Part shown: piece by piece, positions 1 through 64,000 of the stretch
Position numbering within the stretch: the stretch's first letter is position 1
Layout of the letters: each line of letters starts with the position of its first letter
Origin: Actinomadura graeca
Lineage (GTDB): Bacteria > Actinomycetota > Actinomycetes > Streptosporangiales > Streptosporangiaceae
Assembly (NCBI RefSeq): GCF_019175365.1
Contig: NZ_CP059572.1
Span: 7,502,001 to 7,566,000, forward strand
Reading direction: 5' to 3'
DNA: 64,000 bases
The notes under the pieces: model-generated
The model's database searches: none
What the model was told of the DNA's origin: nothing
What the model saw: only the letters and a program-made list of their open reading frames with translations
Position numbers and translations under genes: made by a program

Positions 1-44
1 AGGATGATCAGCTCCCCCATGGGCCCACTGTAGAGGGCCGCGCG

Positions 45-1160
45 CTAGTCCAGGACCGAGGCGAGAGGGGTGCGGGGGAGGCCGTGCGCCTCGGCGACGT
101 GGTCGTAGACGACGGCGCCCGCGTGCGTGTTGAGGCCGAGCGCCAGCGCCGCGTCGTCCCGCAGCGCCTGCCGCCAGCCCTTGTCGGCAATGGAGACCGC
201 GTAGGGGAGCGTGACGTTCGTCAGCGCGTGGGTGGAGGTGTTCGGCACCGAGCCAGGCATGTTCGCGACGCAGTAGAAGATCGACTCGTGGACCCGGTAG
301 GTCGGGTCGGCGTGCGTGGTCGGGCGGGAGTCCTCGAAGCAGCCGCCCTGGTCGATCGCGATGTCCACCAGCACCGAGCCGGGCCTCATCCGGGCGACGA
401 GATCGTTGGAGATGAGCGTGGGGGCCTTCGCGCCGGGGATCAGCACCGCGCCGATGACGAGGTCGGCCTCGCGCGCCTGCTGCTCGACCGTGTACGCGTT
501 GGACACCAGCGTCTTCAGCCGGCCCTGGTAGATGGCGTCGATGTGGCGGAGCCGGTCGACGTTGACGTCCAGCACCGTCACGTCGGCGCCCATGCCGACG
601 GCGATCTGGGCCGCGTTCAGCCCGGACACCCCGCCGCCGATGACCACGACCTTGGCGGGGGCCACGCCCGGCACGCCGCCGGGCAGCACGCCGCGCCCGC
701 CGTTGAAGGCCATGAGGTTGTACGCGCCGACCTGCGGGGCCAGCCGCCCGGCGACCTCCGACATCGGGGCCAGCAGCGGCAGCGAGCGGTCGGGGAGCTG
801 GACGGTCTCGTAGGCGATGGCGGTCACCCCGGCCGACAGCAGCGCGTCGGTGCACTCGCGGGAGGCCGCCAGGTGCAGGTACGTGAAGAGCGTCTGGCCC
901 TGGCGCATCCGGTGGTACTCGGCGGCGATCGGCTCCTTGACCTTCAGGATCAGGTCGCCCTCGGCCCAGACCGCCTCCGGGCCGTCGAGGATCTTCGCAC
1001 CGGCGGAGGTGAAGTCGTCGTCGGGGATGGCGGAGCCGAGGCCCGCGCCGTGCTCGACGAACACCTCGTGGCCGTGCCGGGTGAGCTCGTGCACGCCCGC
1101 GGGGGTGATCGCCACCCGGTACTCGTGATTCTTGATCTCCTTCGGGACGCCGATCTTCAC
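45..1160 (-). CDS. ald: Alanine dehydrogenase
   Basis: NAD-dependent cytoplasmic enzyme interconverting L-alanine with pyruvate and ammonium, linking nitrogen and carbon metabolism. The 371-residue length is exactly that of the family. The GTG start at 1160 is chosen because GGAGGAG lies about 6 nt upstream and the protein then begins with the family's N-terminus (MKIGVPKEIK); longer in-frame starts add unrelated residues. The catalytic Lys75 (ILKVKEP) and His96 (TYLHLAA) fall at the family positions, and a Rossmann motif VVIGGGVSGLNAAQ follows near residue 170. The gene reads leftward and ends 44 bases from the window edge. No operon partner is evident. Confidence 0.96.
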   Translation of the reverse strand: MKIGVPKEIKNHEYRVAITPAGVHELTRHGHEVFVEHGAGLGSAIPDDDFTSAGAKILDGPEAVWAEGDLILKVKEPIAAEYHRMRQGQTLFTYLHLAASRECTDALLSAGVTAIAYETVQLPDRSLPLLAPMSEVAGRLAPQVGAYNLMAFNGGRGVLPGGVPGVAPAKVVVIGGGVSGLNAAQIAVGMGADVTVLDVNVDRLRHIDAIYQGRLKTLVSNAYTVEQQAREADLVIGAVLIPGAKAPTLISNDLVARMRPGSVLVDIAIDQGGCFEDSRPTTHADPTYRVHESIFYCVANMPGSVPNTSTHALTNVTLPYAVSIADKGWRQALRDDAALALGLNTHAGAVVYDHVAEAHGLPRTPLASVLD

Positions 1161-1311
1161 GAGAGCTCCTCCGCCGCTGCTGACCATGGGGGTGACCGGT
1201 AGGTACGCCTCCAGCGTGCGGGCCCCGGGCGGCACCCCGCCATGAGCAGGCTGCAAAGTCATCCGGTCTTTCCATGACATTGTGTAAAAAGCCGCAGGTG
1301 GAGCGATCCCA

Positions 1312-2493
1312 TCACGGCGCGGACCGCGGCAGCCACTCGTCCGCGATCGCGACCGTCAGCTCCTCCAGCAGCGGCCCGGCCCTGCGGAGGCGCCGTCCGG
1401 CGTCCGGTTCGATGTCGGCCAGCGCGTACACCGCCTGGATGCGGGCCTTGCGCAGCCGCTCGCCGGTAAGGCCGCGCTGCCCCGCCACCGCGATGACCGG
1501 GGCGCCCGCGCGTGCCGCGGCGCGCGCGACGCCCATGGGCGCGGTGCCGCGCAGCGACCGGGTGTCCAGCGACCCCTCGCCGGTGACGACCAGGTGCGCG
1601 CCGCGCGCCTTCTCGGCGAACCCCAGCAGGTCCAGCATCAGCGACGCGCCGGGCTCGATCGTCGCGCCGAGGAAGGTGAGCGCGGCGAACCCGACGCCGC
1701 CCGACGTCCCCGCGCCCGGCAGGTCCCGCGCGGCCCGCCGGGACGCCGCCTCGGCGAGGTCGGCCCAGCGGCGCAGCCCCGCGTCCAGCAGCCGCACCTC
1801 GTCGCGGTTCGCGCCCCGCCGCGGCCCGTCCACCGCGGCCGCGCCGCCCCGGCCGAGCAGCGGCCCGGCGGACTCCGCCGCCACCACCACCTGGATCCCC
1901 GACATGTCGGGCAGGCCGCGCAGGTCCAGCGCGTGCAGCGAGCGGAGCGCGGCGCCGCCGGGCGGCAGGTCCTTGCCGAGCGCGTCCAGCAGCCGCCCGC
2001 CGAGCCCCTGCACGAGCCCCGCGCCGCCGTCGGTGCACGCGCCGCCGCCGAGGCCGAGGACGATGCGCCGGGCGCCGAGCCGCACCGCGTGCCCGACCAG
2101 CTGCCCGGCCCCGACGCTGGAGGCGACGAGCGGCCGGGGCCTGCCGTCCGGCAGCCGCCGCAGCCCGCACGCCTCCGCCAGCTCCACCACCGCGCTGCGC
2201 CCGTTGAGGGCCAGCCGGGCGCTGACGGGCTTCCCGGTCGGCCCGGCCACCTCCACCTCGACCCGCCGCCACCCGGCCGCCACCGCCGCGTCCACGGTCC
2301 CGTCGCCGCCGTCGGCCACGGGCAGCTCGACCAGCGGGATCCCCGGCCGGGCGCGGCGCAGCCCGGCCGCCAGATGCCGCGCGACCTCCGCCGCGGTCAG
2401 CGCCCCGGGGAACCTGCCGGGCGCCAGCAGGACGTGACCGCGCGGAGGCGGATGGGGGGGAGATTCCGCGGACGCCACAGCCACGCCTTTCAC
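1312..2493 (-). CDS. Glycerate kinase (GarK/GlxK family)
   Basis: Predicted to phosphorylate D-glycerate with ATP, feeding glyoxylate or glycerate into glycolysis. The protein is about 390 residues, as in the GK type I family. It carries the DGGDGT signature near residue 62 and the glycine-rich stretch GLGGGACTDGGAG near residue 148. The start is uncertain: the GTG at 2493 has no purine-rich site ahead of it, whereas a GTG five codons in (2478) has GAAAGGCG about 7 nt upstream and may be the true start. Whether it makes 2- or 3-phosphoglycerate cannot be read from the sequence. It points the same way as ald, about 150 bp away, but cotranscription is not shown. Confidence 0.9.
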   Translation of the reverse strand: MKGVAVASAESPPHPPPRGHVLLAPGRFPGALTAAEVARHLAAGLRRARPGIPLVELPVADGGDGTVDAAVAAGWRRVEVEVAGPTGKPVSARLALNGRSAVVELAEACGLRRLPDGRPRPLVASSVGAGQLVGHAVRLGARRIVLGLGGGACTDGGAGLVQGLGGRLLDALGKDLPPGGAALRSLHALDLRGLPDMSGIQVVVAAESAGPLLGRGGAAAVDGPRRGANRDEVRLLDAGLRRWADLAEAASRRAARDLPGAGTSGGVGFAALTFLGATIEPGASLMLDLLGFAEKARGAHLVVTGEGSLDTRSLRGTAPMGVARAAARAGAPVIAVAGQRGLTGERLRKARIQAVYALADIEPDAGRRLRRAGPLLEELTVAIADEWLPRSAP

Positions 2494-2548
2494 GCCGGGG
2501 GAGGTAAGGCCCTACCTTCTGCTTACGCCATGACGGCACTATTTGACA

Positions 2549-2566
2549 CCCGGAACGCCTTCCGGG
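2549..2566. terminator. Short perfect hairpin upstream of the glycerate kinase
   Basis: CCCGGAA, a CGCC loop and TTCCGGG form a perfect 7-bp stem. It lies just past the 3' end of the small leftward ORF at 2605-2715 and upstream of glycerate kinase, so it could end transcription coming from the permease side. There is no T-run, as is usual in high-GC actinomycetes. Confidence 0.4.
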
Positions 2567-2604
2567 ACACCCGAACCCGCAGAGAGCCCGCGTCCGGAGG
2601 ACCG

Positions 2605-2715
2605 TTATTTTTCGTCCGGCGACTCCACGAGGGGGCGAAACGCGAAGAACAGCAGAAACAGCGGCACCACAGGCCACAACCACACCGACACCCCATCCAG
2701 CTGTAGGACGGGCAT
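2605..2715 (-). CDS. 36-aa membrane peptide resembling the C-terminal tail of the adjacent purine permease
   Basis: A short ORF starts at ATG 2715 with GAGGGG about 7 nt upstream and ends at TAA. Its last 28 residues match the last 28 of the neighbouring NCS2 permease at 17 positions, sharing the core WLWPVV, then LF, FFA, P and E, and both end a few residues later. The hydrophobic stretch would make a single membrane segment. Codons differ widely from the permease copy, so this is not a recent duplication. It may be the remnant of a second permease gene or a retained small membrane protein; the Shine-Dalgarno-like site slightly favours expression. In the same frame a longer start at 2862 is possible but the added residues resemble nothing. 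Confidence 0.4.
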   Translation of the reverse strand: MPVLQLDGVSVWLWPVVPLFLLFFAFRPLVESPDEK

Positions 2716-2967
2716 TCCGGACCCCTCAACGCCTCCCCCGACCGCGCATGACGAACGGGCTCTGGACGCACCGCGCGGCCTGCCGGTCATCGTGCCCATT
2801 CCGTCCGGCACACGCCGCGTCAGTTCGTCTTCGAACTCCAATGACGAATTCCCCGCCGACAACTCGACGACCGCGGGCGGGCGATTGGCGGCACGATTCG
2901 ATTGGGCGAACGATTTCCGCCCGTCACCGAAAAGACCGTGGCCCGGCTTGAACGGAAGACGCCCGGG

Positions 2968-4413
2968 TCAGCGGACGTCGAGCCACTCCTCGATGGGGTG
3001 GATGGCGAAGAAGACCAGGAAAAGGGCGACGACGGGCCAGAGCCAGATCGAGACCTCGCGGGCCTTGCCGCGGGCCAGCTTGATGACCGCGTAGCCGACC
3101 ATGCCCATGCCGATGCCCGTCGTGATGGAGAAGGTGAACGGCATCAGGACGATGGTCAGGAACGCGGGGATCGTGATGTCCAGGTCGTCCCAGTCCACCT
3201 TGGCGACCTGCGTCATCATCAGGGCGCCGACGACGATCAGGGCGGGGGCGGCGGCCTGCGCGGGGACGACGGCGGCCAGGGGGGTGAGGAACAGCGTCGC
3301 CGCGAACAGCAGGCCGGTGGCCATGTTGGCCAGGCCGGTGCGGGCGCCCTCGCCGACGCCGGCGGCCGACTCCACGAACACCGTGTTGGCGGACGAGCTG
3401 GTCAGCCCGCCGAACGCGGCCGACAGGCCGTCCACCGACAGGATGCGGCCGAGGCGGGGGACCTCGCCGTGCTCGCCGACCAGGCCGGCCTCGTCGCTGA
3501 TGCCGAGGATCGTGCCCATCGCGTCGAAGAACCCCGACAGCACCAGCGTGAACAGCACGACCAGCGCCGTGATCACCCCGGCCCTGCCGAACCCGCCGAC
3601 CAGGTCGACCTCCCCGAACAGCCCGAAGTCGGGCGCGGCGAAGAGCTTGTCGGGCATGTCGGGGGTGACGACGCCCCAGCCGCCCCTGGGGACCGTCACG
3701 GCCTCCTGGACGATCACCGCCGCGACCGTCCCGGCGACGATGCCGATCAGGATCGCGCCCGGCACCCGCCGGACGAACAGGACGATCATCAGCACGAGGG
3801 TCAGCGCGAACACCAGCGACGGCCAGGTCTCCAGGTGCCCGCCGGTCCCGAGCATCAGCGGCGGGCTGGCCGCGGCGGACGTGACGAACCCCGCGTCGTA
3901 CAGGCCGACCAGCGCGATGAACGCGCCGATGCCGACGGCGATGGCGTGCTTGAGCGCCAGCGGGATCGCGTTCATGATGCGCTCGCGGACGCCGGTGAGC
4001 GCCAGCACGATGATGACCAGCCCCTCGATCACCACCAGGCCCATCGCCTGCGGCCAGGTCATCACCGGTGCCGCCTGGAACGCCACGACCGCGTTGATCC
4101 CGAGCCCGGCGGCGAGCGCCATCGGCGCGTTGCCGGCCAGGCCCATGATCACCGTCGTGACGGCGGCGGAGAGCGCGGTCATGGTGGTGAGCTGCGGGAT
4201 CGACAGCGTCGCGCCGGTGACGTCCTTCGCCCCGCCGAGGATGATCGGGTTCAGCAGGATGATGTACGCCATCGCGAAGAACGTCGTGACGCCGCCGCGC
4301 AGCTCCCGCGCGACGCTCGTCCGCCGTCCGGTGAGGTCGAACAGCCGGTCCAGCGGCCCGCGCCCGCCGGGGGGAGGGGAATCGCCTGCCGTGGCGGTCG
4401 GGGACTCTGACAT
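2968..4413 (-). CDS. NCS2 family purine permease (AzgA/GhxP-like)
   Basis: A 481-residue multi-spanning membrane transporter for purine bases, probably hypoxanthine/guanine/adenine with protons. The N-terminal signature TTFFAMAYIILLNP near residue 43 is typical of the AzgA-type branch rather than xanthine/uric acid permeases, and the GNAPMALAAGLGINAVVAF region near residue 93 matches the family's first substrate loop. About 12 or more hydrophobic segments follow. ATG at 4413 has GGAG about 9 nt upstream. It is divergent from a truncated PucR-type regulator, a family that usually controls purine catabolism, so the pair looks like a former regulator/transporter unit. Exact substrate cannot be told. 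Confidence 0.9.
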   Translation of the reverse strand: MSESPTATAGDSPPPGGRGPLDRLFDLTGRRTSVARELRGGVTTFFAMAYIILLNPIILGGAKDVTGATLSIPQLTTMTALSAAVTTVIMGLAGNAPMALAAGLGINAVVAFQAAPVMTWPQAMGLVVIEGLVIIVLALTGVRERIMNAIPLALKHAIAVGIGAFIALVGLYDAGFVTSAAASPPLMLGTGGHLETWPSLVFALTLVLMIVLFVRRVPGAILIGIVAGTVAAVIVQEAVTVPRGGWGVVTPDMPDKLFAAPDFGLFGEVDLVGGFGRAGVITALVVLFTLVLSGFFDAMGTILGISDEAGLVGEHGEVPRLGRILSVDGLSAAFGGLTSSSANTVFVESAAGVGEGARTGLANMATGLLFAATLFLTPLAAVVPAQAAAPALIVVGALMMTQVAKVDWDDLDITIPAFLTIVLMPFTFSITTGIGMGMVGYAVIKLARGKAREVSIWLWPVVALFLVFFAIHPIEEWLDVR

Positions 4414-4565
4414 GACGGGAGCTCCGGTTCCAACGGAATGATCTCGAAAGGGCGAGGACAGGGTAACCCCCCGTCACACGCCGTGCCCGGACGGCCCGGG
4501 GAATCCGGGAGGGTGATTCCCGGCCTGCGCTGCGTGACCCATCGCGTCCGCTATAGCCTGCCGAG

Positions 4566-4910
4566 GTGCGAATGCGGGAATCGGCGGACGTGGCGGTGCG
4601 TGACTCCTACGCGGGCCTGCTCGCTTCCGTCCCCGAGCGGACGCGGTGGACGTTCCGCGAGCGGATGCTCGGGCCGCTGGAGGAGTACGACACCAGCCGG
4701 CAGTCCGACCTCGTCCATACACTGGAGGTCTTCCTGGCCTGCTCCGGGTCGTGGAGCCGGAGCGCGACACGGCTGCACGTCCATGTGAACACGCTTCGGT
4801 ACCGGATCCGCAGAATAGAGGCTCTGACAGGCCGGGACCTCGGCACACTAGAGGATCGAGTCGACTTCTTCCTCGCCCTGCGCGCGACGCGCCAGGCGAG
4901 CACCTGGTAG
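4566..4910 (+). pseudogene. Truncated PucR-family regulator (C-terminal helix-turn-helix only)
   Basis: The 114-residue product matches only the C-terminal helix-turn-helix of PucR/CdaR regulators: a leader resembling 'LL.PL..YD', then SATRLHVHVNTLRYRIRRIE near residues 66-86 and a closing 'L.DRVDFFLALRA' helix. Full PucR proteins are several hundred residues with an N-terminal sensing domain that is absent here; only 152 bp separate this ORF from the divergent permease, so nothing larger fits. The DNA-binding part looks intact. It is therefore either a decayed remnant or a minimal DNA-binding protein. GTG 4566 or ATG 4572 could be the start. Its position beside a purine permease agrees with the usual PucR role. 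Confidence 0.6.
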
Positions 4911-4924
4911 GCGGTGGTCAAACG

Positions 4925-6223
4925 ATGGACCGGGAGACACTGGGGCAGCGCATCCGCGCCCTGCGGATCCGGCAGGGCGTGAGCCAGGCGCAGCTCGCCT
5001 TCCCCGAGCTGTCCGACAGCTACATCTCGCTGATCGAGAGCGACAAGCGGGTGCCCGCCCCGAGCGTCGTCGACCTGCTCGCGGCGAAGCTGAACTGCTC
5101 GGCCACGTACCTGGTCAGCGGCGTCAGCGAGGACGTCGTGGACGAGCTGCGCGTCACCCTCGACTACGCCGAGATCGCGCTGCAGAACGGCGCGGCGGCC
5201 GAGGCGCGGGCCCGGTTCGCCGAGGTCCTCGCCAACGCCGACGCGGTGGCGCTGCCGGAGATGCTGCACCAGGCCCGCTGGGGCTACGCGCTCGCGCTGG
5301 AGGCCGCGGGCGAGCTGGAGGAGGCGATCACCGGGCTGCTGGAGCTCACCGAGGAGGCCTCCGCCGAGGCCGACCTCGACCACTGGGCGAAGGTGCACGT
5401 CGCGCTCAGCCGCTGCCTGCGCGAACGCGGCGACATCAGCGCGGGCGTGCAGGCCGCCGAGGGCGCCCTGCGGCACCTCATCGCGACCGGCGCCGACTCC
5501 ACCGACGCCGCCGTGCACCTCGGCGCCGCGCTGCTCGCCGCGTTCATCGAGCGCGGCGACCTCGTCCGCGCCCGGCACCTGGCCGCGCAGCTCGTCGAGC
5601 GCGCCGAGCGGATCGGCACCCCCCGCGCCCGCATGGTCGCGTACTGGGAGGCCGCCTACGTCGCCGAGATCCGCGGCGAGTACGGCGAGGGCGTCACCCT
5701 CGCCGAGCGCGCGCTGATGCTCGCCGGCGACGGCGAGGACCCCCGCAACCTCAACCGGCTCCGCGTCATCTACGCCGGGCTGCTGCTGCGCGCCCGGCCC
5801 GACCAGGCCGCCCGCGCCCGCGAGCTGCTCAACCGGGTGCGCGCCGAGATCAGCGCCAGCTCCGCCGGGGAGATCGACGTCGCCTGGTGCCTGACCGAGC
5901 TCGCCCGCGCCGAGACCGCCCTCGGACGCCCCGCGGAGGCGGTGCGGCTCGCCGAGGAGGCCATCGACCTGCTCGGGGACGCGCCGCGCCGCGCCACCGC
6001 CGGGGCGCTGACCGTGCTCGGCGAGGCGTGCGTCCGGCTCGGCCGGCAGGAGCGCGCCGCCGAGGTCCTCACCCGCGCCGCCACCTGCCTGGAGGAGATG
6101 GAGTCCTCCCGGGAGGCCGCGCAGGCGTGGTTCGACCTCGCCGAAGTGCTCGCGGAGACGGGATCGGCCGGAGAACCCCGCATGGCCGCCTACCGCCGCG
6201 CCCTCACCTGCGTCGGAGTCTGA
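4925..6223 (+). CDS. XRE-family regulator with TPR-like repeats
   Basis: A 432-residue cytoplasmic protein. Residues about 6-65 form an XRE helix-turn-helix (GQRIRALRIRQGVSQAQLA, then SDSYISLIESDKRVPAPSVV). The rest is alpha-helical with repeated A/L/E-rich units about 35-40 residues apart, as in tetratricopeptide arrays that bind peptides or partner proteins. ATG 4925 is used because the HTH begins immediately after it; the preceding Shine-Dalgarno is weak. It lies 14 bp after the PucR remnant on the same strand. The target and ligand are unknown; similar actinomycete proteins act as regulators of development or secondary metabolism. It is followed by a dispersed intergenic repeat. Confidence 0.85.
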   Translation: MDRETLGQRIRALRIRQGVSQAQLAFPELSDSYISLIESDKRVPAPSVVDLLAAKLNCSATYLVSGVSEDVVDELRVTLDYAEIALQNGAAAEARARFAEVLANADAVALPEMLHQARWGYALALEAAGELEEAITGLLELTEEASAEADLDHWAKVHVALSRCLRERGDISAGVQAAEGALRHLIATGADSTDAAVHLGAALLAAFIERGDLVRARHLAAQLVERAERIGTPRARMVAYWEAAYVAEIRGEYGEGVTLAERALMLAGDGEDPRNLNRLRVIYAGLLLRARPDQAARARELLNRVRAEISASSAGEIDVAWCLTELARAETALGRPAEAVRLAEEAIDLLGDAPRRATAGALTVLGEACVRLGRQERAAEVLTRAATCLEEMESSREAAQAWFDLAEVLAETGSAGEPRMAAYRRALTCVGV

Positions 6224-6230
6224 ATTTATT

Positions 6231-6315
6231 TGCAAGCCCGGCCCAGGGTCCTCGCCTGGCGGCTCGGACCCTGACCGCGCTTGGGCGAGCGCGTCATCGC
6301 TTCGCGATCAGCCCG
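6231..6315 (+). repeat. Dispersed intergenic repeat, copy A
   Basis: About 85 bp directly after the XRE gene. It matches the reverse complement of 24277-24363 almost throughout, including identical blocks CTCGCCTGGCGGCTCG and, in two adjoining pieces, GGGCGAGCGCGTCATCGC followed by TTCGCGATC. Differences are scattered single bases and small indels. Both copies sit at gene ends between coding regions, which suggests a REP-like or non-coding mobile repeat family. It contains the short inverted stretch ATCGCTTCGCGAT, which could fold. Confidence 0.75.
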
Positions 6316-6454
6316 CGTGACGGCTGAGGCCATCCGTGAGGCTTCGCTGTCTCCATGCTCGCCTGGGGGTTTGTCCTGGTCGGTGTGAACCGGGGCGGGG
6401 GTCGCGGCGTCCATGATTATTGCTGCGAGTCGCCTGAGGTGGGGAGTTGTCCGG

Positions 6455-7684
6455 ATGTTCGGTGTCGTACGCCCGTGCAGGCATGTCCTGTGCGGGTCGC
6501 TGTTCAAGGGCTGGCTGGCCCATCTGTGCGGGCTCTGCCTGACGCTGCGCGCCGAGCACGGACACGCCGCGCGGCTCGTCACCAACTACGACGGGCTGCT
6601 GGTTTCGGTGCTGGTGGAGGCGCAGGCGCCGGAACTGTCGCCGCGGCGCAAGGCCGGGCCGTGCGCGCTGCGGGGCATGCGGACCGCCGAGGTCGTCAGC
6701 GCGCGGGCCGAGGGCGCCCGGCTCGCCGCCGCGACGTCGCTGCTGCTCGCGGCGGGCAGGACCCGCGACCACGTCGAGGACGGTGACGGCGTCTTCTCGC
6801 GCCGCCTGGTCGCCGCCGCCGCGGGCCGAGTCGCCGGGCGCTGGGACGCCGCGGGCGGCAGGACGGGCGCGGCGGTCGGCTTCGACCCGTCCGTCCTGCG
6901 GGACGCGGTGGCGCGGCAGCCGGGGCTGGAGTCCGCGCCGGGGGCCGGGCTGACGGCGCTGACCGAGCCCACCGAGACCGCGGTCGCCGCCGTGTTCGCG
7001 CACACCGCCGTCCTGGCGGGCAAGGAGGGCAACGCCGCGCCGCTCGCGGAGGCGGGCCGGTTCTTCGGACGCCTCGCGCACCTGATCGACGCCGTCGAGG
7101 ACAGGGACGGCGACCGGGCGTCCGGCGCGTTCAACCCGCTCCTCGCGACCGGCACCACGCCCGCGGAGGCGCGCCGGTACGCCGACGACGCGCTGCACGG
7201 GCTGCGGCTCGCGCTGGCGGAGGTGGAGATGCGCGAGCCACGGCTCGTCCGGGCGCTGCTCGGACGCGAGGTGCGCCGCTCGGTCGGCCAGGTGTTCGCC
7301 GCCTACCCGCCCGCCCCCGGGCAGCCGCCGCACGGGAACGCTCCATACGGGCCGCCCGGCCAGTACCCGCCTCCTGGGCAGTACCCGCCTCCGCCGCACG
7401 GAGGCTTCGGTGGCGGTCATGGGGGTCATGGGGGGCACGGCGGTCATGGGGGGCACGGGTACCGCGACCCGGGGCGGCGTCCGGGCTGGCCGATCCCGTG
7501 TTTCACCGGGACGGCCGTCTGCTTCACCTGCGGGGTGTTCCAGCCGGAATGGAGCAAGTACCACGGCCAGGGCTGCACCGACCGCTGCTGGTGCACCCGC
7601 CATTGCGACGGCGGCTGTGACTGCGACTGCGGTTGCTGTAACTGCTGCGAATGTGACTGCTGCGACTGCGGCTGCGACTGCTGA
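6455..7684 (+). CDS. DUF5685 family protein with Gly/His-rich and Cys-rich tail
   Basis: A 409-residue protein of unknown function. The start MFGVVRPCRH at ATG 6455 is the family N-terminus and has GAGGTGGGGAG upstream. The conserved domain covers about residues 1-290 and includes paired cysteines (VRPCRHVLCG; LCGLCLTLR). It is followed by a Pro/Gly-rich linker and a run HGGHGGHGGHGGHG near residue 320-340. The last 61 residues hold 20 cysteines, 14 of them in the final 26, mostly as CDC, CC and CNCC pairs. Such a tail strongly suggests metal binding. The gene lies 105 bp ahead of copC and copD-ctaG on the same strand, which hints at copper, but this is inference. Confidence 0.85.
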   Translation: MFGVVRPCRHVLCGSLFKGWLAHLCGLCLTLRAEHGHAARLVTNYDGLLVSVLVEAQAPELSPRRKAGPCALRGMRTAEVVSARAEGARLAAATSLLLAAGRTRDHVEDGDGVFSRRLVAAAAGRVAGRWDAAGGRTGAAVGFDPSVLRDAVARQPGLESAPGAGLTALTEPTETAVAAVFAHTAVLAGKEGNAAPLAEAGRFFGRLAHLIDAVEDRDGDRASGAFNPLLATGTTPAEARRYADDALHGLRLALAEVEMREPRLVRALLGREVRRSVGQVFAAYPPAPGQPPHGNAPYGPPGQYPPPGQYPPPPHGGFGGGHGGHGGHGGHGGHGYRDPGRRPGWPIPCFTGTAVCFTCGVFQPEWSKYHGQGCTDRCWCTRHCDGGCDCDCGCCNCCECDCCDCGCDC

Positions 7685-7789
7685 TCGCCGGTATTCGATC
7701 AGCGGGATTCCCGGCCCCGGGCGTCTCGGCGCCGGGGCGTCAGTAGGCTGGGGGCCGCCACCCCGACACCACTGGAGAACCCGGCCCCT

Positions 7790-8431
7790 ATGAAGATCCA
7801 CACGTCCCGCCGCCCGCTGCGCCGGCTCGGCCTCGTCGCCGCGCTCGCCGTCGCCTTCGGCGCCGTCACCGCCTCGCCCGCGCTCGCCCACACCAAGCTG
7901 GTGAGCAGCACGCCCGCCAAGGGCGCGACCGCGGGCCCGGTGACGGAGATCAAGCTCGTCTTCAGCGACCAGATCCGCGTCGCGAAGGTCGTCGTGAAGG
8001 ACAAGGCGAACAAGACGTACCAGGCGGGCGAGGCCGTCCGGGCGGGGACGACCGTGACGCAGAAGCTGACGGGCGCGCTGCCCGCCGGGTCCTACACGGT
8101 CGCCTACCGGGTGGTGGGCGAGGACGGCCACCCGATCGAGGGTGACGGGCTGACCTTCACGGCCGCCGCTGGCGACGGCGGCGGGACGGGCGAGCAGCCG
8201 CAGGCCGCGCCGTCCACCGGCGGGGTCGGCGCCCAGGAGCAGACCGGGGCCGCCGCCACGTCCAACGAGCAGCCGCTCAAGATCGACCAGGAGCAGGCCG
8301 CGAAGGACGACGGCGGCTCCGGCATGGTCATGTGGGTCCTGATCGGCGCGGGCGTGCTGGTCGGCGTCGGCATCGGCGTGGGCATCGTGTTCCGCGCCAA
8401 GCGCAAGCACCAGGTGGCCGCCGGCGAATGA
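7790..8431 (+). CDS. CopC-domain copper-binding protein, membrane-anchored
   Basis: A 213-residue exported copper protein. An N-terminal signal peptide ends at SPALA, so the mature protein would start with His, the residue that ligates Cu(II) in the CopC histidine brace. The CopC beta-sandwich follows: HTKLVSSTPAKGATA, then LVFSDQIR, and GSYTVAYRVVGEDGHPIEGDGLTF with the family's conserved D-GH. An acidic/Gln-rich linker leads to one C-terminal membrane helix near residues 177-200 and a basic cytoplasmic end. ATG 7790 precedes the basic n-region. It is 24 bp ahead of the CopD-CtaG fusion, consistent with one transcript for periplasmic-side copper capture and import. Confidence 0.92.
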   Translation: MKIHTSRRPLRRLGLVAALAVAFGAVTASPALAHTKLVSSTPAKGATAGPVTEIKLVFSDQIRVAKVVVKDKANKTYQAGEAVRAGTTVTQKLTGALPAGSYTVAYRVVGEDGHPIEGDGLTFTAAAGDGGGTGEQPQAAPSTGGVGAQEQTGAAATSNEQPLKIDQEQAAKDDGGSGMVMWVLIGAGVLVGVGIGVGIVFRAKRKHQVAAGE

Positions 8432-8455
8432 GGCGGCGGTGAGGAAGGGCGGCGC

Positions 8456-10531
8456 ATGAGCAAGGCAGCGGTCAGGAGCGGCGGCGGCACGGCCGTCGCG
8501 TGGGCCGCCGTGATCGCGGCGGCCGCGGCCGTCGCGGTCCTGGTGGCGGGCCTCGTCCTCGGCGGGTCGGTCACCGAGAAGGTCATCCCCGGGCTCGGCG
8601 ACGCGGGCGTCGTCACCCGGTGGGGGCTGCCGGTCTCCCGGATGGTGATGGACCTCGGCGCCGCGCTGACCGTCGGCGCGCTCCTGGCCGCCGCCGCGCT
8701 GCTGCCGCTGGAGGGTGGACGCGGCGGCCGGCAGGGGGCGGGCACGCTGTCGGCGGACGCCGTCGGGTACCTGCGCGCCGCGTCCTGGCTCGCGAGCGCC
8801 TGGGCCGCCGCGGCGGCCGCCACGCTGGTGTTCACCGTCGCGGACGTCCTCGGCCAGCCGGTCGGGGAGGTCCTCACCGGCAGCGAGCTGAGCAGCTACG
8901 TCGGGTCGCTGCCGCAGGGCACCGCGCTGATGCTGGTGGTCCTGCTCGCCGTGGTCGTGGCGCTGCTGGCCCGCACCACGACCACGCCCGCCGCCGCGTT
9001 CGGGCTGCTGGCCATGGCGGGGGTGGCGCTGCTGCCGCCGCCGCTGACCGGGCATTCGGCGTCCGCCGCGAACCACTCCGTCGCCGTGACCGGGGTGGCG
9101 CTGCACGTCGCCGCCATCGCCCCCTGGGTCGGCGGGCTCGCGGTGGTCGCCACCCACGCGCTGCTCCGCCGCGACAAGCTGCCCGTCATGGCGGAGCGGT
9201 TCAGCCGCATGGCGCTGTGGTGCTACGCCGTCGTCGGCGTCAGCGGGTTCGTGAACGTGATCTCCCGGCTGCCCGACCCGGCCGAGCTGGTGAACACCGA
9301 CTACGGGCGGCTCGCCCTCGGCAAGATCGTCCTGTTCGCGGCGCTGGGCTGGTTCGGCTGGTGGCACCGCACCCGGACGCTTCCCGCCCTGGCCGGCCGC
9401 AGGCCGTGGGCGTTCACCCGGCTGGCGGGCGTCGAGGTGGCCGTGATGGCCGCCACGATGGGCCTGGCCGTCGCGCTCGCCCGCACCGCGCCGCCCGCCC
9501 CCGCCGGGGAGGAGACCCCGGTCAAGGCGCTGATCGGGTACGACATGCCGCCCGCGCTCACCCCGGCGCGGCTGGCGACGCTGTGGCAGTTCGACTTCTT
9601 CTTCGCCGTGCTGGTCGCCGTCCTCGGCGGGGTCTACCTCGCGGGCGTCGTCCGGCTGCGCCGCCGCGGGGACTCCTGGCCCCTCGGACGCACCGTCTCC
9701 TGGTTCGCCGGCCTGCTCACCATCGTGGCCGTCACCGAGACCGGCGTCGCCAAGTACGCGCCGATCCTGTTCAGCGTCCACATGGTCCAGCACATGGTCC
9801 TGAACATGCTGACGCCGATCTTCCTGGTCGTGGGCGCGCCCGTCACGCTGGCGCTGCGGGCGCTGAAGCCCGCCGCGGTCCGCGGCGACCGGGGGCCGCG
9901 CGAATGGCTGACCGCGGCGCTGCACAGCCGGTTCACCGCGATCGTCGCGCACCCGGCGGTCGCCACGATCATCTTCGTGGCCAGCACGTTCGTGCTGTAC
10001 TTCACCTCGCTGTTCGAATCGGCGATGCGCAACCACCTCGGGCACATCGCGATGACCCTGCACTTCCTGCTCGCGGGGTCGCTGTTCTTCTGGGTGCTGC
10101 TCGGCGTCGACCCGGCGCCGCGGAGGCTGCCCTACCCGGGACGGCTGCTGCTGCTGTTCGTGACGATGCCGTTCCACGCGTTCTTCGGCATCGCGCTGAT
10201 GAACCTGAGCCAGCCGCTGGCGCGCGGCTGGTACACCGCCGTGGACCCGCCGTGGGGCGGCACGGCCCTGGCCGACCAGCACACCGGCGGCGCCATCGCC
10301 TGGGGCTTCGGTGAGATCCCCACGTTCATCGTCCTGATCTTCCTGGCGTTCCAGTGGTACTTCGACGACCAGCGGCAGGCCCGGCGCATGGACCGCAAGG
10401 CCGACCGCGCGGAGGCGGCCGGAGGCGGCCCGGAGGAGGACGAGCTGGCCGCCTACAACGCGCGGCTGGCCAAGCTCGCCGAGCGGGACCGGCTGGCCAA
10501 GGACGGCGACGGCGGGACGACCACGCCCTAG
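8456..10531 (+). CDS. CopD-CtaG fusion: copper import and cytochrome oxidase assembly membrane protein
   Basis: A 691-residue polytopic protein. The N-terminal half (about residues 1-340) is a CopD domain, with VTRWGLPVSRMVMDLG early and TDYGRLALGKIVLFAALGWF near 280-300. The C-terminal half (about 360-650) is a caa3-type CtaG domain, recognised by FSVHMVQHMVLNMLTPIFLV, with its His-rich helix, and by a later GHIAMTLHFLLAG segment. Both domains are copper related; the fusion is common in actinomycetes. It follows copC closely, so CopC probably delivers copper to it at the membrane and it supports the Cu centre of cytochrome c oxidase. The cytoplasmic C-terminus is charged. Confidence 0.9.
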   Translation: MSKAAVRSGGGTAVAWAAVIAAAAAVAVLVAGLVLGGSVTEKVIPGLGDAGVVTRWGLPVSRMVMDLGAALTVGALLAAAALLPLEGGRGGRQGAGTLSADAVGYLRAASWLASAWAAAAAATLVFTVADVLGQPVGEVLTGSELSSYVGSLPQGTALMLVVLLAVVVALLARTTTTPAAAFGLLAMAGVALLPPPLTGHSASAANHSVAVTGVALHVAAIAPWVGGLAVVATHALLRRDKLPVMAERFSRMALWCYAVVGVSGFVNVISRLPDPAELVNTDYGRLALGKIVLFAALGWFGWWHRTRTLPALAGRRPWAFTRLAGVEVAVMAATMGLAVALARTAPPAPAGEETPVKALIGYDMPPALTPARLATLWQFDFFFAVLVAVLGGVYLAGVVRLRRRGDSWPLGRTVSWFAGLLTIVAVTETGVAKYAPILFSVHMVQHMVLNMLTPIFLVVGAPVTLALRALKPAAVRGDRGPREWLTAALHSRFTAIVAHPAVATIIFVASTFVLYFTSLFESAMRNHLGHIAMTLHFLLAGSLFFWVLLGVDPAPRRLPYPGRLLLLFVTMPFHAFFGIALMNLSQPLARGWYTAVDPPWGGTALADQHTGGAIAWGFGEIPTFIVLIFLAFQWYFDDQRQARRMDRKADRAEAAGGGPEEDELAAYNARLAKLAERDRLAKDGDGGTTTP

Positions 10532-10654
10532 CGCGGCCAGGCGCCCCTCCCGGGCGCCCCCTGCCGGGCGTTCCCTCTCACGGGTCCCCCTCGCGCGCGG
10601 GCCTCCCTCTTCCGGGGGAGTGACGGGGCGCCGTGATCTGCGAACATCGGGGAC

Positions 10655-11887
10655 GTGACACGTCCACTGCGGCCGCTGATCGAGCGGACGACCTGGCGGC
10701 GGTGGTCCCACCTGGTCGTGGGCGGCGCGCTGCTCATGCCGTACTGGTTCCTCGCGATCAGCCTCACCCCCGTCCTGCCGTTCGGCAGCCAGACCGTCAA
10801 GATCCTGCTGATGCTGCTGGTGCTGCCGGGCGCCGCCACGTTCGTCACCGGGCTCGTCCCGACCGTGCGGCTCCTGGAGACCTCGCTGGCCAGGGAGCTG
10901 CTGGCGGGGCCCGCGGCGGCGCTCGTCCCCGGCCCCGCGCGGTCGTGGGAGAGCCGCGCCCGCACCGGCGCCTGGTTCGGGCTGCACCTGTTCGCGGGCG
11001 TGGTCGTCAGCGGGCTCAGCCTGGCGGTGCCGCCGTTCGCGTTCGTCCTGATCGTCGCGCCGCTGGTGGGCTGGGACGCGCAGTTCCTGCGGATCGGGGG
11101 GATGCGGGACGCCTGGCCGCAGTGGACGGTGCCGTTCGCGGGCCTGGCGTCGCTGGCCGCGCTGCTCGCGCTGATCGTGCTGGCGGGGGCCCTGCTGTCG
11201 CGGCTGGCGCCGTGGTTCCTCGGCCCGTCGGCCGCCGAGCGGCTCGCCGACGTGCAGGCGCGGGCCGTCGCGCTCGCCGAGCGCAACCGGCTCGCCCGCG
11301 AGCTGCACGACTCGGTGGGCCACGCGCTGAGCGTCGTGACGCTCCAGGCGGGCGCGGCCGGGCGGGTCCTCGACAGCGACCCGGCGTTCGCCAGGGAGGC
11401 CCTCGGCGCGATCGAGGAGTCGGCGCGCGCGGCGCTGGAGGACCTCGACCACGTCCTCGGGCTGCTGCGGGAGGACCCGTCCCGCACGGCCCCGCAGCCG
11501 ACGCTCGCCGATCTCGGCCGGCTGCTGGAGCAGACCCGGATCGCCGGGGTCACGCTCGACTCGGACGTGGCGCCGGAGGTCGGGCACGTGCCCGCCGCGG
11601 TGTCCCGGGAGGCGTACCGAATCGTCCAGGAGGGCCTGACGAACGCGCTGCGGCACGCGGGCAGGGTCCCGGTGCGGCTGCGCCTCGCCGTCGCGGGGGA
11701 GCGGCTGGAGATGGAGATCAGCAACCCGCTGGGCGCGCCGGGCGTCGCGGGCCACGGCGGCGGGCGCGGCCTGGACGGCATCCGCGAGCGCGTCACCGTG
11801 CTGCGCGGTGAGATGGCCGCGGGACCCGACGGTGACGCGGACCGCTGGCGGGTCCGCGTCTCGCTCCCGCTAAGGTCCGGGGCATGA
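10655..11887 (+). CDS. Sensor histidine kinase (NarL/DesK-type)
   Basis: A 410-residue membrane sensor kinase. About four to five hydrophobic segments occupy residues 15-190 with little extracytoplasmic domain, then a HisKA_3 dimerisation region with phospho-accepting His218 in RLARELHDSVGHALSVV. The ATPase domain follows: EAYRIVQEGLTNALRHAG (N box) and GRGLDGIRERV (G box). The GTG at 10655 is the first start before the hydrophobic region. It overlaps the next gene by 4 bp (ATGA), so the two are translationally coupled and form a two-component pair. The signal is not evident; small-sensor kinases of this kind often respond to membrane or cell-wall stress. Confidence 0.92.
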   Translation: MTRPLRPLIERTTWRRWSHLVVGGALLMPYWFLAISLTPVLPFGSQTVKILLMLLVLPGAATFVTGLVPTVRLLETSLARELLAGPAAALVPGPARSWESRARTGAWFGLHLFAGVVVSGLSLAVPPFAFVLIVAPLVGWDAQFLRIGGMRDAWPQWTVPFAGLASLAALLALIVLAGALLSRLAPWFLGPSAAERLADVQARAVALAERNRLARELHDSVGHALSVVTLQAGAAGRVLDSDPAFAREALGAIEESARAALEDLDHVLGLLREDPSRTAPQPTLADLGRLLEQTRIAGVTLDSDVAPEVGHVPAAVSREAYRIVQEGLTNALRHAGRVPVRLRLAVAGERLEMEISNPLGAPGVAGHGGGRGLDGIRERVTVLRGEMAAGPDGDADRWRVRVSLPLRSGA

Positions 11888-12540
11888 CCGTCACGGTGCT
11901 GCTGGTCGACGACGAGCGGCTGATCCGCGCGGGTCTCGCGGCCATCATCAACGCCGAGGACGACCTCGCGGTGGTCGGCGAGGCCGAGGACGGCGCCGGG
12001 GTGGCCGGCGAGGTGGCCCGGCTGCGGCCCGACGTCGTCCTGATGGACGTGCGGATGCCGAGGCTGGACGGCATCCAGGCCACCCGGCGCATCCTGGAGA
12101 CCGTCCCCGGGCCGCCGCGGATCATCGTCGTCACGACGTTCGAGAACGACGAGTACGTCTACGACGCGCTCAAGGCGGGCGCGAACGGGTTCCTGCTCAA
12201 GCGGACGCGGCCGGAGGAGATCCTCCAGGCGATCCGGATGGTCGCGCACGGCGACACCCTGCTGTTCCCGGCGGCGATCCGGGCGCTGGCCGCCGCGCAC
12301 GGCCCCGCCGCGGGCGCCGGGCGCGCCGTCCGCTGGCACGGGCGGCTGACCGAGCGGGAGGCGGACGTGCTGGCGCTGATGGCGAAGGGCCACTCCAACG
12401 CCGAGATCGCCGGGGAGCTGTTCGTCAGCCCGCAGACGGTGAAGACCCACGTCGGCAACATCCTCGGCAAGCTCGGGGCCCGCGACCGCACGCAGGCCGT
12501 CATTTTCGCCTACGAGACGGGCTTCATCACACCGGGCTGA
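11884..12540 (+). CDS. LuxR/NarL-family response regulator
   Basis: A 218-residue cytoplasmic transcription factor, the partner of the upstream kinase. The receiver domain has the acidic pair DD (9-10), phospho-acceptor Asp55 in VVLMDVRMPRLDG, Thr in VVTTF and Lys in FLLKRTRPEE. The LuxR helix-turn-helix near residues 155-210 has LTEREADVLALMAKGHSNAEIA and PQTVKTHVGNILGKLGARDR. Overlap of 4 bp with the kinase gene supports coupled expression. Target genes are unknown; the next gene, an F420 oxidoreductase, follows after only 18 bp and may be cotranscribed. Confidence 0.94.
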   Translation: MTVTVLLVDDERLIRAGLAAIINAEDDLAVVGEAEDGAGVAGEVARLRPDVVLMDVRMPRLDGIQATRRILETVPGPPRIIVVTTFENDEYVYDALKAGANGFLLKRTRPEEILQAIRMVAHGDTLLFPAAIRALAAAHGPAAGAGRAVRWHGRLTEREADVLALMAKGHSNAEIAGELFVSPQTVKTHVGNILGKLGARDRTQAVIFAYETGFITPG

Positions 12541-12558
12541 ACGGTGCAGGATGAGGCC

Positions 12559-13497
12559 ATGAGGGACTTCCGCTTCGGATTCAACCTCTTCGACATCGGC
12601 TCCCGCGGCGAACTCGCCGGACGGTGCCGCCGGGCCGAGGACTACGGGTACGACGTCGCGCTCGTCCCCGACCATCTGGGCTCCCCGGCGCCGTTCCCGA
12701 CCATGGTCGCGGTCGCGGAGGCGTGCGGGCGGCTGCGCGTCGGCACGCTCGTCCTGAACGCCCCGTTCTGGAATCCGCATCTTCTGGCCCGCGAGGTCGC
12801 CACCGCCGACCGCCTCACCTGCGGGCGGCTGGAGCTCGGCCTCGGCGCCGGGCACATGAAGTGGGAGTACGACGCGGCCGGGATCGGGTGGGAACCGTTC
12901 GGCGCCCGCGCGTCCCGCCTCGCCGAGACGGTCGCGGAGCTGGGACGGCTGTTCCGCGCCGGCGGCTACGAGCAGCGCCGGGCGCTGGACGAGCACTTCG
13001 GCCTGGCCGCGCTCACCCCCGTCCAGCGGACCGGGTTCGGCGGGTCGGGGCCGCCGCTGCTGGTCGGCGGCACCGGCGACACGGTGCTGCGGACGGCCGC
13101 GGCGCATGCCGACATCGTCGGGATCGCGGGCGCGTACCAGGTGAGGGGGGCACCGCCCGGGACGTTCCGGCTGGGCACGGCGGAGGAGGCCGCCGGGCGG
13201 GTCCTGTTCGTCCGGGAGCACGCGGGGGACCGGGTGCGGGAGATCGAGTGGAACCTCCTGGTCCAGCATGTGGCGGTGACCGGCGACCGCCGCGCGGAGG
13301 CCGGGCGGCTGCACGCGGCCCAGCTCGGGGACCTGGGCGTGGAGGAGATCCTGGACACCCCGTTCGTGCTGATCGGCACGGAGGCGGAGATCGCGGAGCA
13401 GCTCCGGGAGCGGCGCGACCGGTTCGGTTTCTCCTACATCACCGTGCACTCGCCGTTCATGGACGTCCTCGGCCCGGTCATCGCCCGTCTCCGCTGA
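12559..13497 (+). CDS. F420-dependent LLM-class oxidoreductase (TIGR03621-like)
   Basis: A 312-residue TIM-barrel flavin/F420 oxidoreductase of the luciferase-like monooxygenase superfamily. It begins FRFGFNLFDIGSR and contains DVALVPDHLG, RVGTLVLNAPFWNPHLLARE and GRLELGLGAGHMKWEYDAAG, a set typical of the TIGR03621 subfamily. The ATG at 12559 is preferred over GTG 12544 because the homologous N-terminus starts there; AGGATGAGG overlaps the upstream region. The substrate is unknown. The presence of NpdG in this window (22.2 kb) shows the cell uses reduced F420. The gene is 18 bp after the response regulator. Confidence 0.88.
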   Translation: MRDFRFGFNLFDIGSRGELAGRCRRAEDYGYDVALVPDHLGSPAPFPTMVAVAEACGRLRVGTLVLNAPFWNPHLLAREVATADRLTCGRLELGLGAGHMKWEYDAAGIGWEPFGARASRLAETVAELGRLFRAGGYEQRRALDEHFGLAALTPVQRTGFGGSGPPLLVGGTGDTVLRTAAAHADIVGIAGAYQVRGAPPGTFRLGTAEEAAGRVLFVREHAGDRVREIEWNLLVQHVAVTGDRRAEAGRLHAAQLGDLGVEEILDTPFVLIGTEAEIAEQLRERRDRFGFSYITVHSPFMDVLGPVIARLR

Positions 13498-13565
13498 TTT
13501 CCGGACGGCCCAGAACTCAACTGGTACTTACACCTCATTTACCTACGGTTCGGTAGAAAAGGGAT

Positions 13566-14660
13566 ATGGACGCTGCCACCCTGTCCGAACTGCGCAAGCC
13601 GCGGGCCTACCCGGCGGTCTCGGTGCTGATGCCGACGCACCGCACCGCCCCGGGCAACCGCCAGGACCCGATCCGGCTCCGCAACCTCCTCGCGGAGGCG
13701 CGCCGCCGTCTGCACGAGGACGCCCGCGTCCCGGCGGACACCGCCGACGAGGTCGTGCGCGGCCTGGAACGGGCGGTGGAGGACGCCGACCCGCGGCACG
13801 CGGAGGACGCGCTCGTGCTGTTCGCCGCGCCCGGCGGGGAGCACCACACCTTCGCGATCGGGCAGCCCGTGGACGAGCGGGTGATCGTCGACACCGGGTT
13901 CGCGACGCGCGACCTCGTCGCCGCCCACTCGCGCGTCCGGCGCTACTGGCTGCTGTCGCTGTCGGACCAGGGCTCGCGGCTCTGGGACGGGCAGGGCGCC
14001 GAGCTGGCCGAGCACACCGCCGACGGCTTCCCCGTCGAGCCCGCGCCGGCCGCCGAGGAGGGCTCGGGACGGCACTCGCCGCGTGGCGGCCAGAACGGCG
14101 ACGAGCGGCACCGCCGGATGATGCGCGAGGTCTCCGCCGCCCTCGACCACGTCCTCGCCCGCGACCGCAGGCCGCTGATCGTCGCGGGCGTCACCCGCCA
14201 CCAGGCGTTCTTCGACGAGGCGGCCGGTCCGCACACCGCCGTCGCGGGACGCGTGGACGGCAGCTACGAGGGCGCCTCCGCCGGCACGCTCGCCGAGGCG
14301 GCCCGTCCCGCGCTCGCCGCCTACGAGGACCTCCGCGAGGTCGGGGTGCTCGCGGAGCTGGAGGCGGCCCGCAGCATCCAGCGCTACGGCGGGGGACTGT
14401 GCGAGGTCGCGCGGCTGGTGGAGGAGGGCCGCGGCGAGCACCTGGTCGTCGAGCGCGGGTACTACGCGCCCGCGGTGCGCACGCGCGGCGAGCTCGTCCC
14501 GGTCGAGGGGATGCCGGGCGTGCTCCACGGCGCGGACGTGGTGGACGACGCCGTCGACGATGTCATCGAGACGGCGCTGGAGTACGGCGGCGACGTCACG
14601 TTCGTGGCCGACGGCTTCCTGGTCGACCACGAGCGCATCGCCCTGGTCACCCGCTTCTGA
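13566..14660 (+). CDS. baeRF3-domain protein (bacterial archaeo-eukaryotic release factor family 3)
   Basis: A 364-residue cytoplasmic protein related to the eRF1/Pelota fold. It shows the family's order: N-terminal LRKPRAYPAVSVLMPTHRTAP, a middle RYWLLSLSDQGSRLWDGQG segment, and a C-terminal GYYAPAVRTRGELVP / DVTFVADGFLVDHERIALVTRF end. Members are predicted peptidyl-tRNA hydrolases or ribosome-rescue factors, but experiments are scarce. The central HSPRGGQNGDERHRRMMREV stretch is where eRF1-like proteins carry their hydrolytic GGQ-type loop; here 'GGQ' is visible, followed by N. ATG 13566 has AAGGG 5 nt upstream. It stands alone between an F420 enzyme and the eroded two-component locus. Confidence 0.8.
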   Translation: MDAATLSELRKPRAYPAVSVLMPTHRTAPGNRQDPIRLRNLLAEARRRLHEDARVPADTADEVVRGLERAVEDADPRHAEDALVLFAAPGGEHHTFAIGQPVDERVIVDTGFATRDLVAAHSRVRRYWLLSLSDQGSRLWDGQGAELAEHTADGFPVEPAPAAEEGSGRHSPRGGQNGDERHRRMMREVSAALDHVLARDRRPLIVAGVTRHQAFFDEAAGPHTAVAGRVDGSYEGASAGTLAEAARPALAAYEDLREVGVLAELEAARSIQRYGGGLCEVARLVEEGRGEHLVVERGYYAPAVRTRGELVPVEGMPGVLHGADVVDDAVDDVIETALEYGGDVTFVADGFLVDHERIALVTRF

Positions 14661-14877
14661 CACCCGTCCGGCCCGCCGTGGCCCGGCGCTACGGGCGGCG
14701 GCCGCACGACGGGTCGTGCCGGCTCACCCGGCCGACCGGCCATCTGCGCCCCGGGTAGGGGAGCCGGCCCGGCGGATGCGCCGGCCAACATGCCCCGGGG
14801 GACGTCCCGTGTCCGGGAAATGTCCGGATCTCGTGACACGGCGGGGAGCCGCGCCGCCGGTGTCGAATAATGTCCGG

Positions 14878-16449
14878 GTGGCGAGCATTCTCTTCGTCGA
14901 GGACGACCCGTCCGCCCGGGCGGCGCTGGAGCTCGCGCTCGCCCGGTTCGGGCACAGCGTGACCTCCCGCGCCACCGGCGAGGAGGGGCTGGAGGCGCTG
15001 CGGGCCCGGCCGCCCGAGATCGCGATCCTGGACGTGATGCTCCCGGGCGTGGACGGGGTCGAGGTCTGCCGCCGCATCCGCCGTGACGACCTGCGCGGCG
15101 GCGCGGCGCTCCCGGTGATCCTGCTCACCGCCCGCGGTGACGACCTGGACGTGGTGCTCGGACTGGAGGCCGGCGCCGACGACTACGTCGTCAAGCCCGT
15201 CGAGCCGCGCGTCCTGGACGCCCGGATCCGGGCGGTCCTGCGCCGCGCCGACCAGACCCGCCTGGACCGCACGGCCCACGGCGACCTCGTCATCGACCGG
15301 ACGTCGCTGAAGGTGACCAAGGCGGGCGCCGACATCCGCCTCACCCCGACCGAGCTGCGGCTGCTGCTGGAGCTGACCCGCAGGGCGGGGCGGGCGCTGC
15401 CCCGCCGGCACCTGCTCGCGGCGGCGTTCACCGCGGTCGCGCTGCTGTCCTCGATGGTCGCCTCCGGCGTCTCCTACGTGCTGCTACGGCGCGCGACGCT
15501 CCAGCGCGCCCAGGACGCGGTGCTCACCGACGTCCGCCGGACCCTCGCCCGGCAGGTGCCGCCGGAGCTGCCGCCCGACGCCGGCGGCCTGCTCGGCGCG
15601 CAGCTGGAGGAGGATCTCGCCGCGCCCCCGGGACGCAAGGCGGCGGCCGTGCCGGCGCCGCCCGGCGGGTCGCCGCCCATCCCGGCGCCGGGACGGCTGG
15701 ACGTGCCGGTCGGCGCGGCCTTCGCGCGGCGGGCGCAGACCGGTGTGGTGTTCCAGCGGGTCGTCCGCGACGGCACCCCGTACCTGCTGGTCGGCGCGCG
15801 CGTCACCGGCTACCGGACGGGCGGGGGCAGGGCGGCCCGGACCACGCCGCCGACGGTGTACGTCACCGCGAGCCTGCGCCGCGAGGCCGCCGACCTCGCG
15901 CTGCTGACCCGCGTCCTGATGATCGAGAACGCGCCGGCGCTGGTGCCGGCGCTCGCGCTGGCGCTGCTGGCGACCCGCGGCGTGCTGCGCCCGGTGCGGC
16001 GCCTCGGCGCGGCGGCCCGCGCGCTCGGCGAGGGCGGGCTGGAGACGCGGGTGTCGGTGCGCGGCCGTGACGAGCTCGCCGACCTCGCCCGCACCTTCAA
16101 CCGCACGGCCGAGGCGCTGGAGCGGACGGTGACGGAGCCGCGCGCGATGGAGAAGGCGTCGCGGCGGTTCGTCGCCGACGTCTCCCACGAGCTGCGCACC
16201 CCGCTGACCTCGATCGCCGCGACGGACGTGCTGGCGGAGGAGGCAGGGCCGGGGGAGGGCGCGGCGCCGCTCGTCGCCTGCGAGACCCGGCGGCTCGGGC
16301 GGCTCGTCGAGCACCTGATCGAGATCAGCCGGTTCGACGCGGGCGCCGCCGCGCTCGTCCGCCCACGTCCGAGGAGGAACGCCTCGGCCTGCGCACCGAG
16401 GTCCGCGGCACGCTGGTGGCCCGGGTGTCGGACGACCCGTCGACGCTGA
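14878..16449 (+). pseudogene. Collapsed response regulator-histidine kinase fusion
   Basis: One 523-residue frame starting at GTG 14878. Residues 1-120 are a complete OmpR-type receiver (DD 9-10, Asp52, Lys107). The winged-helix domain begins (DIRLTPTELRLLLELTRRAG) but stops near residue 175, where the recognition helix and wing should be; the frame runs directly into the first membrane helix of a kinase (LLAAAFTAVALLSSMVASGV). Then come an extracytoplasmic loop, a second membrane helix, HAMP and HisKA with His437 in SHELRTPLTS. The ATPase domain is missing: after EISRFDAGAAA the reading becomes Arg-rich and ends. Two deletions have therefore destroyed both output and catalysis. Resembles the CseB/CseC envelope-stress pair in layout. 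Confidence 0.8.
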
Positions 16450-16634
16450 TCGTGGACGTCGTCCCCGGCCCCGGCCGCCGCCCCACCCTCTCACGCGCCG
16501 CACTGGCACAGATCGCCTGCACCGCGGACGCGATCACCGGGATCGACCGGGTCGGGCTGCGGGGCGCGCCCGGGACCGGCGGGAACGCGTGGGGCGTCCT
16601 GACCTGCGGCCGGTTCCGTGACCTGCTCGGCTGA
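16362..16634 (+). pseudogene. Tail of a GerMN/CseA-like lipoprotein, N-terminus deleted
   Basis: In the frame +1 to the kinase remnant the reading PTSEEERLGLRTEVRG is followed by TLIVDVVPGPG and LSRAALAQIACTADAI, about 90 residues to a TGA at 16632-16634. 'GP(T)..E...GLRTEV' and 'ALAQ..CTA' are typical of GerMN-type and CseA-like actinomycete lipoproteins. There is no start, signal peptide or lipobox; the first two thirds of the gene are gone, apparently removed by the same deletion that cut off the kinase ATPase domain. The stop abuts the next, convergent gene. Confidence 0.6.
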
Positions 16635-17351
16635 TCAGCCCTTCGTCAGCCACTGGGTGGTGACGTCGCCGAGCACGGAGCGCACGGCGAGGATCGCGAT
16701 CCCGAGCGTGAGCACCGGCGCGACCACCCAGCGTTCCATCTTCCCGTCGGTGCGCGGGATGACGGGCACGTCGACCCGCCAGCTCATCGGCCAGAGGACC
16801 GGGCAGCCCCGCGGTGTCAGGCAGTCCCCGGCCACGTGCGCGAGGCAGCCCAGTGTCACCGCGAACCCGACGAAGCTCATGTCGAGGTCGTGCATCAGCC
16901 ACACGGCGATGGCCGCGAGCGCGCAGTCGGCCAGGGCCGACTGGGGCTCCTTGCCCTCGAAGTCCAGCCCGACGCCGCGCAGGCCCAGCCCGACGATCAT
17001 GAACAGGCAGGCCCACCAGGCGTACACGACGTGCGTGGCGAGCGCGTCCATGGCCCAGCCGACGCCGACCGCGAAGAGGATCGAGTGGGTGGCCTCCCGG
17101 TGCCCGCCGGAGAGCTTCCCGATCCACTTGCACATGTGGTGGGTGATCGGGCCGAAGGTGTTGGCGATGCGCCCGTTGTGATGGTCGATGTCGGGCAGGA
17201 TCGCCGCGCCCGCGCACACGACCGCGCCCGCCGTGACCTGCTCGGCCGACAGCGACACCGCGAAGTCGCCGAGCAGCCGCTCCTGCGCGATCACGGGCAC
17301 GGCGGCCAGCCACGCGAGTGCCCCGCTCAGCGCGTGCGTCTTCCCCATCAT
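16635..17351 (-). CDS. YdjM-type membrane-bound metal-dependent hydrolase family protein
   Basis: A 238-residue integral membrane protein. It carries the family's metal-site-like motifs: GKTHALSGAL at the N-terminus, AILPDIDHHNGRIA near residue 51, THHMCKWIGKLSGGHREATHS near residue 69-90, and LAHVAGDCLTPRGCPVLWP near residue 171, with conserved His and Asp spread over four hydrophobic segments. The homologous E. coli YdjM is LexA-controlled, but the biochemical role is unknown. Two ATG codons stand at the start; either may be used. It converges on the eroded two-component locus with no gap. Confidence 0.85.
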   Translation of the reverse strand: MMGKTHALSGALAWLAAVPVIAQERLLGDFAVSLSAEQVTAGAVVCAGAAILPDIDHHNGRIANTFGPITHHMCKWIGKLSGGHREATHSILFAVGVGWAMDALATHVVYAWWACLFMIVGLGLRGVGLDFEGKEPQSALADCALAAIAVWLMHDLDMSFVGFAVTLGCLAHVAGDCLTPRGCPVLWPMSWRVDVPVIPRTDGKMERWVVAPVLTLGIAILAVRSVLGDVTTQWLTKG

Positions 17352-17486
17352 GCCCGGAACCCCCGACTTCCCACCCGTTTCGCCAGCACGGCCGGACTCT
17401 AGCCCGCTACCGAGTGTTTTCAGCGCCGACGCGCCGAAGCGGCCACCACGTCCATTTGATGGCGGACGGCCCGGGGTGGTTCCGCG

Positions 17487-17849
17487 TCAGACGGCCGCGG
17501 CGGCGTCGTGGTGGTCCCGCGCGGTGATCACTGCCCCGACGTTCTCCTGCGCCCACTCGGTGATGGCCTCGATCGGGCGTTGCAGGGACAGGCCGAGAGG
17601 GGTGAGGGCGTACTCGACGCGGGGCGGGACCTCGGCGAAGACGTGCCGCGTGAGCAGGCCGTCGCGTTCCATGGCCCGCAGCGTCTGGGTAAGGACCTTG
17701 GGTGTGACGCCGCCGATGGTGTCGCGCAGATGGGTGAAACGACGGGGGCCGCCGGCAAGGGTCAGCACGACCAGCACCGACCACTTGTCGCCGATCCGGT
17801 CGAGGATCAGCCGGGTCGGGCAGTCGGGATCGAACGCGTCGCCTCTCAT
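17487..17849 (-). CDS. HxlR-family transcriptional regulator
   Basis: A 120-residue winged-helix DNA-binding protein. Family signatures are CPTRLILDRIGDKWSVLVVLTL, RRFTHLRDTIGGVTPKVLTQTLRAMERDGLLTR (written here in two overlapping pieces: RRFTHLRDTIGGVTPKVL and TQTLRAMERDGLLTR) and PPRVEYALTPLGLSL. The N-terminal Cys (DPDC) is the conserved redox-sensitive cysteine of several HxlR proteins. It is divergent from a Rossmann-fold oxidoreductase across 107 bp that contain an operator-like palindrome, the usual arrangement for a sensor controlling a detoxifying reductase and itself. Confidence 0.92.
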   Translation of the reverse strand: MRGDAFDPDCPTRLILDRIGDKWSVLVVLTLAGGPRRFTHLRDTIGGVTPKVLTQTLRAMERDGLLTRHVFAEVPPRVEYALTPLGLSLQRPIEAITEWAQENVGAVITARDHHDAAAAV

Positions 17850-17887
17850 AGTTTCCGAAGGATATCAATGGATCGTTGAAGTAACCG

Positions 17888-17902
17888 GTATCCGATGGAT
17901 AC
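17888..17902. promoter_or_regulatory. Putative HxlR operator
   Basis: GTATCC-GAT-GGATAC is a perfect 6-3-6 inverted repeat between the divergent HxlR gene and the reductase gene. A related imperfect site, GGATATCAATGGATC, lies about 20 bp to the left near the HxlR start. Position and symmetry fit binding of a dimeric HxlR regulator. Confidence 0.6.
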
Positions 17903-17956
17903 TTTCGGCCCGGGCGGTGGCCTCCGCCCTCTCGACCACAGTCAAGGAGATCTGAC

Positions 17957-18580
17957 ATGAGGATTCTGCTGATCGGCGCGACCGGGATGATCGGACAGCG
18001 GGTGGCCGACGAGGCGCGCCGCCGGGGCCACGAGGTGACCGGTGTCACCCGCAGCGGAAAGGACGGCACCGCCCAGGCCGAGGCGTCCGACGCGGCGGCC
18101 GTGGCCGCGCTCGCCGAGGGCCACGACGCGGTCGTCCTCGCGGTGGCGCCGCCCCGCGACGGCTCCGAGGCCGCCGGGCCGCTGGTCGCGGCGGGCCGCG
18201 GCACGCTGGCCGGGCTGCGCTCCGCCGGGGTGCGCCGCCTGGTCGTGGTGGGCGGTGCCGGCAGCCTGGAGGTGGCGCCCGGGGTCCGGCTCGTGGACAC
18301 CCCCGAGTTCCCCGACCTCTACAAGGCCGAGGCGCTCGCGCAGGGCGAGCTGCTCGCCGTGGTCAGGGCCGAGGCCGGCGACCTGGACTGGACCTACATC
18401 TCGCCCGCCGCGGGGATCGAGCCCGGCGAGCGCACCGGGGCGTTCCGCGTCGGCGGCGACCAGCTGCTCACCGACGCCGGCGGCAAGAGCTTCATCAGCG
18501 CCGAGGACTACGCCGTCGCCCTCGTGGACGAGCTGGAGAAGAACGAGGCCGTGGGCCGCCGCATCACCGTCGCCTACTAG
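17957..18580 (+). CDS. NAD(P)-binding Rossmann-fold oxidoreductase (NmrA/SDR-like)
   Basis: A 207-residue cytoplasmic protein of the atypical short-chain dehydrogenase type. The N-terminal MRILLIGATGMIGQRVADEA is a clear dinucleotide-binding motif, and VRRLVVVGGAGSLEVAPG and LDWTYISPAAGIEPGERTG are typical of the NAD(P)H-binding/YwnB-like group. ATG 17957 has AAGGAG 9 nt upstream. Divergent from the HxlR regulator that probably controls it. Its 3' end overlaps the convergent LigD-like gene by 17 bp. Substrate unknown; relatives act on quinones or reactive carbonyls. Confidence 0.88.
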   Translation: MRILLIGATGMIGQRVADEARRRGHEVTGVTRSGKDGTAQAEASDAAAVAALAEGHDAVVLAVAPPRDGSEAAGPLVAAGRGTLAGLRSAGVRRLVVVGGAGSLEVAPGVRLVDTPEFPDLYKAEALAQGELLAVVRAEAGDLDWTYISPAAGIEPGERTGAFRVGGDQLLTDAGGKSFISAEDYAVALVDELEKNEAVGRRITVAY

Positions 18581-19607
18581 GGACGAGCCGCCAGGCGTCC
18601 GACTCCCCGCCCGGCTCGTACCGGGAGTCGAGGCGCTTGGCGACCACGCCCGGCAGGTCCCGGGCGCGGGCCGCCTCGCGGACGGCGCCGCCCTCGCCCG
18701 GGTACCAGGGCGCCGTCTGCCAGAGCGGGCCCGACAGCCCGAGGCCGTCGAGCGTCTCCCGGCGCTCCCGGTACGGGACGTCCAGCAGCGGCCTGCCGTC
18801 CAGGTGCAGCACGTCGAAGATCAGGTAGGTCTCGCGGCCCTCCAGGACGGCGACCTCCCCGTCCAGCAGCGCCGGGCGGGCGCCGAGCGCCGCGCCGAGC
18901 CGGGAGCCGAGGCGGGCGGGGCCGTCCGCCGCCCGGCCCCCGTCGCCGGTGAAGCGGGCCCGGCCGCCTTCGACGTAGGCGAGCAGGCGCCGCCCGTCCC
19001 AGGCGAACTCGAACGCCCACGCCGTCCCGTCCCGGGGCAGCCGGGACCGCTCCGACGCCCGCATGGGCGGCAGCGACTCCGGGAGCGGCTCGGCGCCGGG
19101 ATCGGCCGGCGGGTCCATCCGGTGGATCATCCAGTTCCTGCCGCGGGTCCGGAACAGCACGTACCTGCCGGACACGCGCGAGCCGTGCAGGACGACCTTC
19201 ACCTCGCGCTCGGACCACTTCTCCGTCTCGTACGTGCCGCGGTCCCAGATGTGGACCGCGCCGCCGCCGTACTCCCCGCGCGGGATGTCGCCCTCGAAGG
19301 TGGCGTACTCCAGCGGATGGTCCTCGGTGTGCACGGCGAGGTGGTTCGTCTCCGGGCTCCACGGCAGGCCCTTCGGCACCGCCCAGGACACCAGCACCCC
19401 GTCGCGCTCGAAGCGCAGGTCCCAGTGGAGGCTGCTCGCGTGGTGCTCCTGGACGACGAAGGTGTCGTCGTCGCCGTGCGGCAGCGCCCTCTCCTCGGGG
19501 ACGGGCTCGGGCGTCCTCCCGGCGTCGCGCCTGCTCCGGTACTCGGCGAGCCGGTCGCCCTTCCCCGGCGCCCTCGCGTCCTTCTTCGCGTCCTTCTTCG
19601 GGGTCAC
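18564..19607 (-). CDS. LigD-like protein: 3'-phosphoesterase domain plus degenerate ATP-dependent ligase domain
   Basis: 347 residues, GTG start at 19607. Residues about 48-165 are the phosphoesterase domain of bacterial non-homologous end joining enzymes: VVQEHHASSLHWDLRFE with His55/His61/Asp63, then HPLEYATFEGDIPRGEYGGG. Residues about 195-345 resemble the ligase nucleotidyltransferase domain, but motif I reads FEFAWDG, with Ala202 where the adenylated lysine of KxDG should be. Motif III-like YLIFDVLHLDG and motif IV-like GVVAKRLDS (Lys324) remain. The final W-x-K-x-K becomes WRLV and the C-terminal OB domain is missing. It should process 3' ends but not seal nicks. It may help Ku-dependent or other repair. 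Confidence 0.85.
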   Translation of the reverse strand: MTPKKDAKKDARAPGKGDRLAEYRSRRDAGRTPEPVPEERALPHGDDDTFVVQEHHASSLHWDLRFERDGVLVSWAVPKGLPWSPETNHLAVHTEDHPLEYATFEGDIPRGEYGGGAVHIWDRGTYETEKWSEREVKVVLHGSRVSGRYVLFRTRGRNWMIHRMDPPADPGAEPLPESLPPMRASERSRLPRDGTAWAFEFAWDGRRLLAYVEGGRARFTGDGGRAADGPARLGSRLGAALGARPALLDGEVAVLEGRETYLIFDVLHLDGRPLLDVPYRERRETLDGLGLSGPLWQTAPWYPGEGGAVREAARARDLPGVVAKRLDSRYEPGGESDAWRLVPSRRR

Positions 19608-19684
19608 GGCCGCTACCTACCCACCCCGCGCGGACCACCCTTCGGGCGTTCGCCCCGGGGGAGTGCCGCCCGCGGGGCGTCCGC

Positions 19685-20347
19685 TCAGCGGATGAAGACG
19701 GCGTAGTCGGCCACGTCCGCGGTGAGGGCCGGCGGCAGGCCCGCGACCGCGGACAGCTCCTCGGCCGAGACGAATCCGCCGGTCTCGGCGCGCACCCGCT
19801 CGATTTGCGCCGCCAGCTCGGGGGTGATGCCGGGCAGCAGCGACAGCGCCTCCGCCGGGGCGTGGTTGACGTCGACCAGCCCGCCGTCGTTGTACTGCTG
19901 AGGCAGGTCCGGGCGCCCGATGCGCAGCTCCCTGGCGAGCCCCGGGTCGGACGCGGCGAGCTCCCGCGCCTTGTCGCGCAGGAGCCGCTGCCGCCGGACC
20001 CGCTCCACGACGGCGTCGTTGTCGACGCCCGACAGCCCGTGCGGGTCGAACACCCGCCGCCGGATCAGGAACGCGTGCCCGCAGCCGACGAGGCCCAGCA
20101 GGATCAGCAGTAACCCGGCCGAGCCCGGCGCCATGAGCAGGATCGCCGTGTAGAGCGCCAGGTAGACGGCGGACGAGATCCACAGGTCCGCGCTGCGCCG
20201 CCACAGGGCCGCCGCCGCGAACGAGAACGGGGTGACGAGACCGACCGTGAGAAGCGGCAGCGCCGCCCACGTCGCGCTCAGCGCCGCCCGCCCCGGCGGC
20301 ATGCTGTCGGACGGAACCCTCGGGTCGTACGGAGCTGGGGCGTTCAT
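19685..20347 (-). CDS. Membrane protein with helix-hairpin-helix domain (ComEA-like)
   Basis: 220 residues. Two or three hydrophobic segments occupy residues 25-92; a charged linker follows (RRRVFDPHGLSGVDNDAVVERVRRQR). The C-terminal 70 residues form a helix-hairpin-helix DNA-binding unit: VDVNHAPAEALSLLPGITPELAAQIERV followed by FVSAEELSAVAGLPP (given as VDVNHAPAEALSLLPGITPE and LAAQIERV). This resembles ComEA, but with several membrane segments rather than one. Its role is unknown; DNA binding at the membrane is inferred. It is separated from the downstream LigD-like gene by 77 bp on the same strand. Confidence 0.75.
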   Translation of the reverse strand: MNAPAPYDPRVPSDSMPPGRAALSATWAALPLLTVGLVTPFSFAAAALWRRSADLWISSAVYLALYTAILLMAPGSAGLLLILLGLVGCGHAFLIRRRVFDPHGLSGVDNDAVVERVRRQRLLRDKARELAASDPGLARELRIGRPDLPQQYNDGGLVDVNHAPAEALSLLPGITPELAAQIERVRAETGGFVSAEELSAVAGLPPALTADVADYAVFIR

Positions 20348-20402
20348 CTGGCGGGTCTCCCGGCCGGAGGTGCGGTGGTTCGGACTCTAGATCAGCGGGT
20401 CG

Positions 20403-21260
20403 TCACGGCAGGGTGAGGATTTCGTGGCCGTCGCCGGTGACCAGGATCGTGTGCTCGAACTGCGCGGTGCGCCTGCGGTCCTTGGTCACCACGGTCCAGC
20501 CGTCCGCCCAGATGTCGTAGTCGTGGGCGCCGAGCGTGAGCATCGGCTCGATGGTGAACGTCATGCCCGGCTCGATGACCGTCGTGGCGTTCGGGTCGTC
20601 GTAGTGCGGGACGACCAGGCCCGAGTGGAACGTCGTGCCGATCCCGTGGCCGGTGAAGTCGCGGACGACCCCGTACCCGAACCGCTTGGCGTAGGACTCG
20701 ATGACCCGGCCGATGACGTTCAGCGCCCGCCCGGGCTTGACCGCGCGGATGCCCCGCATCGTCGCCTCGCGGGTGCGCTCGACCAGCAGCCGCGACTCCT
20801 CGTCGACGTCCCCGCACAGGAACGTGGCGTCGGTGTCGCCGTGCACGCCGTCGATGAACGCGGTGATGTCGACGTTGATGATGTCGCCGTCGCGCAGGAC
20901 CGTGTCGTCGGGGATGCCGTGGCAGATCACCTCGTTGAGCGAGGTGCACAGCGACTTCGGGAACCCGCGGTAGCCGAGCGTGGACGGGTAGGCGCCGTGG
21001 TCGAGCAGGAACTCGTGCCCGATGACGTCGAGCTCGTCGGTGGTGACGCCCGGCCGGACGTGCCTGCCGACCTCTTCGAGCGCCTGCGCGGCGATCCTGC
21101 CCGCCACCCGCATACGCTCGATGATCTCCGGGGTCTTGACGTCCGGCTCGCCCGTCCGCGGGCGCTTCTTCCCCACGTACTCCGGGCGCGGGATGTGCGC
21201 GGGGACCTTCCGCATCGGCGAGACGGTGCCGGGCCGGAGTAGTTGGGTCGTCATAGTCAT
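20403..21260 (-). CDS. map: Methionine aminopeptidase, type I
   Basis: 285-residue cytoplasmic metallopeptidase that removes N-terminal methionine from new proteins. All metal ligands are visible: Asp pair in [18 protein letters not shown], His in [13 protein letters not shown], Glu in FTIEPML and Glu in QFEHTILVT. The 40-residue N-terminal extension, with [13 protein letters not shown], is typical of one actinobacterial MetAP class. ATG 21260 has another ATG two codons on. A conserved 58-residue gene is divergent from it, 63 bp away. Confidence 0.96.
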
Positions 21261-21323
21261 GGAGTGTAGTCAGCGTGTCCGGGGCACGAATCCCGTGCCG
21301 AAGCGTGATCGAAGGGGAGGCCG

Positions 21324-21500
21324 ATGGCCGGCAAGGACGGTGACTGGTGGTTCTGCCTGAAGCACATGAAGGTCGAGCACGGGCCGGGCTGCCCGAACAA
21401 GGACCGGATGGGGCCCTACGACTCGGAGGGCGCGGCGGCGGCCGCGCTGGAGACGGCCCGGGAGCGCAACGAGACCTGGCGTCGCCAGGACGAGCACTGA
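21324..21500 (+). CDS. Conserved small actinobacterial protein, 58 aa
   Basis: Begins MAGKDGDWWFCLKHMKVEHG and continues with GPGCPNKDRMGPY, then an acidic/Ala-rich helix ending ETWRRQDEH. ATG 21324 has the strong site GGGGAGG 4 nt upstream. The pattern of two Trp, a C-x2-H-like pair (CLKH) and a second Cys (GCPNKDR) resembles small proteins found beside map in many actinomycetes; the Cys/His residues might bind zinc. No function is known. It is divergent from map. Confidence 0.75.
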   Translation: MAGKDGDWWFCLKHMKVEHGPGCPNKDRMGPYDSEGAAAAALETARERNETWRRQDEH

Positions 21501-21560
21501 TCAGGCGGGCACCGGCCGGGCGGGCCGCGGCTGGGCGGGCGGCGGTCAGACGGGCGGCGG

Positions 21561-22148
21561 TCAGTCGACGACGGGACCGCTGACGGTCTCCAGGAGCCGG
21601 GCGAGGCGGCTGCGCAGGCCGCGGACGCCGCGTCCCGGCTCGGCGCCCGCGGCGGCGCTGACCAGGTGCTGGGCGCCGTCGAAGGACAGGACCGCCTCGC
21701 CCGGCGGCACGGTCAGCGCCTCGTGCGCGAGGCCGCGCAGCTCACGGTCGCCCCCCTCCAGCGCGAGAACGCGCGCGCCGGTGCGGCGGGCGTCGTCGAC
21801 CCGCTCCAGCAGGGGGGCGGGGGCGTCCTCCTCGGCGACGACGAACAGCGTCTCGCCCCGCTCGGCCGCCTCCAGCCGCTCCAGCCCGACCCGCAGGTGC
21901 GGGGGCGCGTCCGGCGGCGGCGACCAGCGCACCAGCGTGGGGGCCAGGCCGGGCGCGTCACCGAGGCGGCTCTCGTCGTCCAGGTGCGCCGCCAGGTGCC
22001 AGGGATCGTCGCCGGGCGTGCCGACGAGCAGGAGCCCGCCCGCCGTGCGGGACGTCACCCGCAGCGCCCGCCCGAACTCGCGCGTCCGCTCCAGCCAGCC
22101 GGTGGCCGACAGCACCTCGCGCAACATCGTGACCTGCTCGGCGTCCAC
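21561..22148 (-). CDS. Conserved actinobacterial protein of unknown function
   Basis: 195 residues from GTG 22148 (MDAEQVTMLREVLSATGWLE). It has an alpha/beta pattern with GGLLLVGTPGDDPWHLAAHL, LVRWSPPPDAPPHLRVGLER, GETLFVVAEEDAPAPLLERV and VLALEGGDRELRGLAHEAL. The spacing resembles similar proteins encoded beside npdG in other actinomycetes, but no catalytic signature is visible and no membrane segment or signal peptide is present. It is divergent from npdG across 93 bp. Function not recognised. Confidence 0.7.
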   Translation of the reverse strand: MDAEQVTMLREVLSATGWLERTREFGRALRVTSRTAGGLLLVGTPGDDPWHLAAHLDDESRLGDAPGLAPTLVRWSPPPDAPPHLRVGLERLEAAERGETLFVVAEEDAPAPLLERVDDARRTGARVLALEGGDRELRGLAHEALTVPPGEAVLSFDGAQHLVSAAAGAEPGRGVRGLRSRLARLLETVSGPVVD

Positions 22149-22241
22149 CCGACCATCGTGCCGCACCCGGCGCCGCCGCGCAGGCCCTTCCCGGGGAGCC
22201 GGGTGCTTCCGGGGGGAATGTCGCCTGGCAGACTCGGCGGC

Positions 22242-22934
22242 ATGACCGAACAGCAGAAGGGTCCCGGCGACCTTCCGGACGCCGGCGGCCTCACCATCGG
22301 GATCCTGGGCGGCACCGGCGACCAGGGCAAGGGCCTCGCGCGCCGGTTCGCGATGGCCGGGAACCGCGTGGTCATCGGGTCGCGGAAGGCCGACCGGGCG
22401 CGGGAGGCCGCCGAGGAGCTGGGCGCGGGCCTCCCGGTCTCCGGGGCCGAGAACCCGGTGGCCGCGGGAGACGCCGACGTGGTGATCGTCGCGGTGCCGT
22501 GGGACGGCCACCGGGCCACGCTGGAGTCGCTGCGCGCCGAGCTGGCCGGGAAGATCGTCGTGGACTGCGTGAACCCGCTCGGCTTCGAGAAGGGCAAGGG
22601 CGCCTACGCGCTGCCGGTCGAGGAGGGCAGCGCCGCCCAGCAGGCCGCCGCCGTGCTGCCGGACAGCCGCGTGGTCGCCGCGTTCCACCACGTGTCGGCG
22701 AAGCTGCTGCTCGACCCGGGGGTGGACGCGATGGAGCTGGACGTCCTCGTCCTCGGTGACGACCGGGAGGCGACCGACCTGGTGCAGGCGCTCGCGGGGC
22801 GCATCCCCGGCATGCGCGGCGTGTACGGCGGGCGGCTGCACAACGCCCACCAGGTCGAGGCGTTCACCGCGAACCTCATCTCCATCAACCGCCGCTACAA
22901 GTCCCACGCGGGCCTCCGGGTCACCGACGTCTGA
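22242..22934 (+). CDS. npdG: NADPH:F420 reductase
   Basis: 230-residue cytoplasmic enzyme exchanging hydride between NADPH and coenzyme F420. The N-terminal GLTIGILGGTGDQGKGLARR and VVIGSRKADRAREAAEEL segments match F420-dependent NADP reductases, where the SRK stretch selects NADPH. DVVIVAVPWDGH and VVDCVNPLGFEKGKGAY are further family motifs, and the end IPGMRGVYGGRLHNAHQVEAF is diagnostic. ATG 22242 is used; an upstream in-frame ATG at 22218 follows a G-rich run too closely. It supplies reduced F420 for oxidoreductases such as the one at 12.6 kb. Confidence 0.93.
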   Translation: MTEQQKGPGDLPDAGGLTIGILGGTGDQGKGLARRFAMAGNRVVIGSRKADRAREAAEELGAGLPVSGAENPVAAGDADVVIVAVPWDGHRATLESLRAELAGKIVVDCVNPLGFEKGKGAYALPVEEGSAAQQAAAVLPDSRVVAAFHHVSAKLLLDPGVDAMELDVLVLGDDREATDLVQALAGRIPGMRGVYGGRLHNAHQVEAFTANLISINRRYKSHAGLRVTDV

Positions 22935-23100
22935 CCGGGCCGGTCCGGGGGGTGTGGGGGTCGTCCCCCACAAGGAACCGGACCGGTCCTCCGGGGCAGC
23001 GATCCGGACGAAAGTAGTGAAAACTGGCGGGAGCGGTAGCTGTCGGCGGCGCGTCCAAGTGCTGTCGTCTTATGATCGGTGTGCGATAGGGCAGGTGGAG

Positions 23101-23427
23101 ATGAGGCAGAACCGGTCGGCGGACCCGTGGAGCACCTTTCTCGCCCCGTCGGGGCGTGCCCCGGGGGTGACGCCGTCCGGCGCGGCGTCCTCCGGAGAGC
23201 CGGGCCGCGCGCCCGGCGGTGGTGACGATCCCGGCGGCGAGGACGCGTGCCACCGCGTCCTGGAACGTTTGAGGGCCGCGCGGGGCCCGTTGTCGCTGGA
23301 GCAGATCCACCACGCCACCCGTCTCGGGCTGCTGGAGGTCGCCGACGCCGTCGACGCGCTGCGCGGACGCGGGCTGGTCGAGGTCGAGCGGGAGATCGAC
23401 GAGGTCGTGAGGCTGACCGAGGGATGA
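23101..23427 (+). CDS. Small winged-helix-like protein of unknown function
   Basis: 108 residues. The first half is Pro/Gly/Ser-rich and probably disordered. The second half (HRVLERLRAARGPLSLEQIH, then LGLLEVADAVDALRGRGLVEVE) has the helix-turn-helix spacing of a winged-helix domain, ending in a short beta hairpin with VVRLTEG. ATG 23101 follows GGTGGAG with no spacer; GTG 23095 is an alternative. It lies 10 bp ahead of the next gene, so the two form a unit. Confidence 0.65.
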   Translation: MRQNRSADPWSTFLAPSGRAPGVTPSGAASSGEPGRAPGGGDDPGGEDACHRVLERLRAARGPLSLEQIHHATRLGLLEVADAVDALRGRGLVEVEREIDEVVRLTEG

Positions 23428-23437
23428 ACGGGGCCGG

Positions 23438-24181
23438 ATGATCGGATACGTCGTCGCCGTCTCGCTGAGCTGCCTGGTCGGCGTCGCCGAGCTGGTCAGC
23501 CGGTACCGGGACCGGCCCACCACGCTGGTGCGCGTGCCGAGCACCTGGGCGTACGTGCTGATCAACGGGGGCGCGGGCGCGGGGTCCCTGCTGCTCCTGC
23601 ACACCTTCGACTGGCGGTTCGGCGTCCAGGCCGCGGACGTGGCCGGGGCGACGCAGGTGCTGGTGGCGAGCCTCGGCTCGATGATGGTGTTCCGCAGCGC
23701 GGTGTTCACCGTCCGGGTCGGGGACGAGGACGTCGCGGTCGGCCCGAGCACGCTGCTCACCTCGCTGCTCGCCGCCGCCGACCGTGGCGTGGACCGGATG
23801 CAGGCCAAGACCCGCGCGCAGGAGGCGGGCGAGATCATGCGGGGCGTCTCGTTCCGCAAGTCGCGGCTCGCGCTGCCGACCTACTGCCTCGGGCTGCTGC
23901 AGAACGTCTCCGCCGAGGACCAGGCCGACCTGCGCACCGCGGTGGACGCCCTCGCGGGCAGCGAGATGACCGACGGGCAGATGGCCCTCAACCTCGGGCT
24001 GCTGCTGATGAACGTGGCGGGACCGGACGTGCTCCGGTCGGCCGTCCAGACGCTCGGCGCGGAGATCACGGTGGACGGCGGCGGGGCGCGGCCCGTGCCG
24101 CCGCCCCGCGAGGGGCAGGCGGACGAGGCCGGCAACGGCGGTCACCGCCCCGAGCTGGCCCGGGCCAACCCCGACCGGTAA
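23438..24181 (+). CDS. Membrane protein of unknown function
   Basis: 247 residues. Two or three hydrophobic segments lie at residues 1-18 (IGYVVAVSLSCLVGVAEL), about 40-56 and about 70-90. A soluble helical part follows with VDRMQAKTRAQEAGEIMRGV, an LPTYCLGLLQNVSAEDQADL stretch and a regularly helical ALNLGLLLMNVAGPDVL. The C-terminal 30 residues are Pro/Gly-rich. No family is recognised. It follows the winged-helix-like gene by 10 bp, so it may be a membrane partner of that protein. Confidence 0.65.
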   Translation: MIGYVVAVSLSCLVGVAELVSRYRDRPTTLVRVPSTWAYVLINGGAGAGSLLLLHTFDWRFGVQAADVAGATQVLVASLGSMMVFRSAVFTVRVGDEDVAVGPSTLLTSLLAAADRGVDRMQAKTRAQEAGEIMRGVSFRKSRLALPTYCLGLLQNVSAEDQADLRTAVDALAGSEMTDGQMALNLGLLLMNVAGPDVLRSAVQTLGAEITVDGGGARPVPPPREGQADEAGNGGHRPELARANPDR

Positions 24182-24245
24182 CCCGCTCGCCCACCCGGCC
24201 GTGTCCCTCGGACCAGCCCAGGCGTCACGCGGGCGCGCGCCCTGA

Positions 24246-24279
24246 CCGGTGGGGCAAAGCCGGAGGCAAGCCCCACCGG
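24246..24279 (-). terminator. Strong hairpin downstream of panB
   Basis: CCGGTGGGGC and GCCCCACCGG form a perfect 10-bp stem around a 14-nt loop that has its own GCC/GGC pairing. It lies about 95 bp past the panB stop, just beyond repeat copy B, and also follows the convergent membrane-protein gene, so it can serve both strands. Confidence 0.65.
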
Positions 24280-24363
24280 GAAGATCGCGAAGCGATGACG
24301 CGCTCGCCCGAGCACGGTCAGCGGGACGAGCCGCCAGGCGAGTCCCTCTGGGCCGGGATTGCA
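24277..24363 (-). repeat. Dispersed intergenic repeat, copy B (inverted)
   Basis: Reverse complement of the element at 6231-6315, almost collinear over about 85 bp. It runs from TGCAATCCCGGCCCAG to TCGCGATCTTCCCG when read leftward. It sits between the panB stop and its terminator hairpin, as copy A sits directly behind an XRE gene. Location at 3' ends of genes on both occasions suggests a non-coding, possibly RNA-structured or REP-like element. Confidence 0.75.
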
Positions 24364-24374
24364 GTGAACACAGC

Positions 24375-25223
24375 TCAGCGGTAGGAGTGCTCGGGCGCCG
24401 GGTAGACGCCGTTCACGACCTCGTCGGCGTAGGCGCGGGCGGCGTCGCCGAGCAGCGCACCCATGTCGGCGAACCTCTTGACGAACTTCGCGGTGTGCGG
24501 GGTGAGGCCGGCCATGTCCTGCCAGACGAGGACCTGGGCGTCGGTCTGGTTGCCGCCGCCGATGCCGATCGTCGGGATGGACAGGGAGGCGGTGACGCGG
24601 GCGGCGAGGTCCTCGGGGACGCATTCGAGCACGACCGCGAACGCGCCCGCGGCCTCCAGCGCCTTGGCGTCGGCCATCAGCTCCTCGCCGGACTCGCCGC
24701 GGCCCTGCACCCGGTACCCGCCGAAGACGTTCACCGACTGGGGGGTGAGGCCGAGGTGGCCCATCACCGGGACGCCGGACGCGACGAGCGCCTCGGCCTG
24801 CGGCAGGACCCGGCGGCCGCCCTCCAGCTTGATCGCGTGCGCGCCGGTCTCCTTGAGGAAGCGGGTGGCGGTCGCGAGCGCGTCGGCGACGCCGGCCTGG
24901 TAGGAGCCGAACGGCAGGTCCGCGACGACCATCGCGCGCTTGGAGCCGCGGACGACGGCGGCGGTCAGCGGGATGAGGTCGTCCACGGTGACGGGGATCG
25001 TGGAGTCGTAGCCGTAGACGACCATCGCGGCGGAGTCGCCGACGAGCAGGACGGGGATCCCGGCCTCGTCGAAGATCCGCGCGGTGAGGGCGTCGTAGGC
25101 GGTCAGCATGGGCCACTTCTCGTGCCGCGCCTTGGCGGCCGCGATGTCGCGCACGGTGACCCGCCGCCCGCTCGTACCGCCGTAGAGCGCGGTCGCCTGC
25201 GCGGGCGTGACAGTTGCAGACAT
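24375..25223 (-). CDS. panB: 3-methyl-2-oxobutanoate hydroxymethyltransferase
   Basis: 282-residue cytoplasmic enzyme that transfers a hydroxymethyl group from methylenetetrahydrofolate to ketoisovalerate, the first step to pantothenate and CoA. The ATG at 25223 has GGAGGT 5 nt upstream and starts just before the family core. Motifs: [34 protein letters not shown] (Asp metal ligand), [15 protein letters not shown] (Glu), [10 protein letters not shown] and VLECVP. A 194-bp gap with an exporter promoter separates it from the divergent MFS gene. No panC or panD is in the window. Confidence 0.95.
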
Positions 25224-25342
25224 GGAGTACCTCCGGTCTCGAGGCGCCACTGCGGCGTACCCGGACGGAACCGATCGTGCCACTTGGAGAACGATTCGGG
25301 AACCCCGCGCCATTCCCCGGATCCGGGGAATGAATTCCGAAA

Positions 25343-25389
25343 CGATACCGTTGCGTATCGCAGTGACAAGGCGTACGCTCATTACGCAA
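25343..25389 (+). promoter_or_regulatory. Putative promoter and TetR-type operator of the DHA2 exporter
   Basis: CGATAC-CGTTGC-GTATCG (25343-25360) is a perfect 6-6-6 inverted repeat. It overlaps a candidate -35 TTGCGT (25351-25356), with TACGCT 17 bp on (25374-25379) as a -10. A wider inverted pair TTGCGTA/TACGCAA (25351-25357 and 25383-25389) brackets the region, and GCGTACGC lies between. The exporter is followed directly by a TetR-family gene, so binding of that repressor here is likely. Confidence 0.6.
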
Positions 25390-25417
25390 CGCAGACGTAT
25401 CGATAGAGAGGGGCACC

Positions 25418-26977
25418 TTGGACCCGGACACCATCCGGCGGCGCCGCTGGTACATCCTCGGCGTCCTGACCGTGAGCCTGCTGGTGGTGGTGCTCGACAA
25501 CACCATCCTCAACGTGGCGCTCAAGACCATCGCCGACCCCGACAAGGGCCTCGGCGCGACCCAGAGCCAGCTCGAGTGGTCGATCAACTCCTACACGCTG
25601 GTCTTCGCCGGGCTGCTGTTCACCTTCGGGGTGCTCGGCGACCGGTTCGGCCGCAAGCGCGTCCTGATGGCCGGTATGGCGGTGTTCGCCGTCGCCTCCC
25701 TCGCCTCGGCGTACGCGCAGTCCCCCGAGCAGCTCATCTACGCCCGCGCCCTGATGGGACTCGGCGGCGCCGCGGTGATGCCGCAGACGCTGTCGATCAT
25801 CACCAACGTCTTCGAGCCGCACGAGCGCGGCCGCGCCATCGGCATCTGGGCCGGCGCCGTCGGGCTCGCCGTGGCCATCGGCCCGATCACCGGCGGGCTG
25901 CTGCTCGCCCACTTCTGGTGGGGCTCGGTCTTCCTGATCAACGTGCCGGTCATCGCGGCGGGGGTCGTGCTGATGGCGGTGCTCGTGCCCGAGTCGCGCA
26001 ACCCGCGGCCGGGGCGGCTCGACCCGCTGGGCGTGGTGCTCTCGGTGATCGGCCTCGTCGTGCTGTCCTACGGGATCATCCAGGGCGGCGAGAGGGGCGA
26101 CTGGCTGGCGCCCGCCGTCCTCGGCCCGATCGGCGCCGGGACCGCCGTCCTCGCCCTGTTCGCCTGGCACGAGGCCCGCAGCGACTCGCCCGCCTTCGAC
26201 GTCGGGCTGTTCAAGGACGCGCGGATGTCGGCGGCCGTCGCCTCCATCGCGCTGTGCTTCTTCGCCGCCGCGGGCGTGTTCTTCTTCGCCAACTTCTACA
26301 TGCAGTCGGTGCGCGGCCTGACGCCGCTGGAGTCCGGCGCCATGGTCCTGCCGTTCGCCGCCGCGCAGCTGATCTTCTCGACCCGCAGCGGCGGGATGGT
26401 CCGCCGCTTCGGCGCCAAGGCCGTCTGCACGGCCGGGCTCATGCTGGTGGCCGTCGCGCTCGGCAGCTACCAGTTCGTCGGCACCGACACGCCCCTGTGG
26501 ATCCTCGGCGCCATCTTCTTCGTCCAGGGCGCGGGGATGGCCAACGTGATGCCGCCCGCGACCGAGTCGGTGATGTCGGCGCTGCCCCGCGAGAAGGCGG
26601 GCGCCGGGTCGGCCATCAACAACACCGCCCGGCAGGTGGCGGTCGCGATGGGCGTGGCCGTGCTCGGCTCCGTCATCGCCTCGGTCTACCGCGGCGACCT
26701 GCGCGGCGACCTTGCCGCCCTCCCCGCGGGCGCGCGCGAGGCGGCGGGCGAGTCCATCGCCGGGGCCCACGCCGTCGCGTCCCGCGCCGGCGGCCAGACG
26801 CTGATCGACCACGCGGACGCCGCGTTCGTGCACGCCATGCACACCGCGTCGATCGCCGCCGCCGTCGTCGCGTTCCTCGGCGCGCTGGTCGTGCTCAAGT
26901 GGATGCCCGCCCGCGACGCCGCCCCGGAGGACGAGATCCTTTCCGAGGCGTCCGAGCAGGAGCCGGCCAAGGTGTGA
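25418..26977 (+). CDS. MFS multidrug exporter, DHA2 (14-TMS) family
   Basis: 519 residues from TTG 25418, which has AGAGGGG 4 nt upstream. A proton-coupled drug efflux pump of the EmrB/QacA type. Motifs: the DHA2 motif [14 protein letters not shown] in helix 1, motif [17 protein letters not shown] after helix 2, [17 protein letters not shown], and motif C-like [15 protein letters not shown]. About fourteen hydrophobic segments are countable. A hydrophilic loop near residues 425-470 separates the last two segments. The TetR gene starts 4 bp after the stop, and a palindrome precedes the gene, so expression is probably induced by a drug ligand. Confidence 0.92.
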
Positions 26978-26981
26978 GAAC

Positions 26982-27587
26982 GTGACAGGGATGACCACGG
27001 AAGCAGCGACCGAGCGGCGGGCGGGACGGCCGCGCAGCGAGCGGGCCGAGAAGGCCATCGTCGAGGCGACGCTGGACCTGCTCGCCGCCGAGTCGGGGGT
27101 CGCGGGCGTGACGATCGAGGCCGTCGCGTCCCGCGCCGGGGTCGGCAAGACCACGATCTACCGGCGCTGGCCCAACAAGGAGGCGCTGATCGTGCACGCG
27201 CTGGCGGCGGTCAAGCGGCCGCTGCCCGAGCCGTCGGGCGGGTCCGTCCGCGCCGACCTGCTGCAGCTGGCCAGCACGCTCGGGGCTGAGCGCAAGCGCA
27301 AGCACGCCAAGTGCTTCTGGAACGTGGCGGGCGGCGCGGAGAAGTACCCCGAGCTGTACGCCCGCTACCGGCACGACATCATCGAGCCGCGCCGCGCGGT
27401 CATCCGCGGGGTGCTGAGCCGGGGCGTGGAGACCGGGGAACTGCGCGCCGACCTCGACCTGGAGGTCGGGGTGACGATGCTGATCGGCCCGCTCACCACC
27501 AGGCCGCCGGGCGAGGGGCTGCCGGACGGGTACGCCGAGGCGGTCGTCGACACCCTGCTGCGGGGGATCGGCGCCCCTCCGGAGTGA
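26982..27587 (+). CDS. TetR-family transcriptional regulator
   Basis: 201 residues. The N-terminal helix-turn-helix is VTIEAVASRAGVGKTTIYRRWPNKEALIVHAL, read here as VTIEAVASRAGVGKTT and IYRRWPNKEALIVH, preceded by GRPRSERAEKAIVEATLDLL. The C-terminal half is a helical ligand-binding domain of the TetR_C_11 kind (RYRHDIIEPRRAVIRGVLSR). GTG 26982 has AAGGTG upstream; ATG 26991 is possible. It lies 4 bp behind the exporter, so it is cotranscribed and probably represses its own operon through the palindrome upstream of it. Confidence 0.93.
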   Translation: MTGMTTEAATERRAGRPRSERAEKAIVEATLDLLAAESGVAGVTIEAVASRAGVGKTTIYRRWPNKEALIVHALAAVKRPLPEPSGGSVRADLLQLASTLGAERKRKHAKCFWNVAGGAEKYPELYARYRHDIIEPRRAVIRGVLSRGVETGELRADLDLEVGVTMLIGPLTTRPPGEGLPDGYAEAVVDTLLRGIGAPPE

Positions 27588-27700
27588 GTCGTTCGCCGGA
27601 TTTCCACGTCGTAAGCGTGATCTTCTCCCCCCAGCCCGGTGTCATGCCCCATACTGTCGCTGGGTAGTGCTAAGACGAACGGCTTTCTGGAGCGCGTCAG

Positions 27701-29815
27701 GTGAGATCCGTCATGGCGCCGCGAGGCGATGCGCCCGCCGCCGATTCCGCGTCCCGGACCCTGGTCATCGGCATTGACGGGGCACGGCGGATCGTGCAGT
27801 GCGGGCCGAACGTGGGCGCCGTCATCGCGCGTACCACCGACGACCTGCTCGGCCGTCCCGCCGCCGACCTGGTCGGGGACGAGGGCAAGGCCGAGCTGGA
27901 GGGCCTGCTGGAGGCGATCGGCGCCGGGCAGGAGCGCACGGCCGTGCTGCCGGTGCTGCGCGGGTCCGACCGGGCGGCGGCCGACGCGGTGGTGACCGCG
28001 CAGCCCATGGTCGGCGGCGCGGACGGCGGCGGCCCCGCCGGTCTGCTGTTCGTCCGGGTGGCGCTGCCGCCGAGCGAGCGCTACCAGGATCCGGCGCTGA
28101 TGCGGCGCGCGCTGATGGACGACCAGGTCACCCGGTTCGGCGCCTCGCTCGACCTCGACCAGTCCGCGCGGGGCCTCGTCGACGTCGTCGTCCCGCACTT
28201 CTGCACGGCGGCCTCGGTGCTCGTGCTGGAGAGCCTCGTCGCCGCCGACGAGGTGCACAGCGAGTCCGGTTCGGCGGTGCTGCGCCGCATCGCCGTGACC
28301 TCCGACGACGGCAACCCGGCGTGGACGTCCACGTTCCCGGTCGGGGAGGTGCTGGTGTTCCCCGAGGGCACCCCGTACCGCCAGGTCATGGACACCGCGC
28401 GGCCCGTCCACCTGCCGAACATCGGCGCGGAGCTGGCGGGCGACATCGGCAGCAAGTGGCGGCGGACCCCGGCGGGCGAGCTGCTCGCGGGCGTGTCGAT
28501 GGTGCTGCTGCCGATGATCGCGCGCGACACCCTGCTCGGCTTCATCGCCTGCACGCGGGTGCCCGGGTTCCGCCGCTTCGACGCCTACGACGTCGAGATC
28601 GGCATGGAGTTCGCCTCCCGCGCCGCGATCGTCATCGACAACGCGCGGCTGTTCAGCCGCGAGCGGGCGACCGCGCTGGCGCTCCAGCGCAGCCTGCTGC
28701 CGAACCGGCTGTCCGCGCCGTCCTCGGTGGAGGTCCGGCACCGTTACCTGCCGGGCAGCAAGCTCGTCGAGGTCGGCGGCGACTGGTACGAGTCGATCGC
28801 GCTGCCCGGCGCCCGCGTCGCGCTGATCGTCGGGGACGTCGCCGGGCACGGCGTGCGCGCCGCCGTCACGATGGGCCGGCTCCGCACCGCCCTGCACACG
28901 CTGGCGAACCTGGAGCTGCCGCCCGCCGACGCGCTGCACGTCATGCACGAGCTGATGATCGAGCTGGGCGAGCAGGAGCCGCACTTCGCGACCTGCGTGT
29001 ACGCGGTGTACGACGCGACGAGCGGCACGATCGAGATCGCCTCGGCCGGGCACCTGCCGCCGCTGCTCGCCGGCCCCGGCGGCGACAACGAGTACCTCCA
29101 GGTCGCGCCCGCGCCGCCGCTCGGCGTCGCCGGGGGCGCGGCCATCGAGAGCCGCGAGTTCACCGTCGAGGACGGCAGCCTCTTCGTCATCTACACCGAC
29201 GGCCTGGTGGAGAACCGGGGCCGCGACATCGACGACGGCCTGGCGCGGCTCCAGAAGATCTTCGGCCCGGGGTCGGTGGACCGTCCCATGGAGGACCTCG
29301 CCAAGGCCACGCTCGACGGCGTGTACGCCGACCAGCACCGCGACGACATCGCCGTGCTGATCGCGCGGCTGCGGCGGCTGCCCGAGGACCGCTACGCCTC
29401 CTGGACGCTGCCCGCCGACCCGGCGGCCGTCCGCCGCGCGCGGGGCCTCGTCCGCTCCCGGCTGGAGGAGTGGGGCCTGGAGGACCTGGACTACACCACC
29501 CAGCTGCTGGCGTCCGAGCTCATCACGAACGCGCTGCGGTACGCGCACGGCCCCATCGAGCTTCGGCTGCTGCTGGAGCGGACGCTCGTCTGCGAGGTAC
29601 TGGACCGTTCTGCGGCGCTGCCCCGGCTGCGGCGGGCCGAGGACGACGACGAGAACGGCCGCGGGCTCCTCGTCGTCAGCCAGCTCGCCCACCGGTGGGG
29701 CGCCCGCCGCACCGCGGCGGGCAAGGTCGTGTGGTGCGAGCAGATCGTCCCGGGCGTGGACCCCGACCCGTCCGAGCAGGTCTCGTCCTGGCCGGGGGAG
29801 AGCCACCACCGCTGA
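27701..29815 (+). CDS. Multidomain SpoIIE phosphatase with PAS, GAF and kinase-like ATPase domains
   Basis: 704 residues, GTG start. Order: a PAS-like domain (about 15-115), a GAF domain (about 125-320), a PP2C/SpoIIE phosphatase (about 340-560) with VGGDWYESIALPG, LIVGDVAGHGVRAAV and LFVIYTDGLVENRG metal motifs, and an anti-sigma-factor-type HATPase (about 575-700) with LASELITNALRYAHG. Such actinomycete proteins combine both arms of a partner switch: phosphatase acting on an anti-sigma antagonist and kinase phosphorylating it. The signal sensed by PAS/GAF is unknown. No antagonist or sigma gene is adjacent. It is preceded by 113 bp of non-coding DNA. Confidence 0.92.
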   Translation: MRSVMAPRGDAPAADSASRTLVIGIDGARRIVQCGPNVGAVIARTTDDLLGRPAADLVGDEGKAELEGLLEAIGAGQERTAVLPVLRGSDRAAADAVVTAQPMVGGADGGGPAGLLFVRVALPPSERYQDPALMRRALMDDQVTRFGASLDLDQSARGLVDVVVPHFCTAASVLVLESLVAADEVHSESGSAVLRRIAVTSDDGNPAWTSTFPVGEVLVFPEGTPYRQVMDTARPVHLPNIGAELAGDIGSKWRRTPAGELLAGVSMVLLPMIARDTLLGFIACTRVPGFRRFDAYDVEIGMEFASRAAIVIDNARLFSRERATALALQRSLLPNRLSAPSSVEVRHRYLPGSKLVEVGGDWYESIALPGARVALIVGDVAGHGVRAAVTMGRLRTALHTLANLELPPADALHVMHELMIELGEQEPHFATCVYAVYDATSGTIEIASAGHLPPLLAGPGGDNEYLQVAPAPPLGVAGGAAIESREFTVEDGSLFVIYTDGLVENRGRDIDDGLARLQKIFGPGSVDRPMEDLAKATLDGVYADQHRDDIAVLIARLRRLPEDRYASWTLPADPAAVRRARGLVRSRLEEWGLEDLDYTTQLLASELITNALRYAHGPIELRLLLERTLVCEVLDRSAALPRLRRAEDDDENGRGLLVVSQLAHRWGARRTAAGKVVWCEQIVPGVDPDPSEQVSSWPGESHHR

Positions 29816-29842
29816 GCGGCCCGGCCCTCCCCGGCGGGACGG

Positions 29843-31645
29843 TCAGCGCGCGGACGGCCCTCGCTCGCGCCAGCGGCTGGTGATGGGCAGCCGGCGGTCG
29901 CGGCCGAAGTTCTTCGGGGTGATCTTCGGGCCGGGCGGGTACTGGCGGCGCTTGTACTCGGCGAGGTCGACCAGGCGGATCACCCGGTCCACCAGCGCGG
30001 GCTCGTGGCCGGCGGCGACCAGGGCGTCGCGGCCCATGTCGCGCTCGACGTAGTCGACGAGCAGCGGGTCGAGCACCGCGTAGTCGGGCAGCGAGTCGCG
30101 GTCCAGCTGGCCGGGGCGCAGCTCGGCGGATGGCTCCTTGAGGATGATCGCCTCGGGGATCGGCTCCTGCGCGAACGGGTGCAGGAACGGCGGCCCGCCG
30201 TCCCCCGCCTGCGTGTCGCGCCAGCGGGCCAGCTCCCACACCATCGTCTTGGTGAGGTCCTTGATGGGGCCGAACCCGCCCGCGGAGTCGCCGTAGAGGG
30301 TGGAGTAGCCGGTGGCGAGCTCGCTCTTGTTGCCGCCGGTCAGCACGAGGTGGCCGTGCTCGTTGGACAGCGCCATCCACACGTTGGCGCGGATGCGGGC
30401 CTGGAGGTTCTCCTCCGCCAGGCCGTGCAGGTCGAGCTCGGCCTCGAACGCCTCGACCATGCCGCCGATGGGCACGATCCGCGAGCTGATCCCCTGCCGC
30501 TTCACGAGGTCCTCGGCGTCGGTGACCGACCCCTCGGAGGAGTACCGGCTCGGGAGCAGGACGGCGTGCACGTTCTGCGGGCCGATCGCGTCGGAGGCGA
30601 TGGTCGCGACGAGCGCGGAGTCGATGCCGCCGGACAGGCCGAGGATGACCGAACGGAAGCCGTTCTTGCGGACGTAGTCGCGGGTGCCGAGGACGAGCGC
30701 CGCGTACACCTCGGCGTGGTCGTCCAGGGGAGGGGCGACGGTTTGCGGCTCGACGGCGTAGGCGGGCAGGGGCCGCGCGGACAGCTCGTGCCGGTCGACG
30801 GTGATGGTGGTGCCGTCCCGCGCGTCCACCGGCGTGCGCCCCGGCCGGACGGACGGGTCGGCGGAGGGCAGCGCCAAATCGGCGACGAGCAGGTGCTCGG
30901 TGAACTGCGGGCCGCGGGCGAGGAGCGTCCCGTCGGCGGCGACGATGACGGAGTCGCCGTCGAAGACCAGCTCGTCCTGGCCGCCGACCATGTTGACGTA
31001 GGCGAGCGCGCATCCCGCCTCCCGGGCGCGCTCGGCGCACAGGTCGAGGCGGGCGTCGTCCTTGTTGCGCTCGTAGGGGGAGGCGTTGATGGCGAGGAGC
31101 AGCCCGGCGCCCGCCGCGCCCGTGACGCCGACGGGCCCGCCGTCCTGCCACAGGTCCTCGCAGATGACCGTGGCGACGTCCACGCCGTGCACCCGCACGA
31201 CGGGCAGCCGGTCGCCGCGCACGAAGATCCGGTACTCGTCGAAGACGCCGTAGTTCGGCAGGTGGTGCTTGGCGGACCGGACGAGCACCTCGCCGCCGTG
31301 CAGCCACGCGGCGCCGTCCAGCGGCGACCCGGCGGGCTGGCCGGGGCGGACGAGCCCGACCGTCCGGCGGTCGAGGTAGCCGGTGACGACCGGCAGGTCG
31401 CCGAGGCCCTCGCCGGCGAGGCGGCGCGCGACGCGCTCCAGCGCCCGCTGGGACGCCTCGACGAACGACGCGCGGAGCGCGAGGTCCTCGACCGGGTACC
31501 CGGTCAGCATCATCTCGGGGAAGGCGACCAGGTGGGCGCCCGCCTCCGCGGCGCGCCGGGTCCATTCCACGATCAGGTCGGCGTTGCCGTCGAGGTCGCC
31601 GACGGTCGGGTTCACCTGCGCGAGCGCGATCCTGAGCTGTGCCAC
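29843..31645 (-). CDS. nadE: Glutamine-dependent NAD+ synthetase
   Basis: 600-residue two-domain cytoplasmic enzyme making NAD+ from deamido-NAD with glutamine as nitrogen donor. The N-terminal nitrilase-type glutaminase has Glu in FPEMMLTGYP, Lys in AKHHLPNYGVFDEYR and Cys in TVICEDLWQDG. The C-terminal synthetase carries the PP-loop LGLSGGIDSALVATI and the NKSELATGYSTLYGD and KITPKNFGRDRR motifs. The GTG at 31645 begins AQLRIALAQVNPTVGDLDGN, the family's usual N-terminus. Upstream codons give no homologous residues. It ends 27 bp from the convergent SpoIIE gene. Confidence 0.96.
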   Translation of the reverse strand: MAQLRIALAQVNPTVGDLDGNADLIVEWTRRAAEAGAHLVAFPEMMLTGYPVEDLALRASFVEASQRALERVARRLAGEGLGDLPVVTGYLDRRTVGLVRPGQPAGSPLDGAAWLHGGEVLVRSAKHHLPNYGVFDEYRIFVRGDRLPVVRVHGVDVATVICEDLWQDGGPVGVTGAAGAGLLLAINASPYERNKDDARLDLCAERAREAGCALAYVNMVGGQDELVFDGDSVIVAADGTLLARGPQFTEHLLVADLALPSADPSVRPGRTPVDARDGTTITVDRHELSARPLPAYAVEPQTVAPPLDDHAEVYAALVLGTRDYVRKNGFRSVILGLSGGIDSALVATIASDAIGPQNVHAVLLPSRYSSEGSVTDAEDLVKRQGISSRIVPIGGMVEAFEAELDLHGLAEENLQARIRANVWMALSNEHGHLVLTGGNKSELATGYSTLYGDSAGGFGPIKDLTKTMVWELARWRDTQAGDGGPPFLHPFAQEPIPEAIILKEPSAELRPGQLDRDSLPDYAVLDPLLVDYVERDMGRDALVAAGHEPALVDRVIRLVDLAEYKRRQYPPGPKITPKNFGRDRRLPITSRWRERGPSAR

Positions 31646-31677
31646 GCACCCCAGCCTAGGTCCTCGCCCCAGTCTCG

Positions 31678-32934
31678 TCACTTTGACGAGAAGAGGGTGG
31701 CGAGGGTGAGGGCGCGGCGGCGGCGGATGGCCGGGGCGAGCGCGAGCTGCCCCGCGGCGGAGACCAGGGCGAGCGCCATGCAGGTCAGCCACAGCGCGGG
31801 CGGGCCGCCGGCCTCCAGCAGCCGGGTGCCGCCGAGTGGCGCCAGCAGGAACCCCGCCGACCACGCCAGCCCGTACATGCCGCTGTAGCGTCCGCGCAGG
31901 TCGGCGGGCGCCAGGTCGGCGACGACCGCCTGCAGGACGGCCGCCGCGATGATCTCCCCGGCCGTCCACACCAGGATCGCGCCGACGAACGCGGGCAGCG
32001 ACGACGCCGGCGCGGTCAGCCCGTTCCCGACGCCGGCCAGCGCGAACCCGGCCACCAGCACCAGGCTGTGGTCGCGGCGGCTCAGCCATGCGCCGGCCAG
32101 CGGCTGCACGACGACGACCAGCACGCCGTTGGCGGCGATGGCGATCCCGTACGCCTGCGGGCCGAGGCCCTCCTCCTTCATCGCCAGTGGCAGGGTCGTC
32201 ATGCACTGCGTCAGCACGAACGCGAAGACGCCCGTGATCAGCACGAACGCGACCATGACCCGGTCGCGCAGGACCCGCCCGAACCCGCCGCGGGCGCCGC
32301 CCGCGGTCCGCCGCCGTGTCTCCGGGACGGCGCGCCACACCAGCACCCCGAACGTCGCGCAGGTCAGCGCGTCGATCCAGAACAGCCACAGGAAGCCCTG
32401 CCGCGCGAGCGTCCCGCCGAGCACCATCGCGAACGCCCAGCCGAGGTTGACCGCCCAGAACAGCAGGCCGAACGCCCGCGGCCGGTCCGCCGGGGAGATC
32501 AGGTCGGCCACCATCGCCTGCGACGCGGGACGGTACATGTCCAGCAGCACGCCGAGCACCAGCGCCGCCGCGACGAGGGCGGGCAGCGTCCGCGCGTGGC
32601 CGAGGGCGAGCATCGCCGCGCCGCTGCCGACGGTCGCGGACGTCAGCGTGGCGCGCCGCCCGATCCGGTCGGCGAGCGCGCCGCCCGCGAGCTGTCCCGC
32701 GAACGTGCCCGCGCCGAGGACGGCCATCACCACGCCCGCCTCACCGAGCGACAGGCCGCGCGTCGTCGTCAGGTACAGCCCGAGGAACGGCCCGACCATC
32801 GTCCCGAGCCGGTTGAGCAGCGTGCCCGTCCACAGGACCCAGAAGGGCCGGGGGAGGCCGCCGACGCGTTCCCGGAGGAAGGCCGCGACCCTGCCCGGAC
32901 GGGGGCCGACAGGAGTGTCTTCCAGGCTGGTCAC
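31678..32934 (-). CDS. MFS transporter
   Basis: 418 residues with about twelve membrane segments. Motif A is GGALADRIGRRATLTSA between helices 2 and 3. FWVLWTGTLLNRLGTMVGPF in helix 1 and AVNLGWAFAMVLGGTLA resemble the MdtH/YceL-type drug efflux group. GTG 32934 is used. It lies 32 bp upstream of nadE on the same strand, and is divergent from a DUF5937/ArsR regulator whose operator-like palindrome lies 40 bp from this start, so the regulator could also control the transporter. Substrate unknown. Confidence 0.88.
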   Translation of the reverse strand: MTSLEDTPVGPRPGRVAAFLRERVGGLPRPFWVLWTGTLLNRLGTMVGPFLGLYLTTTRGLSLGEAGVVMAVLGAGTFAGQLAGGALADRIGRRATLTSATVGSGAAMLALGHARTLPALVAAALVLGVLLDMYRPASQAMVADLISPADRPRAFGLLFWAVNLGWAFAMVLGGTLARQGFLWLFWIDALTCATFGVLVWRAVPETRRRTAGGARGGFGRVLRDRVMVAFVLITGVFAFVLTQCMTTLPLAMKEEGLGPQAYGIAIAANGVLVVVVQPLAGAWLSRRDHSLVLVAGFALAGVGNGLTAPASSLPAFVGAILVWTAGEIIAAAVLQAVVADLAPADLRGRYSGMYGLAWSAGFLLAPLGGTRLLEAGGPPALWLTCMALALVSAAGQLALAPAIRRRRALTLATLFSSK

Positions 32935-32973
32935 TCACCCGATGGTCGGGGGGTCCCGCGTCGCGCGACACTG

Positions 32974-32991
32974 ATTTAGGCTGGACTAAAT
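32974..32991. promoter_or_regulatory. ArsR-type palindrome over the start codon of the DUF5937 gene
   Basis: ATTTAG-GCTGGA-CTAAAT is a perfect 6-6-6 inverted repeat that ends inside the ATG of the downstream gene. It is unusually AT-rich for this DNA. Such sites are typical of autoregulating ArsR proteins. Binding would block both genes of the divergent pair. Confidence 0.65.
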
Positions 32992-34036
32992 GATCGAGCT
33001 GGTGTTCGCGCCGGACGACGTCGCCCGCGTCCGGTTCGCGTTCTCCCCGCTGTGGGAGATGGTGCGCAGCCTGCGCGTCCTCGCCGACCCGTCCGGGCAC
33101 GCGCTGCACCTGCCGTGGGCCCGCACCGTCCGCCCCCGGCTGCGCGGGCTCGACCTCGGACCGCTCCATGAGCTCGTCCCGTCCTGGGGGTACATCCCCG
33201 ACTTCCTCACCCCGCCGCCCGTCACCCCGCTGCCCGACCTCGGCGCCGAGCTGGACGCCGTCCGCGCGACGCCGCCCGAGGTGGTCGCCGCCGAGCTGCG
33301 CTGGACCGAGCGCGGCGACAGCGCCGTACCCGGGCGGCTGGCGATGGCCGACGACCCCGCGCGGACCCTGGAGACCGTCGCCGACCTCCTCGAACGGTAC
33401 TGGGCGGCCGCGCTGGAGCCGTTCTGGCCGCGCGTCCGCGATCTGCTGGAGGGCGACGTCCTGCGCCGGGCCCACGCCCTCGCCGCGCGCGGCGCCGAGG
33501 GCGTGTTCGCCGGGCTGCACGACGCGGTCGGGTGGCGCGCCGGGACGCTGTCCATCGACCGGCGCTGGGAGTTCCGCGGCGGGCTCGCGGGGCGGGGGCT
33601 GCTGCTCGTCCCGAGCGTGTTCGTGTGGCCGAGCGTGTCGGTGATGCTGCCGCCCTACCAGGCGATGCTCAGCTATCCGCCGACCGGCGTGGCGACGCTG
33701 TGGGAGTCCGGCGGGCCGCCCGGTCCGGGCGGGGGCCGCGCGCCGGGCGCGCTGGCCGCGCTCATCGGGCGCCGCCGCGCCGAGCTGCTCACCGTGCTCG
33801 CCACCCCGGCGTCCACGACGGAGCTGGCCGAGCGGATGGGCGTCACCGCGGGGGCCGTCAGCCAGCACCTTGGTGTGCTGCGCGCCTGCGGCCTGGTCAC
33901 CGGGCACCGGCTGGGGCGCCGCGTCCTCTACGTCCGCACCCCGGAGGGCGACTCCCTCGCCGTGTCCGCCGCGGCCTCGGCCCGGGCGCGCACGCGTCAC
34001 GGAGAGGTCGCCCTGAGACGGGCCCCGGGGTGTTAG
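32990..34036 (+). CDS. DUF5937 family ArsR-type regulator
   Basis: 348 residues. The first 240 are the DUF5937 domain seen in actinomycete regulators (IELVFAPDDVARVRFAFSPL at the start, PEVVAAELRW near 98). Residues about 255-330 are an ArsR winged-helix: LLTVLATPASTTELAERMGV, GAVSQHLGVLRACGLVTGHR and LGRRVLYVRT. No Shine-Dalgarno is visible; the ATG sits at the end of a palindrome and the mRNA could be leaderless. It overlaps the convergent terpene synthase gene by 4 bp and is divergent from an MFS transporter. Confidence 0.88.
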   Translation: MIELVFAPDDVARVRFAFSPLWEMVRSLRVLADPSGHALHLPWARTVRPRLRGLDLGPLHELVPSWGYIPDFLTPPPVTPLPDLGAELDAVRATPPEVVAAELRWTERGDSAVPGRLAMADDPARTLETVADLLERYWAAALEPFWPRVRDLLEGDVLRRAHALAARGAEGVFAGLHDAVGWRAGTLSIDRRWEFRGGLAGRGLLLVPSVFVWPSVSVMLPPYQAMLSYPPTGVATLWESGGPPGPGGGRAPGALAALIGRRRAELLTVLATPASTTELAERMGVTAGAVSQHLGVLRACGLVTGHRLGRRVLYVRTPEGDSLAVSAAASARARTRHGEVALRRAPGC

Positions 34037-35052
34037 CGCAGGGAGGCCAGTGCGTCCAGGCGGATCGAGGACGGGGTGCCCTGGGACTCGTAGCGGCCGG
34101 ACTCGGCGAGCCAGTCCAGGTGGGCGCGGGGCGTGTCCAGCAGGACCTTCACGACCTGCGCGGCGGCGGCGCGCTGCGCGACGGTCAGCTGGAGCCGGTC
34201 GAGCATGTCGGGCAGCCTGCGGGCCGCCTTCCACGCCGCCTCCAGCCGGTCTTCGATGTGCTCCACGACCATGTCGCCGGCCCGCGCGATGTCCACCCCG
34301 TGGGCGGCGGCGAGGACGGCCGGCAGGTTGTGGACGTCGCCGCGCCCGGACTCCAGGTCGTGCGAGGCCAGGTCGTTCGCCCAGGCCACGACGTCGGCGA
34401 CGCTGTCGGCGAGGGTCTTCCAGTCGGGGGTGCGCAGCAACCTGGGCGACAGCTCGACGCCGAGCACCGGCTCGATCAGGTCGAACAGGAACGGGCCGCA
34501 GGCCCGGCGGCGCAGCGGCGCGTACTCGGCGGGCTCCGGGGTGTGCCCGATGCGGCGGTTCACGGCCTCCTCGGCGCAGCCGTCGCGGTGCGCCTCCAGG
34601 TGCAGCATGAACCGGCGGCGCCAGTCGCGGCTCATGGCGCGGGACGTGGCCGGCCACAGCTCCACCAGCGCCGCCTCCAGCGGGCGGGCGCCGGGACGGG
34701 CGTGACCGCGCCGCATCGCGCGCAGCAGGTCGTCGTACAGCCCGTGGACGGCGCTGCCGCTGTCGGCGAGCGGCGGGTGGTCCAGCGTGTCGCTCAGCGC
34801 GAGCGCCCACGTCAGCCAGCGGGCGAACAGGTCCACGGCGCCGAGCTCGGCGTCGGGGAAGACCCGCGCGGCGAGCCGCTCGCACCTGGCCCGGCCGAGC
34901 GGGGAGGTGTCGGGGTCGCCGAGCACCAGTCCCCGGCCGCGCGCCCAGGACTCCACCTGCGCGCACAGCTGCCACGACTCCGGATGCATGACCGACGGGG
35001 CGGCCAGCGGGGCCGCCCGGTCGGTCGTCGAGAGAAGAAGTGAGATGTCCAC
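34033..35052 (-). CDS. Class I terpene synthase
   Basis: 339 residues from GTG 35052. The NSE metal triad is complete, Asn226/Ser230/Glu234 in NDLASHDLESGR. The aspartate-rich motif near residue 88 reads ALSDTLDH, so one Asp of the usual DDxxD/E pair is replaced. FLFDLIEPVLGVELSP and a terminal ESGRY resemble bacterial sesquiterpene or related cyclases. A product cannot be assigned. Upstream starts (35064, 35175) are possible; none has a clear ribosome site. No prenyltransferase or P450 is adjacent, so it looks like a lone terpene gene. It overlaps the DUF5937 gene by 4 bp at its 3' end. Confidence 0.82.
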   Translation of the reverse strand: MDISLLLSTTDRAAPLAAPSVMHPESWQLCAQVESWARGRGLVLGDPDTSPLGRARCERLAARVFPDAELGAVDLFARWLTWALALSDTLDHPPLADSGSAVHGLYDDLLRAMRRGHARPGARPLEAALVELWPATSRAMSRDWRRRFMLHLEAHRDGCAEEAVNRRIGHTPEPAEYAPLRRRACGPFLFDLIEPVLGVELSPRLLRTPDWKTLADSVADVVAWANDLASHDLESGRGDVHNLPAVLAAAHGVDIARAGDMVVEHIEDRLEAAWKAARRLPDMLDRLQLTVAQRAAAAQVVKVLLDTPRAHLDWLAESGRYESQGTPSSIRLDALASLR

Positions 35053-35207
35053 GACCCGGCCCACGCTAGTGACCGGGCCCGGCCGGGCCCATGATCGCCA
35101 CGTCAATTCTTGGGGAAAAGGGTATGTGGGGACGGTCACGGGCGAGTCTGCCGGTCCCCCCGGCGGCCGTGACATAGTGCTTGATCACGATCGACTCAGG
35201 AGGAGAC

Positions 35208-36023
35208 GTGTCCAGACGGACCACGCGTTGGGCCCTGGGCGCCGGCCTGGCCGCCCTGTCACTGACCGCGTCGGCGTGCGGCGGGGACGAGGGCGCCACG
35301 GTGCAGGGCGTCAAGCTCGTCGAGAAGGGCAGGCTCACGTCCTGCACGCACCTGCCGTACCCGCCGTTCCAGGTGGAGCGGGGCGGCAAGGTCGTCGGCC
35401 TCGACGTCGACCTGGTCGACCTGGTCGCGAAGAAGCTGGGCGTCACGCAGAAGGTCGTCGACACCCAGTTCGAGACGATGAAGACGGGCGCGGCGCTGAA
35501 CGCCGGCAAATGCGACATCGTGATGGGCGGCATGACGATCACCCCCGAGCGCACGACGTTCATGGACGTGTCGCGGCCCTACTTCGACGCCACCCAGGCG
35601 CTGCTGGCGAAGAAGGGCAGCGGGATCACCTCCCTCGACGACGTGAAGTCCAGGAAGCTCAAGCTCGGCTCCCAGGCCGGGACGACCGGGGAGGACTACG
35701 TCAAGGGCAAGGGCCTCGACCCGGCGTCCTTCGACAACTCCAACGCCGAGCTGGACGGCCTGCGCACCGGCCAGGTCAAGGTGATCGTGCAGGACTACCC
35801 GGTCGTCAAGGGCTGGCTGAAGGACCCGGCGAACACCGGCTACGAGATCGTCGCCAACCTCAACACCGGCGAGCAATACGGCTTCTGGATCCGCAAGGGC
35901 CACAACCCGCGGCTCGTCCAGCTCACCGACCAGGCCATCGCGCAGGCGAGGGCCGACGGCACCTACAAGAAGATCTACGAAAAATGGATCGGCCCGATGC
36001 CGGCACCGGGCCGCCCGTCGTGA
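35208..36023 (+). CDS. ABC transporter substrate-binding lipoprotein, polar amino acids
   Basis: 271 residues from GTG 35208, preceded by GGAGGAG. A lipoprotein signal peptide ends LSLTASAC, with Cys as the anchoring residue, on the outer face of the membrane. The mature part is a bacterial type-3 binding protein: [33 protein letters not shown] in two pieces, [34 protein letters not shown] and [10 protein letters not shown]. The set matches the glutamine/glutamate/cystine group. Coupled by overlap to the permease and ATPase genes. Confidence 0.92.
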
Positions 36024-36850
36024 CGGCGGAGTCCGCGCAGGCGGCGCCACCGGCGGGGATGTCCCGCCGGCGCCGCCGGCGGCTCTCGCTGGGCGCGCAG
36101 TACGCGCTGTTCGCCGCCGTCGTGCTGGCCGTCGTGCTGCTGGCGGACTGGCCGACGCTGCGGCTCAACTTCGCCAACTGGGGCGTCGCCAAGGAGCTGT
36201 TCCCCGACATCATCACGGTCGGGCTGCGCAACACCGCCGTCTACACCGCGGTCGGCTTCGGGCTCGGGCTGGCCGGCGGCCTGGTCGTCGCGCTGATGCG
36301 GCTGTCGTCGGCGCCGCCGTACCGGTGGTTCGCGACCGCCTACATCGAGACGTTCCGCGGCCTGCCGCTGCTGCTGATCTTCATCTTCGTGGGCGTCGGC
36401 GTGCCGCTGGCCTTCCCCGGGACGACCATCCCCGGCGGCGCCGTCGGGCAGGCCGGCCTCGCGCTCGGGCTGGCCGCCGCGGCGTACATGGCCGAGACGA
36501 TCCGGGCCGGGATCCAGGCCGTCCCGAGGGGGCAGATGGAGGCCGCGCGGTCGCTCGGCATGTCGCACGGCCGGGCGATGCGGTCGGTCATCCTGCCGCA
36601 GGCGTTCCGGATCATCGTCCCGCCGCTCACCAACGAGCTGGTGCTGCTGTGCAAGGACTCCTCGCTGGTGCTGTTCCTCGGCATCACGCTGGAGCAGCGG
36701 GAGCTCACCAAGTTCGGCCGCGACCTGGCCGGGCAGGAGGGCAACACCACCCCGATCATCGTGGCGGGCATCTGCTACCTGATCATCACGATCCCGCTGA
36801 GCCTGCTGGCCCGGCGGCTGGAGGCGCGCCAGCGCAGGGGGCAGCGATGA
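36020..36850 (+). CDS. Amino acid ABC transporter permease
   Basis: 276-residue integral membrane subunit. GTG 36020 overlaps the TGA of the binding-protein gene (GTGA). A charged N-terminus precedes five or six hydrophobic segments. The HisM/GlnP signatures are visible: [33 protein letters not shown] and the ATPase-contact EAA loop [21 protein letters not shown] later start at ATG 36059 would remove 13 residues and cannot be excluded. One permease gene is enough if it forms a homodimer. Confidence 0.93.
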
Positions 36851-37650
36851 CCGGTCCCGGCATGCCCGCGGCGGCCGCCGGCGGCGGCCGCGCCATCGAG
36901 ATCCGCGGGCTCCGCAAGTCGTTCGGGGCGAACGAGGTGCTCCGCGGCATCGACTTCCACGTGGAGCGCGGCGAGGTGGTGTGCGTCATCGGCCCGTCCG
37001 GCTCGGGCAAGTCGACGCTGCTGCGCTGCGTCAACCTGCTGGAGGAGCCGGACGCGGGGACCGTCCGCGTCGCGGGCGCCGAGGTGACCGGCCCCGAGGT
37101 CGACATCGACGCGGTCCGCCGCCGGATCGGCATGGTGTTCCAGTCGTTCAACCTGTTCCCGCACCTGACCGCCCTCGGCAACGTCGCGCTCGCCCAGCGC
37201 AAGGTGCTGCGCCGGGGCCGCGCCGAGGCCGAGCGAATCGCCCGCGAGAACCTCGACCGGGTCGGGCTCGCCGACAAGGTCGGCGCCTATCCCGCGCAGC
37301 TGTCCGGAGGGCAGCAGCAGCGGGTGGCGATGGCGCGGGCGCTCGCGATGGGACCCGAGGTGATGCTGTTCGACGAGCCGACGTCCGCGCTGGACCCCGA
37401 GCTGGTCGGCGACGTCCTCGGCGTGATGCGGGCCCTGGCCGAGGAGGGGATGACCATGCTCGTGGTCACCCATGAGATGGGCTTCGCCCGCGAGGTCGCC
37501 GACCGGGTGGTGTTCATGGACGGCGGCGTGGTCGTCGAGGAGGGGCCGGCCGCCCGCATGATCACCGACCCCGGTCAGGGGCGGACGCGCGCGTTCCTGT
37601 CCCGGGTCCTGGATCCCGCCGCCACCCGGGTCGGGGATGGTGAGGGGTGA
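36847..37650 (+). CDS. Amino acid ABC transporter ATPase
   Basis: 267 residues, ATG 36847 overlapping the permease stop by 4 bp. Walker [15 protein letters not shown]-loop [10 protein letters not shown], signature [16 protein letters not shown], Walker [16 protein letters not shown] and the switch His in VVTHEMGFA are all present. This is the GlnQ/HisP branch. It powers uptake of a polar amino acid, and since glnA2 and glnE lie just downstream, glutamine or glutamate is an appealing but unproven substrate. Confidence 0.94.
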
Positions 37651-37686
37651 GTCGTCGGATATGTTCCGGTCAAGAGGAGCCCTCGC

Positions 37687-37702
37687 GTAACGTCGCGGTA
37701 AC
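37687..37702 (+). promoter_or_regulatory. Half GlnR-box-like motif upstream of glnA2
   Basis: GTAAC-N6-GTAAC (37687-37691 and 37698-37702) has the spacing of half of an actinobacterial GlnR box (GTnAC-N6-GAAAC), with the second element imperfect. It lies about 78 bp ahead of the glnA2 start. Much weaker than the site in front of glnA1. Confidence 0.35.
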
Positions 37703-37779
37703 AGCCGACGGGCATACTGCAGGGTAGCCGGTCCAGGAGCCGTCTCCGGGCCGGCCGGGCACCATCGAGGGAGAGGGCA

Positions 37780-39141
37780 GTGGACCGACAGCAGGAGTTC
37801 GTGCTCCGCACGCTGGAGGAGCGCGACATCCGCTTCATCCGGCTGTGGTTCACCGACGTGCTCGGGTTCCTGAAGTCGGTGGCGGTCGCGCCCGCCGAGC
37901 TCGAAGGGGCCTTCGGGGAGGGCATCGGCTTCGACGGCTCGGCGATCGAGGGCTTCGCGCGCGTCTACGAGGCCGACATGATCGCCAAGCCGGACCCGTC
38001 CACGTTCCAGGTGCTGCCCTGGCGGTCGGAGTCGCCCGGCGTGGGCCGGATGTTCTGCGACATCCTCATGCCGGACGGGACGCCGAGCTTCGCCGACCCC
38101 CGCTACGTCCTCAAGCGGGCGCTGGCCCGCGCCGCCGACCTCGGCTTCACCTTCTACACCCACCCCGAGATCGAGTTCTTCCTGCTCAACGACCGTCCCG
38201 AGGACGGCGGCGAGCCCGAGCCCGCCGACGCGGGCGGGTACTTCGACCACACCCCGCACAGCGCCGCGCACGACTTCCGGCGCAACGCGATCACGATGCT
38301 GGAGGCCATGGGCATCTCGGTGGAGTACAGCCACCACGAGGGCGCCCCGGGCCAGCAGGAGATCGACCTGCGCTACGCCGACGCGCTCACCACCGCCGAC
38401 AACATCATGACGTTCCGGCTCGTGATGAAGGAGGTGGCGCTGGAGCAGGGCGTGTTCGCCTCGTTCATGCCGAAGCCCTTCACCGAGCACCCCGGCTCGG
38501 GCATGCACACCCACATGTCGCTGTTCGAGGGCGACCGCAACGCCTTCTACGAGCCGGGCGCGGAGTTCAAGCTGTCCAAGGCCGGGCGCGCGTTCATCGC
38601 GGGGCTGCTGCGGCACTCCGCCGAGATCACCGCCGTGTGCAACCAGTGGGTGAACTCCTACAAGCGCCTGTGGGGCAACGTCGGGTCGGCCGCGGGCGCC
38701 GGGGGAGAGGCCCCGTCCTACATCTGCTGGGGGCACAACAACCGGTCCGCGCTCGTCCGGGTGCCGATGTACAAGCCCCACAAGGGCCACTCGACCCGCA
38801 TCGAGTTCCGTTCCCTGGACACCGCCGCCAACCCCTACCTGGCGTTCGCGGCGATTCTCGGCGCCGGGCTGAAGGGCATCGAGGAGGGCTACGAGCTGCC
38901 CCCGGGCGCCGAGGACGACGTGTGGGCGCTCACGGTCGCCGAGCGGCGCGCCCTCGGCATCGAGCCGCTCCCGCAGAACCTGGACGAGGCGATCCGGGCG
39001 ATGGAGCGCAGCGAGCTGGTCGCCGACGTCCTCGGCGAGCACGTCTTCGACTTCTTCCTGCGCAACAAGCGCCAGGAGTGGGAGGAGTACCGGCGCGAGG
39101 TGACGGCGTTCGAGCGCAAGCGGCTCCTGGCCGTCCTGTAG
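37780..39141 (+). CDS. glnA2: Glutamine synthetase-like GlnA2
   Basis: 453 residues from GTG 37780. Opening MDRQQEFVLRTLEERDIRFI, then RLWFTDVLGFLKSVAVAP, matches GlnA2 of mycobacteria and Streptomyces rather than GlnA1. Catalytic motifs: GIGFDGSAIEGFARV (Asp loop), FTFYTHPEIEFFLLN, GSGMHTHMSLFEG and KPHKGHSTRIEFRSLDTAAN. In some actinomycetes GlnA2-type enzymes add glutamate to polyamines, so glutamine synthesis should not be assumed. The Tyr-adenylation segment of GlnA1 (NLYELPP-like) is here GYELPPGAEDDVWAL. It is followed by glnE after 34 bp. Confidence 0.92.
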   Translation: MDRQQEFVLRTLEERDIRFIRLWFTDVLGFLKSVAVAPAELEGAFGEGIGFDGSAIEGFARVYEADMIAKPDPSTFQVLPWRSESPGVGRMFCDILMPDGTPSFADPRYVLKRALARAADLGFTFYTHPEIEFFLLNDRPEDGGEPEPADAGGYFDHTPHSAAHDFRRNAITMLEAMGISVEYSHHEGAPGQQEIDLRYADALTTADNIMTFRLVMKEVALEQGVFASFMPKPFTEHPGSGMHTHMSLFEGDRNAFYEPGAEFKLSKAGRAFIAGLLRHSAEITAVCNQWVNSYKRLWGNVGSAAGAGGEAPSYICWGHNNRSALVRVPMYKPHKGHSTRIEFRSLDTAANPYLAFAAILGAGLKGIEEGYELPPGAEDDVWALTVAERRALGIEPLPQNLDEAIRAMERSELVADVLGEHVFDFFLRNKRQEWEEYRREVTAFERKRLLAVL

Positions 39142-39175
39142 GTGCCGGGGGCGCCGCCGGATTACGGTTGAGGCC

Positions 39176-42100
39176 GTGAGCGAGCCATGGACCGACCGCC
39201 GTCCCTCCCTGACCGGGCGCCTGGCGAGGCTGGGATTCACCGACGCCGGGCGCGCCGGGCGGCTGATCCTGGAGGCCGAGGGCGCCGCCGGCGCCGCCCT
39301 CGGCCCCGACCTGCTGGAGGCGCTCGGCGCCACCGCCGACCCCGACCTCGCCCTCGACGGGCTGCTGCGGCTCCTCACGGCGGCGGCCGAGCGGGGCGAG
39401 GACGGCCCGCTGCGGACCGCGCTCGGCGCCGAGCCCGGCACCCGGGAGCGGCTGACCACGGTCCTCGGGGTGAGCGCCGCGCTCGCCGACCACCTCGTCC
39501 GGCATCCGGGGGACTGGCGGGTCCTGCGCGACGATGGATCGCTCCAGGACGGGCCGCCCGCCCGGCGGCCCGCCGCGGCGGAGCTGCGCGCGGACCTGCT
39601 GGAGGCGGTCGGCGCCGATCCCGGCGCGGACGACCCGGTCGCCGCCCGCCCGGGCCCGGAGACGCTCACCGCGCTGCGCGCCGCCTACCGGCGCCGGGTG
39701 CTGGACCTGGCCGGCCGCGACCTGATCGGCAACGCCGACGTCGCGGACGTGGCCGCCGAGCTGGCCGACCTCGCCGCCGCCGCGCTGGAGGCCGGGCTCG
39801 CCGTCGCCCGCGCCGAGGTCCCCGGGCACGGCCGGTGCCGGCTCGCGGTGATCGGGATGGGCAAGTGCGGCGGCCGGGAGCTCAACTACGTCTCCGACGT
39901 CGATGTGATCTTCGTGGCGGAGGCCCGCGAGGACGCCGGCGGCGCCGGTGGGGAGGACGCCGCCCTGCGCGAGGCGACCCGGCTGGCATCGGCGATGATG
40001 CGGGCCTGCTCGTCCAGCACGGCGGAGGGCGCGCTGTGGGAGGTGGACGCGGCGCTGCGCCCCGAGGGCCGGTCGGGGCCGCTCGTGCGCACCCTCGCCA
40101 GCCACCGCGCCTACTACGACCGCTGGGCCGAGACCTGGGAGTTCCAGGCGCTGCTGAAGGCCCGGCCCGTCGCGGGGGACGCCGGGCTCGGCGCCCGCTA
40201 CATGGACGCGATCGTCCCGCTCGTGTGGAAGGCCGCCGAGGGCGAGGGCTTCGTCGAGGACGTCCAGGCCATGCGGCGCCGGGTCGAGGCCGACCTCAAC
40301 CAGCGGACCGCCGAGGCCGAGCGGCAGCTCAAGCTCGGTCCCGGCGGGCTGCGCGACGTCGAGTTCGCGGTGCAGCTGCTCCAGCTCGTCCACGGCCGCG
40401 CCGACGAGGGGCTGCGCAGCCGGGCGACCCTGGACGCGCTGTCAGAGCTGTCGCGGGGCGGCTACGTCGGACGCGACGACGCGGCGGCGCTGGCGTCGGC
40501 GTACCGGTTCCTGCGGCGCGTCGAGCACCTCGTCCAGCTGCGCGGGCTGCGCCGCACCCACCTCGTGCCCGGCGACGAGGCCGGGCTGCGCCGCCTCGGG
40601 CGCGCGCTCGGCCTGCGCACCGACCCCGTCGGCGAGTTCACCGCGCTGTGGCGGCGGCACGCCCGGGAGGTCCGCCGGATCCACGAGAAGCTGTTCTACC
40701 GGCCGCTGCTGCGCGCCGTCGCCCGGCTGCCCGGGGAGGAGTCGCGGCTCACGCCCGAGGCCGCCCGCGCCCGGCTGGAGGCGCTCGGCTACGCCGACCC
40801 GGCGGGCGCGCTCCGGCACATCGAGGCGCTCACCGCGGGGGTGTCGCGGCGGGCCGCGATCCAGCGGACGCTGCTGCCGGTCATGCTCGGCTGGTTCGCC
40901 GACGCGCCCGACCCCGACGCCGGGCTGCTCGGGTTCCGGCAGGTCAGCGACGCCCTCGGGACCACCCCGTGGTACCTGCGGCTGCTGCGGGACGAGGTGA
41001 CGGTGGCCGAGCGGATGGCGTGTGTGCTCGCCTCCAGCCGCTACGCCACCGACCTGCTGCTGCGCGCGCCGGAGGCGGTCGCGATGCTCGGCAGCACCAC
41101 CGGCCTGGCGCCCCGCCCGGCGGAGGCGCTGCGCTCGGAGGCCCTCGCCGCCGTCCGCCGCCACGTGCCCGCCGGGGCCGCCGCGCCCCGCGTCCCCGCC
41201 CCGGAGGAGGCGGTCGCGGTGGTGCGGGCGCTGCGCCGCCGGGAGCTGTTCCGGGTGGCGGTCGCCGACCTGCTGGACCTCGCCGACGTCCGGGTGGTGG
41301 GGGAGGCGCTCACCGACATCACCACCGTGACGGTCGAGGCCGCGCTGCGGGCCGCGGAGGGCAAGGTCGAGACGGCGACGGGCGGGCCGCTGCCCACGCG
41401 CGTCGCGGTGGTCGCGATGGGCCGGTTCGGCGGCCACGAGCTCGGCTACGGCAGCGACGCCGACGTCATGTTCGTCCACGACCCGCTGCCCGGCGCGGAC
41501 GAGCGGGCGGCGGGCCGGGCCGCGCACGCCGTCGCCGAGGAGCTGCGGCGGCTGCTGTCGCTGCCCGCCCCCGACCCGCCGCTGGAGATCGACCCGAACC
41601 TGCGCCCCGAGGGGCGGCAGGGGCCGCTCGTCCGCACGCTGTCGTCCTACGCCGCCTACTACGCCCGCTGGTCGGAGCCCTGGGAGGCGCAGGCGCTGCT
41701 GCGCGCCGACCCGCTGATCGGCGATCCCGGGCTGTGCGAGCGGTTCCGCGCGCTGATCGACCCGATCCGCTTCCCCGAGGACGGCGTCGGCGAGGACGCC
41801 GTCCGGCAGATCAGGCGGCTGAAGGCGCGGATGGAGTCCGAGCGGCTGCCGCGCGGGGTGGACCGGCGGCGGCACCTCAAGCTCGGCCCCGGCGGCCTCT
41901 CGGACGTGGAGTGGGTCGCGCAGCTGCTGCAGCTCAGGCACGCCCACGCCGCCCCCGCGCTGCGCACCACCCGCACCCTCGCGGCCCTGGACGCGGCGGT
42001 GGCCGCCGGGCTGCTGGACGAGGACGACGCGGCCGTCCTGGCCGAGGCGTGGCGCCTGGCCACCCGGATCCGCGGGGTGATCACGCTGGTGCGGGGCCGG

Positions 42101-42259
42101 GCGTCCGACCTGCTGCCCACCGACCACCACCGCGAGCGCAGCGCGGTCGGCCAGGTCCTCGGCTACTCCGGGACGGGCGAGCTGCTGGAGGACTACCGCA
42201 GGCACGCCCGCCGCGCCCGCACCGTCGTCGAACGCGTGTTCTACGGCGCGGGCGGGTGA
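39176..42259 (+). CDS. glnE: Bifunctional glutamine synthetase adenylyltransferase/deadenylylase
   Basis: 1027-residue cytoplasmic enzyme with two nucleotidyltransferase halves. Each has the G-G-x-E-L-x-Y-x-S-D-x-D motif: GMGKCGGRELNYVSDVDVIF (about residue 224) and AMGRFGGHELGYGSDADVMF (about residue 746). Each half is followed by an Arg-rich helical segment, ALRPEGRSGPLVRTLASH and NLRPEGRQGPLVRTLSSY. It modifies a tyrosine of GlnA1 (the gene at 55.6 kb retains that site). GTG 39176 is the first in-frame start. Its 3' end overlaps a convergent PAP2 gene by 19 bp. Confidence 0.96.
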   Translation: MSEPWTDRRPSLTGRLARLGFTDAGRAGRLILEAEGAAGAALGPDLLEALGATADPDLALDGLLRLLTAAAERGEDGPLRTALGAEPGTRERLTTVLGVSAALADHLVRHPGDWRVLRDDGSLQDGPPARRPAAAELRADLLEAVGADPGADDPVAARPGPETLTALRAAYRRRVLDLAGRDLIGNADVADVAAELADLAAAALEAGLAVARAEVPGHGRCRLAVIGMGKCGGRELNYVSDVDVIFVAEAREDAGGAGGEDAALREATRLASAMMRACSSSTAEGALWEVDAALRPEGRSGPLVRTLASHRAYYDRWAETWEFQALLKARPVAGDAGLGARYMDAIVPLVWKAAEGEGFVEDVQAMRRRVEADLNQRTAEAERQLKLGPGGLRDVEFAVQLLQLVHGRADEGLRSRATLDALSELSRGGYVGRDDAAALASAYRFLRRVEHLVQLRGLRRTHLVPGDEAGLRRLGRALGLRTDPVGEFTALWRRHAREVRRIHEKLFYRPLLRAVARLPGEESRLTPEAARARLEALGYADPAGALRHIEALTAGVSRRAAIQRTLLPVMLGWFADAPDPDAGLLGFRQVSDALGTTPWYLRLLRDEVTVAERMACVLASSRYATDLLLRAPEAVAMLGSTTGLAPRPAEALRSEALAAVRRHVPAGAAAPRVPAPEEAVAVVRALRRRELFRVAVADLLDLADVRVVGEALTDITTVTVEAALRAAEGKVETATGGPLPTRVAVVAMGRFGGHELGYGSDADVMFVHDPLPGADERAAGRAAHAVAEELRRLLSLPAPDPPLEIDPNLRPEGRQGPLVRTLSSYAAYYARWSEPWEAQALLRADPLIGDPGLCERFRALIDPIRFPEDGVGEDAVRQIRRLKARMESERLPRGVDRRRHLKLGPGGLSDVEWVAQLLQLRHAHAAPALRTTRTLAALDAAVAAGLLDEDDAAVLAEAWRLATRIRGVITLVRGRASDLLPTDHHRERSAVGQVLGYSGTGELLEDYRRHARRARTVVERVFYGAGG

Positions 42260-43038
42260 CCGGGCTGCCTGGCGTGGGCGGCCACGCGGAACGCGCCGCG
42301 GGACAGGGCGAGGCCGCCGGCCAGGGCGAGGCCGCCGCCCGCCGCGTCCAGCAGGAAGTGGTTCGCCGTCCCCATGATCACCACGATGGTCACGGCGGGG
42401 TACAGGGCCGCGAGGACCACGGTCCACCACCGCCGCGCCGCCGCGATGAGCGCCGCGGCGCACCACAGCGACCAGGCGGTGTGCATGGACGGCATCGCGG
42501 CGTACTGGTTGGTGACCGAGGCGCCCGCCCCCGAGTCGTAGATCCCCCAGGTGCCGAAGGCGATCACGGTGTCGGTGAAGCCGGGCAGCATCCTCGGCGG
42601 GGCCAGCGGATAGGCCCAGAACCCGGCGAGGCCCAGCAGCGTCGTGGTGAACAGCAGCGTCCGGTATCCCGCGTAGCGGGCGGGGCGGCGGAGGTAGAGC
42701 CACACCATGACGCCGATCGTCATGGCGAAGTGCATGACCGCGTAGAAGTAGTTCGCTGTGACCGCCAGCGCCGTGTGCGCGGTGAACATCCGGTTCAGGT
42801 CGTACTCGACGTCCAGGTGGAGTGAGGACTCCAGTTCGAGGATCTCGTAGGCCCGGTGCGCCGCCATCGCGTGCTCGGCCGGCACCAGGTTGCGCACCGC
42901 CTGGTAGGCGAGGTAGCAGAGGACCAGCAGCAGGATCTCGGGCCACAGGCGGGGCCTGGACGGGGCAGCACGGCGCCCGCCCGCCGCGCCGCCGGCCACG
43001 CCGCGGCCGGTCCCGGGAAGAGGTGCCGGGCTGGCCAC
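42241..43038 (-). CDS. PAP2-family membrane phosphatase/phosphotransferase, copy 1
   Basis: 265 residues from GTG 43038. Six hydrophobic segments. Active-site motifs: YPLAPPRMLPGFTD, NQYAAMPSMHTAWSLW (PSMH) and TANHFLLDAAGG (H...D), which place it in the PAP2_3 branch close to fungal inositol-phosphotransferases. Actinomycete relatives are thought to act on polyprenyl or phosphatidylinositol-type lipids. GTG 43074 is an alternative start. The next gene upstream, same strand, is a clear paralogue separated by 13 bp, so this is a tandem duplication. Confidence 0.85.
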   Translation of the reverse strand: MASPAPLPGTGRGVAGGAAGGRRAAPSRPRLWPEILLLVLCYLAYQAVRNLVPAEHAMAAHRAYEILELESSLHLDVEYDLNRMFTAHTALAVTANYFYAVMHFAMTIGVMVWLYLRRPARYAGYRTLLFTTTLLGLAGFWAYPLAPPRMLPGFTDTVIAFGTWGIYDSGAGASVTNQYAAMPSMHTAWSLWCAAALIAAARRWWTVVLAALYPAVTIVVIMGTANHFLLDAAGGGLALAGGLALSRGAFRVAAHARQPGHPPAP

Positions 43039-43051
43039 TCTTCCTATCGTG

Positions 43052-44005
43052 TCAAATGCCGGACCCGGACGCACCCCCGGCCGCCGCCGAGTCGGCCCGG
43101 GTCCCGGGCCTGGGGCGTCCCGCGGGCCGTGCGGGACGCTGGTCCGCCCGCTGGGGGAGGCGCTCGGCGATGCCCTGGGCCACCCGGTGCCGGAGCTCCA
43201 GGATCTGCCTGGGGCAGCGCATGTACAGCGCCCAGGAGAGCCCGAGGGACCCGGCGATCAGCGCGATCCCGGCGACCGCGTCCAGGACGTAGTGGTTGGC
43301 GGTGGACAGGATCACGAAGACCGTCGTGGCCGGGTAGAGCACGCCGACGATCTTGGCCCAGCGCTGGGTGGCGAGCCTGACCAGGATGAACCCGCACCAC
43401 AGCGCCCATCCGGCGTGCATGGACGGCATCGCGGCGTACTGGTTGGTGAGGCTGCCCGAGGCGTCGCTGGCGTACAGGCCGAGCGAGTGCAGCGCGGTCA
43501 CCGGGTCGACGAAGCCCTCGCTGTGCAGGAACCGCGGCGGCGCCAGCGGGTAGAGCCAGAAGCCGAGCAGCGCGATCCCGGTGGCGACCATGATCGAGGT
43601 GCGCAGCCACCGGTAGTCCTGCGGCCGGTACCGGTACAGCCACACGACGATCGCGAGCGTCACGATGAAGTGCATCGTGGCGTAGAAGATGTTGGCCGTG
43701 CGCGCCAGCCAGGGCACGCCCAGCAGCGTCTGGTTCAGGCCCAGCTCCACATCGATGCCCAGGAACCGCTCCACCCCGAGGATCTGGTCGGCGTGGGCGA
43801 ACGCCGACGCGGTGCCGTCCTGAACCAGGACGATGCGGGTCAGCGTATAGCCGGTGTAGAAGAGCACGATGAGCATGAGCTCACGCCACACCGGCGGTGC
43901 GGCGAGCACCCTTCGCCGCGTCGTCGCGGCGGTCGTGCGCGGCTCGCCTCGCCGGGCCGGTCCGGCCTGGCCTTGGCGGGCTGCTGGGGGGGCGGTCTGG
44001 GCCAT
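43052..44005 (-). CDS. PAP2-family membrane phosphatase/phosphotransferase, copy 2
   Basis: 317 residues. A basic N-terminus precedes six membrane segments. The motifs parallel those of copy 1: YPLAPPRFLHSEGFVDPV, NQYAAMPSMHAGWALW, and TANHYVLDAVAGIAL. It differs by a longer N-terminal extension and a Pro/Ala-rich C-terminal tail of about 45 residues. PAP2 enzymes of this branch dephosphorylate or transfer lipid-linked phosphate at the outer membrane face. The pair probably shares a promoter and arose by duplication with later divergence. Confidence 0.85.
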   Translation of the reverse strand: MAQTAPPAARQGQAGPARRGEPRTTAATTRRRVLAAPPVWRELMLIVLFYTGYTLTRIVLVQDGTASAFAHADQILGVERFLGIDVELGLNQTLLGVPWLARTANIFYATMHFIVTLAIVVWLYRYRPQDYRWLRTSIMVATGIALLGFWLYPLAPPRFLHSEGFVDPVTALHSLGLYASDASGSLTNQYAAMPSMHAGWALWCGFILVRLATQRWAKIVGVLYPATTVFVILSTANHYVLDAVAGIALIAGSLGLSWALYMRCPRQILELRHRVAQGIAERLPQRADQRPARPAGRPRPGTRADSAAAGGASGSGI

Positions 44006-44214
44006 GCTACCTATCTTTGCCTCGCGGCCCCCTGATTGAGATCACCGCACCGAATGGTCTTCATCTCAGACCTGAGTAGTACAACCCTGATGCGGTGTCC
44101 GGACTTTCGGGGGAGGGGTCCTCAGGGGGATCCCCCCCAAGGGCCGCTCCCCGCGCGGAGCCTATGAAGTTGATCAGGTATCAGCATAGGAGGCGAGGGG
44201 TAGGTCCCGACCGG
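44006..44214. other. Intergenic promoter region, no gene
   Basis: Lies between the divergent PAP2 pair and the TAP hydrolase. It holds a palindrome GGGGGATCCCCC near 44127, a purine-rich GGAGGCGAGGGG near 44188 and no credible ORF. Promoters for both directions are expected here, but none can be fixed with confidence. Confidence 0.4.
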
Positions 44215-44237
44215 CCCCCTGTGAATCGAACAGGGGG
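44215..44237 (+). promoter_or_regulatory. Hairpin masking the ribosome binding site of the TAP hydrolase
   Basis: CCCCCTGT, a 7-nt loop and ACAGGGGG form a perfect 8-bp stem whose 3' arm contains the Shine-Dalgarno sequence AGGGGGA, 4 nt before ATG 44242. When folded, the mRNA would hide the ribosome site. It could be a translational control element or chance; no ligand-binding fold is evident upstream. Confidence 0.5.
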
Positions 44238-44241
44238 ACAT

Positions 44242-45846
44242 ATGCGCCGGTTTGCATCGATACCAGGCATTGTGGTCGTCGGTGCCACCGTCCTGACCGC
44301 TTCCGGACTGCTCATGGGCGGCGCGCCGGGCCGTCCGCGCGCCTCGGCCGGCCCATCCGCCGCACCATCCCCTGGGCCACCACCCGTACGGCCGGTGGAA
44401 TGGCGGCGGTGCACCGGGCTTCCCTCGCCCCCGCCGGACGCGGGACCGCCGCCCGCCGGGATCCGCTGCGCGACCGTCGCGGTGCCGCTGGACTACGCCG
44501 AACCGTCCGGGGAGACGATCGGCATCGCCGTGATCCGCGTCCCCGCCACCGGCGGCGGCCCCCGTGCCGGCTCGCTGCTGATGAACTTCGGCGGCCCCGG
44601 CGGCGAGGGCGTCGGCACCCTCGCGCAGTCCGCCGGCGAGTACCGGAACCTGAACACCCGCTACGACCTGATCGGCTTCGACCCGCGCGGCGTCGGCCGC
44701 AGCGCCCCTGTGACCTGCGTCGACGGCCGCCAAATGGACCGGCTGGCCGCGCGGGACTCCACCCCCGACGACGCGGCGGAGGAGAAGGCGCTGGCCGACG
44801 ACGCGGAATCCTACGTCCGCGAGTGCCAGGCACGCTCCGGCAGGCTCCTGCCCCACGTCGGCACGGCCGGCGCCGCCCGCGACATGGACATGATCCGCCG
44901 GGCGGTCGGCGACGCGAAGCTGCACTACTTCGGCGTCTCCTACGGCACCTGGCTCGGCGGCAGCTACGCCCACCAGCACCCCGGCGACGTCGGGCGCGCC
45001 GTCCTCGACGGCGCCGTGGACACCCGGCTCACCGGCGCCGACCTGGCACTCCAGCAGGCCGCGGCGTTCCAGCGCGCCCTCGGCGCCTTCGGCACCGCCT
45101 GCGCGGCCCTCGGCCGCCGCTCCTGCCCGCTGGGCCGCGACGGGACGGAGGTCGCCGCGTCCACCGGCCGGATCCTCGCCGGGCTCGACCGCGCCCCGCT
45201 GCCCGCCGGGGGCCGCCGCCGGCTGACCGAGAGCCTCGGCACCAGCGGCGTCGCCGCCGCCCTCTACTCCCGGCGCGCCTGGCCGGTGCTCGCGCAGGGC
45301 CTCGTCGACGCGTCCAAGCGCCGCGACGGCACCCTCCTGCGCGTCCTCGCCGACCTGCAGAACGGACGCCGCGAGGACGGGACCTACAGCAACCTGGCCG
45401 CCGCCCACACCGCGATCTCCTGCGCGGACGGCACCGACCGGTACACGACCGCCGACGTCCGCAGGCTGCTGCCCCGGTTCCGCGCGGCCTCGCCGGTCTT
45501 CGGCGCGGCGATGGCGTGGGGCCTTCTGCGGTGCACCGGCTGGCCCTACAAGGGCGACGACACCGCGCGGGACGTCTCCGCGCCGTCCGCCGCCCCGATC
45601 CTGGTCGTCGGCACCACCGGCGACCCGGCCACCCCGTACGCGTGGGCGCCGCGGCTCACCGAGGCGCTCGGCGGCCGGGCCACCCTCCTCACCCTCAACG
45701 GGGAGGGCCACGGCGCCTACGACACCGGGGACGCGTGCGTCCGCCGCGTCGTCGACGCCTACCTCCTCGACGGGCGGGTGCCCGCGGCCGGTGCCGCCTG
45801 CGGCCCGCCTCCTAGACGACCTGCTCCACCTTCATCGGCTCCTTGA
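44242..45846 (+). CDS. Secreted alpha/beta hydrolase (TAP-like tripeptidyl aminopeptidase)
   Basis: 534 residues. ATG 44242 opens a basic n-region and a hydrophobic signal (IPGIVVVGATVLTASGLLMG), so it is exported. The mature part is a TAP-type hydrolase: LLMNFGGPGGEGVG (oxyanion side), RYDLIGFDPRGVGRSAP, the nucleophile Ser in YFGVSYGTWLGGSYA, Asp in VVGTTGDPATPY and His in LNGEGHGAYD. Cysteines at the ends of the lid are likely disulfides. The 3' end overlaps the convergent OsmC gene by 35 bp. The 5' hairpin that hides the ribosome site suggests controlled translation. Confidence 0.9.
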   Translation: MRRFASIPGIVVVGATVLTASGLLMGGAPGRPRASAGPSAAPSPGPPPVRPVEWRRCTGLPSPPPDAGPPPAGIRCATVAVPLDYAEPSGETIGIAVIRVPATGGGPRAGSLLMNFGGPGGEGVGTLAQSAGEYRNLNTRYDLIGFDPRGVGRSAPVTCVDGRQMDRLAARDSTPDDAAEEKALADDAESYVRECQARSGRLLPHVGTAGAARDMDMIRRAVGDAKLHYFGVSYGTWLGGSYAHQHPGDVGRAVLDGAVDTRLTGADLALQQAAAFQRALGAFGTACAALGRRSCPLGRDGTEVAASTGRILAGLDRAPLPAGGRRRLTESLGTSGVAAALYSRRAWPVLAQGLVDASKRRDGTLLRVLADLQNGRREDGTYSNLAAAHTAISCADGTDRYTTADVRRLLPRFRAASPVFGAAMAWGLLRCTGWPYKGDDTARDVSAPSAAPILVVGTTGDPATPYAWAPRLTEALGGRATLLTLNGEGHGAYDTGDACVRRVVDAYLLDGRVPAAGAACGPPPRRPAPPSSAP

Positions 45847-46204
45847 GGGCGTTGCCGACCGTGCAGTAGCTCTCGTGGACGCGCCCGGCGACCGCCGCCA
45901 GCACCTCCGCGGCCTTCGCGTCGCCCTCGGGGAGCTCGACGTCGTAGGTGATCGTGATCGTGCCGAGCGTGCTCGTGGCGACCTTGTCGGCCCGGACGGA
46001 CGCGGCGAGCCGCGCCATCCGGTGCCCGCGCTTGGCCGTCAGCGGCTCCACGGTGACCAGCTCGCAGCCGCCGAGCGCCGCCAGCAGCAGCTCGACCGGC
46101 GTGAACGCGCCCGCGGTCTCCCCGTCGCCGACGGCCACCTCCGCGCCCCGGTCGTTGACCGCCCGGAACCCGCCGCCGGTGCGCTCCACCCGGACCTCGG
46201 CCAT
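45812..46204 (-). CDS. OsmC/Ohr family protein
   Basis: 130 residues from ATG 46204, preceded by AGGGGGAT. An OsmC-like fold: ELLLAALGGCELVTVEPL carries the first reactive Cys and ESYCTVGNALKEPMKV the second, as in thiol peroxidases of the OsmC family. They reduce organic hydroperoxides. ATG 46246, 14 codons upstream, is less likely. The gene overlaps the convergent hydrolase by 35 bp and is separated from the upstream SNF2 gene by 88 bp. Confidence 0.88.
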   Translation of the reverse strand: MAEVRVERTGGGFRAVNDRGAEVAVGDGETAGAFTPVELLLAALGGCELVTVEPLTAKRGHRMARLAASVRADKVATSTLGTITITYDVELPEGDAKAAEVLAAVAGRVHESYCTVGNALKEPMKVEQVV

Positions 46205-46292
46205 GACATCCCCCTTGATCTCGATGACGTCCGACCATCGCAACACGGGCGCCCCGCGGGTTCTTCCCCGCCCGGGCCGCGCCGGCCACGGG

Positions 46293-48458
46293 TCAGGGGG
46301 CGGCGGTGCCGAGCCGCTCCTGCTCCTCCTCGACGATCCGCCGGGCGAGGGCCTGCTCGGAGACGTCGACCGCGTCCGGGCTCCGCTCGGCGAGGTCGCT
46401 GCGCCGCGCGTACTCGTCGAACAGCCGCGTCTTGACGGCGAGGATCTCCAGCATCCGCCGGTCGACGCCGCCGGGCGTCAGCAGCCGGTGCACCTGCACC
46501 GTGCGGACCTGCCCCATCCGGTGGGCGCGGGCGACCGCCTGCGTCTCCATGGTGGGCTTCACCTGCGGCTCGCAGATGATCACCACGGACGCGGCCTGGA
46601 CGTTCAGCCCGACCCCGCCCGCCTGGATCTGCGCCAGCAGCACCGCGTGGCCGGGCGCCGCGGCGAACGCGTCCACCAGCTCCTGCCGCCGCGCCGCCGG
46701 CGTCCGGCCGTCGATCGGGCCCCGCACCTCCGGCCCGGCCACGTCCGCGGCCGCGGCCACGTCCGCGGCCGCGGCCAGCACGTCCCGGAAATAGGAGAAC
46801 ACCACGACCTTCAGCCCGTTCGCGGCGGCCTCCTCCACCAGCTCCGCCAGCCGCCCGAGCTTGGCCGACCGCTCCGGGACGGCGTACGCCGCGCGGCGCA
46901 TCGCCATGAAGTTGCCCTCCGCGACGGCCGCGCGGTAGGCCGCCTCGTCCGCCGGGCTGAACTCCTCCCACTCGTCCACGTGCACGACCTCGGGCAGCTC
47001 CACGAGCACGTCCCGCTGGTTGCGGCGCAGGTAGACGGGCGCGACCGCCTTGCGGAACGCCTCCGGCCCCACCGCCGCGTCGGTCGGGCGGACGCCGGGG
47101 ACCAGCTCCGGCCGCAGATGCGCCACCAGGCTCCGGAACTCCTCCACGCGGTTCTCCATCGGGGTGCCGGTGAGGAACAGCACCCGCTCGGTCCGGGCGC
47201 ACCAGGCCGCGACGGCCTTCGCCCGCCGCGTCTCGTGGTTCTTGGCGTAGTGGGCCTCGTCCACGACGAACATCCCGGGCGCGACGTCCTCGGGGACGTC
47301 CAGCGTGTGCAGCGAGTCCAGGGTCGTCACCGCGATGCCGCCGGACGCCGCCCACTCCTTCGTCGCCGCCGCGCGCCCCGGCCCGTGCAGGGGATGCGCC
47401 CCCAGAGTGCTCCGCGTCTCGATCTCCCGCACCCAATTGATCAGGACGCTGGCGGGACACGCCACGAGGAAGTGGGTCCAGCCCTCCGACCGCAGGTGCG
47501 CCATGGCGGCGATGGCCTGCACCGTCTTCCCGAGGCCCATCTCGTCACCGAGGATGACCCGCCTCTGGACGAGCGCGAACCGCGCCCCGAACGACTGGTA
47601 GCCGCGCAGCGACACGCGCCGGTGCGCGTCGTCCAGCGGCTGGGCCTTCACCCTCGCCGCGAGGTCCCCGGGGAGGAACCCCTCCGCCGCGTCCCGCTCG
47701 GGCTCCAGCGCGGCCAGCTCCGCCAGGAGGGTCTGGTAATCGGACGCCCGCAGCTCGAAGTCGATCCACGCCTCGTCCGGGGAGACGCCGGGGCGCAGCA
47801 GGTCGGCGGACGGCTGCGCGAGGAGCAGCCCGGTGCCGCGCGCGGCCTCCGCGTCCACGACCTGTGCGAGCCCGCCGAGCGCCGCCCGCGCCCGCTCCCG
47901 CTTCGCCGCCCCCGCGACGAGCCTCCGCCACCACGACGCCTCGGGCCGCGCGTCGTGGACGAGCGGGCCCAGCAACTCTTCCAGCCGCGCGGCGGCGGCC
48001 CTGGCGTACGGCAGCTCCGGCCCGGCGCCCACCAGCCGGTGCAGGGCGATGACCAGCGGTGTCGTCCGCTCGTCCCGCCGTTCCGCGTCGAGGCGGATCC
48101 CGGCGGTCCGCGCCGCCGCGTCCGCGAGCTGCTGCGCCGCCGCGTGGACCTGCCGCGCGGTCTGCGGGCCGATGCCCGGAAGGAGCTGGAGCCGGTACGG
48201 GGTGCCGTCCAGCACGTCCAGGACGGTGGAGAACCCGCCCTGCTCAAGCGGCGCGAGACGCAGGCGCCCGTCCGTCACGTCCTTGAGACGGGCGACCGGG
48301 ATCGAGGCGAGCTGCTCGCGCGCGCCGTCCTGCCTGAGCGGTTCGAGCGCCCGGTGCACCTCGGCGAGGGCGTGCCGGTGGTCGGAGAGCAGGCCGCGGG
48401 CCGCGTCGAGCAGTGCGCGCCCGCTCCTCAGAAGCTCCTTCGGCTCGGCACCGCTCAA
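46293..48458 (-). CDS. SNF2-family DNA-dependent ATPase/helicase
   Basis: 721 residues from TTG 48458 (GAGGAG lies 13 nt upstream; the start is uncertain). The N-terminal 270 residues are an unrelated helical extension with a helix-hairpin-helix element LQLLPGIGPQTARQVHAAAQ near residues 92-112. The SNF2 core follows: Walker A ILGDEMGLGKTVQAIA near 318, FVVDEAHYAKNHE (DEAH), LFLTGTPMENR, and the second half ending in QIQAGGVGLNVQAASVVIIC and ARAHRMGQVRTVQV. Predicted to move along DNA to remodel protein-DNA complexes in repair, replication or defence. A short in-frame duplication (ADVAAAADVA) near residue 570 is a slipped repeat. Confidence 0.9.
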   Translation of the reverse strand: MSGAEPKELLRSGRALLDAARGLLSDHRHALAEVHRALEPLRQDGAREQLASIPVARLKDVTDGRLRLAPLEQGGFSTVLDVLDGTPYRLQLLPGIGPQTARQVHAAAQQLADAAARTAGIRLDAERRDERTTPLVIALHRLVGAGPELPYARAAAARLEELLGPLVHDARPEASWWRRLVAGAAKRERARAALGGLAQVVDAEAARGTGLLLAQPSADLLRPGVSPDEAWIDFELRASDYQTLLAELAALEPERDAAEGFLPGDLAARVKAQPLDDAHRRVSLRGYQSFGARFALVQRRVILGDEMGLGKTVQAIAAMAHLRSEGWTHFLVACPASVLINWVREIETRSTLGAHPLHGPGRAAATKEWAASGGIAVTTLDSLHTLDVPEDVAPGMFVVDEAHYAKNHETRRAKAVAAWCARTERVLFLTGTPMENRVEEFRSLVAHLRPELVPGVRPTDAAVGPEAFRKAVAPVYLRRNQRDVLVELPEVVHVDEWEEFSPADEAAYRAAVAEGNFMAMRRAAYAVPERSAKLGRLAELVEEAAANGLKVVVFSYFRDVLAAAADVAAAADVAGPEVRGPIDGRTPAARRQELVDAFAAAPGHAVLLAQIQAGGVGLNVQAASVVIICEPQVKPTMETQAVARAHRMGQVRTVQVHRLLTPGGVDRRMLEILAVKTRLFDEYARRSDLAERSPDAVDVSEQALARRIVEEEQERLGTAAP

Positions 48459-48772
48459 GACCCGACACTCCTCACTTGTTCGGCCACATCATGCCATCGC
48501 GCCACGCCGAGAAGACCCGTGCGGACGCTACGGCGCCCTCGTCGGCCGACGCTGCGGGACATAGCGGTACGAGTGGGGTGATCTCCCGTCGCGGAGGGTC
48601 AGAACACATGAGTATCTCCAGTGCCGCCTTGTCCAACCCTGCCTCAACTATCCACCAAGGTCACAGCCTCCTGACCAAGATGCAGCGATCAGTTGCTATG
48701 ACGTCACTTTCTGTTACCATCGCCGGGCCAGTAACTTAAAGCCTCCCGACAACTACAAGGAGTGGTCGACAC
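48459..48772. other. Intergenic region with divergent promoters, no gene
   Basis: Lies between the SNF2 gene and the small secreted-protein gene. It is less GC-rich than its flanks near the right end (TTTCTGTTACC, CAGTAACTTAAAG) and holds a TGACGTCA palindrome at 48699-48706. A promoter for the secreted protein is expected here; no clear -35/-10 pair could be fixed and no RNA or ORF is recognised. Confidence 0.4.
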
Positions 48773-49024
48773 ATGAAGCGCCGTGTCTCCATCGCCATAG
48801 GCGGCCTCGCCAGCGCCGCCCTGCTCACCCTCGCCCCCGCCGTCGCCCCCCAGGCCCAGGCCGACACCGGGCCGATCCAGTCCAACGGCAACAGCCTCGC
48901 CAACCTGAACCTCGGGCTGTGCGGCAACAACGTGCCCGTGCTCTCGGTGCCCGTCGTCCTCGTTCCCACCGCGAACCAGAACACGGACACGTGCGCCGCC
49001 CAGGGCGTCGGCAACCACGGATGA
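48773..49024 (+). CDS. Small secreted hydrophobic protein, chaplin-like
   Basis: 83 residues. Signal peptide MKRRVSIAIGGLASAALLTL ends near AQADT. The mature 50 residues are GPIQSNGNSLANLNLGLCGN, then VPVLSVPVVLVP and two further segments, with just two cysteines (CGNN and DTCAAQG), which may form one disulfide. Chaplins, the surface-active proteins of actinomycete aerial hyphae, also pair a CGN... Cys with a second Cys and alternate V/L and polar residues, but length and spacing differ. A rodlin- or chaplin-like surface role is inferred only. AAGGAG lies 12 nt ahead of ATG 48773. Two hairpins follow the gene. Confidence 0.65.
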   Translation: MKRRVSIAIGGLASAALLTLAPAVAPQAQADTGPIQSNGNSLANLNLGLCGNNVPVLSVPVVLVPTANQNTDTCAAQGVGNHG

Positions 49025-49035
49025 CCAGGTGAGAC

Positions 49036-49104
49036 CCGCGAGGCGGATCGGTCACCGGCGGGAGAGGGCGACACCCGGCCGGCTCCCCGCCGATCCCCTC
49101 GCGG
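49036..49104 (+). terminator. Large hairpin after the secreted protein
   Basis: Arms CCGCGAGGCGGATCGG (49036-49051) and CCGATCCCCTCGCGG (49090-49104) pair over 15 positions with one bulge. The inner loop has its own CCGG pairing. It begins 12 bp past the stop codon, so it is well placed as a terminator or 3' end stabiliser. Confidence 0.6.
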
Positions 49105-49127
49105 ACCCACCCGCAGTGCGGTAAGAC

Positions 49128-49186
49128 GTGGCGGGCCCGCGGCAACGCTCGGACACGGAACCGGTGTCCGGACGCGGGCCCGCCAC
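49128..49186 (+). terminator. Second strong hairpin after the secreted protein
   Basis: A perfect 14-bp stem, GTGGCGGGCCCGCG (49128-49141) and CGCGGGCCCGCCAC (49173-49186), with an inner CGGACAC/GTGTCCG stem around a 7-nt loop. No T-run. Tandem hairpins of this size suggest a high-turnover transcript that must end or be stabilised here. Confidence 0.7.
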
Positions 49187-49209
49187 AGCCCAAGCCACCG
49201 AGACCTTCT

Positions 49210-49257
49210 CTCACCCCCGCGATCGAGTCGCCTCTCACCCTCGCAATCGAGTCGCCT
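49210..49257. repeat. Two tandem 24-bp repeats
   Basis: The unit begins CTCACC and ends ATCGAGTCGCCT; the copies at 49210-49233 and 49234-49257 differ at two positions only (C/T and G/A). They lie in non-coding DNA. A protein-binding or variable-number repeat is possible; nothing else supports a role. Confidence 0.6.
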
Positions 49258-49673
49258 CCGATCTCGTCGGCGGGACGCCACGACCACCGCTGCGGCCGAA
49301 CCACCGAACACACACGCCGTGCCGCACATGCGATCGCCGCAGACCTGCTCTGTGAGCGCCGTCGCCGTGGCAGGCACCGGACGGCATGGCCGTCCCCGGC
49401 GACGATCCCCACCCCCTCCTCGACATCACGGTGCCGACCTGGAGAAGGCGCGATCACTCCCTGCGGCCGGGCCGGAGGGCATCGCAGAAGGAAGCGGTCA
49501 CCGGGATCCGTGAGAACTCACGAGGGCCTTCGCCGCTGCACGTCAGCACCTCGGATGCGGGCTTTCGCATGACGCCACGGTGACCGCGCAGTCGGCGTTC
49601 TCCGTGACGACGACCGGCGGAGAACAGCGATTCGAGCTGCTGAGACGGTTCCAAAAGCCCCCGGGGCCCGACA
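49258..49673. other. Intergenic region without a recognisable gene
   Basis: About 415 bp. Several short open frames occur in all frames but none has a family match, a good ribosome site and a plausible composition together. No transposon, tRNA or repeat was recognised. Possibly decayed DNA within the accessory block. Confidence 0.5.
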
Positions 49674-49700
49674 CGGGCACATGTCGATCTCATGTGCCCG
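49674..49700 (-). terminator. Hairpin downstream of the crystallin-like gene
   Basis: CGGGCACAT and ATGTGCCCG form a perfect 9-bp stem around a 9-nt loop. It lies 128 bp past the stop of the leftward secreted-protein gene, which is rather far for a terminator but is the only strong hairpin there. Confidence 0.4.
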
Positions 49701-49827
49701 CGCCGGGATGTGTTCAGAAACGCGTGGGGATGAGCGTGGGCGGCGTTGGGGGAGCCCGTGGCGGTCGCCAGCGGCGAGACGCGCGCCGATGATCATTGAA
49801 TTCGCGGGGGAGCCGGTCCTCGGCCTG

Positions 49828-50184
49828 TCAGACGCTGTGGACGAAGGAGACCGAGCCGACCGAGATCTCCTTGGGCAGGTTCTTCCAGCTCGCGGGACCG
49901 AGCTCGGCCTGGGGGGTCCCGGTGCAGTTGCCGGTGCCGAACAGGATCGCCTTGAACTGGGGCGAGCTGATGCCGGCGGACTTGGCGCGGAAGGGCGGGT
50001 TGACCGGCACGCACCCCGGCTTCGTCTCGATCGGCTTGTTCGAGCCCTTCAGGTCGGGCTCGGAGTACAGGACGAGGTACTCCGGCCCGGCCGTGCGTTC
50101 GAGATCGGCGGCGTGCGCGGTCCCTGCCAGGGTGGCGCCGAGGATGCCACCCACCAGGAGGGCGGGGGCGAGCATCGATTTCAT
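49828..50184 (-). CDS. Secreted small protein, possible beta/gamma-crystallin-like fold
   Basis: 118 residues from ATG 50184, with AAAGGAG 10 nt upstream. Signal peptide MLAPALLVGGILGATLAGTA ends at HAADL. The mature domain has YLVLYSEPDLKGSNKPIETK, a Cys (GCVPVN), AILFGTGNCTGTP (second Cys) and ISVGSVSFVHSV at the end. The order Y-(S/D)-DLxG...C...LF/Y-xxxNCTG...V-x-SV-x-F resembles actinomycete beta/gamma-crystallin or peptidase-inhibitor I36-like small secreted proteins. This assignment is tentative and function is unknown. Confidence 0.6.
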   Translation of the reverse strand: MKSMLAPALLVGGILGATLAGTAHAADLERTAGPEYLVLYSEPDLKGSNKPIETKPGCVPVNPPFRAKSAGISSPQFKAILFGTGNCTGTPQAELGPASWKNLPKEISVGSVSFVHSV

Positions 50185-50386
50185 GCGACGAACTCCTTTG
50201 CGGTGTGTGTTCACTTCACTCCGGATCGTAGTCTTTTGGAGCCAAAGCGATACACCCCAAGGAGGTGAGAGGACGCTTTCCTGGTAGTTCCGCCATGCGG
50301 CCCATTGCCGAAAAATGGCAAATGCCTGTTCTGTCGCCAGAAACCCGCTAAACGGGTCTATGTTCCCACGCTCACGTGCGGCCTGG

Positions 50387-51685
50387 TCAGATCCCAGAGG
50401 TCAGCGCCTGCAAATCCCGCGCGGCCGGGAGGGTTCGCGCCTTCTCCGGCAGCACGGAGATGACGCGCCGGGCGTTCGACCTGATCCGCGCGACGCGCCG
50501 TTCCTCAGGAAGCGCGTCGATGATGCCGAGCGCCTGGGCAAGGGCCTGTTCCGGATCGTTTCGCGCGTGGATCACAGGAACATGCAGCTTGAGTTGAACC
50601 GTTTGGTGCTGACCTGACCTGAAGAGAGGACGAGCGGCATCCTGTGCCTCACCGGCGCGCTTCGCATCACCCGCCCATGCGTAGATCTGGCTTTGGACGT
50701 ACCGCAGACGATCTTCGCCCCATTGCCGTCCGGTCGTGGGAAGCTTCGGAAAGAGCGTTTCGACATCACGAATGGCGGCGGTTGCGGCTCGCAGGTCCCC
50801 GGCCGCCGCGTGCGCCTCAGCCTCGACGGCCACCGCGTAGATGAGAGAGTGCGTGGGACGGGTCCCCGCCAGCCGTCGTGCCTCCTGGACGAGTGGGATG
50901 AGGCGGGCCGGATCCTCACGATCATCGGAGAGCCGGGTGGTGACCTCCCAGCTGCGGGAGTACGACGCGAGACTCTGATCTTCGGATTTGTCCGCGAGAG
51001 ACCGGGCCTTGTCCCACCAGCGTCGCGAGTGACGGCGGTCCCCGATCTCCACGAGTCCCCCCGCGATCAGGAACGCGTGCCGGGCGGCCGCGTGGGCCAG
51101 CGCGAGGTCGACGTCGGGCGGCTGGTTCCGGCGAAGGTGGGGCGCGATATCGGCCCAATCCGCCGCGAGGGCCTCCAGCACCACCAGGGGAGGGTCGTGC
51201 ACGTAGCTGGCCACGTGGACGTCGTAGACGTTCTCCCAATCGTCGATCATCCCCCGGGAGACGCTGGCCCCGGGGAGGGACGGCTCGCTGTCGCGCCAGC
51301 CTTGGGAGAGGGCGGCCAGGACCGGGGCAGCGGCGGCGCCCACGGTCAGGGTCGTGGTGTCCTGAAGCAGCTCACGGCGTTTCACATCGTCGTCCCAGAA
51401 GTCGGGATTGCAGATGAACGTCACGGTACCCGCTTCAGTATGGCCCTGGATAGACCGATCCCTGGGATCTGCTTCGACGTTGCGGAGGAGCTCGTCCAAT
51501 TCGTCCAGACTGATCTTTAGTTCCTTGGCGAGTTTAGGACGAATCCAGGGCATAGGGTCGGTTTCGGCGCGCTCCCAGCGGCCGACCGTTGATCGCTCTG
51601 CACCGAGCCGATCGGCCAGTTGCTCTTGGCTGTATCCCACCGATCGTCGGCGCAAGGCGAGCCGTCGCCGCTTTAACGTCATCAT
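50387..51685 (-). CDS. XRE-family regulator with large C-terminal domain, upstream of the small-gene operon
   Basis: 432 residues from ATG 51685 (a second ATG follows). HTH near residues 5-65: RRLALRRRSVGYSQEQLADR, LGAERSTVGRWERAETDPMP. The C-terminal 350 residues are helical with TPR-like repetition (WDDDVKRRELLQDTTTLTVG is a linker; LAHAAARHAFLIAGGLVEIG, then AHAAAGDLRAATAAIRDVET). Actinomycete proteins with this build often stand next to a small regulatory or toxin-like partner. GGAGG precedes the start. It is divergent from five overlapping tiny genes across 259 bp that contain an operator-like pair of palindromes. Confidence 0.85.
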   Translation of the reverse strand: MMTLKRRRLALRRRSVGYSQEQLADRLGAERSTVGRWERAETDPMPWIRPKLAKELKISLDELDELLRNVEADPRDRSIQGHTEAGTVTFICNPDFWDDDVKRRELLQDTTTLTVGAAAAPVLAALSQGWRDSEPSLPGASVSRGMIDDWENVYDVHVASYVHDPPLVVLEALAADWADIAPHLRRNQPPDVDLALAHAAARHAFLIAGGLVEIGDRRHSRRWWDKARSLADKSEDQSLASYSRSWEVTTRLSDDREDPARLIPLVQEARRLAGTRPTHSLIYAVAVEAEAHAAAGDLRAATAAIRDVETLFPKLPTTGRQWGEDRLRYVQSQIYAWAGDAKRAGEAQDAARPLFRSGQHQTVQLKLHVPVIHARNDPEQALAQALGIIDALPEERRVARIRSNARRVISVLPEKARTLPAARDLQALTSGI

Positions 51686-51706
51686 GCCTCCTCGTGCTGG
51701 TCTTTC

Positions 51707-51725
51707 AATGAGACCTCATTTGAGG
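51707..51725. promoter_or_regulatory. Overlapping palindromes, probable XRE operator
   Basis: AATGAG-AC-CTCATT (51707-51720) and CCTCA-TT-TGAGG (51714-51725) overlap, about 20 bp ahead of the XRE start. They are AT-rich compared with their flanks. Their position fits autoregulation by the XRE protein, which might also act on the divergent small-gene operon. Confidence 0.5.
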
Positions 51726-51944
51726 AGTCGGCGCTGGTCAAACCGCAGGATGCCTCAATGTTGCCCTAATGATGCACCGGCCGTGCTCTGGCCCGTGGAC
51801 GTCGTGCCGCGGTTTCGTGGTGTCGCGATCGGATTCCGCCTCCCGGAGGCGCGTGATCGCTGGGAGCCGTTGCGACAAAACGACCCCGGCCCGGTGCGGG
51901 AACACCGGGGGTGCCCGGGGTCTGACCGGAAACGAGGTCCGGCT

Positions 51945-52205
51945 ATGGGCAAGGTACAACAGCCGCCGGGAGCGGACGCCGTCGCGGAGCGGAAGGCGGC
52001 GTTGCGGGAGGAGTTCTCCTCTTGGTCGATCATCTACACCAGTGACACCGGGCGGTGGTGGGCGACGCGGCCCGTCCGGCGCGCGCGGCCGGACGGCTCG
52101 TACGGGGCGGGCGTGGTGACCGATCTGGCGGCCGATACCGCCGAGGAGCTCCGCGAGGAACTGCGCAAGGTCGGCGCCGCCGAGGACGGGAAGGCCGCGC
52201 GGTGA
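51945..52205 (+). CDS. Small protein A of the five-gene operon, 86 aa
   Basis: ATG 51945 with GAGG 8 nt upstream. The core SWSIIYTSDTGRWWATRPVR is followed by VVTDLAADTAEELREELRKV and an acidic/Ala end. It has a tryptophan-rich beta part and a C-terminal helix. No family is named with confidence. Its core TGRWWA ... ADT.EEL...L resembles protein C of this operon (TGRYWA ... AKTVDDLAGQV), so the two may be paralogues. Its stop overlaps the next start (GTGA). Confidence 0.65.
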   Translation: MGKVQQPPGADAVAERKAALREEFSSWSIIYTSDTGRWWATRPVRRARPDGSYGAGVVTDLAADTAEELREELRKVGAAEDGKAAR

Positions 52206-52429
52206 ACAGGCAGGAGGAGGCGCTGCGCGCGCTCGCCGCCGGGCTGGACGGGCGCGGGATCGCGGCCCGGGTGTTCGCCACCAACGTGATCGTCGCAGGT
52301 GAGAACGGGCGCGAGCTGGTGGTCGTCTGCTCGCGCGGGGTGTTCCGCTGGGGGATGGGCGAGGAGATCGGTCCCATCGACGACGTGGACGCCGCCGTGC
52401 GGCACGTCGCCGCCGCGAGCGCGTCATGA
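52202..52429 (+). CDS. Small protein B of the five-gene operon, 75 aa
   Basis: GTG 52202 overlaps the previous stop by 4 bp. Predicted pattern helix-strand-strand-strand-helix: NRQEEALRALAAGLDGRGIA, RVFATNVIVAGENGRELVVV, CSRGVFRWG and DDVDAAVRHVAAAS. No signal peptide, membrane segment or catalytic motif is seen. It is not a named family that I can recognise. Translational coupling suggests that its level is tied to proteins A and C, for example as a complex partner. Confidence 0.65.
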   Translation: MNRQEEALRALAAGLDGRGIAARVFATNVIVAGENGRELVVVCSRGVFRWGMGEEIGPIDDVDAAVRHVAAASAS

Positions 52430-52671
52430 GCGGCACGCCGATCCCGGGCGCCCCTGGCACGCCCGGCACCGTGCCGCTCGGAAGCCGGGTGCGGTACTGG
52501 CACGGCAACGCCACCGGCCGCTACTGGGCCATGCTGCCCTGGCCGTGGAGCGAGCACGGGTACCGCCTGGTCGAGGCCAAGACCGTGGACGACCTGGCCG
52601 GGCAGGTCCGGCACCTGCTAGAGGGCATGACCGTCCGGGACGACGGCATGCCACGGGCCCGGGGCAACTGA
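52426..52671 (+). CDS. Small protein C of the five-gene operon, 81 aa
   Basis: ATG 52426, with its own ATGA overlap. After a Pro/Gly-rich start it reads GSRVRYWHGNATGRYWAMLP, then WPWSEHGYRLVEAKTVDDLA and GQVRHLLEG. The TGRYWA and V-x-A-x-T-x-(D/E)-(D/E)-L pattern parallels protein A. Aromatic-rich strands followed by a helix suggest a small mixed domain. Not recognised as a known family. Confidence 0.65.
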   Translation: MSGTPIPGAPGTPGTVPLGSRVRYWHGNATGRYWAMLPWPWSEHGYRLVEAKTVDDLAGQVRHLLEGMTVRDDGMPRARGN

Positions 52672-52844
52672 TGCGCCGCTCCTATGCCGCTCCCTTGGAG
52701 GATCCGATGGGCGGGTCGTGGACGTGGTGGTGGCTGCTGGGCGGGCCCCGCCACGTCCACCCGATGGCCCGGCCGCCCGCGCGGCGGCGGGAGGACCGCC
52801 CCTCCCGCCGCCGCGCGTCCCGGCCACGACGAGGCGACCGGTGA
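52671..52844 (+). CDS. Small protein D of the five-gene operon, 57 aa
   Basis: Start ATG 52671 shares one base with the previous stop (TGATG). The sequence MRRSYAAPLEDPMGGSWTWW, then WLLGGPRHVHPM, gives way to a very Arg-rich end (RRREDRPSRRRASRPRRGDR). It could be a tiny membrane-associated or nucleic-acid-binding peptide. Composition is extreme, so part of it may be non-functional, but the coupled starts on both sides support translation. Confidence 0.5.
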   Translation: MRRSYAAPLEDPMGGSWTWWWLLGGPRHVHPMARPPARRREDRPSRRRASRPRRGDR

Positions 52845-53047
52845 GCGCGGGCTATGAGCTCGTCGGCGACACCACGATGTTCGTCATGGTGGACGCGGAG
52901 TCGGGTGACGTCGTCGGGGCCGCCTACGCCGAGGAGGGGGATCCGCGCTGGTGGCGCGGGATCCTGCACGGCCGGGTGACCCGCCTGTTCGTCCCGGCGC
53001 ACCTCCCCGACCCGCACCTGGACGTCGCCCGGCGGCTCCAGCGCTAG
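52841..53047 (+). CDS. Small protein E of the five-gene operon, 68 aa
   Basis: GTG 52841 overlaps the stop of D by 4 bp (GTGA). Reads GYELVGDTTMFVMVDAESGD, VVGAAYAEEGDPRWWRGILH, then a short basic segment ending in HLDVARRLQR. The first half looks like a beta sheet, the second a helix. No family is recognised. It is the last gene; a strong terminator starts 4 bp past its stop. Confidence 0.6.
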   Translation: MSAGYELVGDTTMFVMVDAESGDVVGAAYAEEGDPRWWRGILHGRVTRLFVPAHLPDPHLDVARRLQR

Positions 53048-53050
53048 ACC

Positions 53051-53090
53051 CCGTGGCCCCGGGTCCGGATGGGTCCACCCGGGGCCACGG
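53051..53090 (+). terminator. Terminator of the five-gene operon
   Basis: CCGTGGCCCCGGGT (53051-53064) and ACCCGGGGCCACGG (53077-53090) form a perfect 14-bp stem with a 12-nt loop, 4 bp after the last stop codon. A very strong hairpin that isolates the micro-operon from the CRISPR leader. Confidence 0.85.
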
Positions 53091-53482
53091 CATACTTCTT
53101 CGAACCGGTCGCATACTGCTGGCCAGCCGCCCGCCGACGTGGTGCACTCCCGAGTCATGGAGGCCGAGCGGCTCGGCGCGTACCGGCGGCGCAATCACCG
53201 GACGTCCGTCCGCCCCCGGTTCCGCCCCGGACGCGCTACACGACGGATCTCCACCGAGCCAGGGTGTGTGGCCGATCCTCGTCTCAGGGACGGCCCAATT
53301 GGGGCCGCCCTGCCGCGGCAAGATCCTGATTTCGCAGACCCGGGGCCGAGCCCAGATGATGATCATGACCCCTCGGCAAGAGTTGACCAGTACGCTTTGT
53401 TGCCTGCTCGTCCGAGGCCTCGGAGCCTGGCAAAGTGCTTCAAAACAACACGATCGTTCGATGAACCCGCAGGTCAGTAAGA
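53091..53482 (+). other. Probable CRISPR leader and preceding non-coding DNA
   Basis: About 390 bp without a supported gene. The last 130 bp are AT-richer than the surroundings (CAAAACAACACGATCG, GATGATGATCATG) and end CCCGCAGGTCAGTAAGA directly at the first repeat. The degenerate repeats at the other end of the array put the leader here. TTGACC at 53383 is a possible -35 element; no matching -10 is clear. Confidence 0.55.
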
Positions 53483-55155
53483 GTGCTCCCGCACACGCGG
53501 GGATGGTCCCGCGCTGCACCAGCTCGGCGGGCTGTGGTGGCTGTGCTCCCCGCACACGCGGGGATGGTCCCTCGGGGGTGCCGGTACGGGTGGTGCGGTA
53601 TTCGTGCTCCCCGCACACGCGGGGATGGTCCCTGGATGCGCAACGACGTCTCGCTCGTGGTGAAGTGCTCCCCGCACACGCGGGGATGGTCCCACTCCAC
53701 ACCACCTCACCGTCCGGCCCCTCGGGTGCTCCCCGCACACGCGGGGATGGTCCCGTGTCCGGCGTGGTCGACGGGCGGCGGGACCGGTGCTCCCCGCCTA
53801 CGCGGGGATGGTCCCACAACGGTGATCATTGGGCGACATCCTGGGATGTGCTCCCCGCCCACGCGGGGATGGTCCCATCCACCCCGAGATCCACGTCGAC
53901 CCCGGTCCGTGCTCCCCGCACACGCGGGGATGGTCCCTCGAACGGGAGCTGGGCCTCCGGTGAGTGACCGTGTTCCCCGCACACGCGGGGATGGTCCCGC
54001 GTAGACCACGACGATCGCGATCATTGGGCGGCGCTCCCCGTACACGCGGGGATGGTCCCCCGCCGACCAGAGCCGTCAGCAGCGGCGGCGGGTGCTCCCG
54101 CCCACGCGGGGATGGTCCCTATCGCTTCACCGCAGCTGGCCGGGACATGCTGTGCTCCCCGCCCACGCGGGGATGGTCCCGTGCGCAGGACGGCCCGCGC
54201 CACGTCGATGGTGTGCTCCCCGCCCACGCGGGGATGGTCCCCTGGCCTTCCACCTGGCCGACCCTGACCTGGCGTGCTCCCCGCCCACGCGGGGATGGTC
54301 CCTCCAGGACGGCGGGCTGCGCCAGGTAGGTCCAGTGCTCCCCGCCCACGCGGGGATGGTCCCCTGGCCCGGCTCCGCTGACCGGAGCCCGATCAGTGCT
54401 CCCGGCGCACGCGGGGATGGTCCCCCCTGCAATCTGCCCAAGCGGGGCGGGGACGAGTGCTCCCCGCGCACGCGGGGATGGTCCCGAGGTCAGGCTGTCC
54501 GGTCAGGGCGTCGGCAAGTGCTCCCCGCGCACGCGGGGATGGTCCGGCGTCCGACTTGATCTAGCTCTGACCTGCGCAGTGTTCCCCGCGCGCGCGGGGA
54601 ACGTCCCCTCGCCACGACCTTCGTGCACGTCGTGCAGGCGTGCTCCCCGCGCACGCGGGGATGGTCCCTCCTCGCGTACGGGCTACCCGATCGCGGCATC
54701 GTGCTCCCCGCGCACGCAGGGATGGTCCCCCAAAGGCGCCGACCATGGAGCGCGTCTACGAGTGCTCCCCGCGCACACGGGGATGGTCCCTCACAGAGAA
54801 GAAGGACAAGCCGACCGGCCAGGTGCTCCCCGCGCACGCGGGGATGGTCCCCGCCCACCCGTCTCGCGCGGGCGCCGCAGGGCGTGCTCCCCGCCCACGC
54901 GGGGATGGTCCCGGCGACGCACCCGCCTTAAAAGCGGGCTCACCGTGCTCCTCGCTCACGCTGGGATAATCTCGGCACCCGTAACGCCACCCCGTCCATG
55001 CTCAAGTGCTCCCCGCCAAGCGGGGATGGTCCCGAGATCGTCCACGGCCGCCGCGAGGTCGTCTGGTGCTCCCCGCGCACGCGGGGATGGTCCGCCGGTC
55101 GGGATCAGCGCCTGGCCGAGTGAGACGTGCTCCCCATGTACGCGGGGATGGTCCG
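53483..55155 (+). CRISPR. Type I-E CRISPR array, 28 repeats and 27 spacers
   Basis: Repeats of 29 nt begin GTGCTCCCCG, have a variable loop, and end CGGGGATGGTCCC; spacers are 32 nt, giving a 61-nt period. Repeat starts: 53483, 53543, 53604, 53665, 53726, 53787, 53848, 53909, 53970, 54031, 54092, 54152, 54213, 54274, 54335, 54396, 54457, 54518, 54579, 54640, 54701, 54762, 54823, 54884, 54945, 55006, 55066 and 55127. Repeats 1, 11 and 26 are 28 nt. The last four (54945 onward) include the most divergent ones, consistent with a leader on the left and a trailer on the right. The repeat class is that of Cas3/Cascade I-E systems; no cas gene is in this window. Stem-forming arms CCCCG/CGGGG make the crRNA handle. 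Confidence 0.97.
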
Positions 55156-55230
55156 ATGGAGGTCGGACAGGGATCCCGATGCCTGCCGCTCGCGGTAGAG
55201 CTGTCGGTACAGGTGGCCGAGTATCCGGCC

Positions 55231-55560
55231 GAGACCTGCTGACGAATGCGTGGGGACAGCAGCTTCCGCTCTGGACGCTAGAACGTCAGATGCGAAGCGT
55301 CAGGGCGAGCGTGCGTGCTGACGCGGCGAAGGCGCGCAAGAAGGACAAGGACGCGGACGTGACGGACATCCCCGCGGACTTCCGCCTTCACGACCTGCGG
55401 CACTACTTCGCGTCGCTGTTGATCGCGCCGGGTGCCGACGTGAAGACCGTCCAGGCGCCTCTACGGCACGCGTCGGCCAAGACGACGCTGGACATCTACG
55501 CGCATCCGTGACGAGTCGACCCGCGCGGCAGTCGACGCGGTTCTTGTGGCTCGCGCCTAA
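55231..55560 (+). pseudogene. C-terminal remnant of a tyrosine recombinase (phage-type integrase)
   Basis: Readable from about 55231 (LLTNAWGQQLPLWTLERQMR). It includes the catalytic box LHDLRHYFASLLIAPGADVK with the H-x-x-R pair, the second His in LRHASAKTTLDIYAHP, and Tyr in DIYAHP. The frame stops at 55509-55511, but the normal end continues in another frame from 55510 as DESTRAAVDAVLVARA to TAA 55560, so a small deletion near 55505 has removed the segment after HP. The N-terminal two thirds are absent. It abuts the CRISPR trailer and ends 18 bp before the glnA1 terminator, and marks an old insertion boundary. Confidence 0.85.
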
Positions 55561-55577
55561 CTGAGCCGGAACCAGGT

Positions 55578-55615
55578 AGGGGCGCGCTGATGTTCGGCCA
55601 GGTCAGCGCGCCCCT
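55578..55615. terminator. Bidirectional terminator between integrase remnant and glnA1
   Basis: AGGGGCGCGCTGA and TCAGCGCGCCCCT form a perfect 13-bp stem around a 12-nt loop. It ends 5 bp from the glnA1 stop codon, so it terminates glnA1, and equally the rightward remnant. Confidence 0.85.
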
Positions 55616-55620
55616 TGGTC

Positions 55621-57045
55621 CTAGATGTCGTAGTAGAGCTCGAACTCGTGGGGGTGCGGGCGGAGGCGGATGGGGTCGATCTCGAACTCGTTCTTCATCG
55701 TGATGTAGGTGTCGATGAGGTCGGGGGTGAAGACGCCGCCTTCGAGGAGGTACTCGTGGTCGGCCTCCAGGGCGGCGAGGACCTCGGGGAGGCTGCCGGG
55801 GACCTGCGGGATGGCGCGGGCCTCCTCGGGTGGGAGCTCGTAGAGGTCCTTGTCGACCGGGTCCGCGGGTTCGATCTTGTTCTTGATGCCGTCCAGGCCG
55901 GCCATGAGCATGGCGGAGAAGGCCAGGTACGGGTTGCAGGACGGGTCGGGGACGCGGAACTCGATGCGCTTGGCCTTGGGGTTGGAACCGGTGATCGGGA
56001 CGCGGATGCAGGCCGAGCGGTTGCGCTGGGAGTAGACCAGGTTGACCGGGGCCTCATAGCCCGGGACGAGGCGGTGGTAGCTGTTGACCGTCGGGTTCGT
56101 GAAGGCCAGCAGGGACGGGGCGTGCTTGAGCAGGCCGCCGATGTAGTAGCGGGCGCTGTCGGACAGGCCCGCGTAGCCGACCTCGTCGTAGAAGAGCGGC
56201 GAGCCGTCCTTCCAGAGGGACTGGTGGCAGTGCATCCCGGAGCCGTTGTCGCCGAAGATCGGCTTCGGCATGAACGTGACGGTCTTGCCCGCGTCGCGGG
56301 CGACGTTCTTGACGATGTACTTGTAGAGCATGAGCTGGTCGGCGGTCTGCAGGAGGGTGTCGAACCTGAAGTCGATCTCCGCCTGGCCCGCGGTGCCCAC
56401 CTCGTGGTGCTGCATCTCGACGTGGATGCCCGACGTCAGGAGCTGCGCGACCATCTCCGAGCGCAGGTCGGTGTAGTGGTCCATCGGCGGGACGGGGAAG
56501 TACCCGCCCTTGTAGGGGGGCTTGGCGCCGAGGTTGCCGCCGCTCTCCTCGCGTCCGGTGTTCCAGGCGCCCTCGATGGAGTCGAGGTAGTAGTAGCCGG
56601 CGTTCTGCTTCGTCTCGAACCGGACGTCGTCGAAGATGTAGAACTCGGCCTCGGGCCCGAAGTAACAGGTGTCGGCGATGCCGGTGCCGCGCAGGTAGTC
56701 CTGCGCCTTCTTGGCGACGTTGCGGGGGTCGCGGCTGTAGGGCTCGCCCGTCAGGGGGTCGTGGACGAAGAAGTTCAGGATCAGCGTCTTGTGCTGGCGG
56801 AACGGGTCGACCACCGCGGTGGACGGGTCGGGGAGCAGCAGCATGTCGGACTCGTGGATCTCCTGGAATCCGCGGACCGACGAGCCGTCGAACATCAGCC
56901 CCTCGCTGAAGACGCTCTCGCCGAAGCTCTCCACCGGGAAGGTGAAGTGCTGCATCTTGCCCGGCAGGTCCACGAACCGGCAGTCGACGAACCGGACTCC
57001 TTCGTTCCTGATGAAGCCCAGGACCTCTTCGGCGCTGCTGAACAT
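55621..57045 (-). CDS. glnA: Glutamine synthetase, type I
   Basis: 474-residue cytoplasmic enzyme joining glutamate and ammonium with ATP. ATG 57045 has AAGGAGG 4-5 nt upstream. Motifs: [34 protein letters not shown], the adenylylation segment [10 protein letters not shown] near residue 405 with Tyr, [18 protein letters not shown] and [20 protein letters not shown]. This is the GlnA1 paralogue, whose Tyr can be modified by the GlnE in this window. A full GlnR box lies 50-88 bp upstream, so it is presumably induced under nitrogen limitation. Confidence 0.97.
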
Positions 57046-57095
57046 GCCGCCTCCTTGGGGCGCTCGTGGGGGTTTCTGCAGGCTACGGACGCGCC

Positions 57096-57133
57096 GTTTC
57101 CCGGCCGTGTCCCATGTGTTTCGGCCGTGTTAC
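57096..57133 (-). promoter_or_regulatory. GlnR box upstream of glnA1
   Basis: Read leftward, GTAAC-N6-GAAAC-N6-GACAC-N6-GAAAC is a four-part GlnR site with perfect spacing (57129-57133, 57118-57122, 57107-57111, 57096-57100). It matches the actinobacterial consensus gTnAc-N6-GaAAc in both repeats and sits 50-88 bp ahead of the start codon. GlnR is known to activate glnA in actinomycetes. Confidence 0.85.
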
Positions 57134-57205
57134 GCCGTCACAGCCTGATCTCTGCCCCGGGACGGTGGGGCGGAACCCCGTGGAGTGACCGGATAGCGTA
57201 GGGAC

Positions 57206-57682
57206 ATGACCAGTGGCAAGCAGCGGGACGCGCGGTGGACGCAGACCTGGCTCAGCGGCGCGCGCGCGGCGGGGGCCGATCTCGGACAGCCGGGGGAGCG
57301 GCTCGGGCTTCCGGGGAGCGGAAGCGGGGCCGTCGCGGGCTACGGACGCAGGCTGGTCGCGCTCTTCGTCGACTGGGGGCTGTCGATGCTCGTCGCGAGC
57401 CTGCTCGCGCGGACGCTGGACTGGTCGCCGTCCCAGCGCAGCCTGTGGACGCTGATCATCTTCGGGATCCAGGCGTGGCTGCTGACCGGCGCCGCGGGCA
57501 CGACGCTCGGCAAGCGGCTGTGCGGGATCCGGGTCGTCCGGGTGGACGGGCGCCCGGTGGGGCTCGGCTGGTCGCTGGCCCGGGCGGCGCTGCTCCTCCT
57601 GGTCATCCCCGCGCTGCTGTGGGACCGGGACTACCGCGGCCTGCACGACCGGGCGGCGAACACCGTGGTCGTGGGCCTGTAG
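57206..57682 (+). CDS. RDD family membrane protein
   Basis: 158 residues, ATG 57206. The RDD pattern is GYGRRLVALFVDWGLSMLVA (R then D in the first helix), followed by a second helix (LWTLIIFGIQAWLLTGA) and GTTLGKRLCGIRVVRVDGRP, a third helix and LHDRAANTVVV. The function of this small family is poorly known; some members are sodium or ion antiporters. Divergent from glnA1. It is adjacent to DUF4191 on the opposite strand, an arrangement found beside lipA in other actinomycetes. Confidence 0.9.
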   Translation: MTSGKQRDARWTQTWLSGARAAGADLGQPGERLGLPGSGSGAVAGYGRRLVALFVDWGLSMLVASLLARTLDWSPSQRSLWTLIIFGIQAWLLTGAAGTTLGKRLCGIRVVRVDGRPVGLGWSLARAALLLLVIPALLWDRDYRGLHDRAANTVVVGL

Positions 57683-57706
57683 GGCCGCGCCCACGCTGGG
57701 CCGTGC

Positions 57707-58402
57707 TCAGCGCATCTTCGGCTTGGGGCCCTTCGGCATCTTGGCGCCCTTCGGCATCGGGCCCTTCGGCATCTGCATGGAGCGCGGCAGCGCCTGGAGC
57801 CGGTCGTTCAGCTCCGACACCTGGCCCTTGGTGAGGTTGCGCGGCAGCTTCATCAGGTGCCGCTGCAGCTTGTCGACCGGGACCTGGCCCTCGTCCTCGC
57901 CGACCTGCACGTCGTAGATCGGGACCTGCTGGGCGGCGCGGGAGATGCGCTTCTTCTCCGCGCCGAGGAGCTGACCGACGCGGTTGCGGGGGCCCTCCGA
58001 CACCAGCACCACGCCCGCGCGGCCGACCGCGCGGTGCACCATGTCGAGGTTGCGGTTGCCGCTCACCGCCTCGGTGACCGTCCAGCCGCCGCGCATGTTC
58101 TTCAGGATCGCGGCGGCCGCGCCCGGCTGCCCGGAGATCACCTTGTACTGCGCCCGCTGTGCCAGCTGGCCGAAGACGATCATGCCGACGGCGAACGCCG
58201 CGAGGATCCCGAGCGGGACGAAGAACCAGAGCTGGCCGATGAACAGCCCGACCAGGACGACGACGACCAGGGTGCCGATCGCCGAGGCGAAGACGATCGG
58301 GAGGGCCTTCGGATCCGCCTGCCGGAGGACCTGGGCGACCATGCGGATCTGCTTGAGGCGGCCCGGACGCTCCTGGGCCCCGTCCGTGGGCTGTTTCGTC
58401 AT
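57707..58402 (-). CDS. DUF4191 membrane protein
   Basis: 231 residues. Two hydrophobic segments at about 38-85 (IVFASAIGTLVVVVLVGLFI and a second), then a soluble domain with RGGWTVTEAVSGNRNLDMVH and RAGVVLVSEGPRNRVGQLLG. The C-terminal tail is basic and repetitive: MPKGPMPKGAKMPKGPKPK. The family is confined to actinobacteria and lies next to lipA; function unknown. The Pro/Lys tail is likely disordered. It is 69 bp downstream of lipA on the same strand. Confidence 0.88.
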   Translation of the reverse strand: MTKQPTDGAQERPGRLKQIRMVAQVLRQADPKALPIVFASAIGTLVVVVLVGLFIGQLWFFVPLGILAAFAVGMIVFGQLAQRAQYKVISGQPGAAAAILKNMRGGWTVTEAVSGNRNLDMVHRAVGRAGVVLVSEGPRNRVGQLLGAEKKRISRAAQQVPIYDVQVGEDEGQVPVDKLQRHLMKLPRNLTKGQVSELNDRLQALPRSMQMPKGPMPKGAKMPKGPKPKMR

Positions 58403-58471
58403 GCAATCAAGGATAGTCGTGCCGAAGGCCCCGTTCCGACCGCCCCGGCCCCTCCCCGGGGCGCCGGGCCG

Positions 58472-59401
58472 TCACCCCTCGCGGGCCTCGATCGCCTGCT
58501 TGTAGAGGCGCCCGGCGCGGTAGCTCGACCGGACGAGCGGCCCCGACATGACACCGGCGAACCCGATCTCCTCGGCCTCGGCGGACAGCTCGACGAACTC
58601 CTCCGGCTTCACCCACCGCTCGACCGGGTGGTGGCGGGGGCTCGGCCGCAGGTACTGGGTGATGGTGATCAGCTCGCACCCGGCCTCGTACAGGTCGCGC
58701 AGCGCGGCGGAGACCTCCTCGCGGGTCTCGCCCATGCCGAGGATCAGGTTGGACTTGGTGACCAGCCCGTCCTCGCGTGCCCGGGTGATGACCTCCAGGG
58801 AGCGCTCGTAGCGGAACCCGGGGCGGATGCGCTTGAAGATCCGCGGGACGGTCTCCACGTTGTGCGCCAGCACCTCGGGGCGGGACGAGAAGACCTCGGC
58901 GAGCTGCCCGGGGTCGGCGTTGAAGTCGGGGATCAGCAGCTCGACGCCGCAGCCGGGGACCGCCGCGTGGATCCGCCGGACGGTCTCGGCGTACAGCCAG
59001 GCGCCGCCGTCCTCCAGGTCGTCGCGGGCGACGCCGGTGACGGTGGCGTACTTCAGGCCCATCGTCGCCACGGACTCGGCGACGCGGCGCGGCTCGTCCC
59101 GGTCGAGCTCGGCGGGCCTGCCCGTGTCGATCTGGCAGAAGTCGCAGCGGCGGGTGCACTGGTCGCCGCCGATGAGGAAGGTGGCCTCGCGGTCCTCCCA
59201 GCATTCGAAGATGTTGGGGCAGCCCGCCTCCTGGCACACCGTGTGCAGGCCCTCGGACTTCACCAGGCCCGTGAGCTCCCGGTACTGCGGGCCCATCTTC
59301 AGCCGCGTCTTGATCCATTCGGGCTTGCGCTCGATGGGGGTCTGGCTGTTGCGGGCCTCGATGCGCAGGAGCCTGCGCCCCTCAGGTGTCACCGTCGTCA
59401 C
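58472..59401 (-). CDS. lipA: Lipoyl synthase
   Basis: 309-residue radical-SAM iron-sulfur enzyme that inserts sulfur into octanoyl groups on lipoyl domains. GTG 59401 is used because it begins the family's [20 protein letters not shown] (M at 59437 adds unrelated residues). The auxiliary cluster motif is [12 protein letters not shown], the radical-SAM motif CTRRCDFC, and the C-terminal Ser ligand [10 protein letters not shown]. Part of the lipoylation block with lipB and, further right, sucB. Its transcript probably extends into DUF4191. Confidence 0.96.
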
Positions 59402-59608
59402 CCGTTCAGGGTACGTCGCGGCCGGCGGCACCGGCACATCCGGCCCCCGCCGCGCCCGTCCGGGCTCGAAGACGTATCGGAGCGATCTCGAACGCGTGAC
59501 AAGACCCGGTTTCGCCTTGCCGATTCGCGTGTTTCCGTCGTTGGCGGCAGTGGATCTCTCTAGGGTGACTCCCTGTCGTCACGCAACAGCGTTAGCAGGA
59601 GGACCGCA

Positions 59609-60118
59609 GTGGGTCTGGCAATGTCGTACCTCAGGGTGCCGCCGGTGCTGGAGGGGGAGCCGGATCCCGGCCGCATCGCCCGCCACATCTTCGGCACCCC
59701 CGACTGGCGCCGCCGGAGCGCCTCGGAGCTGTTCGATCTCGGTGCCGCCTGGCAGGCGATGCACTACCTCGTCACCGGCGACCCCTGGGAGGGACGCCAG
59801 CCCGAGGCGGACGCGGTGTGCGGCGGGCGGCTCCTCACCGAGGACGGCGCCGACGAGCTCGGCATGGACGTGATCTTCCTGGCGCCCGAGCGCGTCAAGC
59901 CCGCCGCGGACCACCTGGCCGCGACGCCGTTCGGCGCTGTCGCCGGGCGGTACGACCCGGCGGCGATGGCCGAGGCGGGGGTGCAGGACGCCCGCGACCT
60001 CGACGACGCGGCCCGCGACCGCGTCCTCAAACCCGCCTACGAGGGCCTGACCGCCTTCTTCACCGCGGCGGCGACCGGCGGCCAGGCCGTCTACAAGGTG
60101 ATGGCCCCCCGGTCCTGA
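59609..60118 (+). CDS. DUF1877 (YfbM-like) protein
   Basis: 169 residues, GTG start with GGAGG 7 nt upstream. Hallmarks are LFDLGAAWQAMHYLVTGDPW and VCGGRLLTEDGADEL, then VIFLAPERVKPAADHL, the pattern of the DUF1877 family. Soluble, function unknown. It sits on the opposite strand between lipA and lipB, breaking what is otherwise a one-directional lipoylation block. Confidence 0.82.
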   Translation: MGLAMSYLRVPPVLEGEPDPGRIARHIFGTPDWRRRSASELFDLGAAWQAMHYLVTGDPWEGRQPEADAVCGGRLLTEDGADELGMDVIFLAPERVKPAADHLAATPFGAVAGRYDPAAMAEAGVQDARDLDDAARDRVLKPAYEGLTAFFTAAATGGQAVYKVMAPRS

Positions 60119-60143
60119 CCCCGCCCCGGCGGCCCGCCGGGCG

Positions 60144-60908
60144 TCACCGCGCCGGGAGCGAGCCCACGGGGCGGTGGACGGTGCCCGCGGCCCCGAGGAC
60201 CCGGGCCAGGTGCTGCTCGGCCAGCGGGGTGACCTCAGCGACCGTGACCGTGCGGCCAAGCTCGCGGCTGAGGCTCGTGGAGCCCGCGTCCCGGATCCCG
60301 CAAGGGACGATCTTGTCGAACCAGCCCATGTCGTTGTCGCAGTTGAGCTGGAAGCCGTGCATCGTCACGCCCTGCGAGACCCGGATGCCGATGGAGCCGA
60401 TCTTGCGGTCGGGGGTCCCGGAGACCCACAGCCCGCTGCGGCCCTCGACGGTGTGGGTGTCCAGGCCGAGCTCGGCGCAGACGCCCGTCATCATCTCCTC
60501 CAGCAGCCGCACGTACGCGACCACGTCGACGGGGTCGGGGAGCCGCACGATCGGGTAGCCGGTCAGCTGCCCCGGGCCATGCCAGGTGATCTTGCCGCCG
60601 CGGTCGACGTCCACGACGGGGGCGCCGGGGTCGCCGAGCGGGCGGTCGGCCGCCCCGGTGCGCTTGCCGGCCGTGTACACCGGCTCGTGCTCCATCAGCA
60701 GGACGGTGTCGGGGATCTCCTCGGCGATCCGCAGGGCGTGGGTGCGCTTCTGCAGAGCCCAGCCGTCCATGTACGGGACGGCGGCCGTCCCGAACCCCAC
60801 GTGGACGACCACCAGCCCGCCTGTGCCGGGACCGGGCCCGGGACCGGGCGGCCGCTCCCCGGCGGTTCCGATGGACTGGGGCGCCTCGCGTACGTCTACA
60901 TCGCTCAC
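60144..60908 (-). CDS. lipB: Octanoyltransferase
   Basis: 254 residues from GTG 60908. It transfers octanoate from acyl carrier protein to lipoyl domains. Motifs: [40 protein letters not shown], the catalytic Lys in [15 protein letters not shown] and Cys in [15 protein letters not shown]. The N-terminal 30 residues are Pro/Gly-rich and may not all be translated; a shorter start near VHVGFG would give a more typical length. Works with LipA. Confidence 0.93.
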
Positions 60909-60922
60909 GCCCGCCAGCTTAC

Positions 60923-61660
60923 TTACAGGGCCGCCAGCAGCCGCGGCTCCAGGCGGGCCTCCTTGGCGGTGCCCGGGCCGTCCGGCTCCAGCCGGTAGGC
61001 GCCCGCCTCCGGCCGGTACGACACGGCCTGGACGAACTCCGTCCCGACGTAGTGCAGGGCGACCGACTCGTCCGCCGCGTACCCGCCGGGGAGGGTTCCC
61101 TCGCCGACGAGCTGCTGGAGCAGCGGGCGGCGCTGCGGGTCGCTGTCGTAGTGCACGCCGCACGAGTACGGCAGGAACCCGAGCCCGTCCGTCAGCGGAC
61201 GGAGCTGGGGGCCGTAGGAGTCGGTGTTGCCGCCCACGTGCCAGCACAGCGCGCCCGCGCTCTGCCCGGACAGGACCACGCCCTCGTGCCACGCCTCGCG
61301 CATGATCTCGTCGAGGCCGTGCAGGCGCCACAGGGCGAGCAGGTTCGCGACGCTGCCGCCGGACACGTACACCAGGTCCTGGGTGAGCAGGTGGGCGCGC
61401 ATGTCCGGCACGTTCGGCATCGGGAACAGCGCGAGGTGGCTGACCTCGGCGTCCATCGAGGAGAACGCGGCGTAGAAGCGCGCGATGTAGGCGTCGCCGT
61501 CACCGACCGCCGTCGTCAGGAAGCAGACCCTCGGACGGTCCTGGCCGGTCAGGTCCAGCGCGTAGCGCAGCAGCGGGCTCGGGGACAGTCCCTCCCGGCC
61601 GTCCGGGACGAAGGTCCCGCCGCCGATCGCGAGGATGTGCGGCTGTCCGTCGGTGCTCAT
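60923..61660 (-). CDS. Peptidase S51 family protein (dipeptidase E/cyanophycinase-like)
   Basis: 245 residues, ATG 61660 with AGGAGGGTG upstream. The serine nucleophile is in [14 protein letters not shown]; upstream is [35 protein letters not shown] at the N-terminus is family-typical. A cytoplasmic peptidase that cleaves Asp-X dipeptides or related peptides is likely. It lies 14 bp upstream of lipB, same strand, with which it may be cotranscribed. Confidence 0.88.
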
Positions 61661-61743
61661 TCACCCTCCTCTGGGCCCGGTGTCTCATTGTCACCGTATG
61701 GCCGCTGATCGGGACCGGGCCCGACTTTGACGTTTCTTGAGAG

Positions 61744-62631
61744 TCACAGGACCGCGTCAAGGGCCGCGCCGAGCTCGGCGTGCGCGAACCGGAACCCCGC
61801 CTCCTCCAGCCGCCGCGGCAGGACCCGCTGGCTGACCAGCGGTCCTTCGTCGGCGAACCCGCGCAGCGCGGCCCGCAGCGCGAACTTCGGGACGGTGAGG
61901 CGGGCGGGCCGCCCGAGCGCGTGGCCGAGGGCCCGCGTGTAGTCCTCGTTCGTCACCGGGTTCGGCGCGGTGACGTTCACCGGCCCCGCGATCTCCCGGT
62001 CGAGGAGGAAGCGCAGCGCCGCGACCTGGTCGTCCAGGGAGATCCAGCTGGTCCACTGCCGGCCGTCGCCGAGCCTGCCGCCGAGGCCGAGCCGGAACAG
62101 CGGGAGCGTGCGGCCGAGGAGGCCGCCCGTCCGCGCCAGCACCACGCCCGCCCGCGGGTGGACGACCCGGACGCCGACCTCCCGGGCGGGCGTCGCCGCG
62201 GCCTCCCAGTCGCGCACGAGCTCGGCGAGGAACCCGCGGCCCATGCCCGCCTTCTCGTCGACCGCCCGGCCGCCGGTGTCGCCGTAGTACCCGATCGCCG
62301 ACCCGCAGACCAGCACGGGGGGCCGCCGGTCCGCCGCCGCGATGGCCTCGGCGAGCGTCCGGGTGCCGACGAGCCTGCTCTCCCTGATCCGCCGTTTGTA
62401 GGCCGCCGTCCACGGACGGTCGCCGACGCCCGCGCCGGCCAGGTGCACGACGGCGTCGGCGTCGTTCACGGCCGCCGCCTCCACGCATCCGTCGGGCGGG
62501 GACCACCGCGCCTCGTCCGCGGCGGTGGTCTCCCGCCGCACGAGCCGCACGACGTCGTGTCCGTCCGCGCGCAGCGACCTCACGAGCGCGGACCCGATCA
62601 GGCCCGAAGAGCCCGTCACGGTCACTTTCAT
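61744..62631 (-). CDS. TIGR01777 family epimerase/oxidoreductase
   Basis: 295 residues of the extended-SDR fold. N-terminal dinucleotide motif VTGSSGLIGSALVRSL. Further motifs: NDADAVVHLAGAGVGDRPWT, LVCGSAIGYYGDTGGRAVDE and VNVTAPNPVTNEDYTRALG, all characteristic of TIGR01777 (YfcH/SulA-like). Substrate unknown. ATG 62631. It is commonly encoded between lipB and sucB in actinomycetes, which fits here. Confidence 0.92.
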   Translation of the reverse strand: MKVTVTGSSGLIGSALVRSLRADGHDVVRLVRRETTAADEARWSPPDGCVEAAAVNDADAVVHLAGAGVGDRPWTAAYKRRIRESRLVGTRTLAEAIAAADRRPPVLVCGSAIGYYGDTGGRAVDEKAGMGRGFLAELVRDWEAAATPAREVGVRVVHPRAGVVLARTGGLLGRTLPLFRLGLGGRLGDGRQWTSWISLDDQVAALRFLLDREIAGPVNVTAPNPVTNEDYTRALGHALGRPARLTVPKFALRAALRGFADEGPLVSQRVLPRRLEEAGFRFAHAELGAALDAVL

Positions 62632-62708
62632 GGTCCCCAGCCTAAGCCGACGCCGTCCACCATCCCGGGAGGTTCCCGCCCTTCCAGGGTTTTCCCGGAC
62701 ACACGGAC

Positions 62709-62764
62709 CCCGCCGCTCCGCGCGGGAGCGGCGGGTCTCCGGGGGCGTCCGGGGCGCGGACGCC
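62709..62764 (-). terminator. Tandem hairpins after sucB
   Basis: CCCGCCGCTCC, a GCGCG loop and GGAGCGGCGGG form an 11-bp stem (62709-62735). A second stem, GGCGTCCG/CGGACGCC, follows (62744-62764). Together they lie 15 bp beyond the sucB stop and so act on the leftward transcript. Confidence 0.75.
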
Positions 62765-62778
62765 GTGTCAGGCCGGTG

Positions 62779-64000
62779 TCACAGGCCGAGGTCGGCCTCG
62801 AAGTTGCCCTCCTCCAGGCGGTGCTTGATCGTGCCGAGGAAGCGGGCGGCGTCGGCGCCGTCGATCAGGCGGTGGTCGTAGGTCAGGGCCAGGTAGACCA
62901 TCGAGCGGACGGCGATGACCTCGCCGAGGTCGGGGTCGTCGATGACGGCGGGGCGCTTGACGACGGCGCCGGTGCCGAGCATGCCGACCTGCGGCTGGTT
63001 GAGGATGGGGGTGTCGAACAGCGCGCCGCGGCTGCCGGTGTTGGTCAGCGTGAACGTGCCGCCCGACAGCTCGTCGGGGCTCACCCGGTTGGTGCGGGTC
63101 CGCTCGGCGAGGTCGGCGATCCGCTGCGCGAGGCCGCCGAGGTTGAGCTGGCCGGCGTTGTGCACGACCGGGACCATGAGGCCGCGCTCGGGCACGTCCA
63201 CGGCCATGCCGAGGTTCTCCACGTCGTGGTAGGTGACCTCGTTGGTCTCGCTGTCGATGACGGCGTTGACCTTCGGGTGCGCCTTGAGGGCCTCGACCGC
63301 CGCCAGCGCGAAGAACGGCAGGAACGACAGCTTGACGCCCTCGCGGGCCTGGAAGTCGGCCTTGGCGCGGTCCCGCAGCCGGGCGATCTTGGTGATGTCC
63401 ACCTCGACCACGGTGGTGAGCTGCGCGGAGACCTGCAGCGACTCCACCATCCGGCGGGCGATCGTCTGCCGGATCCGCGACATCTTCTCGGTGCGGCCGC
63501 GCAGCGCGAGCTGCTCGGCCGGGGCGCCCGCGGGCGCCGGGGCGGCGTGCCGGCCGGCCTGCTGGGCGGGCTGGGCCTGCGCGGCGGGCGCCGCGGGCGC
63601 GGCGGGGGCCTGCGGGGCGGCGGGCGCGGCCTGCCGGGCGGCCTGGGCTGCGCGGGCGGCCTCCAGGACGTCCTGCTTGCGGATGCGTCCGCCGACGCCG
63701 GTGCCCTTCACCGTGGTCAGGTCGACCTCGTGCTCGGCGGCGAGCTTGCGGACCAGCGGCGTCACGTACGGGCCGTCGCCGGAGGGGGCGGCCTCCTGCG
63801 CCGGGGGCTGCTGCGCCGCCGGGGCCGGCGCGGGCGCCGACTGCTGCGGTGCCGGAGCGGGCGCCGGGGGCGCCGGGGGCTGCTGCTGGGCGGGCGGCGG
63901 CCACGAGGCGGGCGGCGGGCCCTGCGGCGCCTGCTGCTGGGGCGCCTGCTGCGCGGGCGGCTCCGGCGCCTCCTGCCGCGGCGCGTCCTGCGGGGCGGCC
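62779..64000 (-). CDS. sucB: Dihydrolipoamide acyltransferase E2 (sucB-like), 5' end beyond window
   Basis: Partial, about 407 residues, still open at the window edge; the N-terminal lipoyl domain(s) are outside. A long Ala/Pro/Gln linker leads to the peripheral-subunit-binding domain ([29 protein letters not shown] in two pieces), a second Ala/Pro linker and the catalytic domain. The active site [15 protein letters not shown] is complete, and [20 protein letters not shown] is present. Typical of the 2-oxoglutarate/pyruvate E2 of actinomycetes, lipoylated by the LipB/LipA encoded here. Which complex it serves cannot be settled without the N-terminus. Confidence 0.93.

Follow-up and report, generated by a model that had tools for sequence, protein, structure and literature searches.

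A regulator-linked small-protein cassette of Actinomadura with a predicted scr4677-like antisense RNA gene over its ribosome-binding site

Background

In type I toxin-antitoxin systems the ribosome-binding site of a small open reading frame is covered by a cis-antisense RNA. Another antisense RNA at the start of a gene is scr4677 of Streptomyces coelicolor, which is made from the opposite strand immediately ahead of SCO4676 and has been shown on northern blots (PMC3896431). Altered levels of scr4677 in Streptomyces affected the SCO4676 transcripts only subtly and produced no reproducible phenotype (PMC3896431).

The second group of related systems is defined by its proteins. The WhiJ/BldB (DUF397)/AbaA clusters, including iosA-whiJ9-bldB9 of Streptomyces, consist of an XRE regulator gene and small genes, as does the locus described here, and a single genome likewise harbours many paralogues of them; the binding site of WhiJ9 lies between whiJ9 and iosA, and the sections of the source available to us describe no antisense RNA (PMC10294661). 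In the XRE-DUF397 pairs, for example Scr1/Scr2, the XRE gene also adjoins a short open reading frame.

Here we describe a block of genes in a stretch of 64,000 nucleotides from Actinomadura graeca (contig NZ_CP059572.1; hereafter the window), which resembles both groups and differs from each of them.

Results and Discussion

General features of the block

The features of the block and its surroundings are compiled in Table 1. The regulator gene is divergent from an operon of five small genes, designated A to E. Its product exceeded the cut-off of the NsdA-family model NF053720 (86.5 bits against 75, residues 5-426) and matched Pfam HTH_3 with 33.6 bits (cut-off 23), so that its classification as an XRE/TPR regulator in a preliminary description of this DNA was correct. 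The two overlapping palindromes which that description had noticed ahead of the regulator start were found as AATGAG-AC-CTCATT (51707-51720) and CCTCA-TT-TGAGG (51714-51725). They overlap the promoter-like site of the regulator gene and may represent an operator for its autoregulation. At L062, the locus with the closest regulator match seen (E 8e-86), the repeat CCTCA-N0-4-TGAGG was absent from the intergenic region.

Table 1. Features of the cassette and of the adjoining DNA (positions in the window)
Feature	Position	Strand	Basis
XRE/TPR transcription regulator, 432 aa, NsdA family	50387..51685	-	NCBIfam NF053720 and Pfam HTH_3
Sigma-70-like promoter candidate of the XRE gene	51681..51708	-	Consensus scan, 9/12 against 0.1 expected
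Two overlapping inverted repeats, candidate operator	51707..51725	.	Palindromes 51707-51720 and 51714-51725
Predicted antisense small RNA gene, about 71 nt, scr4677-like; complement spans the leader and ribosome-binding site of A	51874..51944	-	Model R1, fold, strand tests
U-rich tail GUUUUGUC after P1, terminator-like	51874..51881	-	Terminator scan
Hairpin P1 (51915-51922/51882-51889) and inner hairpin P1a (51902-51909/51890-51897)	51882..51922	-	Covariation, fold
Hairpin P2, arms 51938-51943 and 51925-51930	51925..51943	-	Covariation, fold
Putative antisense -10 box TACCTT, in codons 3-4 of A	51951..51956	-	TAnnnT box analysis
Gene A, 86 aa, predicted alpha-beta-beta-beta-alpha fold	51945..52205	+	ORF, homologue search, structure prediction
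Gene B, 75 aa, equivalent to the second half of B proteins of about 140 aa	52202..52429	+	ORF, alignment
Gene C, 81 aa, distant relative of A	52426..52671	+	ORF, hhalign
Gene D, 57 aa, conserved core WTWWWLL	52671..52844	+	ORF, peptide conservation
Gene E, 68 aa, predicted five strands and a helix	52841..53047	+	ORF, structure prediction
14-bp hairpin after the operon, no T-run	53051..53090	+	Perfect inverted repeat 53051-53064/53077-53090
CRISPR array, repeats of about 29 nt of the GTGCTCCCCGC..GCGGGGATGGTCCC kind	53480-55155		16 matches to one repeat pattern
Integrase-like C-terminal fragment, between array and glnA	55311-55511		ORF list

Most of what the preliminary description had said about the operon also held. 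The coordinates confirmed five overlapping genes of 57-86 codons, the successive overlaps being 4, 4, 1 and 4 bp. A perfect 14-bp inverted repeat does follow the operon, 3 bp past the stop codon of E rather than 4 bp as described; it has no T-run and was not listed by the terminator scan. In accordance with the statement that none of the five proteins belongs to a nameable family, no Pfam or NCBIfam family reached its cut-off with A-E. The kinship proposed between A and C was supported by hhalign (probability 76%, E 2.3e-5). For coding-type substitution patterns, an admittedly crude test gave a signal that was clear for A and E and weak for B and C. Amino-acid changes stayed below the random-placement expectation in all nine pairs tested, although under every simulation in only some of them. 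Codon usage was coding-like for A, B, C and E (scores 26.6 to 33.6) and not for D (-2.0). Since the peptide core WTWWWLL..PRH..P is conserved in five loci, the window included, D is probably a gene despite its codon usage.

The N-terminal domain found in full-length B proteins is similar to A as well (93%, E 3.5e-7). This domain is missing from the B protein of the window, and 2 of the 13 aligned B rows are without it. No alignment was found between C and B, and A and E could barely be aligned. Structure prediction gave models of A (pLDDT 75) and E (pLDDT 93), for which no convincing structural relatives were detected; the model of A was set against the HPF/RaiA-like fold.

Distribution of the cassette and exchange of regulators

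The A family is a multi-copy family with 10 matches in the genome of A. graeca, counting the copy in the window. At E <= 0.001 matches occurred in 63 of 99 genomes, namely in all 60 genomes of Actinomadura and, weakly, in 3 of the 39 outside the genus. Among the matches listed (79 of 193 loci), relatives were also present in Nonomuraea, Streptosporangium, Microbispora and others. Some copies within the genus (L046, L076, L077 and L183) are solitary and adjoin the gene of a GntR regulator.

We compared the neighbourhoods of 81 loci (the 80 best-ranked A matches and the window), 77 of which had a usable block. The nearest upstream gene within 1 kb encoded an XRE helix-turn-helix in 56 of 72 cases; the same held for 2 of 63 nearest downstream genes and for 18 of 468 other genes. 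Thirty-three of the 56 upstream XRE genes were divergent and 23 were on the same strand. The families represented among the 72 upstream proteins were NsdA_fam_reg (36), HTH_31 (35), HTH_3 (27) and DUF5753 (2), and XRE was absent from the best 25 of the 76 downstream families listed. The order A-B-C-E was found in the window, L039, L054 and L065, in all four with D between C and E, while L053 had A-B-C-D with no E detected. Recurrence beside an XRE gene in related genomes, which the preliminary description had named as a check, was thus found. Cassettes of this kind, each an XRE/TPR regulator gene with an adjoining small-protein operon, occupy many loci, and the block is one of the copies.

A linkage as tight as that between A and the XRE genes might indicate a conventional partner pair, either a type II toxin-antitoxin system or an arrangement of the XRE-DUF397 kind, with A-E binding the regulator. 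XRE-DUF397 pairs have indeed been proposed as toxin-antitoxin systems, yet according to the available sections of the same paper fourteen DUF397 proteins were non-toxic on overexpression (PMC10364602). The regulators differ as well: those found here are mostly of the NsdA-family/TPR type (36/72) and rarely of the DUF5753 type (2/72). We regard a partner pair as unlikely. In 56 pairs the tree distances of A and of the regulators showed no correlation (Mantel r 0.01, a value reached in 746 of 2000 shuffles), with r ranging from -0.36 to 0.29 within single genomes. Moreover, A. rubrisoli has near-identical A-B-C operons next to different regulators. Such a mismatch argues against co-evolving specific pairs and would still be compatible with binding through a conserved surface. 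We conclude from it that regulators have been swapped, and it argues for the small proteins as a shared output rather than as partners of one specific regulator.

A conserved element over the ribosome-binding site of A

Nothing else in the block is as informative as a conserved element of about 70 nt (51874-51956) that the preliminary description had overlooked. The DNA upstream of A was conserved between copies located beside different regulators. A regular expression detected 15 distinct copies of the element in the loci at hand and none in the reversed sequence. When 16 copies were aligned on a structure of 19 pairs, both-side changes were seen in 15 cells (shuffled mean 6.4, 0/500), 87.8% of the cells were paired (at most 60.8% in slid controls), and RNAalifold recovered 16 of the pairs unaided. 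Searches were made with a model of the element, R1, whose 101 matches in 100 loci gave 100 distinct rows with 116 covarying cells, compared with 32.2 after shuffling (0/500) and at most 25 in slid controls; unlike independent evidence, this larger alignment had been fitted to the model. On the mRNA strand the loop of P2 contains the Shine-Dalgarno sequence GAGG.

R1 matched the window once (51875-51950, 83.6 bits), with no second copy at E <= 0.1. In the whole genome 10 copies reached E <= 7e-5 and an eleventh was weak. Four strong copies and one weak copy preceded A matches, so that some of the 10 A operons are without the element. Other operons of this genome are preceded by it too (L204, L205 and L206), and the first open reading frame of L204 resembles, judged by eye, a HATPase (AbaA-like) protein. 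In L049 two leader-like elements (4865-4937 and 4953-5041) stand in tandem before one A gene.

Of 65 genomes of the genus, 61 contained the element at E <= 1e-3, with up to 14 copies each. Of 298 genomes sampled from the family, 78 had it, and 42 of these 78 lie outside the genus; as the sequences are related, these and the following counts are not independent events. The neighbourhoods of 99 of the 101 matches were evaluated, the weak second matches in L270 and L275 being left out. The element abutted the start codon of an open reading frame of at least 30 aa in 98 of the 99, and 96 of these 98 had a Shine-Dalgarno-like motif in the tested stretch. A regulator gene was found no more than 1.2 kb upstream in 87/99 cases within the genus (73 divergent) and in 14/20 outside it. 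The first gene after the element was B in 23 of 98 cases, A in 20, C in 8 and E in one, the remaining 46 lying outside the A-E assignments; outside the genus (n=17) it was C in 4 cases and had no A-E assignment in 13. In four loci from outside the genus (L306, L311, L312 and L313) the element precedes genes for proteins with CRWCGHPPYAHD-like or related motifs, again judged by eye, which possibly stem from mobile elements. Near-identical RNA modules are thus attached to different operons with unrelated regulators, and it looks as if the RNA module were the constant component of the cassette and the regulator the one that is exchanged.

Which strand carries the RNA

Because the element ends at the start codon, its helices covary and P2 encloses the Shine-Dalgarno sequence, it might be taken for a structured 5' leader which acts on the mRNA strand and controls translation in the manner of a riboswitch or a protein-binding leader. 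We hold this to be rather improbable, since several properties of the element point to the other strand. An A-C mismatch on the sense strand corresponds to a G-U wobble on the antisense strand, and an excess of A-C therefore favours the latter. Over all pairs there were 74 A-C mismatches against 18 sense G-U pairs. In non-redundant rows, restricted to P1 and P2 because the inner hairpin P1a is poorly aligned, A-C/C-A outnumbered G-U/U-G by 25 to 9 (20 against 5 when rows were counted), and a second alignment gave 16 to 7. If the mRNA were the active strand, unpaired A-C combinations would thus exceed G-U pairs by about 3:1.

The predicted folds point in the same direction. In the window, the covarying structure was also the fold obtained for the antisense strand (-39.5 kcal/mol, z -3.35, 0/200 shuffles), whereas the sense strand, taken as a slightly longer piece, reached a z of only -0.88 with a different fold. 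Among 119 elements the antisense z was lower in 109, although the antisense energy was lower in only 89. At least four U residues within the 8 nt after P1 were counted in 81/119 elements on the antisense strand and in none on the sense strand. In the window, the minus-strand hairpin of the element was the only terminator-like site between 51600 and 53150.

A leader would also leave unexplained the antisense TAnnnT box and the A-rich start. Of 66 non-redundant copies, 58 had the box at +7 or +8, within codons 3-5 of the first gene, and 60 had it somewhere in +1..+24, against 2/66 and 0/66 in two control windows of equal length. Outside the genus the figures were 13/16 at +7/+8 and 16/16 within +1..+24. 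A TAnnnT box at +7 imposes the rare valine codon GTA on the gene: GTA was codon 4 in 28 of the 34 copies with a box at +7, against 15 of 730 valine codons in other places. The box was absent from all 12 A genes that had no R1 match (E <= 1) ahead of them and present in one of the three with weak R1 matches (L041, L070 and L075). No -35 box was recognised upstream of the antisense -10 box in the copies analysed. Mismatch bias, fold, U-rich tail and TAnnnT box together favour the interpretation of the element as an antisense small-RNA gene.

The antisense hairpin with its U-rich tail, and the 73 of 99 regulators that are divergent, would also suit a mere terminator or insulator which shields the regulator gene from transcription coming from the side of the small genes and gives rise to no discrete small RNA. 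We think this improbable, since such a device would explain neither P2 nor the fixed place of the TAnnnT box, and the element is also found where the upstream regulator is on the same strand.

The neighbouring CRISPR array

The CRISPR array reported next to the block does exist. A genes adjoin glnA in two other genomes (L058 and L193), so that the flank of glnA looks like a recurrent site for such loci. The defence role considered in the preliminary description was not borne out, and a defence module tied to the array is very improbable: CRISPR adjacency is confined to this window, both other glnA-side loci are without a CRISPR repeat, and in PADLOC (2023 library) A-E had no match at E <= 0.01 while the regulator matched over its helix-turn-helix region only. 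The adjacency looks incidental.

Comparison with scr4677 and other systems

The predicted RNA would share with scr4677 (RF02673) its antisense orientation, its location at the start of the downstream gene and a length of about 70 nt, and the core CGGCCCC..GGGCCUGACC is common to the Rfam alignment and the element. However, Rfam gave no match at the element in the window (51600-53200) and RF02673 none in the genome, and all 23 loci scanned, as well as the window piece, stayed below the RF02673 cut-off of 41 bits. The sub-cut-off scores on elements were 22.7 (L232), 18.0 (L297) and 36.9 bits (L328). L328, a match of model R2 in a class-level relative, has TAGGCT-GCGCAT at the same place in a TAnnnT-N6 layout, followed by the hairpin and a GUCGUUUU tail. 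Given a similar layout and scores that are always below the cut-off, we call the element scr4677-like and keep it out of RF02673. At L328 (1512-1767) the match of the Rfam model runs the same way as the downstream gene, against the strand that PMC3896431 assigns to the small RNA.

There are further differences. While scr4677 has been described as a locus beside SCO4676, an HTH gene, the element occurs up to 14 times in one genome, ahead of small genes of various kinds; its first gene here is A, which is not of the SCO4676 type, and the regulator is of the XRE/TPR type. A full-text literature search, whose coverage excluded most subscription journals, found no multi-copy family of this kind.

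The WhiJ/BldB/AbaA clusters differ by their DUF397 partner: DUF397 (PF04149) was not detected among the matches of A-E at E <= 1 nor among 100 members of the A family at E <= 0.1. The predicted position of the antisense RNA over a ribosome-binding site matches that of type I toxin-antitoxin systems. Their toxins, however, are small hydrophobic proteins, whereas A-E have no strongly hydrophobic stretch (highest 19-residue Kyte-Doolittle mean 1.05) and form an operon of several proteins.

A model for the cassette

We consider it probable that the block is a regulator-linked small-protein cassette in which an scr4677-like antisense small-RNA gene of about 70 nt lies over the ribosome-binding site and represses the operon. 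RNA polymerase would start the antisense RNA near the start codon of A, from a -10 box in codons 3-4, transcribe P2 and then P1/P1a, and terminate some 71 nt upstream, in the U-rich tail. The product would be fully complementary to the leader of A, the Shine-Dalgarno sequence and the edge of the start codon. With such complementarity, either pairing or the collision of the two transcriptions could keep the small-protein operon down. The regulator would set the transcription of the operon and, via the palindromes, probably its own. Judging from the analogous WhiJ/BldB/AbaA and iosA loci of Streptomyces, the likeliest role of A-E would be in developmental or metabolic control.

A wider proposal can be made only tentatively, and we would give it less than even chances. 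The element could be a portable antisense-RNA lock of Actinomadura and its relatives, with its promoter in the first codons and hence a shared N-terminal tag on unrelated proteins, which has been copied onto about 10 regulator-linked operons per genome while the regulators were swapped. As the modules are nearly identical, the RNAs might act in trans across loci as one network.

Conclusions

If this interpretation is correct, scr4677, so far a lone and poorly understood small RNA, would be a member of a large family of actinomycete antisense RNAs which is attached to a set of XRE-regulator/small-protein loci. The many copies would provide natural replicates for testing the function of scr4677, and the first few residues that unrelated small proteins have in common would be explained by an antisense promoter inside their codons. 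It would also add an RNA layer to regulator clusters that are thought to steer development and antibiotic production.
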